A stretch of DNA of 37,004 nucleotides from Candidatus Bathyarchaeota archaeon B24-2 (GTDB lineage: Archaea; Thermoproteota; Bathyarchaeia; Bathyarchaeales; B24-2), in the NCBI GenBank assembly GCA_002490245.1, contig PCNA01000013.1:1-37004 (forward strand), in the 5' to 3' direction. Under the pieces are notes generated by a model. It had not been told where the DNA came from. It searched no databases and saw only the letters and a list, made by a program, of their open reading frames with translations. How positions within the stretch are numbered: the first letter of the stretch is position 1; each line of letters begins with the position of its first letter. Below are positions 1 to 37,004 of this stretch, piece by piece. The position numbers and the translations under genes are program-made.

Positions 1-240
1 TGCGTTCCCGACGACCTCGGAGCCAGAAAAGCGGTTTCATATTTCTACTTTGACGGAAAACTTCAATCCGGAGATACCGTTAGAAAATTCACGGAAAGGT
101 GGGAGGAGTTCAAGGGTTGGATAATTTATTATTTAATATGTGCTTATAATATGGAAAATAGGAAGGGGTGCGAAATATGGAAAAACAAAAACTATACGAA
201 AAGGGGTTGGAGAATTATCCAAAGGCGACAGTGTTTTTAA
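1..240 (+). CDS. C-terminal part of a CDS truncated by the window edge (unknown product)
   Basis: Frame 1 is open from nt 1 (CVPDDLGARKAVSYFYFDGKLQSGDTVRKFTERWEEFKG...) to TAA 238-240; the tail overlaps the next ORF and looks non-coding, so the true end is uncertain. Confidence 0.3.
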   Translation, partial: CVPDDLGARKAVSYFYFDGKLQSGDTVRKFTERWEEFKGWIIYYLICAYNMENRKGCEIWKNKNYTKRGWRIIQRRQCF

Positions 241-692
241 CAAATGTTTTGCTATTGCTCTGGTTTGGATTCGCTGCTTACGGTATGTCTGCATTAAGAT
301 TTGCTGGGTTACCGATAATCTCCATTATTTATCTGCTATTTGCTTTCTTAATGTTAGGACTCATTTTGAGGAAACATCTTTGCACACATTGCTATTATTA
401 CAACAAGTTGTGTGGCATGGGCTGGGGTAAATTGAGCTCGTATGTATTCAAAGAGAAATCGGGCAATTACGAACTCGGAATGAAACTTGCTGGCTTAACT
501 TGGGGTTTATTGATAATCGTTCCAATCATCGCCATTCCTGTTGCGATGTTTCTACACGAGGAATTTTTAGTGCCCGGTGGAATAAGTCTAACCGGCTTCC
601 TGGCGATGATGGTTGTGAACCAGTTCTGGAGAAAAAAGGGATGCGTGCAATGTAAGATGAGATATACCTGTAAGGCGAGCGCTGCCAAGTGA
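168..692 (+). CDS. multi-pass membrane protein with two Cys-rich loops (CxxCx6C and CxxCx5C)
   Basis: 174 aa ORF, about 4 hydrophobic segments; CTHCYYYNKLC and CVQCKMRYTC; 4-nt overlap with the downstream nth. Confidence 0.7.
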   Translation: MRNMEKQKLYEKGLENYPKATVFLTNVLLLLWFGFAAYGMSALRFAGLPIISIIYLLFAFLMLGLILRKHLCTHCYYYNKLCGMGWGKLSSYVFKEKSGNYELGMKLAGLTWGLLIIVPIIAIPVAMFLHEEFLVPGGISLTGFLAMMVVNQFWRKKGCVQCKMRYTCKASAAK

Positions 693-1366
693 TGAATATG
701 GGAACAAAACTTCAAAAGATAGTGGAGATCCTATCAAAGAAATACGAAATTAACGAGTGGTGGGGAAGATATACTCCGTTTGAAACGTTGGTTAGTATAA
801 TCCTTTCCCAGCGAACGTACTGGAAAAATGTGAAAACCGCCACCGAAAGATTTGCTGAGAGGTTTAACGGCGTTGGAGACGTGGCAAAAGCAAGCGTGAA
901 AGAGATTGAGGAAGTTATTAGACCAGCGGGTCTGTATAAGGTCAGAGCCAGAAGAATTAAGAATATCGCCAGAGACTTGATTGAAAAATATGATGGAAAG
1001 TTAGATGAAATATTGAATCTTCCCTACGATGAAGCCAAGAAAAAACTGATAACGATAAAGGGAATTGGGCCGAAAACCGCGGATGTCTTTTTAATGGCGA
1101 CCAAGGGAGAACAAGTTCTACCGGTCGACGTTCACATTTTCAGAATAATGAAAAGATTGAGAATAGCCTGTGAAAGAGATGATTATGAGAGTTTGAGAGC
1201 GAAACTCGAATCTGAGATACCACCAGTACAAAGAACGAAAACCCATCTGATACTGATAGAATTTGGAAGGCGAATTTGCAGAGCACGAAACCCCAAATGT
1301 GAGGAATGCCCGATCAAAAGATATTGCGAGGTTAGGAAAAACGATCTTGCGATGCCAAACATATAG
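689..1366 (+). CDS. nth: endonuclease III family DNA glycosylase/AP lyase
   Basis: HhH motif (LITIKGIGPKTADVFL), VDVHIFRIMKRL, C-terminal 4Fe-4S ligands CRARNPKCEECPIKRYC. Confidence 0.92.
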   Translation: MMNMGTKLQKIVEILSKKYEINEWWGRYTPFETLVSIILSQRTYWKNVKTATERFAERFNGVGDVAKASVKEIEEVIRPAGLYKVRARRIKNIARDLIEKYDGKLDEILNLPYDEAKKKLITIKGIGPKTADVFLMATKGEQVLPVDVHIFRIMKRLRIACERDDYESLRAKLESEIPPVQRTKTHLILIEFGRRICRARNPKCEECPIKRYCEVRKNDLAMPNI

Positions 1367-1389
1367 AATCTTGCGAGCCCTCGAAAACT

Positions 1390-1414
1390 CAAAATTTCTC
1401 TGAAAGAAATTTTG
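1390..1414. terminator. AT-rich stem-loop downstream of nth
   Basis: Perfect 10-bp stem CAAAATTTCT-ctgaa-AGAAATTTTG, 24 nt after the nth stop. Confidence 0.4.
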
Positions 1415-1467
1415 CCCTTCGGACGCCTAACAGCAGATAAAAGGGAAAAATCAAAGATTCCCCCAAA

Positions 1468-1719
1468 TTGCCTTCGGCAACTTCTTTTATCCGCGATACA
1501 TCATACGGCATTCCACCCCCTTCGCTAAATAGCACATCCGGAGGTAAGTTTGCGATAATAGAGCCGTCTGCAGGATATAGGTGGCGGGTAAACGAGGATT
1601 TAAAGAGGAAACTTGAGAACTTTGGGCTCAAAAATGTTAAAATTTATCCCCGTGATGATGGCTATCCTAAGAAGAGAAATGTGTATATAATTTACGGAGA
1701 AAAGGAAGGTAAAAAATGA
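1468..1719 (+). pseudogene. possible truncated gene remnant (C-terminal-like fragment)
   Basis: 83 aa ORF; only the second half (GGKFAIIEPSAGYRWRVNEDLKRKLENFGLKNVKIYPRDDGYPKKRNVYIIYGEKEG) looks protein-like; the start lies inside a TTGCCttcGGCAA hairpin. Confidence 0.3.
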
Positions 1720-1763
1720 GGTGTGGGGCTCCGTGAACTCTCCGCTTCAGTGCTTTCACACCC
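1720..1763. mobile_element. possible relic of an IS200/IS605-type end (subterminal hairpin-like sequence)
   Basis: GGTGTGgggctccGTGAACTctccgcttcAGTgctTTCACACCC: nested GGTGTG/CACACC and GTGAA/TTCAC pairings resembling archaeal IS605 ends; no TnpA/TnpB here. Confidence 0.25.
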
Positions 1764-1858
1764 GAGCGATAAATTATACAGCGTTTCACCAACAATAAGT
1801 TAACAGAACCCGTTTTGAAAACTTTTTTATTCTCGGAAACCTAAAGGATAGGAGAAGC

Positions 1859-2512
1859 ATGATGGACTTGCTGAGCTTCTTCACGATGGTCGTAGTAATA
1901 TCTGCGTCTGGAGCCCTTGCACCGGGCCCCATGTTCTTCGCTAACATTTCTCGTGGGATAGAGGGGGGCTCTAAGAGCGGTTTATACTTCTCTGTAGGAC
2001 ATACGGTAGTGGAGTTGCCGCTTATCCTGATTCTGGCTAAAGGATTGTTGTCGACTTCTGCTAGACCTCTAGTAAGCGTCATAGCGGGTTTACTTGGCGG
2101 TGTAACCCTGATCGTTTTCGGTTTACTACAGGTTAAGGGGGCGTGGAGTGGGGTCAAAAACTTCAACCCTTCGAGCAGAGGTTTGGGTAGAAGCTCGCTT
2201 GTCCTCGGAATAGCGTTAAGCGGTTTAAATCCGTTCTTCATATTTTGGTGGTTAACCGTCGGCATGAAGTTGATCTATGAGGCTTTAGCCCTAGCTTCAC
2301 TGTTTGGATTGCTTTTCATGTTTATATGCCATATATGGATCGACTATGCGTGGCTTATCTTAACGGCGCACTTAGCGAAAAAAGGGAGGAACGTTCTCAA
2401 GAGTAAGGCGTATCAAGTTTTAACCTTAATCTTCGGTTTACTTCTCCTCTACTATGGAGTGACTTTCCTCACGGAGGGCGTGAACGGACTACTTTCAATA
2501 GTTTATTCATGA
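1859..2512 (+). CDS. LysE/RhtB family translocator
   Basis: SASGALAPGPMFFANISRG near the N-terminus, 6 hydrophobic segments, LSGLNPFFIFWW. Confidence 0.85.
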   Translation: MMDLLSFFTMVVVISASGALAPGPMFFANISRGIEGGSKSGLYFSVGHTVVELPLILILAKGLLSTSARPLVSVIAGLLGGVTLIVFGLLQVKGAWSGVKNFNPSSRGLGRSSLVLGIALSGLNPFFIFWWLTVGMKLIYEALALASLFGLLFMFICHIWIDYAWLILTAHLAKKGRNVLKSKAYQVLTLIFGLLLLYYGVTFLTEGVNGLLSIVYS

Positions 2513-2517
2513 CGGGC

Positions 2518-3876
2518 TTAGGGTCTCTCTGCATAAGAGGCTATGAAGCGAGCGTAGAACTTTATCGACCTAATGAAGTCTTCGACCCTGATGTTCTCGT
2601 TCGGCGAGTGTATGTTGGATTCCGGGTATCCAACCCCTCCTCCGGAAACGACGGGAGTGTTCATCCAGTTCTTGATCAAGTATATTGGGGTCGTGCCTGC
2701 CGTGGTCGGAATCACGACGGGTTTAACCCCATAGACCTCCTCTAGCTTACCTACTACGAGCTTCACGAAGGGGTCACTCGGCGAAGTCTTCGCCGCCTCA
2801 TATCCACCTAGCTTTTCAACTTTTATGTCGCCGAAACCTTCGGCCTTAAGGTAGTTAACTAAGCTTTCATACAGTTTATCAGGGTTTTGCGCCTCCACCA
2901 GTCGGAAGTCTAGTTTAACTTTAGCTATCGACGGAAGCACGGTCTTCATACCCGGACCCTTATAGCCCGAGTCGAAACCGCAGATGTTACATGTGGTTCC
3001 ATAGTAGAGTTTCTTCCTGCTCTCTACCCCCGAAACCCCGCCTAAGTAACGCTGAATTCCGAAGCGCTTCTTCTCTGCGTCTTCATCGAAGGGTATCTCC
3101 TCAAGCAACTTAACCTCTTCTTCAGACGGTTCCTTCACGTCGTCGTACCAGCCTGGAATCTTTATCCTCTCGTCCTCACCTTTTATCGTGGCTAAAGCCC
3201 ACACAAGCCTCCAAGCAGGGTTAGGTAGAAGCGGAGCCCAAGATGAGTGGGCATCTCGACTTGGACCTATCGCGGTGAGCTCGACCGTTAGGATCCCTTT
3301 AGCCCCTAAGGTTACTATGGGTCTATCCTTCTCGTCTACTCCGTCTCCCTCCCAGAAGTAGCCTTCAGCCCTCAGTAAGTCCATGTTCTCTTTAACGTAT
3401 CTGGGTAGGTGTATGCTTCCTATCTCCTCTTCGCCTTCGATCAAGAAGCGTATGTTCACGGGAACTTTGCCTAGGACTTCGGAGACCGCTTCGACGGCTT
3501 TGAGTCTGGCCACTATGTTTCCCTTATTATCCGATACACCTCTACCGTAGATCTTCCCGTTTCTGACTTCAGGTTTAAATGGTGGGGAAGCCCAGAGGTC
3601 TAATGGGTCGACTGGCTGAACGTCGTAATGGTTGTAGAAGCCTATCGTATGCTCTACACCTTTCGAGTTAACCTCCCCTATAACGACAGGATTTGCACCC
3701 TCGAGTCGTTTAAGGTGGGTCTTTACGCCTACCTCAGACATCATATCGACTAAAGTTTCGACGCACTCCTCTATACCTAAGTTCTGCGCCGAGACGCTGG
3801 GCTTCTCGCAGAGCCTGATCAAATCCTTAATGAACCTCTCCCTGTTCGACTCGATAAAATCAGTTAACTCCTCCAT
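2518..3876 (-). CDS. M20 family metallopeptidase (ArgE/DapE/CPG2-like dipeptidase)
   Basis: GFYNHYDVQPVDPLDLWASPPF, GRGVSDNKG, EGEEEIGS, TTAGTTPI, HSPNENI. Confidence 0.93.
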   Translation of the reverse strand: MEELTDFIESNRERFIKDLIRLCEKPSVSAQNLGIEECVETLVDMMSEVGVKTHLKRLEGANPVVIGEVNSKGVEHTIGFYNHYDVQPVDPLDLWASPPFKPEVRNGKIYGRGVSDNKGNIVARLKAVEAVSEVLGKVPVNIRFLIEGEEEIGSIHLPRYVKENMDLLRAEGYFWEGDGVDEKDRPIVTLGAKGILTVELTAIGPSRDAHSSWAPLLPNPAWRLVWALATIKGEDERIKIPGWYDDVKEPSEEEVKLLEEIPFDEDAEKKRFGIQRYLGGVSGVESRKKLYYGTTCNICGFDSGYKGPGMKTVLPSIAKVKLDFRLVEAQNPDKLYESLVNYLKAEGFGDIKVEKLGGYEAAKTSPSDPFVKLVVGKLEEVYGVKPVVIPTTAGTTPIYLIKNWMNTPVVSGGGVGYPESNIHSPNENIRVEDFIRSIKFYARFIASYAERP

Positions 3877-3944
3877 AACCCTTCATCCTCTCGACTAAGA
3901 GATTAAATGGTGAAGCACATTTTAATTTTAAGGATCTTAAAGTT

Positions 3945-4991
3945 TTAGGTTAGCCTCTTTATATAGTCGCGTCCTCCTCCCTCCAAGGTTCCGACTAGGA
4001 GCCTATGATACGTTTCTCCTGTAAGCTTATCCTCAACTACCTCGATTTTACCTCTAGCCTCTATAACGTCTCCTTCACGGGCTATGTCGGCGTAGACCCC
4101 CTCGTAAGAGGCTACTTCCCTTAAATCCACGTCTTTAGGCCCTTCGAGTACTTTGACCTTCTCGACTAGATACTTGGCTGGCGTGAAGAAAGATTCCCGC
4201 TCATCGCTTATCACCGCACGAATTTTTCCGTAGCCTCGAGGGTAGTAGACTCTATCCCCATACTTCTCTGCTTCCGACTCGACTCTCACAGGGTTTATCG
4301 AGAAACGTGTACCCTTGAATATGCCTATCCTCCACATACTCTCGAGCATCTTTTCCGCGTCCTTAAAGGATATCGGGCATTCACGAACCCTTCTCTCACA
4401 CCATTCGTAGCCTTCACGTCCACTTAACCTTTCGATCGGAACATCCTCGTCGTTGAAGGCTTGTAGGATACCCTCCTTTATTTTCCTGCAGTTTTCATAC
4501 CCATAGACCGTTATGTCTATGTCTGAAATTTCTGGCCTCCATAAGCCGAGAAGGATAGAGCCTGTTACACCGAAATCTTTTGTCGAGACCCCGCTTAGCT
4601 GAGATAGTCGGTCGACGAGTTCTATTAGCTTCTCTATCAACCTGTCTTTAGGCGGATCCTCCATCAACTTCGAGAGGCAGGTCTCTGGCACATAGTGCTT
4701 TCTGATAGATCTTACAGGCACCCCACTCATCTTTATATGATATACGTGGGAGTAGAACAGATAATTCGGATACTTACTACTCAGAAGTCTTAGAGTATCC
4801 ATTAAATCAGGCATGGTATACCGATAGATGACCCTACAGAACTTTAGGGTGGATCCCCATTCACCCTCCCTGCTTGGCATGTACTTCAGGTAGGAGATTA
4901 TCCTATCGGGTGGATGCGTCGACCCAACGACGCAGAAGATCAGCCTTTCTTCAGTCTCTACGTAATCTTTGTCTCTAAAACCTCTCTTCAA
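3945..4991 (-). CDS. nucleotidyltransferase-domain protein, paralog A
   Basis: Pol-beta-type motif GSILLGLWRPEISDIDITVYG; N-terminal THPPDRII region and C-terminal SFFTPAKY...GKIEVVED module shared with the two neighbours. Confidence 0.85.
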   Translation of the reverse strand: MKRGFRDKDYVETEERLIFCVVGSTHPPDRIISYLKYMPSREGEWGSTLKFCRVIYRYTMPDLMDTLRLLSSKYPNYLFYSHVYHIKMSGVPVRSIRKHYVPETCLSKLMEDPPKDRLIEKLIELVDRLSQLSGVSTKDFGVTGSILLGLWRPEISDIDITVYGYENCRKIKEGILQAFNDEDVPIERLSGREGYEWCERRVRECPISFKDAEKMLESMWRIGIFKGTRFSINPVRVESEAEKYGDRVYYPRGYGKIRAVISDERESFFTPAKYLVEKVKVLEGPKDVDLREVASYEGVYADIAREGDVIEARGKIEVVEDKLTGETYHRLLVGTLEGGGRDYIKRLT

Positions 4992-5094
4992 CCTTCTTTC
5001 TCTCCACGACAGAAAAAAGGTGGCGAGACACCTATATATTTAAAGTGCTCCAGAATAAAGTGAGACCGTTAGAGAGGGGGTAGACGGAAGCGCT

Positions 5095-6150
5095 GTGCAG
5101 CGCCTCAGAGACCGAGACTCCATAATAACGGCTGAGGGAATAATCTTTAGGGTCTATGGATACGACCACCCACCTAAAGCCTACATATGCGACGTCGAGT
5201 ATGCGCCTTCATCGGTTTATATCTCTACAGACCCTAGAGCCTTAAGAGACGGGGGACGTGAGAAATACTATAAGTTCTACGCCGACGAGGGGTTAAAGTT
5301 CGTTAGGAAGAACTACCCTAAATACTCGGTGTACTATGAGCCTTTAGGAACTAGCTTGGTGGGTGTGAAGGAAAAGGATATACATAGGATAGTGAAGCCC
5401 GAACTTAAGTTCAGGGAGTTGATAAGTGAAGAGTCGAAAGACGTTCTAACGAAGGCCCTTAAGTCGATCTTCGATGAGGTTTCTGTCGGGACAGGTTTAT
5501 CGATAAGCGATTTTGGAGTCTTCGGTTCTCTGCTACACGGCTTCTATAACCCCAGATATTCAGATATAGACCTCATAGTCTACGGGAGAAAGGAGCTAAA
5601 TAAGCTTAGAAGCTTCCTTGAAGACTCGTATGGAAGTGGAGGAGTACTTGAAAACGAGTTCGACAGTCCGACGGCTGTCTCAGGGAAGACTTGGAGATTC
5701 AGGAATTATAGCCTGAGAGAGTACTTAAAGCATCAAAGAAGAAAACTGATCTACGCCGTGTACATGGACAAGGAGTCTGGTAGGAGGATAAAGGTGGAGT
5801 TTGAGCCCGTTAAGAGGTGGGACGAGATCGGAAGCTATTACGAAGCTGGGGCTAAGGTTCGCAGGGTGGGTTGGATAAAGGCTTTAGCGAGGATAACAGA
5901 CGACTCAGACTCTCCGTTCATCCCGTCGGTTTACGGGATAGAAGTAGAGAAGATACTCGAAGGAGAGAGAATCACCGATATAATCAGGATAATGTCGTAT
6001 GTCGAGGAGTTTAGGATGCAGGCGTTCAAGGACGAGCTAGTCTACGTCGAGGGAAACCTTGAAGAAGTCTTAAGTCCTAGAGGAAGATTCCACCAAATAA
6101 CCCTCACGTACTGCGATAGATACTACGATCAAGCCTTAAAGGTTATCTAA
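5095..6150 (+). CDS. nucleotidyltransferase-domain protein, paralog B
   Basis: GSLLHGFYNPRYSDIDLIVYG; same three-part layout as paralogs A and C. Confidence 0.85.
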   Translation: MQRLRDRDSIITAEGIIFRVYGYDHPPKAYICDVEYAPSSVYISTDPRALRDGGREKYYKFYADEGLKFVRKNYPKYSVYYEPLGTSLVGVKEKDIHRIVKPELKFRELISEESKDVLTKALKSIFDEVSVGTGLSISDFGVFGSLLHGFYNPRYSDIDLIVYGRKELNKLRSFLEDSYGSGGVLENEFDSPTAVSGKTWRFRNYSLREYLKHQRRKLIYAVYMDKESGRRIKVEFEPVKRWDEIGSYYEAGAKVRRVGWIKALARITDDSDSPFIPSVYGIEVEKILEGERITDIIRIMSYVEEFRMQAFKDELVYVEGNLEEVLSPRGRFHQITLTYCDRYYDQALKVI

Positions 6151-7181
6151 CGTTTATCCACTACGATCATGTAGTCCTCCGGGGAACCACCTAACAACAC
6201 TCTATAATGATACTCCCTCCCGTCCGCTCTCTCCACCCTTTCAAGTTTGCCCTGAGCGACTATCAACTCGCCCTCTCTAGCCTGATCGCAGAATCTCCCG
6301 CGGAAGGATGCTATTTCGGTTATAGACTCAACCTTCCTGCCCTTAACGACCTCCACGTTCTCGATTCCATATCGACAGGGAGTGAATATCGAGTCCGAGC
6401 TATCGGCTACCTCAGCCTTAACTAAGATCCTTCCGCAGTTCTTGTATAGGATAGAGCCGTAGCTCTCCCTCTCCTCGTCGAAGTCCTTTACAAACCTTAT
6501 GAAGAACTCTCTATCCAGATATATGCCTTGGGTGACCTTACGTCTCTCCACTCTCTCAAAGTCTTCATAGCGCATATGCGTGTCGGGGTATCTGAATTTG
6601 TAGAGTTTCTTGAGCTCCTCTTCCCTGTAAGGTCTGACGCAGTCTTCCTCCTCTAGAAGTTCCCTCATAGTCTCATAGACGGCTAAACAGTTCTTTGACC
6701 CATAAACCACTATGTCTATGTCTGAGGATTCTTGATGGAGGCCTATCATCACCGATCCAGATATGCCGATACTCTCCCATGGTATCTTAGAGTGCCTCTT
6801 AATGACCTCGGCGAAACTTAGAGCCTTTAAAGTTAACTCGTCTAAACGATCCCTATTTAGCAGGGTTTCCTTAAGAAACTCGACGGGGTCATGGATCGAT
6901 TTAACTTCGTTGCGTGGAACCTCGCAGAGAACCTCGTCGAATACCGGGTCATATACTAGGTATCTCGGGTACCTCTCCTTTAGAAGCCTATATCTATCTT
7001 TTAGACTGTAGACTTTACGGTATAGCTTGCCTCCTTTAATTCTATTCCCGTTGACGTTTGGGTAGAAGCGGATGAAGGCTACTATGCGGTCTGGAGGGTG
7101 AACTAACCCCTTAACGTCGAAGAATAGGCCGTCTAAGGACTCTAGGATTTCACCTTCCCGTGCGTCTCTCCGCCTTCTCAT
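6147..7181 (-). CDS. nucleotidyltransferase-domain protein, paralog C
   Basis: GSVMIGLHQESSDIDIVVYG; the track ORF to 7466 over-extends, and ATG at 7181 (MRRRRDAREGEI) avoids overlap with the gene ending at 7187. Confidence 0.83.
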   Translation of the reverse strand: MRRRRDAREGEILESLDGLFFDVKGLVHPPDRIVAFIRFYPNVNGNRIKGGKLYRKVYSLKDRYRLLKERYPRYLVYDPVFDEVLCEVPRNEVKSIHDPVEFLKETLLNRDRLDELTLKALSFAEVIKRHSKIPWESIGISGSVMIGLHQESSDIDIVVYGSKNCLAVYETMRELLEEEDCVRPYREEELKKLYKFRYPDTHMRYEDFERVERRKVTQGIYLDREFFIRFVKDFDEERESYGSILYKNCGRILVKAEVADSSDSIFTPCRYGIENVEVVKGRKVESITEIASFRGRFCDQAREGELIVAQGKLERVERADGREYHYRVLLGGSPEDYMIVVDKR

Positions 7182-7186
7182 GCCTT

Positions 7187-7921
7187 CTATCTTCCTTGAC
7201 CCTCCATCTCCCTCGGGAAAAGCCTTGCGAGACGTAGGGAGACTACTAGTGAGGAGCCTATCACGGTCGCTATTAGGGTTAGAAGCGTCCTCTCCACGGT
7301 CGAGATGGGTAGCACAGACATGAAGAGTATGGCCGTCAAGCTCGGGAACATGGACAAGTAGATCAGGTTCCCTAACATGTGGTCTGCTACTATCCCGCAG
7401 TAAGATGCTATACAGATTGAGAGTAAAGCTTTCTTCCCGCTCTCCATGAAGTTTCTGCTTATCCATCCTCTAAAGATCAGGGACATGAGGAAACCTGCCG
7501 TCTGGAGCACAGGATAGAAAAGCGCTTCCCTACCGACGGGTGTAGAATACCAGCCTAGAATAAGGATGAGTAGAATCAAGGAGCCCACGATCCACCCTCT
7601 CAGTTTAACGCTGCCTAAACGTAGCTCGTTCTGAGTTAAGGCTCCGGCCACATAAGCTGAGATAGCCGTGCAGAACGAGGTTAACACACTTAAGAGGTTG
7701 GTTCCGGCTGCGGCTAACCCGCCGATAAGGGCGGCTAAAAAGCCTAGGTTAGGGCCTAACACTATGCCCCAGATCGGAGCTAAAGCCGCATCGAACTTTA
7801 TGCTACCTTGAGCTCCTATGATAGGTATTCCTGGTATGAACTCGGCGACCACGGCGGACAAAGCTGCGAAGACGCTTGTGAACGCTAACTTCCTGGTGGT
7901 GAGTTTAAACCTACCCATCAC
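7187..7921 (-). CDS. membrane protein resembling an ECF transporter substrate-binding (S) component
   Basis: Hydrophobic 244 aa protein; KLAFTSVFAALSAVVAEFIPGIPI, GSIKFDAALAPIWGIVLGPNLGFLAALIGG. Confidence 0.65.
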   Translation of the reverse strand: MMGRFKLTTRKLAFTSVFAALSAVVAEFIPGIPIIGAQGSIKFDAALAPIWGIVLGPNLGFLAALIGGLAAAGTNLLSVLTSFCTAISAYVAGALTQNELRLGSVKLRGWIVGSLILLILILGWYSTPVGREALFYPVLQTAGFLMSLIFRGWISRNFMESGKKALLSICIASYCGIVADHMLGNLIYLSMFPSLTAILFMSVLPISTVERTLLTLIATVIGSSLVVSLRLARLFPREMEGQGR

Positions 7922-7949
7922 AATCTCCTGTATCGATATACATTAGAGT

Positions 7950-7966
7950 GTAATAATTTACATTAC
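7950..7966. promoter_or_regulatory. inverted repeat next to the TATA-like box of the 7187-7921 gene
   Basis: GTAAT-aatttac-ATTAC just downstream (minus strand) of CGCTTTTATAAT. Confidence 0.35.
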
Positions 7967-8091
7967 TATTATAAAAGCGATTTGGTTTAGGAAGGACGGT
8001 AAAAGTGTTGTAGGATATCGTTTATGGGTTTATATGGGTCTTCAAGGCTATGTGATAGGTGGTGGTTTTAGGGGGCTGCTCTTTGAAGATT

Positions 8092-8592
8092 ATGGTTGTG
8101 AAGCCGATCGGAATCGTGCACACAAACGCAGATGAGGAAACCATCAAAAATTCTTTACAGGGTGTGGAGGGTGTGATAGAGGTTTTCGAGGAGTTCAGCG
8201 AGGGTTTAGAGGGCATAGAGGGTTTCTCACACCTTTTTGTCATAGCATTCCTCGACCGAGTAACCGAAGAGCAACGTGAAGTCTTAAAGGTGAAGTTTAG
8301 GAGGCTTGTTCGGTTTGGGTTCAAGCTCGAGGAGTTACCTGAAGTCGGGGTGTTCTGCAGCGATTCCCCGCATAGACCAAACCCGATAGCGCTAACCATA
8401 GTTAGGTTGATCGAGCGTAGAGGCCGTTTCCTTAAAGTGGGGCTTTTAGACCTCTATGACGGCACTCCAGTATTAGACTTGAAGCCATACACACCCGACA
8501 GAAGGGTTGAAGACTTAAAGCTTCCTAGCTGGTATAAGAGGATAGCGCGTAGGGTGTCGGAGCTATCAGGATTGAAGGAACCGCGCATTTAG
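8092..8592 (+). CDS. trmO: tRNA (N6-threonylcarbamoyladenosine(37)-N6)-methyltransferase TrmO family (TsaA/YaeB)
   Basis: VKPIGIVHTNADEE, CSDSPHRPNPIALTIVRL, LDLYDGTPVLDLKPYTP; GTG 8059 and TTG 8083 are alternative starts. Confidence 0.88.
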   Translation: MVVKPIGIVHTNADEETIKNSLQGVEGVIEVFEEFSEGLEGIEGFSHLFVIAFLDRVTEEQREVLKVKFRRLVRFGFKLEELPEVGVFCSDSPHRPNPIALTIVRLIERRGRFLKVGLLDLYDGTPVLDLKPYTPDRRVEDLKLPSWYKRIARRVSELSGLKEPRI

Positions 8593-8607
8593 AGGATTAG
8601 AATAAAA

Positions 8608-8637
8608 ACTCCAGAAAACATTTTATATCGCTGGAGT
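8608..8637. promoter_or_regulatory. inverted repeat flanking the TATA box of the MFS gene
   Basis: ACTCCAG-N16-CTGGAGT with TTTTATAT inside the spacer. Confidence 0.45.
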
Positions 8638-8677
8638 CGAATAGTAAAGATCCTCAAGATAAACTTTAAGTGAGCAT

Positions 8678-9895
8678 ATGCATAGAATTAAAGGCGTCTT
8701 AGACTTTATTAAGAGGCAAAAGAAACCCTTTAAGGTTAACTTGGTTAGGGTGTCCCTTAACACTTTCTTACTGTCTCTAACACGGCAATACCAATCGGTC
8801 TACATAGTGGAGAAGGGGGCCACACCCTTAGAGCTAGGATTCCTGAATAGTTTGGGAGGTCTGGCAGGAGCTTCCATATCGCCGGTCTCAGGCTGGTTCG
8901 CAGATAAATACGGAATAAAAAAGGGCCTCCTCCTCGGAACGTTCATAATGGCTTTAGCTTCGTTTATCTTCGCCGAAGCCCCAAACTGGATATACATGAT
9001 TCCGGCTATGCTCTTCTTCATGTTAGCCACCAGAATATTAACGACGGTCTGTCCGATGGTCTGTGGTAGCTATCTTAAGAACGAGGAGAGAGCGACAGGA
9101 ATGCAGCTCTGCGACACATTATCCGCTATTCCAGGCCTATTCTCTCCTTTAGTAGCCGCGGCGATAATAGCGAAGTTTGGAGGACTAAAACCGGAAGGTA
9201 TACGACCACTATACTATATACAGTCAGTCGGCCTCATCTTGGTCTTCCTATTCGTAATGAAGGAGTATAGCGACCTACCTGAAATAAGGGGCGTAAAGTA
9301 TTCTGTAAAGTTCCTTGGGGGAATAAGGGAGGTTCTAGAGGAGGGGGTAGCAGTTAAACAATGGATCCTATGCTCGTCGATGTCTACCCTCTCCTTCTTC
9401 ATAAGCTCGACTTACCTACCGTTATTCGTCAAGGAGGTTAAAGGAGGCGACCAGTATGTGCTCGGAGCTATGGCGGCGGCCTCTATGGTTGTACCTCTCG
9501 CGCTCGCCATACCGACTGGCAGGTTAGCCGACTCGATAGGCAGAAAGAAGGTTATCTATATAACGACGCTCGTTTACTGTATTTCCTTAGTACTCGTTAT
9601 CTACGCCTTTAACCCCGCTTTTCTCATATTCTCCGGTTTTCTCCAAGGATTCTGGATGCTTGCAGGGGTCACTCAAGGTGCCATGAGCGCGGAGCTAGTT
9701 CCCACACATCTGCTTGGAAGGTGGTACGGTCTGTTAGGAGTTTTCGGTAGCGTAATAAGCGTAGCTGCGCCGCTCCTTGGAGGGGTGATCTGGAGCGTCT
9801 TAAGCCCAACTCATGTGTTAACGTTCATAATATTGGCACAGGCCTTGAAGCTACTTGTTCTGTGGAGCATACCCGAAACTTTAAGGATAAGGTGA
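8678..9895 (+). CDS. major facilitator superfamily transporter
   Basis: About 12 hydrophobic segments; GWFADKYGIKKG and GRLADSIGRKK MFS loop motifs. Confidence 0.9.
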   Translation: MHRIKGVLDFIKRQKKPFKVNLVRVSLNTFLLSLTRQYQSVYIVEKGATPLELGFLNSLGGLAGASISPVSGWFADKYGIKKGLLLGTFIMALASFIFAEAPNWIYMIPAMLFFMLATRILTTVCPMVCGSYLKNEERATGMQLCDTLSAIPGLFSPLVAAAIIAKFGGLKPEGIRPLYYIQSVGLILVFLFVMKEYSDLPEIRGVKYSVKFLGGIREVLEEGVAVKQWILCSSMSTLSFFISSTYLPLFVKEVKGGDQYVLGAMAAASMVVPLALAIPTGRLADSIGRKKVIYITTLVYCISLVLVIYAFNPAFLIFSGFLQGFWMLAGVTQGAMSAELVPTHLLGRWYGLLGVFGSVISVAAPLLGGVIWSVLSPTHVLTFIILAQALKLLVLWSIPETLRIR

Positions 9896-9927
9896 ACTCT
9901 CCCTTAGAAGGAAAGCCGATAAAACCA

Positions 9928-10461
9928 TCATTTTCTAGCACACTCCTTCTTAAAGTACTTACGGATAAGAGGCGTTCCGCAGACCCTACAGACTCTAACC
10001 TTCTTTCTAGGCGGATAAATTCTCCCACAGGCGGAACAAAAGAGGATCCATCTATAACGGAACTTTATGCCAAAGGTAGTTAAGGGCTTGAATTCTATGT
10101 TCATCGATCTCGCTAAGTTTTGGATAGAATAGTCGTCCGTGACTATTATCGGCTTCTCTCCAGCGGACTTAAGCTCTAGCGCTAAAGCTAAAACTTGTTT
10201 ATCGGCCTCTGATAATAGAAGGGAATCCCCGACTCTTTCAGCCTCTCTCTCGACTTCCTCTAGGAAGGCCTTCTTGGGGGTTTTAACCTTCAGTTTCCCC
10301 GTTCTGATCGAGGTCTTTAACCTAACCGATGTCAACCCTCTTTTAAGCTCCTCCTCGACCAATGGAACCGTATATTGCTCGTTCTCTACGTCTGCTGGGT
10401 TGAACCCCGTTATCAAGGCTGAAGCGTCTAGGATTAAGGGTCTATATCTGTTTTCTGTCAA
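9928..10461 (-). CDS. nob1: Nob1-type rRNA maturation endonuclease (PIN domain plus zinc ribbon)
   Basis: LILDASALITGF, IIVTDDYSIQNLA, CSACGRIYPPRKKVRVCRVCG. Confidence 0.88.
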   Translation of the reverse strand: MTENRYRPLILDASALITGFNPADVENEQYTVPLVEEELKRGLTSVRLKTSIRTGKLKVKTPKKAFLEEVEREAERVGDSLLLSEADKQVLALALELKSAGEKPIIVTDDYSIQNLARSMNIEFKPLTTFGIKFRYRWILFCSACGRIYPPRKKVRVCRVCGTPLIRKYFKKECARK

Positions 10462-11300
10462 GCTCTTTGCCCCCTAGAGACCAGAAGCCTCCTCCTTAAC
10501 CTACTGTAGAAATCCGTTTCTAACCTAACAAACTTTGTGGTGTATTTGGAGCCTGTAACCTCCACCGTTTCTTCCCCGCTTAGCTCGTATATGAAGTCCC
10601 CGTCGACCACTATGACGGCTTCTTGAGGCTTCATCAACCTTATCTTTACCAAAGAGTCGTTCGAGAAGACTATGGGATAAAAGAGGGTTAACGGGCATAT
10701 AGGCGTTAAAACGAAAGCGTCTATAGAAGGGTCTAAGATCGGTCCCCCACCCGAAAGCGAATATCCTGTGGAGCCAGCTTTAGACGCTACTACAAACCCG
10801 TCCGCCCGACAGAAGCCGACTACCTCACCATCTTTAAGTATTCTAACGTAAAGCATCTTAGCCGGGGTTTTAGAGGTTATATAAACTTCATTCAACGCGT
10901 GAGGTAGATCCTCCCCTCCAACCCTACATGCAACCTTCCTGAACACTTCGAGACTAAACTCTCCGGCTAAACATCTATCTATGGCTTTAAACCCTTCTTT
11001 CGGGTCTACTTCGGTTAGGAAACCCCTGACACCCATGTTTATCGGTAGGATCGGGGGCTCCGGCTTGGGAGTAGACAGGCAGGTCTTCAAGATCGTCCCG
11101 TCTCCACCGATCGTCACTATCAGGTCGACTTTCATGTCTTTCAGGGGGGTAGCAAGATCCTCTCTGCTGGCATGTTTAGCTAGTGTAGGCTCTAAACTAA
11201 CCCTCAACCCCTTCCCTTCTATGTAGGATGCGAGGTCCACCGCATAGTTAAGGGCTTCCTTACGGTCGATCCGAGCTACTATCCCTACAGAGTTAAACAT
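10458..11300 (-). CDS. nadK: NAD kinase
   Basis: TIGGDGTILKT, ALNEVYI, GSTGYSLSGGGPILDP. Confidence 0.93.
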   Translation of the reverse strand: MFNSVGIVARIDRKEALNYAVDLASYIEGKGLRVSLEPTLAKHASREDLATPLKDMKVDLIVTIGGDGTILKTCLSTPKPEPPILPINMGVRGFLTEVDPKEGFKAIDRCLAGEFSLEVFRKVACRVGGEDLPHALNEVYITSKTPAKMLYVRILKDGEVVGFCRADGFVVASKAGSTGYSLSGGGPILDPSIDAFVLTPICPLTLFYPIVFSNDSLVKIRLMKPQEAVIVVDGDFIYELSGEETVEVTGSKYTTKFVRLETDFYSRLRRRLLVSRGQRA

Positions 11301-11515
11301 ATGTGACCCTCAACCTTAAAGCCGTCTATAGTAGGTAGCGTCCAAACTTAAATTCGCATTCCTCGAATATGAGGGTTTTTATAGGGAACATAGCCCTCCC
11401 TGCTTAACTCTCCAGCTTTTCCTGAGAATTAAACGGCTAAACGCTTTAATAATGGATCACCACATTTGAAAAATAGAGGTCTTCTAGGTGTCAGCACGGA
11501 TGTGAGGTGTTTAGT

Positions 11516-11911
11516 ATGAGCAGACCAGCAGATGTAGGCTCCCTGAAAACCGGAAGCTACGTGATGATAGACGGGGAACCCTGCAAGATAGTCGACATAG
11601 CCAAATCGAAGCCTGGGAAGCATGGGTCGGCGAAGGCTAGGGTCGTAGCTATAGGGGTCTTCGATGGTGTGAAGAGAAGCTTCGTTAAACCTGTGGACGC
11701 TCAGGTCGAGGTTCCCATCATAGACAAGAGGGCTGGGCAGGTGATAGCGGTGCTACCTAACGCCGTCCAGATAATGGACTTGGAGACATACAACGTGTTC
11801 GAGACCCCTATACCTAAAGATGAGAACCTAGCCTCCAAGCTAACCTCTGGTGTAGAAGTAGAGTACTGGAGAATAGAGAATAGAACCCAGATAATGCGCA
11901 TTAAAGGCTAA
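11516..11911 (+). CDS. eif5a: translation initiation factor IF-5A
   Basis: GSYVMIDGEPCKIVDIAKSKPGKHGSAKARVVAIGVFDGVKR including the hypusination loop; upstream GTG 11507 is also possible. Confidence 0.95.
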   Translation: MSRPADVGSLKTGSYVMIDGEPCKIVDIAKSKPGKHGSAKARVVAIGVFDGVKRSFVKPVDAQVEVPIIDKRAGQVIAVLPNAVQIMDLETYNVFETPIPKDENLASKLTSGVEVEYWRIENRTQIMRIKG

Positions 11912-11961
11912 ATAGAAACGGCTGTTCTCATCGAGAGGCTGCAACTTAAACCCCCTAAAAC

Positions 11962-12010
11962 AGGTTCCCCTAAATTTTTTAGGGCAACCTCCAAAATGAA
12001 GGCTTTTGGA
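11962..12010. ncRNA. tandem stem-loop element between eif5a and srp54 (3' UTR structure or small RNA)
   Basis: AGGTT-c-CCCTAAA-ttt-TTTAGGG-c-AACCT followed by TCCAAAA-tgaaggc-TTTTGGA. Confidence 0.4.
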
Positions 12011-12078
12011 AGGTACTGAGAAGCCGAAGGCATGTAACCTATTTAAATTCGGATACTCAATACTTTCAAGAAGGAGAG

Positions 12079-13404
12079 ATGGTACTCGAAAAACTCGGCG
12101 AGTCGCTGCATAACGCCCTCGCAAAGATATTCAAATCTTCTATGGTAGATAAAAAGCTCGTAAAGGAACTCGTAATAGATATACAGCGCGCCCTACTTCA
12201 AGCAGACGTCAACGTTAAGCTAGTCTTCGAGATCTCTAGAAGGATCGAGGAGAGGGCGCTGAACGAGAAGGTTCCCCCTGGAATTTCTAGGAGAGAGCAT
12301 ATACTGAAGGTGGTGTACGAGGAGTTAACACGCTTCCTAGGAGAGAAGCCTAAACCGCTGAACCTTAAGCCTAAAGGCGTGAACCTGCTCATGCTGGTGG
12401 GTATACAAGGTTCAGGCAAGACCACGACGGCGGCTAAGCTCGCTAGATACTATCAGAAGAGAGGCTTCAAAACGGCGTTGATATGCTCAGACACGTATAG
12501 GCCTGGAGCTTTAGCCCAGCTCAGACAGCTTGCAGAGAAGATAAACGTCCCGGTCTACGGAGACGAAGCCGAAAAAGACCCGGTGAAGATCGTCAAGGAC
12601 GGTGTCGAGAAGTTCAAGGGTTACGACCTGATAATAATCGACACTTCTGGGAGACATAAGGAGGAGAAGGGTTTAATCGAGGAGATGAAGAAATTGGAGG
12701 AAGCGATTAAACCAGACGAAGTTATGCTGGTGATCGACGGAACTATAGGACAGCAGGCCGCTGTTCAGGCTGAAGCTTTTAACAAGGCGACGCCCATAGG
12801 CTCCATCTTCGTGTCCAAGCTAGACGGCTCCGCTAGGGGTGGAGGCGCCCTCTCATCGGTCGCTGCTATAGGCGCTCCTATAAAGTTTATAGGTACAGGG
12901 GAGAAGCTTGACGATATAGAACCTTTCGTCCCGTCGAGGTTCGTCGGTAGACTGCTTGGTCTAGGAGACCTCAAGGGACTAGTAGAGAAGGTACGTGAAG
13001 CCGAAGTTAAGGTTCCAGAGAAAGACGTTAAGGCATTCCTCTCCGGCAAGTTCACCCTCTACGACATGTACAAGCAGTTCGAATCCTTGAGGAAGGTCGG
13101 CCCCCTCGGAAAACTACTTAAGATGATCCCAGGCTTCGCTTACGGTCTTCCTGAAGAGACTTTAGAGCTAGCCGAAAAGAGGCTTGATAGATGGAAGGCC
13201 ATCATAGAGTCGATGACAGTCGAAGAGAGAGTGAACCCGAAGATATTCAACGCGTCGAGGATCAGGAGGGTTGCGAGAGGCTCTGGGACGAGCGAGGCAG
13301 AGGTCAGAGAGCTCCTGAAACAGTATAACTTGATGAGGAAGATGATGAAAAGTCTCAGAAGGAAGAGGCTTCCATTCTTTAAAGGCGGCTTCATGCCTAG
13401 GTAG
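12079..13404 (+). CDS. srp54: signal recognition particle 54 kDa protein
   Basis: [44 protein letters not shown], methionine-rich M domain. Confidence 0.96.
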
Positions 13405-13415
13405 ATGAGGTTCTC

Positions 13416-14768
13416 GTGAAGCGTGATGAAGCTTTGGATATCTTAGAGAAGGCTGAGGAGATACTTAAAAAGTACACTCTATGCGATCGCTGTTTAGGTA
13501 GACAGTTCGCCCTTCTAGGATATGGATTGAACAACATGGAGAGGGGTTCGGCGATCAAGACCTTACTCCTAATGAAAGCCGACCTTCTAATTAACGAGGG
13601 GGACCAGAGGGGGGTAGACCTACTTAAGACGTTAGGTAGTAAGGGTCTAAGCGACTCAGCTAGGGCTACTCTACGGAAAAGGAAGGGTGAGACCGTAAAG
13701 AAAGGTGAATGCTACATCTGTGAGGGTAAGTTCGAGTTACTGGACGAATTAACCGAGAAGACCATAGAGAGACTCAAGGAATACGAATTTAGATCCTTCT
13801 TGATAGGCATAGACTTACCCCGGGAAGTCGAAGAGAGGGAAGACGAGTTAAAAGCGGAGTTTAAGGTCGAGTACGGTGAAAACTTACGGAATGAGTTCAG
13901 CAGGGAGATAGGCAAGAGAATATCTAAAAAGCTCTCCAAGAAGGTGGACTATAAGACACCCGACCTAGTGGTCCTGATAAATCCCTTCGAAAACAGGATC
14001 GAAGTGCAGTCAAATCCTCTCTTCATAGGTGGGAGGTACAGGAAACTTAAGCGGGGGATCCCTCAAACCAAGTGGTTATGCTCGAAGTGTATGGGAAGAG
14101 GATGCGAGCGGTGTAACTGGACTGGCAAGATGTATCCTGAGTCCATTCAGGAACTTATAGCCAAACCAGTACTGGATTTAACCCTAGGTAAGGAAGCCGT
14201 CCTCCACGCCGCCGGGAGAGAGGATATCGACGTTCTGATGTTAGGTGACGGCAGACCGTTCGTGATCGAAGTTAAAGAGCCGAAAAAGAGGTTTCTGGAC
14301 CTAGAAGAGTTGACCGAGAGGATAAACGAGTACGCTAAAGGTAAGGTCGAAGTCCTAAACCTACGGTTCGTGGACAGAAAAACCGTTAGGGAGATCAAGA
14401 AGTCGGAGTCGGCCGAGAAGATTTACAGGGCGGTCGTGAAGTTTAACAGGGAAATAACCGACGAAGAAATAGAGGCCTTAGAGAAGACTTTGAATGGCGC
14501 CAAAATAACCCAGAGGACACCCACTAGGGTTCTACATAGGAGAGCCGATAAGATACGAGAAAAATACATATATGAGACGAAAATAAAGAAATTGATGCCT
14601 GACATGTTGGAATTTAGGATAAGGTCTGAGGGGGGTCTCTACATCAAAGAATTAATCGACGGCGACGGAGGCAGAACCCGACCTAGCGTAGCGGACATAA
14701 TCGGGGTCGAAGGGAAAGTGGAAAAGTTAGACGTCTTAAAAGTGGTTAAGAATCTAGGTGGGCTATAA
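13416..14768 (+). CDS. pus10: tRNA pseudouridine synthase Pus10
   Basis: CDRCLGRQFALLGYG, AAGREDIDVLMLGDGRPFVIEV, TQRTPTRVLHRRADKIREK. Confidence 0.92.
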   Translation: MKRDEALDILEKAEEILKKYTLCDRCLGRQFALLGYGLNNMERGSAIKTLLLMKADLLINEGDQRGVDLLKTLGSKGLSDSARATLRKRKGETVKKGECYICEGKFELLDELTEKTIERLKEYEFRSFLIGIDLPREVEEREDELKAEFKVEYGENLRNEFSREIGKRISKKLSKKVDYKTPDLVVLINPFENRIEVQSNPLFIGGRYRKLKRGIPQTKWLCSKCMGRGCERCNWTGKMYPESIQELIAKPVLDLTLGKEAVLHAAGREDIDVLMLGDGRPFVIEVKEPKKRFLDLEELTERINEYAKGKVEVLNLRFVDRKTVREIKKSESAEKIYRAVVKFNREITDEEIEALEKTLNGAKITQRTPTRVLHRRADKIREKYIYETKIKKLMPDMLEFRIRSEGGLYIKELIDGDGGRTRPSVADIIGVEGKVEKLDVLKVVKNLGGL

Positions 14769-14769
14769 G

Positions 14770-15063
14770 ATGAAGAAGTCGAAGGGCTTTAGGTCGGGAA
14801 CCCGCGCCCTCCTCAGAAAGAAACCGAGAGAAAGGGGAAAGCTGAAAACATCGAAGATTCTCCAGACTTTCGAGCTTGGAGATAAGGTTGTAATAAAGAT
14901 CGACCCCGCAGTCCATAAAGGCATGCCACACAGGAGATATCATGGTAAAGTCGGGGTCGTTCAAGGTAGGAGGGGTAAAGCTTACATAGTGACAGTTACC
15001 CAAGGTAATGTAGAGAAGGAATTAATCGTTAGGCCTGAACACCTAGACATATATGCAGGGTGA
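14770..15063 (+). CDS. rpl21e: 50S ribosomal protein L21e
   Basis: KSKGFRSGTRALLRKKPRERG...GDKVVIKIDPAVHKGMPHRRYHGKVGVV. Confidence 0.95.
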   Translation: MKKSKGFRSGTRALLRKKPRERGKLKTSKILQTFELGDKVVIKIDPAVHKGMPHRRYHGKVGVVQGRRGKAYIVTVTQGNVEKELIVRPEHLDIYAG

Positions 15064-15400
15064 TCCCTTGCCATATAAAATAATAAATAGTCATCCGATC
15101 TCAAACCCTGAAGCTAAGAAGATACTCAGCTCGATCGGAGAGGAGAACCTCGACCAGTTTCAGAAGAGGACGCTTGACTACACGACCAAGTTCTCTAAGG
15201 TGGACGCCGAGACGGCTGAGAAACTCATCAAAGAGTTAACTACAAAGTTTGAGCTAACCGAGGTTGAGGCTATAGAGATAGTCAACTGTATGCCGAAAAC
15301 CGTCGAGGAGTTAAGGACTTTTTTTGCCGGAGGCAGAAGAATAATCGAGATGGAGAAACTGAATGCTATAATAGACCTTCTTAACGCTCACTCCTCCTAA
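15053..15400 (+). CDS. rpoF: DNA-directed RNA polymerase subunit F (Rpb4-like)
   Basis: TLDYTTKFSKVDAETAEKLIKEL, conserved context after L21e. Confidence 0.85.
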   Translation: MQGDPLPYKIINSHPISNPEAKKILSSIGEENLDQFQKRTLDYTTKFSKVDAETAEKLIKELTTKFELTEVEAIEIVNCMPKTVEELRTFFAGGRRIIEMEKLNAIIDLLNAHSS

Positions 15401-15439
15401 AATCAGGTTTTATGTGGTCTATCTTCTGGCGGTGAAGCG

Positions 15440-15991
15440 ATGGAAAAGAGGTATGAAGAATACGCTTACGTGTTAGACTTCTTACCCCGCGGGAGGCCTA
15501 CCCGAGGTAGGTATAGAGCCGGAGCTATAGCTCAAGTCATAGGAGAGGAGTACTTCACCCTGCTAGAGGTAGCGGTTAAGGAGGGTGAAAGACTTAGACC
15601 TCAGGAGAGGGTTTACGTAGGTAAGAAAGAGAGGAGTAAGATAACCTACATAATAGGTAGGATAAGGTATCAAGACCTCTCTACAGCGGCTATAGCCGAG
15701 CTTCCCGCGGTGATCGAGAAGATAGTTAAAAACAGGGAGAAATGGTTCGTGAACTTCTTCAACACCTCTCAGGCTATAACGCCTAGAATGCACGCCCTAG
15801 AGCTAATACCCGGCATAGGGAAGAAGTATATGTGGCAGATACTGGAAGAGAGGGAGAAGGCTCCTTTTAAAGACTTCGAAGACCTGCAGAAGAGGGTTAA
15901 CCTTCCAAACCCGGTTAAGCTGCTTACCCGAAGAATCTTGGAGGAGATCTCGGGCGAAAGTAAATACAACCTGTTTACTAGACCTTCATGA
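15440..15991 (+). CDS. DUF655 family RNA/DNA-binding protein
   Basis: DFLPRGRPTRGRYRAGAIAQVIGEEYFTLLEV, HhH-like ALELIPGIGKKYMWQILEERE; between rpoF and ksgA. Confidence 0.85.
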   Translation: MEKRYEEYAYVLDFLPRGRPTRGRYRAGAIAQVIGEEYFTLLEVAVKEGERLRPQERVYVGKKERSKITYIIGRIRYQDLSTAAIAELPAVIEKIVKNREKWFVNFFNTSQAITPRMHALELIPGIGKKYMWQILEEREKAPFKDFEDLQKRVNLPNPVKLLTRRILEEISGESKYNLFTRPS

Positions 15992-16060
15992 GTCTCTCCT
16001 AACTTCTCCTTTAGAAAGTTAAGGATTTAAATCGAAGCATGATAAAACCTAACCTAAAAG

Positions 16061-16903
16061 ATGAACGATCTGCTGAAGGAGATCAAGCGTACTTTAAGGC
16101 TGCATGGGTTAAGCCCGAAAAGATGGATGGGACAGAACTTCCTCATCGACGAAGAGGTAATCGAGAAGCTAATCGACTACGCAAACCCAGAGAACGATGA
16201 AACGGTCCTCGAGATAGGTGCGGGCTTAGGTTTCCTAACCCGAAGGTTGGCTGAAACTTGCGATAGGGTAGTAGCTGTCGAGGCAGACCGGAGACTAGCC
16301 AGAATCCTAGGAGCCAACCTCAAAAGGTTTAAAAACGTTAGGATAATCTGCGGAGACATATTTAAGGTGCGGTTACCAGAGTTCCATAAGGTAGTCTCGA
16401 CGCCGCCCTACAACATATCGTCTAAACTAGTTCTATGGTTATTAAAGAATCGTGGGATGAAACTCGCGGTTCTGACTTTCCAAGATGAATTCGCGAGGAG
16501 GCTGGCAGCCCCTGTAGGAAGCAGAGACTATGGGCGGCTAACGGTCACGGCATACTATCATGCCGAGGTTAAGGCCTTAGATAAGGTACCTAAAACCTCC
16601 TTCTATCCATCGCCTAAAGTAGATTCGAGGATAACCTTAATCAAACCCAGACCTCCCCCATTCAAGGTACAAGACTTCAATCTGTTTAGCGAGCTCGTTA
16701 AAAGCTTGTTTACGCAGAGAAAGAGGAAGGTGAGGAAGGGGATCATGCCCTTCTTGAGGTCTGTCGGACTGGATAAAGAAGACGCTAGGGAGCTAGCAAA
16801 GAGTATCCGCTTCTCAGAGGTCAGGGTTAAAGACCTCGCTCCTGAAGACTTCGGGTTGTTGAGCGATGAATTGTCCAAGAAACTGGAAGACCATCTATTA
16901 TGA
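16061..16903 (+). CDS. ksgA: 16S rRNA dimethyladenosine transferase KsgA/Dim1 family
   Basis: GQNFLIDEEVIEKLIDYA, VLEIGAGLGFLTRRLA, motif IV STPPYNISSKL. Confidence 0.92.
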   Translation: MNDLLKEIKRTLRLHGLSPKRWMGQNFLIDEEVIEKLIDYANPENDETVLEIGAGLGFLTRRLAETCDRVVAVEADRRLARILGANLKRFKNVRIICGDIFKVRLPEFHKVVSTPPYNISSKLVLWLLKNRGMKLAVLTFQDEFARRLAAPVGSRDYGRLTVTAYYHAEVKALDKVPKTSFYPSPKVDSRITLIKPRPPPFKVQDFNLFSELVKSLFTQRKRKVRKGIMPFLRSVGLDKEDARELAKSIRFSEVRVKDLAPEDFGLLSDELSKKLEDHLL

Positions 16904-17495
16904 TGGTCATCCTCTATTGGTTCACAACCAAGTCTACGAGCCTGCGGAAGACAGCTTCCTTCTAGCCGACAACTTGAGGCTGACGCCGTGTTCCAAGGTT
17001 CTTGATTTAGGTTCAGGTTGCGGTATAATCGCTGTTAAGGCTGCCGAGCTAGGCTGTGAGGTAGTGGCCGTAGACATAAACCCTTACGCCGTCTATTGCG
17101 TCAAGAAAAACGCGGAGCTTCTTGGTCTAAGAGACAGAATAGAGGTCTTGAGAACCGACCTATTCGCTTCATTTAGGTTGGGGAGGGTTTTCGACGTAGT
17201 AATCTTCAACCCACCTTATCTCCCGACCAGCGATTTCAAGCTTGGTGGATGGCTGGAGAAGGCTTGGGATGGAGGTAGATCAGGGAGGGAGGTGATCGCA
17301 AGGTTCGTCGACGAAGTCGGTGGTTACCTAAAGGATGGGGGTGAGGTCTTCATGGTGCAGTCTTCTCTGTCAAAGGTCGAGGAAACATTAAAACAGTTTA
17401 GAGAGAAGGGATTTAAGCCGAAGATATTGGTCAAGATGGACTTCGACTTCGAAACCCTTTTCCTGATAAACGCAAAGAAAAATTTAAAACCGTAA
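16866..17495 (+). CDS. HemK-related class I SAM-dependent methyltransferase
   Basis: VYEPAEDSFLLADNL, VLDLGSGCGIIAV, IFNPPYLP; overlaps the ksgA 3' end by 38 nt. Confidence 0.88.
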   Translation: MNCPRNWKTIYYDGHPLLVHNQVYEPAEDSFLLADNLRLTPCSKVLDLGSGCGIIAVKAAELGCEVVAVDINPYAVYCVKKNAELLGLRDRIEVLRTDLFASFRLGRVFDVVIFNPPYLPTSDFKLGGWLEKAWDGGRSGREVIARFVDEVGGYLKDGGEVFMVQSSLSKVEETLKQFREKGFKPKILVKMDFDFETLFLINAKKNLKP

Positions 17496-17526
17496 CGGTG
17501 AAACTGAGTGATGGAGAGGATGGGAA

Positions 17527-18054
17527 ATGTGCATACTCGGTAAAGATAAACTAACAGAGCTAATTAAGAAGTATAAGATCATCCATCCCTTCGACCCTAA
17601 CATGCTCGACGGAGACAGCTACGTCCTCACGGTTAAGGAAGATGTTACCTTACAGTACCTAGAACATAAAAACTTAATATCGAGGGAGATAGTGTTTACG
17701 CCGCCGAACCTAGTCGCCTACCTCACGGCGAAGAGCCGCTTCGGAAGAGCAGGACTCTCATTCCTAAACGCGGCTAAAGTTCACAGTGGCTTCCTTGGAA
17801 GACTGGCGCTTGAACTCGTAAACCTGAGCAACGACAGGAAGCCCATAACGATCGCTAAAGGAGACCCGCTGATGCACATAGAGTTCATCACTAGGATAGG
17901 AGAGCCCTCACCCTACGTCGGTGAATATCAATTCCAATACATGACGGATGAGGAAATAGAGATGTACATACCAATAATGAAGGAAGTATTCAGCAACTAC
18001 GATGAACTCGCTAAGATATGGTTTAGAAACAGGCGGCATATAAAGGGTGTCTAA
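17527..18054 (+). CDS. dcd: dCTP deaminase
   Basis: TAKSRFGRAGLSFLNAAKVHSGFLGRLALELVN, trimeric dUTPase/Dcd fold signature. Confidence 0.88.
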   Translation: MCILGKDKLTELIKKYKIIHPFDPNMLDGDSYVLTVKEDVTLQYLEHKNLISREIVFTPPNLVAYLTAKSRFGRAGLSFLNAAKVHSGFLGRLALELVNLSNDRKPITIAKGDPLMHIEFITRIGEPSPYVGEYQFQYMTDEEIEMYIPIMKEVFSNYDELAKIWFRNRRHIKGV

Positions 18055-18127
18055 GCCGACCAACTTGGAAATAAGGGGAAAAGAATTTAAGTATCTCAAG
18101 TTGTCTGATAAGTAGAGGAATCGGAGA

Positions 18128-18637
18128 TTGAAGGCTCGGAACTACAGGGAGATCAAAGGTCAACCCTACGTTAGGAAAGAGTTTATCAAAGGCCATCCTC
18201 CGCCTAAGATCACTAAGTTCACGATGGGAGACCCTACGAAGGACTTCAGTTATAGGGTTTCCTTGATCGCCGAGAGAGCGGCTCAGGTTAGACACGTCGC
18301 TTTAGAAGCCGGAAGGATAGCCGCGAACCGTCTGTTAACTAAGAAGCTAGGTAAAGACTTCCTCTTAAAGGTTCTTCCCTATCCACATGTCGTCCTGCGT
18401 GAGAATAAGATGATATTTGGAGCTCACGCGGATAGGTTGCAGGACGGCATGAGGGCTGCTTTCGGTAAACCCATAGGCACGGCTGCAAGGGTTAAAGTAA
18501 ACCAACCTGTAATGATCGTAGAGGTCGATGAAAAAGGAATAGACGTCGCTAAAGAGGCTTTAAGGAGAAGCCGTGCCAAGATGCCCATGCCATGCCGTAT
18601 AGTCATAGAGAAAATTAACGGAAAGTTAGGTGGATGA
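18128..18637 (+). CDS. rpl10e: 50S ribosomal protein L10e (uL16)
   Basis: MKARNYREIKGQPYVRKEFIKGHPPPKI...GADRLQDGMRAAFGKPIGTAARV. Confidence 0.95.
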   Translation: MKARNYREIKGQPYVRKEFIKGHPPPKITKFTMGDPTKDFSYRVSLIAERAAQVRHVALEAGRIAANRLLTKKLGKDFLLKVLPYPHVVLRENKMIFGAHADRLQDGMRAAFGKPIGTAARVKVNQPVMIVEVDEKGIDVAKEALRRSRAKMPMPCRIVIEKINGKLGG

Positions 18638-21075
18638 GAGATATGAGTAGCTCGGAGAAAAAGTTGATACTCTGGTTTGAGGAGCTAAGGAAAGAAGACA
18701 TACCGCTCGTGGGCGGAAAGAACGCGAACCTCGGAGAGATGACGCAGGCAGGTATCCCAGTGCCGCCAGGATTCGCCATAACGGCCGCCGCCTACCAGAA
18801 ATACCTTCAAGAGACGGGCTTAGTGAACAAGATCTATAAGGTAATCGAAGAGACCGTGACCGACATAAACAACCCACAGCAGTACGAGGAAGCCTCCAAG
18901 AAGGTTAGGAAACTGATAGAGTCCACTCCGATAATAGAGGATGTCGAGAAAGCCATTCGGGAAGCCTACCGCAAACTCTGCGAAAAAACGGGAACTAAAG
19001 ACCTCTTCGTCGCCGTAAGGTCGAGTGCAACGGCGGAAGACCTACCGGACGCCTCCTTCGCTGGTCAGCAGGAAACCTACCTGAACGTCAAAGGCGAGGA
19101 TGAACTCATAGAGAAGACTTTGAAGTGCTGGTCAAGCCTATTCACGCCTAGGGCCATCTTCTACAGGACGCAGAAGGGCTTCCGGCATGAAGACGTGCTC
19201 ATAAGCGTCGGCGTCCAAAAAATGGTGAACTCCAAAGCGGCGGGAGTGATGTTCACGATAAACCCGGTCACCGGAGACCCGAACCAGATAGTGATAGAGG
19301 GGAACTGGGGTCTAGGTGAGTCGGTCGTTTCGGGAGCGGTCACTCCAGACGACTTCATAGTCGACAAGAAGACCCTCAAGATAATAGAGAAGCGTATAGC
19401 CAACAAGACGGTCGAGTACATCCGGGACCCGAAGACTGGTAAGACGATACACGCCGAGGTACCAGAGGAGAGGAGGAAGCAGCCATGCTTGACAGACGAG
19501 GAGATACTTAAGCTGGCTGAACTGGCGATACGAATCGAAAAGCATTACGGCGGAAGACCTCAAGACATAGAGTGGGCCATAGACAAGGACATGGAGTTCC
19601 CTGAGAACGTTTTCATCGTCCAATCCAGACCTGAAACCGTGTGGAGTACGAAATTAAAGGAGGAGGCTGCACCGGCTCCCACACCGACCGTCGAGGCTGA
19701 AAGGAACGTCGTGACTAGGGGTCTACCTGCAAGCCCTGGGCTATACGCTGGGGTCGCCAAAGTAGTCCTCACGACCGAGGAGGCCGACCGACTGATAAAG
19801 AAGGGGGACATCCTAGTCACCAAGATGACGAACCCTGACTGGGTTCCTTACATGCGTATGGCCGGCGCCATAGTCACAAACGACGGCGGAATGACCTGTC
19901 ACGCAGCCATAGTCTCTAGGGAACTTGGAATACCCTGTATAGTTGGAACCGGAGACGCTACGGAGAAGATGGTCACCGGGCGGGAGTACACCGTGAACGC
20001 TAAGACAGGGGTAGTCTATGAAGGCGTAATGGAGGAAGCCGTTAAACCTAAGGAGGAGGCTGTAGCCGCCGCGCCGACAGCAGGCTTCGCGGAACCTGTA
20101 CCCGTAACCGCTACCAAGATATACATGAACCTAGGAGTTCCCGAGAAGATAGAGGACTACAAAGACCTACCGTTCGACGGTATAGGCTTGATGCGCGTAG
20201 AGTTCATAATGGCGTCATGGGTCGGTGAACATCCAAACTACCTGATAGAGATAGGACAGGAAGATAAGTTCGTCGAGAAGATGGCTGAAGGTATAGCGCA
20301 GGTCGCTAGGGCTATATTCCCGAGACCCGTGGTCGTACGTTTCAGCGACTTCAAGACCAACGAGTACAGACAGCTGAAGGGTGGAGAAAAGTATGAGCCT
20401 CAAGAAGATAACCCGATGCTCGGTTGGAGAGGAGTCAGCCGGTACATCAGCAAACAGTATGCAGACGCCTTCAGGCTCGAGTGTAGAGCCATAAAGAAGG
20501 TGAGGGACGAATGGAACCTAACGAACGTCTGGGTGATGCTTCCGTTCGTCAGGTGCACGTGGGAGGTCAAGGAGTGCTTAAGGATAATGGCCGAGGAAGG
20601 ATTGAAGAGGGGTAGAGACTTCAAGGTCTGGCTGATGGCCGAGGTTCCAAGCATAATCTTCCTAGCCGACGAGTTCGCTAAGCTATGCGACGGCTTCAGC
20701 ATAGGCAGCAACGACCTAACCCAGCTAATCCTCGGGACAGACAGAGACAGCCAGATACTTCCGGCCATAGACAGCCGCTACTTCGACGAGAGAGACCCCG
20801 CCGTCAAGAGAGCCATATCACACTTGATTAAAGTAGCTCATGAGAACGGGGTCACCGTGAGTATCTGCGGTCAAGCACCCTCTGTATATCCGGAGATAAC
20901 AGAGTTCCTAGTGAGAGAAGGGATAGACAGCATAAGCGTTAACCCAGACGTAGTAGTAAAGACGAGGAAGCTGGTCGCAAGCCTAGAGAGAAAGGTTATG
21001 CTGGAGAGGCTAGCCGAGATCAGGAGGACTCTAAACAGTTCAGCAAAGAAGTCTGAGGAAACCTTCAATTTCTAA
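18634..21075 (+). CDS. ppsA: phosphoenolpyruvate synthase
   Basis: VGGKNANLGEM, RSSATAEDLPDASFAGQQETYLNV, GGMTCHAAIVSRELGIPCIVGT, GSNDLTQLILGTDRDS. Confidence 0.97.
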   Translation: MRDMSSSEKKLILWFEELRKEDIPLVGGKNANLGEMTQAGIPVPPGFAITAAAYQKYLQETGLVNKIYKVIEETVTDINNPQQYEEASKKVRKLIESTPIIEDVEKAIREAYRKLCEKTGTKDLFVAVRSSATAEDLPDASFAGQQETYLNVKGEDELIEKTLKCWSSLFTPRAIFYRTQKGFRHEDVLISVGVQKMVNSKAAGVMFTINPVTGDPNQIVIEGNWGLGESVVSGAVTPDDFIVDKKTLKIIEKRIANKTVEYIRDPKTGKTIHAEVPEERRKQPCLTDEEILKLAELAIRIEKHYGGRPQDIEWAIDKDMEFPENVFIVQSRPETVWSTKLKEEAAPAPTPTVEAERNVVTRGLPASPGLYAGVAKVVLTTEEADRLIKKGDILVTKMTNPDWVPYMRMAGAIVTNDGGMTCHAAIVSRELGIPCIVGTGDATEKMVTGREYTVNAKTGVVYEGVMEEAVKPKEEAVAAAPTAGFAEPVPVTATKIYMNLGVPEKIEDYKDLPFDGIGLMRVEFIMASWVGEHPNYLIEIGQEDKFVEKMAEGIAQVARAIFPRPVVVRFSDFKTNEYRQLKGGEKYEPQEDNPMLGWRGVSRYISKQYADAFRLECRAIKKVRDEWNLTNVWVMLPFVRCTWEVKECLRIMAEEGLKRGRDFKVWLMAEVPSIIFLADEFAKLCDGFSIGSNDLTQLILGTDRDSQILPAIDSRYFDERDPAVKRAISHLIKVAHENGVTVSICGQAPSVYPEITEFLVREGIDSISVNPDVVVKTRKLVASLERKVMLERLAEIRRTLNSSAKKSEETFNF

Positions 21076-21147
21076 ACTTTTATTTTTTAAACCTTTTTTG
21101 CAAACTTAACTTTTGCTTTGAGGATTTATCCTTTCTAAAAGGTTATT

Positions 21148-22167
21148 TTGATGGACGACGTATTCGACCTTGAGGAAGATAGGGTAAAAAGGGAGATAGT
21201 CCAGCGTAAAGCTAGAAGGGTGTTGATACAGCTACCTGAAGGGCTGAGAGGTCAACTATTTAAAATAGTCGAAACAGTCGAATCTACCGGAGCCGAAGCC
21301 TTCGTTTCAGGAGATCCATGCTATGGCGCGTGTGACCTACCCTTAGAAGAAGCTGAAAAGCTGAACGTCGACCTCATAATACACTATGGGCATACCGAAC
21401 TCCTCTCCGAGGTAGGCTTCCCTGTAGTATACGTCAAGGCTAAGGCAAGGACGCCGGTGAGTGGTGTAGTCAAGAAATCTCTCAGCCTACTTGAGAAGTA
21501 TGATGTGATAGGTTTAACAACCACCGCTCAGCACCTTGACAGGCTGTCTGAAGCCGTAAAAGCTCTTAAGGAGGGCGGTAAAGAGGTTCTGATCGGAGAC
21601 TCGAAGGGTGCATTACATCCAGGTCAAGTGCTTGGATGCGACTACCGGAACGCCCTTGCTATTTCAGATGGTGTGGACGCCTTTCTCTTCATCGGTGGAG
21701 GGAGATTCCACGCCTTAGGAATCGCCCTTTCGACCCGTAAACCGACTTATGTCGCCGACCCCTTCACAGGCTCCGTATACTCGGTGAACGAGGAAGCGGA
21801 TAAGGTTATACGTCAAAGGTTCGCATGCATCCTTGAAGCTAGGAACGCTGAGACGATAGCGGTTATCGTGGGGCTTAAACCCGGGCAGTTTAGGCTTGAC
21901 TTAGCCATGAAGGCTGCAGAAGAGTTCAAGAAGAAGGGAAAGAGGACTTCGATCCTGACTTTAAGAGAGTTATCTCCGGAAGTCCTGTCTCAGTTCCCTA
22001 GTATAGATGCGTTCGTTAATACCGCCTGTCCGAGGGTATCTATAGACGACGTGTCGAGGTTTATTCCAGTCTTAACGGTCAGCGAGTCGCTGGTCGTATT
22101 AGGGAGGTTGACGTGGGAGGAGCTTTGTCAGAGAGGATTATTCCTAGACGTGAGTTGGAGATCCTGA
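21148..22167 (+). CDS. dph2: 2-(3-amino-3-carboxypropyl)histidine synthase (diphthamide biosynthesis)
   Basis: GDPCYGACDLP, HPGQVLGCDY, VNTACPRVSIDD (three Cys for the radical SAM 4Fe-4S cluster). Confidence 0.93.
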   Translation: MMDDVFDLEEDRVKREIVQRKARRVLIQLPEGLRGQLFKIVETVESTGAEAFVSGDPCYGACDLPLEEAEKLNVDLIIHYGHTELLSEVGFPVVYVKAKARTPVSGVVKKSLSLLEKYDVIGLTTTAQHLDRLSEAVKALKEGGKEVLIGDSKGALHPGQVLGCDYRNALAISDGVDAFLFIGGGRFHALGIALSTRKPTYVADPFTGSVYSVNEEADKVIRQRFACILEARNAETIAVIVGLKPGQFRLDLAMKAAEEFKKKGKRTSILTLRELSPEVLSQFPSIDAFVNTACPRVSIDDVSRFIPVLTVSESLVVLGRLTWEELCQRGLFLDVSWRS

Positions 22168-22859
22168 TTTCCAAGGTACCTGAAAACCCAAATCCAAAGG
22201 TTAAGCTAGAGCAATATACGATACCCCCTGAAGTAGCATCCAGGATGCTCTACATAGCCTGCTACGTTTACAGAGACATAGTCGGTAAGCGGGTTCTGGA
22301 TTTAGGTTGCGGTACGGGTAGACTAGCGATAGGAGCCGCCTACCTAGGGGCTGCTGAAGTCGTAGGGATAGACATAGACCGGGAGGTCGTTAAGATAGCT
22401 AAAGACGCGGCTAACGATCTAGAGGTCGGCGAATCCATATACTGGGTGACCGGTGATCTATACGCGCTTAGAGGTCGTTACGATACCGTTATACAGAACC
22501 CTCCCTTCGGGGTTCAAAGGAGAAGAGCTGACCGCATATTCCTGAAGAGGGCTCTCGAGTTAGGGTTCAAGGTATACTCCCTTCATAAAAGCGAGGTTCA
22601 CGATAGAGAAGTAGTCAAGAGTTTCCGTGGCTCAAGAGATAAGATGGTTCCCGCAAAGCCTTCCAGGTTCCTCGAAACGTACATAAGGGGTCTAGGTGGA
22701 GAGATAGAAGGCGTATACGCGATGTTGATGAGGATCCCTCGAGTATTCCACTTTCACAGGAAATTTAGGCATGAGTTCATAGTAAACTTATACGTGATCA
22801 GGAGAAAAGATGCATCAAAAAGTTTATTGGACTCGCATCCTACTGAAGAGATCGGATGA
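22113..22859 (+). CDS. METTL5-like rRNA/nucleic-acid N6-adenine methyltransferase
   Basis: VKLEQYTIPPEVASRMLY, VLDLGCGTGRLAIGAAYLGA, IQNPPFGVQRRRADRIFLKRAL; start may lie further downstream. Confidence 0.87.
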   Translation: MGGALSERIIPRRELEILISKVPENPNPKVKLEQYTIPPEVASRMLYIACYVYRDIVGKRVLDLGCGTGRLAIGAAYLGAAEVVGIDIDREVVKIAKDAANDLEVGESIYWVTGDLYALRGRYDTVIQNPPFGVQRRRADRIFLKRALELGFKVYSLHKSEVHDREVVKSFRGSRDKMVPAKPSRFLETYIRGLGGEIEGVYAMLMRIPRVFHFHRKFRHEFIVNLYVIRRKDASKSLLDSHPTEEIG

Positions 22860-22919
22860 AGGAGAAGTTCAGTGATCTGACTTTACCGAGAATTTAAGCG
22901 AGTTCAGGAGGACATGTAG

Positions 22920-23489
22920 GTGATTGGTGAGAGGAGAAGCGGACAGTTCGTAACCCCTGGCACCCCTCTAGCGATAATAGAAGAGTTCCTACCCGGACCT
23001 GGTACGTACGTCGAAGGATGCTACGTGTATTCGAAGATCACAGGTTACATGCTCTTGGACACCCTGAATAAGAAGGTTTCTGTGTATCCAGCTGTTAAGT
23101 CCCCTAACGTACCGACCGTGGGGAGTATAGTGCTCGGCATAGTGGAAAGCGTGAATTTTAAGAGCTGCGACGTAAGCATAAAGGTGGTGGGGAGAAGGAA
23201 GCTCTCAGGTTCGTTGATGGGTGTTCTGCACATCTCTGATGCCAGCCCGCACTACGTCGAAAGCGTGTTCGATGTGTGTAGGCCGGGAGACTACATCAAG
23301 GCGGAGGTCATAAGCAATAAGAATAGGACGTTCCACCTCTCGACCGTTGATAGGAACTTAGGTGTGGTGTTAGCTTTCTGCTCTAGATGCGGTTACCAAC
23401 TATCCAAGGAGAATAGGAGGATGTACTGTAAGAGATGTAAGAACGTGGAGAAAAGAAAAGCTTCGAGTGAATATTGGGTTTTAACTTAA
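22920..23489 (+). CDS. csl4: exosome complex RNA-binding subunit Csl4
   Basis: VTPGTPLAIIEEFLPGPGTY, S1-like domain, zinc ribbon CSRCGYQLSKENRRMYCKRCKN. Confidence 0.92.
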   Translation: MIGERRSGQFVTPGTPLAIIEEFLPGPGTYVEGCYVYSKITGYMLLDTLNKKVSVYPAVKSPNVPTVGSIVLGIVESVNFKSCDVSIKVVGRRKLSGSLMGVLHISDASPHYVESVFDVCRPGDYIKAEVISNKNRTFHLSTVDRNLGVVLAFCSRCGYQLSKENRRMYCKRCKNVEKRKASSEYWVLT

Positions 23490-23507
23490 ACTGAGAGGTG
23501 AACCGGA

Positions 23508-23810
23508 ATGAGAGTTAACGTCATAAAGAGAGAGGAAAACGAGTTGAAGATAGAGATCGAAGGAGAAGACCATACTTTCTGCAACGCGTTACAGACCGTC
23601 TTACTCGAGGATGAAGACGTGGAATTAGCTGGTTACACGATTCCCCACCCGTTAACCTCGAACCCTGTCTTCTATATCAGGATGAAGGAGAAACGTAAGC
23701 CTGTCGAAGCCCTAAGAAAAGCCGCCGAGAAGCTGATGAGCCTGAACGAGGAGCTAAAGCAGTCGTTCCTTAAGGCCGTCGAAGAGTTCACTTCTGAAAG
23801 TCAAAGATAA
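23508..23810 (+). CDS. rpoL: DNA-directed RNA polymerase subunit L (Rpb11-like)
   Basis: EIEGEDHTFCNALQTVLLEDEDVELAGYTIPHPL. Confidence 0.93.
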   Translation: MRVNVIKREENELKIEIEGEDHTFCNALQTVLLEDEDVELAGYTIPHPLTSNPVFYIRMKEKRKPVEALRKAAEKLMSLNEELKQSFLKAVEEFTSESQR

Positions 23811-24139
23811 GGTACAAGACAGATAAACTTCAGCTTCCCCTTACCCCTATTTTTGAATTGATGCATCTCGTTTGGTGGTATAAAGACTACGTCTCCAGGC
23901 ATTATTCTCTTAACCTCGTCTCCACCCCGTACCTCTCCTTCTCCTTCGAGAACGAAGACTTCATGCTCCCATGGGTGACTGTGGAGGGGCGTATATCCGT
24001 CGACCTCCACCTCGAAGAGTCTCATGGCAAAGTTCTTTGCTCCCATCTCTCTCGTGATAAGCCATCTTACGGTGACTCCTTTAGCCTCCTTCTCCTCCAC
24101 GACCTCTCCTTCGACGTCGAGATAATGGAAGACCTTCAA
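23801..24139 (-). CDS. cupin domain protein
   Basis: GYTPLHSHPWEHEVFVLEGEGEV...MPGDVVFIPPNEMHQFKN. Confidence 0.9.
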   Translation of the reverse strand: MKVFHYLDVEGEVVEEKEAKGVTVRWLITREMGAKNFAMRLFEVEVDGYTPLHSHPWEHEVFVLEGEGEVRGGDEVKRIMPGDVVFIPPNEMHQFKNRGKGKLKFICLVPYL

Positions 24140-24210
24140 TCTCTATTCCTCCGACCTATACTTAAACGGAGACTAAAATAAAATCGTTTACTTCCTGAGG
24201 ATTTAGTGTT

Positions 24211-24633
24211 TCAGGAAGGCTTCTCTAAACACTCCTTAGCCCTAGCTAGGAGTTCGGCGAACCCCTCACATAGGTCTTCATGGGCTGAAAGCTCCTCCAC
24301 GGCCTTCCTGATCGAGAACGCTCCCTTAATCCAAGCGTATACCATAAGCGCCTCCGCAGCGTCTGCTCGGAAATGTCGGTTTACCCTGGACGGAAGATAT
24401 CTTCTTAAGTCTGCCCTCGCAAGAGACTCTGAGAGTATACGTCCGGTCACTTTACCTCCTCTAGGTTCTCCATAGCGGATCGAAAGCGTTAGTGAGTAGA
24501 CGAAATTGACGAAGGAGTCCCCTAAGGCCGCTAAGCCATGGTTCGTCATAACGTCTCTCAAACTTTCGTATTCGCCTAAAATACGGGATAGCTCCTGTTT
24601 CAGACAGTCTTCCCTCTTCATATCCGCTTCCAC
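24211..24633 (-). CDS. RNase III-fold catalytic-core-only protein
   Basis: HGLAALGDSFVNFVYSLTLS and FRADAAEALMVYAWIKG resemble the two RNase III/Mini-III catalytic motifs; no dsRNA-binding domain. Confidence 0.7.
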   Translation of the reverse strand: MEADMKREDCLKQELSRILGEYESLRDVMTNHGLAALGDSFVNFVYSLTLSIRYGEPRGGKVTGRILSESLARADLRRYLPSRVNRHFRADAAEALMVYAWIKGAFSIRKAVEELSAHEDLCEGFAELLARAKECLEKPS

Positions 24634-24746
24634 TTCTCATCCGCCTCTATATCGGTGAAAGATCATCTTTATTAATAGGTTGTAGAAAGCTTTAAATCAC
24701 TTCGTCGATATTAGGGAAGAAAAAATGGATCGAAGGGAGGTTTCGG

Positions 24747-25094
24747 ATGGAGTTCTGCCCTAACTGTGGAACGAAGCTTAACCTCGTTCGAGAGAAGAAA
24801 GAGGGTAAGGTAACTCTTCTTCTGGTCTGCCCGAGATGTGGTTATAAGAAGAAGGCTGGAGAAAAACTCGTTTTAGGCTCGAAGGTTTTGAAGCATGAGC
24901 CTCAAATGCAGGTTACCGTTATAGGTAAGAAGGAGCAGAAACTGAGGACCCTGCCGACTGTGCAGATCGAATGTCCGAAATGCGGGAACAAACTAGCCTA
25001 TGTCTGGCAGGTTCAGACTAGAGGAAGCGACGAGTCTATGACACAATTCTTCCGATGCACTAAATGCGGCTACACGTTCAGGGAATACAGCTGA
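24747..25094 (+). CDS. tfs: transcription factor S (TFIIS/RPB9-like)
   Basis: N-terminal CPNCGTKL...CPRCGY and C-terminal CPKCGNKLAYVWQVQTRGSDESMTQFFRCTKCGYTFREY. Confidence 0.95.
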   Translation: MEFCPNCGTKLNLVREKKEGKVTLLLVCPRCGYKKKAGEKLVLGSKVLKHEPQMQVTVIGKKEQKLRTLPTVQIECPKCGNKLAYVWQVQTRGSDESMTQFFRCTKCGYTFREYS

Positions 25095-25198
25095 AGGTCG
25101 CTAACTTTACTTTAACTTTCCCCCTTTAACCTCGAAGTATACGCCGCTTCGATGCTTTAAGATCCTTGCATATAGTAAAACTGTTTCAGACGCGCTTT

Positions 25199-26434
25199 TT
25201 ATAACGCCCTTTCGGTCGTAGTCTCGATCATCTTCTCTATCCTTTTCTTGAGTTCTTCTGGTAGACCGAGGATATCCACGTCCATGAATCCTCGAATTAT
25301 GAGGGCTTCAGCTTCCTCTCTGGAGAATCCTCTAGCCATAAGGTAGCAGACCTCCTCTTCAGATATCTTCCCGATCGCCGCTTCATGGGAGAGTTCTGTT
25401 CCGTTCGTCTTGGCCAATAGTTCAGGGGCGGCGTAGATCGAGGCCTTGTCAGAGAGGAGTAGACCCCGACATTCAAGGTGGGCTTTAGTGTTTTCACGTT
25501 CCCCTACTAGCATTCCTCTAGCATAGATCGTCGACTCACCTTTACCCACCGCCCGGCTGATTATCTCCCCTCTGCTTCCCTCGTTTTGGAGGACTATCTT
25601 CGCTCCCACGTCTATGTATGAGTCTGAGGAGCCGTAGATGATCGAGTTGAACCTCGCCCTCGAATTCGCTCCCTTACAGTATGCCACAGGGTAGGTCTGT
25701 AGACTCTTGACGGGCTTCAAACATATGTAGTTGCATATGAATGTTCCGTCCTCCTCGATCAACGCTCCCGTTCTGGGTCGCGTGTCGAACCTTGGGCTCC
25801 AGTCATGGATCATCGTGAAGGTGAGTTTAGCTCCTTCCTTTATGTAGAACTCCGAGACTCCGACGTGGAGGCCTCTGTTAACGTTTCGGTGAACCGTGCA
25901 GCCCGTAATCATCTGGATCTCGGAGTCGGGTTCGGCGATTATTACGTTGTGAACGTTTTGGTTTAGGTTGTCTGTGGAGATAAAGAGGCATGCTTGGAGG
26001 GGTAAGGTGACTTTCTCTCCCTCTAGGATCCGGATGAAGTAGCCTTGATCCCACTTCAACTCGGCTAGAGCCGTATACTTGTCTGCGTCTACTGGGACTA
26101 TTCTCCACCAGTAATCCTTGAACCAATCGTACTTCTGTAAGGCTTCCGCCGTGCTTAAGACTTCGACCTTCCCTTTAAACATCTCTCGGACGGCGCTGAA
26201 GACAACCGAATGGTCTATCTGGAAGTATGTAGCTGACCGTTCTTCTTCTCTGGGTGTTACACCGACTTCTAGAGACCGCTCGACCACGTCTTCAGGTAAC
26301 TCCGTTAGGGGGCACCGGTAACCTTCCTCACCGCTCCTCGAGTACCCGTTTATATCTAAGTCTGGGCCATAAGCCGCTGGCTTGCTTATCGCTCGCATCG
26401 CTCTCTTCTTACTTTCGGGCATTTCCTGCACCAT
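25199..26434 (-). CDS. sufB: SufB/SufD family Fe-S cluster scaffold protein
   Basis: SufBD core beta-helix pattern, SRAVGKGESTIYARG, ELSHEAAIGKISEEEVCYLMARGFSREEAEALIIRGF. Confidence 0.92.
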   Translation of the reverse strand: MVQEMPESKKRAMRAISKPAAYGPDLDINGYSRSGEEGYRCPLTELPEDVVERSLEVGVTPREEERSATYFQIDHSVVFSAVREMFKGKVEVLSTAEALQKYDWFKDYWWRIVPVDADKYTALAELKWDQGYFIRILEGEKVTLPLQACLFISTDNLNQNVHNVIIAEPDSEIQMITGCTVHRNVNRGLHVGVSEFYIKEGAKLTFTMIHDWSPRFDTRPRTGALIEEDGTFICNYICLKPVKSLQTYPVAYCKGANSRARFNSIIYGSSDSYIDVGAKIVLQNEGSRGEIISRAVGKGESTIYARGMLVGERENTKAHLECRGLLLSDKASIYAAPELLAKTNGTELSHEAAIGKISEEEVCYLMARGFSREEAEALIIRGFMDVDILGLPEELKKRIEKMIETTTERAL

Positions 26435-27123
26435 GCGTACCCCTCGTTAAGTATCTGGGTTAGAATCTTTAAGGGTCTGCCTGAGCAGACTATAGTTCCG
26501 TCTAGGATGACGTGGGCTTCGTCGGCGTCGACGTAGTGGAGGATGTATCCTAGATGGGTGATTAATAAAGCGGATTTACCTTCGATCATCTTCTTTATCA
26601 CCTTACCTATAAGCTGAAGGTTCTCCACGTCGACGCCGGAGTCAGGCTCATCGAGTATGACGAAGTCAGGGTTTTGTGCTAGGATCTGAATAACTTCAGA
26701 TTTTTTCATCTCTCCGCCGGAGAAGCCTAAGTTTAAGTCGCGCTCCATGAAATCTAAGGGGAAATTCAAGGTTTCGGCTAACTCCCGTAGACTGGAGTAT
26801 CTACCTCCCTGAGAGACCAGTCTTTCGAGTACCTCCCTCAGCTTTACGCCTCTGATAGTCGGAGGATTCTGGAAGGCTACGCCTAAGCCTAACTTAACCC
26901 TCTCATTTATCGGTAGACTTGTTATGTCCTGACCTTTAAACAATATTCTCCCAGAAACCACCCTATAAGCCGGAAAACCGAGGATGGACATTATAAGCGA
27001 GCTTTTACCAGATCCGTTAGGACCGAACAGGACGTGTACCTCACCTTTAGGTACCTCTAGGTTAATGTCCCTAAGCACCGGTTTACCGTCGACTTCGACC
27101 GTTAGCTCCTCTACCCTAAGCAT
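26386..27123 (-). CDS. sufC: Fe-S cluster assembly ATPase SufC
   Basis: FGPNGSGKSSL Walker A, GFSGGEMKKSEV, FVILDEPDSGVDVENL. Confidence 0.95.
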   Translation of the reverse strand: MLRVEELTVEVDGKPVLRDINLEVPKGEVHVLFGPNGSGKSSLIMSILGFPAYRVVSGRILFKGQDITSLPINERVKLGLGVAFQNPPTIRGVKLREVLERLVSQGGRYSSLRELAETLNFPLDFMERDLNLGFSGGEMKKSEVIQILAQNPDFVILDEPDSGVDVENLQLIGKVIKKMIEGKSALLITHLGYILHYVDADEAHVILDGTIVCSGRPLKILTQILNEGYAWCRKCPKVRRERCER

Positions 27124-27138
27124 CTCGTCGTCGTCCTA

Positions 27139-27155
27139 AACTTAACTTTTAAGTT
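27139..27155. promoter_or_regulatory. palindrome at the predicted sufC promoter
   Basis: AACTTAA-ctt-TTAAGTT, 16-32 nt upstream of the sufC ATG, where a leaderless archaeal TATA box would lie. Confidence 0.45.
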
Positions 27156-27269
27156 GTCTACCCTCCTCTATCTTATTAATCTTTATGTTCGACTGGCCCG
27201 CTAAGTCCTTCTCTAAGGAAAGGTAAACCGTTAATAGGTTCCTCGACCTATCTATTCCAAAAAGGAGGT

Positions 27270-27611
27270 GTGCCGTTTTTGGGTGAAAGGTGGATCAAGA
27301 GCTCCGAGAGGATTCTAGAGCGGATAAAAAGGATCGAGGAAGTCGAGGATAAAGACCGCTTAGACTACGTGAGGGACATACGCTTTCTTCTAAGCGCTTT
27401 ACACCGAAGCTTGGTAGGCTGGATTCAGTGGGTGAACAACCCTGATGTTATGGCGAGGTTTAGTAGGGAGGAGTTGGATTCCATAGCTAAGAGGATCTCC
27501 GAGTTTACACGTTCCTTCATCGAGTACGATATAGAAGCGACTAAGGCGGGAATCGAGAAGAACCTAGAAGTTAGGAGAAGGGAAAGCGGAGAAGAGGTCT
27601 TCTATATCTAA
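27270..27611 (+). CDS. DUF2153 family archaeal protein
   Basis: RDIRFLLSALHRSLVGWIQWVNNPDVMARFS; GGAGGTG ribosome binding site upstream. Confidence 0.75.
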   Translation: MPFLGERWIKSSERILERIKRIEEVEDKDRLDYVRDIRFLLSALHRSLVGWIQWVNNPDVMARFSREELDSIAKRISEFTRSFIEYDIEATKAGIEKNLEVRRRESGEEVFYI

Positions 27612-27638
27612 CCGCTGCCCCCTCGTTTTATCAATTCC

Positions 27639-28550
27639 GTGTTTATACAAAATTTTTTCTTACGCATAGCTCATAGGTTTTCAGGGGTCTTCAAGTTGAT
27701 AGAGAGCCTGAAAGTTACGGTCGTGGTGGAGAATACCGCGAGGATGGGAGTGGAAGGTGTACTCGGGAAACATGGGTTCTGTGCTTTAATCGAGGCTAAA
27801 AATAAAGACTACACGGTGAAGGTGCTCTTAGACGCTGGCCCTTCTCCAGATGTACTACTCAACAACTTGAAAGCTTTAAACCTTGATTTAAGCGGTCTAG
27901 ACGTTATAGTGGTGAGTCATGGGCACTACGACCATACTGGAGGACTGTTGGAAGTCCTTAAAATGGTCGAGAAACCTATTCCTGTGATAATCCATCCAGA
28001 CGGACTTAAACCCAAGTTCTCCTCTAAACCCAAACTCAGGTATATAGGAAACCCCTTCAAAGAATCCGACATCGAAGCAGAAGGCGGAATACTGGTTAAG
28101 GTGAAGAACCCGGTTACCATAATCGATGGTTTAACGACGACTGGTGAAATAGAGAGAGCTACCCCTTACGAGAGGCCTAAGAGCTTCTGGACCGTAGAGG
28201 ATGGAAGATACGTGGAGGATCTCATATTAGACGATCAGGCCTTAGCGGCTAAGTTAACCGGTAAGGGCCTCGTTGTGATAACTGGTTGCGCGCACTCCGG
28301 AATAGTGAACACCATACTACACTCGATGAAGCTAACCGGTTCAAACAGGGTTCACGCGGTTCTAGGAGGCTTCCATCTAGTAGACGCGGACGACGAGAGG
28401 CTCATCCAGACTGTAGAGAGGCTCCGCGAACTCGGTGTGGAGACGCTCAGGCCAGGCCACTGCACAGGCTCTAAGGCTGTTAACCTGTTGACAAACGCGT
28501 TCGGCGGGAGGTGTAAGCCTCTCAACGCCGGAGACGTGATCGAGTTTTAA
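27639..28550 (+). CDS. MBL-fold metallo-hydrolase (dihydropterin/RFAP-synthase-like group)
   Basis: VVVENTA..., SHGHYDHTGGL, ITGCAHSGIVNTI, GGFHLV; the true start may be near 27696. Confidence 0.85.
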   Translation: MFIQNFFLRIAHRFSGVFKLIESLKVTVVVENTARMGVEGVLGKHGFCALIEAKNKDYTVKVLLDAGPSPDVLLNNLKALNLDLSGLDVIVVSHGHYDHTGGLLEVLKMVEKPIPVIIHPDGLKPKFSSKPKLRYIGNPFKESDIEAEGGILVKVKNPVTIIDGLTTTGEIERATPYERPKSFWTVEDGRYVEDLILDDQALAAKLTGKGLVVITGCAHSGIVNTILHSMKLTGSNRVHAVLGGFHLVDADDERLIQTVERLRELGVETLRPGHCTGSKAVNLLTNAFGGRCKPLNAGDVIEF

Positions 28551-28841
28551 AGTAGCCTACGCGAAACACCCTCTCTATAGTTCAGAATATCCCTTAACCT
28601 TTTTCACCCACTTTAATCGAACGATTTAAAATCCAAGGTCGCCTAGACCTCCACTATATAAACCTTTGAGTCCTAGTTGAGAAAACCCTCAGAGAAACGA
28701 GGCAGAAACCTTAAAACCCTTCAGACATGAAATCAAACCTCTGAAACCCCTTCAGCTATCTCATGGAACTATATAAACCGGACTAAGGTATAAGGTAAAA
28801 GCGATAATCTTTCTCTCAGAGACTTCCGATGGCTTCTATGC

Positions 28842-30467
28842 TTAAAGCTCAGGTCTCGGTTTACCCAGTTTCCGGTCTAGACACGATTTAACAAAACCGT
28901 AGTATTCTGGGTCTGGCTTTCCAGGTCTACTCTTAAACTCGCCGTGGAACTGGGAGGCGAAGAAGAAATACTTGTCTGGTAACTCTAAGATCTCTTTCCT
29001 CCTCCCGTCAGGGCTGCTACCTGAGAAGACTAAGCCGTTGTCTTCTAGGACCTTCCAGTACTTTGGGTTGACCTCCCATCGGTGGCGGTGTCTCTCGACT
29101 ATCCTCCGCGAGTTGTAGAGCTTATAGGCTAAGGTCCCCTCTTTAATTACGATCTCGTGTCCTCCTAACCGCATCGTAGCCCCCTTATACTTTACGTTTC
29201 TCTGTTCAGGCATCAAATCTATCACCGGATGAGGGGTATCCGGATCTAGCTCCGTGCTATTCGCTCCTTTCAATCCACATATATTCCTCGCGAACTCGAC
29301 GACCGCTAGCTGGAAGCCAAAACATATGCCTAGGAAAGGTATGTCGTGTGTCCTAGCGTAGTTGATCGCCATGATCTTTCCTTCACTCCCCCTTGGACCG
29401 AAGCCGTAGGGGACGAAGATTCCGTCGTAGTTTTTCAAGGATTCTATGTCGCCTGGAGATTCCTCGAAGACCTCAGCCTCTATATAGTCGATTGTAACCT
29501 TTACACCGCATTTGGCACCGGCGTGTCTGAGAGCCTCGTTCATACTGACGTAGCTATCCGATAGCCCGGCATACTTCCCGACCAGAGCGACCTTGATCTC
29601 GTACTTAGGGTTCAGCAACGACTCGACGAAGGCATTCCAAGTCTTCCAAGAGGGTTTCTTCCCTCTGAGCTTTAGGCGGCGGCATATGTAGTCGCCCATG
29701 CCTTGCTCGTCTAGCTTCTGAGGCACCAGATATATGGTCGGCACGTTATAGGAGCAGAAGACAGCCTCTTTAGGTATGGTTCCGAATAGAGCGATCTTCC
29801 TCACAGCCTCGGCGTCTATCATCTTGCTGCATCTAGCCACTATTATATCAGGCTGTATACCTATCCTCCGTAGTTCGTTGACGCTGTGTTGAAGGGGCTT
29901 GGTCTTCATCTCTCCGGTCACGTCGAGTATAGGTACGAGGGCGACATGGACGTATAGGGTGTTGTCGAATCCTTCCTCGATCCTCATCTGACGTATAGCC
30001 TCCAAGAAAGGCAACCCCTCTATATCGCCTACCGTACCACCGCACTCGGTTAAGACCACGTCCACCCCAGACTTCTCGGCGACACTGCGGATCCTATACT
30101 TTATCTCGTCTGTTATATGTGGTACTATCTGCACACATCTTCCGAGAAAATCTCCCCGCCTCTCCTTATCTATAACGGACTGGTATATCGAACCCGTGGT
30201 TATATTGTTCTCCTTGTTTAAGTTTAAATCTAGGAACCTCTCATACCAACCTAAATCTAAGTCTGTTTCTCCACCGTCTTCAGTAACGAATACTTCTCCG
30301 TGGATATACGGGTTCATGGTTCCCGCGTCGACGTTGACGTAAGGATCTATCTTTATGACCGTGACCGAGAACCCTCTCTCCTGAAGCATCTTACCTATAG
30401 ATGAGGTTACCACACCTTTACCTACAGAGCTTAGGACGCCGCCTGTCACGAATATATACTTAACCAT
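28842..30467 (-). CDS. pyrG: CTP synthase
   Basis: MVKYIFVTGGVLSSVGKGV, DPYVNVDAGTMNPYIHGEVFVTEDGGETDLDLGWYERF, GICFGFQLAVVEFARN. Confidence 0.97.
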   Translation of the reverse strand: MVKYIFVTGGVLSSVGKGVVTSSIGKMLQERGFSVTVIKIDPYVNVDAGTMNPYIHGEVFVTEDGGETDLDLGWYERFLDLNLNKENNITTGSIYQSVIDKERRGDFLGRCVQIVPHITDEIKYRIRSVAEKSGVDVVLTECGGTVGDIEGLPFLEAIRQMRIEEGFDNTLYVHVALVPILDVTGEMKTKPLQHSVNELRRIGIQPDIIVARCSKMIDAEAVRKIALFGTIPKEAVFCSYNVPTIYLVPQKLDEQGMGDYICRRLKLRGKKPSWKTWNAFVESLLNPKYEIKVALVGKYAGLSDSYVSMNEALRHAGAKCGVKVTIDYIEAEVFEESPGDIESLKNYDGIFVPYGFGPRGSEGKIMAINYARTHDIPFLGICFGFQLAVVEFARNICGLKGANSTELDPDTPHPVIDLMPEQRNVKYKGATMRLGGHEIVIKEGTLAYKLYNSRRIVERHRHRWEVNPKYWKVLEDNGLVFSGSSPDGRRKEILELPDKYFFFASQFHGEFKSRPGKPDPEYYGFVKSCLDRKLGKPRPEL

Positions 30468-30599
30468 GAAGCGTCATCCCTTCACAGAGATCTTTATCTT
30501 GCAGGAGAAAGATTAAAACCCTTTTGATCCGTATATGTTAAATCCCCACATTACGGTAGTTCCATTTTAGGTAATATCGAAGACCTCATTTTCCTAGAG

Positions 30600-30614
30600 A
30601 GGGAATTTTTCCCT
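30600..30614. repeat. perfect 15-nt inverted repeat
   Basis: AGGGAA-ttt-TTCCCT followed by a T run, upstream of the AT-rich GTTTTAAATATT. Confidence 0.5.
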
Positions 30615-30685
30615 TTTTCGTTAGGAATGTTTTAAATATTAAAATTAGAGAGTTGATCTCGAAAACAGAGGTCGAGGAGGAGAGG

Positions 30686-30790
30686 ATGATGGAAAGAAAG
30701 GTCGAATTCGATGTGGTCGCCGAGATAAACCTCATAGTCTCCAAGCTACCCAAAAGCATGTTTATAAAGTCCACTCAAGTGAGACAGTAA
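30686..30790 (+). CDS. possible small protein
   Basis: 34 codons MMERKVEFDVVAEINLIVSKLPKSMFIKSTQVRQ preceded by GGAGGAGAGG; could extend to TTG 30653; below the track cutoff. Confidence 0.35.
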   Translation: MMERKVEFDVVAEINLIVSKLPKSMFIKSTQVRQ

Positions 30791-30849
30791 GCGGCTTTAG
30801 ATCCTCTCCTAAGTTTTATGCTAAACCGATTAAAGGAGGGTAGGTTGGA

Positions 30850-31344
30850 GTGTCTAAATCTAAACTCGCGGCCTCCACGATATTCATCTCGTCGTTTCTC
30901 TTAGTAGCCGCGACGCTTCTCCCCTTAATGTACACGACGAAAACCATAGAGCTTGAGGGCGGTTCTTACAGTTTCCTAGTGTCTAGAGATGGATGGAAGG
31001 TCGAGAGGATCCGTGTGGACAGCGAGGACTGGTTCATCACTTTCGACTCAAAGATGTACCGATGTGGAGACTCGCAATTCCTAATAGAAGTCTACGGGAA
31101 AAACGGTGACGGCAACCCCCTCCTCGTCCTAAAAGCGTCCTTCCACGAGGCGAATAAACCATCCCTCGAAAGAGTGTCGGGAGTAGGCGAGAAGACTCCT
31201 AGAATACAGAACCTCTGGAGACTGTTTCAGAAGGATAACCAGTACTACCCAGACCTGCCGAGCGGAGAATACGTCATAAAGATATACTGGAAAAACGTTA
31301 AGTGGCATCTAACGATAGAAGAGATCCACTGTAAACTAGCTTGA
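30850..31344 (+). CDS. hypothetical N-terminally anchored extracytoplasmic protein
   Basis: 164 aa with one N-terminal hydrophobic segment LAASTIFISSFLLVAATLLPLM then a soluble domain. Confidence 0.65.
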   Translation: MSKSKLAASTIFISSFLLVAATLLPLMYTTKTIELEGGSYSFLVSRDGWKVERIRVDSEDWFITFDSKMYRCGDSQFLIEVYGKNGDGNPLLVLKASFHEANKPSLERVSGVGEKTPRIQNLWRLFQKDNQYYPDLPSGEYVIKIYWKNVKWHLTIEEIHCKLA

Positions 31345-31353
31345 AGGGAAACC

Positions 31354-32169
31354 TTAAGCTTCCATACCCTGTTTTTTCTGGAGGATACGCTTTCTCCTCT
31401 GATAGGTTCTTATCCCTCTAAGCAAGTCGATCCTCCTTATTTCAGGCCAGTAAACGTCTATGAAACATAGGTAAGAGTCGCAGCTCTGCCAGATTAGGAA
31501 GTTGCTGAGACGCTTCTCCCCGGAAGTCCTGATCACTATCTGTGGAGGCTCTAAACCCCCGGTATAGAGGTGCTGGGTTATCATGGACTCGGTGATATCC
31601 TCAGGCTTCACCTTTCCCGCCTTGACCTTCCTCATTATCTCTTTGATGGCGTCTACTATCTCAGCCCTTCCACCATAGGCTAAAGCAACGTTGAGTAGGT
31701 AGGAATCGTAATTCTTGGTGGCTTCCTCAGCCTTCTCGATAGCCTTCAAAACCTTCTTCGGAAGCATGTTAAGTCTACCTATAACCTTGATTTTAACTCT
31801 GTTCCTGTGAACTAATTCGTCCTCGGCGAATTCATAGAGTTTCTTTTCGAAGAGTTCCATGAGCTTTTCGACCTCGACCCTCGGCCTATAAAAGTTTTCG
31901 GTGGAGAAGGCGAAGAGCGTTAAGTTTTTTATCTTGAGGTCTAGACACCATAAAAGAAACTCTCTAACCTTCTCTGCACCTACTTGGTGGCCGACGGTTA
32001 ACTCGCTGAAACCCATCTTCCTAGCGAACCTTCTGTTTCCGTCTAAGATCACGGCTAGATGCGATGGAATCTCCCCTCTCTTGACTTCCCTCTCTAAGTA
32101 ACTCTCATATACCCGATAGACGGGGCGAAGCATAAAACGTGTTATCGCCGCTAACATCTCCGTCCTCAA
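31354..32169 (-). CDS. uppS: cis-prenyltransferase (UppS family)
   Basis: HLAVILDGNRRFARKMG, GHQVGAEKV, FAFSTENFYRP, LLNVALAYGGRAEIVDA, IRTSGEKRLSNFLIWQSC. Confidence 0.95.
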   Translation of the reverse strand: MRTEMLAAITRFMLRPVYRVYESYLEREVKRGEIPSHLAVILDGNRRFARKMGFSELTVGHQVGAEKVREFLLWCLDLKIKNLTLFAFSTENFYRPRVEVEKLMELFEKKLYEFAEDELVHRNRVKIKVIGRLNMLPKKVLKAIEKAEEATKNYDSYLLNVALAYGGRAEIVDAIKEIMRKVKAGKVKPEDITESMITQHLYTGGLEPPQIVIRTSGEKRLSNFLIWQSCDSYLCFIDVYWPEIRRIDLLRGIRTYQRRKRILQKKQGMEA

Positions 32170-32236
32170 ACGTCCGCGATAGCCGTTACAATATAATCGA
32201 CGAAACCTCTAAATTAATATTCCCAGAAGCCGATAG

Positions 32237-32273
32237 CGAACATTAAATGAGGACTAAAAATTTTTAATGTTCG
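32237..32273. promoter_or_regulatory. 11-bp inverted repeat upstream of tyrS
   Basis: CGAACATTAAA-N15-TTTAATGTTCG ending 21 nt before the tyrS GTG, in the uppS/tyrS divergent region. Confidence 0.5.
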
Positions 32274-32294
32274 ATTTTAACTCTATGCTTTAGA

Positions 32295-33389
32295 GTGGTC
32301 GAGTTGGATAAGTCAGAGCGTCTCCGGCTGGTGTTAAGAAACGTCGAGGAAACAGTAACCAAGAGTGAGATAGAACGTCTTCTAGAAGAGAATCCACATC
32401 CACGCGCTTACTGGGGTTTTGAGTGCTCAGGCCTCATGCACATAGGCATGGGGTTGGTCTGCGGGTCGAAGATAAAAGACATGATAAAGGCTGGTTTCGA
32501 GTTCATAATCTACCTAGCGGACTGGCATTCATGGATAAACAACAAGCTAGGCGGAGATATGGAGAAGATAAGAATATGCGGCGAATACTTCAAGGAGTGC
32601 TTCACAGCTTTAGGTGTAGATCCTTCTAAAGTGAAGTATGTTTGGGCTTCAGACCTAGTAGGAGACGAGGGCTACTGGGAGAAAGTCATAAAGATCGCTA
32701 AGTCTGTGTCCCTTCAGAGAGTTTGGAGAGCCTTGCCTATTATGGGGAGGGAGATGAACCCCTCAGATATAGAGGCCGCTTGGATTTACTATCCGTGCAT
32801 GCAGTCGGCGGACATATTCCATATGGAACTGGACGTCGCCTGTGCAGGAATGGACCAGAGGAAAGCCCATATGCTCGCTAGAGACGTCGCAGAGAAGCTC
32901 GGTTGGAGAAAACCCTCCTGCATCCATACGCATCTACTCTTAGGCCTCCAAGGCCCGTCGAAATCGGAGAAAAGATTCGACGAAGACGCTAAGCTCAACG
33001 TCCAGATAAGCTCTAAGATGTCTAAGAGCCTCCCTGAAAACTGCATATTCGTCCATGACAGCCCCGAGGATATAGAGAGGAAGATAAGGAACGCGTACTG
33101 CCCTCCAAGACAGGTCGAAGGTAACCCTATACTCGAGATCGCCAAATACATAATCTTCGCTGAGGAAGGGAAGTTAACCGTCGATAGACCTGAGAAGTAT
33201 GGTGGGAAGATAAGCTTTAACAGTTTCTCCGAACTTGAAACGGTGTACTTGAAGGGAGACTTACACCCCTTAGACCTTAAGCTAGCGGTGGCTAAATCCA
33301 TAACCGAGATACTTAAGCCCGTTAGAGAACACTTCAGCAAACATCCGGAAAGACTTGAAGAAATGATGAAGATAGAGGTGACCCGCTGA
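32295..33389 (+). CDS. tyrS: tyrosyl-tRNA synthetase
   Basis: AYWGFECSGLMHIGMGL, DWHSWINNKLGGD, KMSKSLPENCIFVHDSPEDIERKIRNAYCP. Confidence 0.93.
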   Translation: MVELDKSERLRLVLRNVEETVTKSEIERLLEENPHPRAYWGFECSGLMHIGMGLVCGSKIKDMIKAGFEFIIYLADWHSWINNKLGGDMEKIRICGEYFKECFTALGVDPSKVKYVWASDLVGDEGYWEKVIKIAKSVSLQRVWRALPIMGREMNPSDIEAAWIYYPCMQSADIFHMELDVACAGMDQRKAHMLARDVAEKLGWRKPSCIHTHLLLGLQGPSKSEKRFDEDAKLNVQISSKMSKSLPENCIFVHDSPEDIERKIRNAYCPPRQVEGNPILEIAKYIIFAEEGKLTVDRPEKYGGKISFNSFSELETVYLKGDLHPLDLKLAVAKSITEILKPVREHFSKHPERLEEMMKIEVTR

Positions 33390-33483
33390 AGAACGGTCGA
33401 AAAACGTGATAAGTACTTAAAGTTCGGATAACGTTAATATCTTGAAAGGGGATAAGTAATTAGCATAAGCGTCTGTTAGAGGA

Positions 33484-34635
33484 ATGTTGGAGATGGGTTC
33501 ATCGCAAACCCTTACTGCTAAATATATAATTAAAGCTAAATTTGAAGTTGAAGGCGTGGTCGAGAAGCCCGACATCATAGGAGCGGTTTTCGGTCAAACA
33601 GAAGGTTTATTTGGACCCGAATTAGACCTCAGAGAACTACAGAAGTCTGGTAGGATAGGGAGGATCGAGATAGAGCTGAAATCGAAGGGTGATAGAACTT
33701 ACGGGAGGATAATAATCCCGACGAGCCTCGATAAGGTTTCCACAGCCATCATAGCGGCGAGCATAGAAAGCATAAACCGGGTCGGCCCCTGCGCCTCCAA
33801 GATAACCCTAGAATGCATAGAGGACGTTAGGGAAGCTAAAAGAAAACAGATCATCGAGAGAGCTAAAAAGATACTTCACGACTGGACCATAGAGAGTTTG
33901 CCGACGGCGGAGGAGGTCTACAGAGAAGTTTCTGAAACCTTAAGGACGGCAAGGGTCGAGAAATATGGCCCTGAAGGCCTAACCTGCGGGCCTGAAGTAG
34001 ACTCGGCTAAAGAGATAATAATCGTCGAAGGTAGGGCAGACGTCATAAACATGCTGAAATGCGGCTACCAAAACGTGATAGCGCTTGAGGGCGCGAAGAT
34101 CCCCGAGACTATAATAAAGTTAACTAAGGAGAAAGAGGCTACAGCGTTGTTAGACGGAGATAGAGGCGGCGACCTGATACAGAAGGAGCTACTCCAAGTC
34201 ACGAACGTGAAGTATATAGCTAGAGCTCCCGAAGGAAAGGAGGTCGAAGACCTAACCCCAAACGAGATAGCTGAAGCTCTCAAGAACAGGAGACCCGTTG
34301 AGGAGTTATATAGGGAGGCCCGTAGGAGGGTCGGGAGGAAACTTGTGCCGAGAAAGATAGTGGAGATAGCGAAGGAGATCGAGGGAACCTTAGAGGCTGT
34401 TCTCCTAAACGAGAAGCTCGAGGAGATAGGAAGGCTGCCAGTCGGGGAGCTAGCCGAGAAACTTAAAGAGAAGGAGGGTGTGGAGACCATAGTGTTCGAC
34501 GGTGTGATAACTCAGCGTTTAGTAGACATAGCCGAGGAGAAAGGTGTAAAGTACATCGTAGCCGGGAGGATCTCGAACATCGTTAAACAACCGCTTAATA
34601 TGCATCTAATAACGTTCTCAGAGATCTATGGGTGA
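33484..34635 (+). CDS. dnaG: archaeal DnaG (Toprim-domain primase-related/exosome-associated protein)
   Basis: KYIIKAKFEVEGVVEKPDIIGAVFGQTEGLFG, Toprim IIVEGRADVINMLKCGYQNVIALEG, LLDGDRGGDLI. Confidence 0.93.
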   Translation: MLEMGSSQTLTAKYIIKAKFEVEGVVEKPDIIGAVFGQTEGLFGPELDLRELQKSGRIGRIEIELKSKGDRTYGRIIIPTSLDKVSTAIIAASIESINRVGPCASKITLECIEDVREAKRKQIIERAKKILHDWTIESLPTAEEVYREVSETLRTARVEKYGPEGLTCGPEVDSAKEIIIVEGRADVINMLKCGYQNVIALEGAKIPETIIKLTKEKEATALLDGDRGGDLIQKELLQVTNVKYIARAPEGKEVEDLTPNEIAEALKNRRPVEELYREARRRVGRKLVPRKIVEIAKEIEGTLEAVLLNEKLEEIGRLPVGELAEKLKEKEGVETIVFDGVITQRLVDIAEEKGVKYIVAGRISNIVKQPLNMHLITFSEIYG

Positions 34636-36964
34636 GCGCCTGCTTTATCTCGACGCCGAAGATCTTTAGTATCCTCTCCACAGGAGGTACTATCTGCTTC
34701 CAGATATAATACTCTATGTCGACATCCTCGATAGAGGCCAAGTTGTATGGAATAGCCCTCTTATAGATCGGACCTGAACCCGAAATTATCACGTAACCCA
34801 CTTTATCCCCAGGATAGATGGTCCATCCCTTATCGATCAGTATCTTAGCTGCCTCTATATGTGGAGCGTTGACTTTATACTCTTCGATCGGTCTGGTAAT
34901 GGACTTCCAGATCACGAGGTCTTTCAGCGGAACCTTCCGTTCCCTAAGTTGAGATACGTATTCGACCACGAAGTCTCTAGCCTTATCCGGGGACTTCTCC
35001 TTCAGGATGATCTTTAAGACCTCCTCTTGAACCTTTTTGGCCGCTTCAGCCCAGTCTCCACGTACTATCTCGAAGCCTACATAGTCTAATCTTCCGTCCT
35101 TCAGTAAGCCGCAGTACCTTTTCTTAGCCTCCGTGAAGAGCACCCTAACGTAGACCTTGTCCGGCCTCAACTCTAAACCTAACTTCTTCCTAACTATGTC
35201 CAACAGTTTATCGACCTTGGCTTCATCGTACTCCACGAAGACGCTGTCTGTATCCCCGTAGATCACGTTCAGGCCTAACTCTTTGGAAAGTTCAAGGGTG
35301 CTTCGGATGATGTACCTCCCCCAAGCGGTAGCCGCTTCTGCGACAGGCTTGATGTACCACCTTGCACCCAACCAGCCAGCGTAACCATAAACCGCGTTCG
35401 TGATGACCTTTATCGCCTTCTGTCTAGCATCGTAAAGCCTATAGCTCGGGCTCCCCACGGCTAAACTTTTAAGTTTAACCCGCAGCTCGTCTCTAGCCGA
35501 GATGAGGTCTTCTAGAATCTTCTTGTATATCCCGGGAGGCTCCTTCAGAAACCTATGTCCAACTTCAGGAGCCACATACACCTTCTCTTCCGGAACGTCC
35601 GCTCCAGGCTCGACATACGTGTCTGGAGATATATTGTACTTTATCATTATGTTTGGATATAGGGACTTGAAGTCTAGGACCGCGATGTTTTCGTGTAACC
35701 CTTTCTTCGGTGTTAAGACCATCCCGCCCGCGTAGGGGAAGTATCTCCTCTCCACCCTCTTCGGCACGAGCTCCCCGAACCTCCTCGCCTCCCTTATCAA
35801 AAGCCATTCGACCCTGAAGCCGACGGCGGCTGAGCCTACGTAATCCATCGGAATACCTACTATATTCGCTAGCTGCATCGAGTAGTCTAGAATCTTATCG
35901 ACTATACTCATAACCCTCCTTGCCCTATCCATCGAGAACCGAAGTAGCTTAGGACGTTTCGACGGGTCGTCCCAATACCTCGCGAACTCCATTTCGTCTA
36001 TCGATTCTACTTCACCGCCTTCTGATATTCCCAGAAACTCGGCGAAGTTCTCTAAAGTCTTAACCTTAATCTCCCCGAACTCGTCGATGTAATCGAGTAG
36101 GTCTAAGTTTATCCTACCCGTAACCGACATGTGACCGTAAACGCTCCTATGAGGAATAGTCTCCGTCCTTCCCACATACAAGTTTACACCGTTCTTAGCG
36201 GCCCTCTCGATCAAGTAATCCCAGTATTTACTGTTCGTCGCATAGCCCGCGATTATATCTGGGTCGAATCCCCTCACGAAGTCCACGAAAGATTTGATCA
36301 GGGATTTCTCGTCGCCTCCGTTGAGAGAGAACTGTTCACTCTTACCGTCGCTCGTGATTAAGGATATTATAACGATGGGGTCTCTCTTGGGGACGGGTTC
36401 GCCTACCGTGCTGTAACAGACGACCGAGAAAGCCAGTATCTTCAGGGCAGGAGTTTCATGGATGTCGAGCGGCTTGAAAGGTGGTTTAACTAGGTAAACG
36501 GCGTCTACCTTAACTCCTTTCTCACCCTCTAGCTCTTCAACCTCTACCTCGTACCAGCTACATGGCCTTAAATCTCTGTCTATCAGATACCTCGCAGTAA
36601 ATCTTATATCGTCTTCGAGAACTTTATCGACCTTCCCCGTCTTTAAGAACCATTTGACGTGTTCTTCGACGGCCTCAGGCCTCGTGTAGGTCACCTTCAC
36701 GGCGTCTACGGGTTTTCCGAAATACCTCATCTTGCAGACTTCTAGCTCCACTACGTCGCTCATTAGCTCTCTATTCGACTTAACTTCCTCGATTATCTCT
36801 CTAGGCTCCGTTTTTTCCTTCGGTATGCAGTAGAAATAGGGTCTGAAGCCCCGGTCGATGAGGAGTATCCTCATGCCTTCTCTGTCGATCCCCCAGATCC
36901 AGACCTCTGGGCAGCCATCTCTAGCCTCATAGTTAACGTCTAGGAGCCAGAAGGCCTTTCTCAT
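34595..36964 (-). CDS. polB: family-B DNA polymerase with degenerate 3'-5' exonuclease motifs
   Basis: Pol motifs A DFKSLYPNI, B KVITNAVYG and C YGDTDS intact; Exo I/II/III read AFSVVCYS, YATNSKYWDYL and RFSMDRAR. Confidence 0.95.
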   Translation of the reverse strand: MRKAFWLLDVNYEARDGCPEVWIWGIDREGMRILLIDRGFRPYFYCIPKEKTEPREIIEEVKSNRELMSDVVELEVCKMRYFGKPVDAVKVTYTRPEAVEEHVKWFLKTGKVDKVLEDDIRFTARYLIDRDLRPCSWYEVEVEELEGEKGVKVDAVYLVKPPFKPLDIHETPALKILAFSVVCYSTVGEPVPKRDPIVIISLITSDGKSEQFSLNGGDEKSLIKSFVDFVRGFDPDIIAGYATNSKYWDYLIERAAKNGVNLYVGRTETIPHRSVYGHMSVTGRINLDLLDYIDEFGEIKVKTLENFAEFLGISEGGEVESIDEMEFARYWDDPSKRPKLLRFSMDRARRVMSIVDKILDYSMQLANIVGIPMDYVGSAAVGFRVEWLLIREARRFGELVPKRVERRYFPYAGGMVLTPKKGLHENIAVLDFKSLYPNIMIKYNISPDTYVEPGADVPEEKVYVAPEVGHRFLKEPPGIYKKILEDLISARDELRVKLKSLAVGSPSYRLYDARQKAIKVITNAVYGYAGWLGARWYIKPVAEAATAWGRYIIRSTLELSKELGLNVIYGDTDSVFVEYDEAKVDKLLDIVRKKLGLELRPDKVYVRVLFTEAKKRYCGLLKDGRLDYVGFEIVRGDWAEAAKKVQEEVLKIILKEKSPDKARDFVVEYVSQLRERKVPLKDLVIWKSITRPIEEYKVNAPHIEAAKILIDKGWTIYPGDKVGYVIISGSGPIYKRAIPYNLASIEDVDIEYYIWKQIVPPVERILKIFGVEIKQALTHRSLRTLLDAY

Positions 36965-37004
36965 TTAGCAGACCAACCTTTCACTCATTTATGTTTAAGG
37001 GGAA

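Follow-up and report, generated by a model that had tools for sequence, protein, structure and literature searches.

Does the family-B DNA polymerase encoded at one end of a 37,004-nt stretch of Candidatus Bathyarchaeota archaeon B24-2 DNA (contig PCNA01000013.1; this whole stretch is the window) copy DNA without being able to proofread it? Surveys, in the portions available, describe PolB3 as the main B-family polymerase in archaea and treat it as active with a normal exonuclease. A sequence-only reading of the window had predicted an exonuclease-null (exo-null) but polymerase-competent enzyme, and this prediction is supported by the sequence, the alignment to solved structures, the modelled fold and some 100 relatives that share the pattern. 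Loss of proofreading in the window PolB3 is strongly supported by the residues described below.

A PolB3-type polymerase and its exonuclease site

Judged by its sequence, the open reading frame next to the contig end encodes a chromosomal DNA polymerase of the PolB3 type at full length (Table 1). It matches PF00136 (1.2e-66) and PF03104 (3.3e-21), both above the Pfam cut-off, and its best solved relative is the Pyrobaculum PolB3 5mdn (phmmer, E=3.9e-219; 45% identity). The match to archaeal PolB3 enzymes (P. calidifontis PolB 5mdn, Sulfolobus Dpo3 and Pfu/KOD) is full-length, and fold and motifs A, B and C are alike. In a polymerase-domain tree that also included the order's PolB1 and its further PolB paralogues, the protein fell within the PolB3 clade (99% support), apart from PolB1 and the other paralogues of the class; tree and sequence both placed it nearest to PolB3 rather than PolB1 or PolB2. 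The tree of paralogues also rules out a PolB2 mistaken for a PolB3. An assembly or frameshift artefact was rejected because the frame is open throughout and the pattern is common to about 100 independent genomes, and a polymerase from a mobile element or virus because of the conserved dnaG neighbourhood and the position in the PolB3 tree.

The convergent dnaG is found at both exo-null and exo-intact (crenarchaeal) PolB3 loci, and the available text of Makarova and colleagues (2014; PMC4104785) gives it as the conserved context of crenarchaeal PolB3. Since the neighbourhood is common to both groups, the window gene is an ordinary chromosomal PolB3. We also looked at the flanks for an iRadA/PPB2 context: they consist of dnaG on one side and, on the other, of 40 bases between the polB3 start codon and the contig end (36964-37004). 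No operon partner pointing to a pathway was found at the locus, dnaG being the only flank on the contig.

Table 1. Coordinates of polB3, its motifs and the adjacent dnaG in the window (Pfu residue numbering)
Feature	Position	Strand	Basis
archaeal dnaG, convergent with polB3 and overlapping its 3′ end	33484..34635	+	NF003108 9.7e-146; synteny
polB3, exonuclease-null family-B DNA polymerase	34595..36964	-	789 aa, ATG start
C-terminal tail HRSLRTLLDAY, weak PIP-box-like (putative PCNA-binding)	34598..34630	-	C-termini compared; low model confidence
Motif C IYGDTDS, Asp571 and Asp573 kept	35243..35263	-	codons and alignment
Motif B QKAIKVITNAVYG, Lys519 and Tyr526 kept	35384..35422	-	codons and alignment
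Motif A LDFKSLYP, catalytic Asp431 kept	35654..35677	-	codons; invariant among relatives
Exo III position RFSMDRAR (canonical RYSMEDAK): Y311 to F, D315 to R	35918..35941	-	codons and alignments
Exo II position GYATNSKYWDYL (canonical GYNSNxFDWPYL): N210 to A, D215 to Y	36212..36247	-	codons and alignments
Exo I position AFSVV (canonical AFDIE): D141 to S, E143 to V	36419..36433	-	codons gct ttc tcg gtc gtc and alignments

The register of the exonuclease residues was taken from 5mdn and other PolB chains, together with 180-odd aligned PolB3 rows. With phmmer, AFSVV paired with AFDIE of 5mdn, YATNSKYW with YNSNGFDW and the SMDRAR helix with the Exo III helix, and this pairing of all three segments puts the register beyond doubt. 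The peptide read earlier at Exo I was correct, although its first codon is gct and not gcc, a trivial difference; the readings YATNSKYWDYL at Exo II and RFSMDRAR at Exo III agreed with codons and alignment, and S, V, A, Y, F and R do stand at D141, E143, N210, D215, Y311 and D315 in the alignments to 5mdn and to PolB3. Motifs A, B and C had been said to keep their catalytic residues, which the codons bear out; these polymerase residues are invariant in the relatives that cover them.

Known PolB3 enzymes proofread, whereas the window PolB3 has none of the four exonuclease carboxylates and so lacks the canonical proofreading site. It therefore represents an exo-null branch derived within PolB3 and not a standard PolB3 enzyme. 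There is no acidic residue within its Exo I, and the neighbouring acids do not fall in register; these are the D of WDYL at Exo II and the D of SMDR at Exo III, the latter aligned with E314. The exo-null exonuclease domains contained no new conserved acidic residue: the positions conserved at ≥90% are shared with the exo-intact group and look structural. Engineered exo-minus archaeal polymerases (D141A/E143A) carry changes at the same two positions and retain polymerase function; the window PolB3 differs from them in that its state is natural and clade-wide and that the other carboxylates are lost too.

The exonuclease fold had been said to be retained, and the AlphaFold model shows a folded exonuclease domain. 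With 20 aligned PolB3 sequences, the model reached a mean pLDDT of 87.2 and a pTM of 0.79, exonuclease domain included; a single-sequence run was poor (pLDDT 36). The best PDB match of the model was again 5mdn (E=2.2e-73, TM 0.78-0.81). On the evidence of the model, the exonuclease fold is kept as a structural part of the polymerase. The chain stops at residue 789, directly past the thumb, and C-terminal cysteines are absent. PIP-box-like tails occur in many relatives, with C-termini such as ..QSLLDFFGRDK, ..PKTLTDFFKS and ..QTLFEFFSK. The uracil-sensing pocket is mostly present in the window protein (Y7, P36, Y37, V93, I114, F116 and R119) and differs among other exo-null relatives.

Spread and history of the exonuclease loss

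We surveyed the genomes of the window's class that are at least 85% complete, calling PolB3 at E <= 1e-100. PolB3 was found in 95 of the 163 genomes, the other 68 having none at this threshold. Carboxylates were scored at Pfu D141, E143, D215 and D315 in 97 readable class rows, window included, a few of which repeat a genome. One carboxylate, nearly always D215, is kept in 82 rows and none in 15, the window among them; no row keeps two or more, and the Exo I Glu is missing in 97/97. The polymerase residues read DDDKY in every class row that covers them. An exo-intact group of 54 rows keeps all four carboxylates, and chance divergence of the exonuclease site was rejected on this comparison (0/97 rows with at least two carboxylates versus 54 rows with 4/4). 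Exo-null PolB3 also occurs outside the class in the same phylum, in the families f27, f28, f29, f30, f33, f36, f40, f41, f45, f49, f53 and f70; the exonuclease is intact in crenarchaeal families and several others. The loss thus has the look of a conserved shift in function rather than of gene decay.

Several individual copies depart from these patterns in other ways. A crenarchaeal-type PolB3 (L204, genome G228, f37) has exonuclease and polymerase motifs that are both decaying (NSFYDY, YADTDL). In G224 (f40), PolB3 is apparently in two pieces on different contigs (L208 and L196, query residues 3-331 and 291-787), and the break falls close to where the exonuclease domain ends; the genus-mates G300 and G280 are unsplit there. 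Large insertions at polymerase motif C in L020 and L050 are consistent with inteins. L049 (G001) has a PolB3 frame interrupted by five stops (four TAG, one TAA) and a separate C-terminal piece, and is likely a pseudogene or a poor assembly.

The history of the loss was read from a tree of the polymerase domain only; because the exonuclease domain was left out, the trait itself cannot shape the topology. The exo-null state needs two origins on this tree, the main set lying behind a branch with 99% SH-aLRT support. The second concerns L012 (Culexmicrobium) and L013 (a Methanomethylicota record), which keep one or both Exo I acids, the Asp among them, but none of those at Exo II and Exo III, an independent and partial loss of PolB3 exonuclease residues. 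Placing the protein in a PolB phylogeny had been proposed as a check, and the outcome was the PolB3 clade (99%) with the loss on one main branch. Using a Thermococcus polymerase as outgroup did not raise the number of origins. A single long outgroup places the root weakly, so that descent of the main exo-null set from one ancestral loss is the simplest reading of the sequences and not a proven one.

We then compared dN/dS between the two domains in pairs of close relatives; the window gene was left out because its nearest relative is only 56% identical. In exo-null pairs, the median (26 pairs) was 0.11 for the exonuclease domain and 0.058 for the polymerase domain; the corresponding values in exo-intact pairs (median of 6) were 0.079 and 0.061. 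Relative to the polymerase domain, the exonuclease domain evolves ~1.7x faster in exo-null pairs and at a ratio of 1.04 in exo-intact pairs. These ratios indicate that the exo-null exonuclease domain is somewhat relaxed yet under purifying selection.

Other DNA polymerases and the association with PolD

Counting the polB and polD genes had also been suggested. A single PolB was found in the window genome (1.35 Mb, 97.9% complete), which also has PolD. The large PolD subunit, DP2, is complete, carrying all three of its Pfam domains and a catalytic motif of the DGDED type; neither PolB1 nor PolY was detected in the genome. PolB1 is present in 155/163 class genomes and undetected in the window genome and seven others, and these eight non-detections may be assembly gaps. 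All 9 aligned PolB1 copies of relatives have an intact exonuclease. With PolB1 not found here, the window genome would have no replicative proofreader if DP1, the proofreading subunit of PolD, were missing too.

Exo-null lineages mostly bear PolD, and exo-intact PolB3 comes mostly from PolD-less lineages. Among 77 scorable tree rows, 39 combine DP2 with the loss and 31 have neither; the exceptions are 3 rows with DP2 and an intact exonuclease and 4 with the loss and no detected DP2. The families off the trend are f48, f54 and f57, which are DP2-positive with an exonuclease, and f53 and f70, which are exo-null with DP2 not found. This pattern fits the idea that PolD may relieve PolB3 of proofreading, a link that is unproven: with only two losses, an independent-pairs test has no power.

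Two further groups of B-family polymerases came to light. Members of the same order (L212-L216 and L219-L221) encode a ~640-aa enzyme with no aligned exonuclease motifs, which has intact DFESLYP and YGDTDS and stands apart from PolB3 in the tree. L217 and L218 are a ~770-aa PolB paralogue whose motif C reads IHGIVDS, like that of inactivated or PolB2-type enzymes.

Proposed role and alternatives

We think it fairly probable that the gene encodes a chromosomal PolB3 without proofreading that keeps its polymerase site and exonuclease fold and serves non-editing accessory synthesis. From motifs and C-termini we infer that the protein is probably an active, non-proofreading accessory polymerase tethered by PCNA. 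PolB3 would polymerise DNA without editing, and the PIP-box-like tails of many relatives would fit a PCNA-tethered gap-filling or maturation polymerase. Proofreading would be left to PolD and, elsewhere, to PolB1, with errors handled by PolD, PolB1 and repair. In T. kodakarensis, PolB maps to the lagging strand, is better than PolD at strand displacement and Okazaki maturation, and its exonuclease-deficient form is readily restored at the native locus (PMC13136892). The lagging-strand role of Thermococcus PolB matches our proposal; the difference is that editing would here be left to other enzymes. The absence of PolB3 from 68/163 class genomes implies that its role is dispensable.

It is conceivable but unlikely that the protein serves in translesion synthesis or mismatch extension, as Pol zeta and PolB2 do. 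An enzyme that does not edit could extend distorted primer ends past lesions, and PolB2 and Pol zeta, which have dead exonucleases, act as extenders according to the available part of the 2025 PolB2 study (PMC11791011). With neither PolY nor a second PolB found in the window genome, there is a vacancy for translesion synthesis. PolY, present in 103/163 class genomes, is also rarer beside PolB3 (53/95 versus 50/68 without it; Fisher p = 0.022, uncorrected for kinship), but over half of the PolB3-bearing genomes still have it. The window protein shares the dead exonuclease site with PolB2/Dpo2 and, as far as the accessible text of that study goes, the intact DxD with a TACK subset of PolB2; most PolB2 proteins, however, lack the first Asp of motif C, whereas YGDTDS is intact here and the polymerase site is canonical. 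PolB2 has a decayed exonuclease domain with iRadA and PPB2 alongside; the window protein belongs to the PolB3 clade, and its known flank is dnaG, with no iRadA/PPB2 operon there. The largely retained uracil-sensing pocket fits stalling more than bypass, although its residues vary among the other exo-null relatives.

We consider it improbable that the protein extends primers in the manner of eukaryotic Pol alpha, adding a short stretch after the archaeal primase and handing on to PolD or PolB1, which would make editing unneeded. The logic of Pol alpha is identical, and the catalytic subunits of Pol alpha and zeta combine a dead exonuclease with a live polymerase (PMC2527604, in its available portion), as the window protein is predicted to do. 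The analogy drawn with these enzymes in the sequence-only reading therefore stands in its logic, but not in architecture or descent: the zinc-binding C-terminal domain (cysteine-rich, B-subunit-binding), which serves the primase complex, is missing from this single chain, and the exo-null state arose within PolB3, independently of Pol alpha and zeta. The conserved dnaG neighbourhood would suit a primer extender, but exo-intact PolB3 has the same neighbourhood, and the convergent arrangement means separate transcription (PMC4104785, available text). The archaeal primase itself makes RNA and DNA, as the accessible part of PMC8782868 has it.

That an exonuclease survives with rearranged metal ligands is very improbable. 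PolB2 was once wrongly deemed inactive from substituted residues (PMC11791011, available part), so residue substitution alone is no proof of inactivity, and most class members keep D215; the window protein, however, has no carboxylate left and an Arg at D315, and the exo-null domains offer no new conserved acid as a substitute. Gradual inactivation of the gene, beginning with the exonuclease, is hardly credible despite the class genomes without PolB3, the five stops of L049 and the faster exonuclease domain, given polymerase residues that are invariant in the covered class rows though the loss is old, the low dN/dS medians in both domains and open full-length frames across many families.

For the non-editing accessory polymerase, a wider history is a serious possibility that we hold tentatively: an early single loss in the ancestors of several PolD-bearing Thermoproteota, after which PolB3 persisted in a dedicated non-editing role. 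The loss would be tied to fidelity supplied by PolD (and PolB1), with PolD-less lineages keeping an editing PolB3, an archaeal counterpart of the logic of Pol alpha and zeta.

Dead exonucleases are discussed for PolB2, Pol alpha and Pol zeta by Makarova (2014; PMC4104785), Kazlauskas (2020; PMC7544198), Rogozin (2008; PMC2527604) and the 2025 PolB2 study (PMC11791011), in the portions of these papers that were available. In the open-access literature, likewise available in part, we found no description of an exo-null PolB3, and the state is provisionally undescribed. A naturally exo-null PolB3 across a class and other deep lineages alters the assumptions made about replication fidelity there, and the contrast between exo-null and exo-intact PolB3 offers a natural experiment on the division of labour between PolB and PolD at the fork. 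These proteins should not be annotated as proofreading polymerases. They are also a source of archaeal polymerases that are exo-minus by nature, and some of these may be heat-stable.
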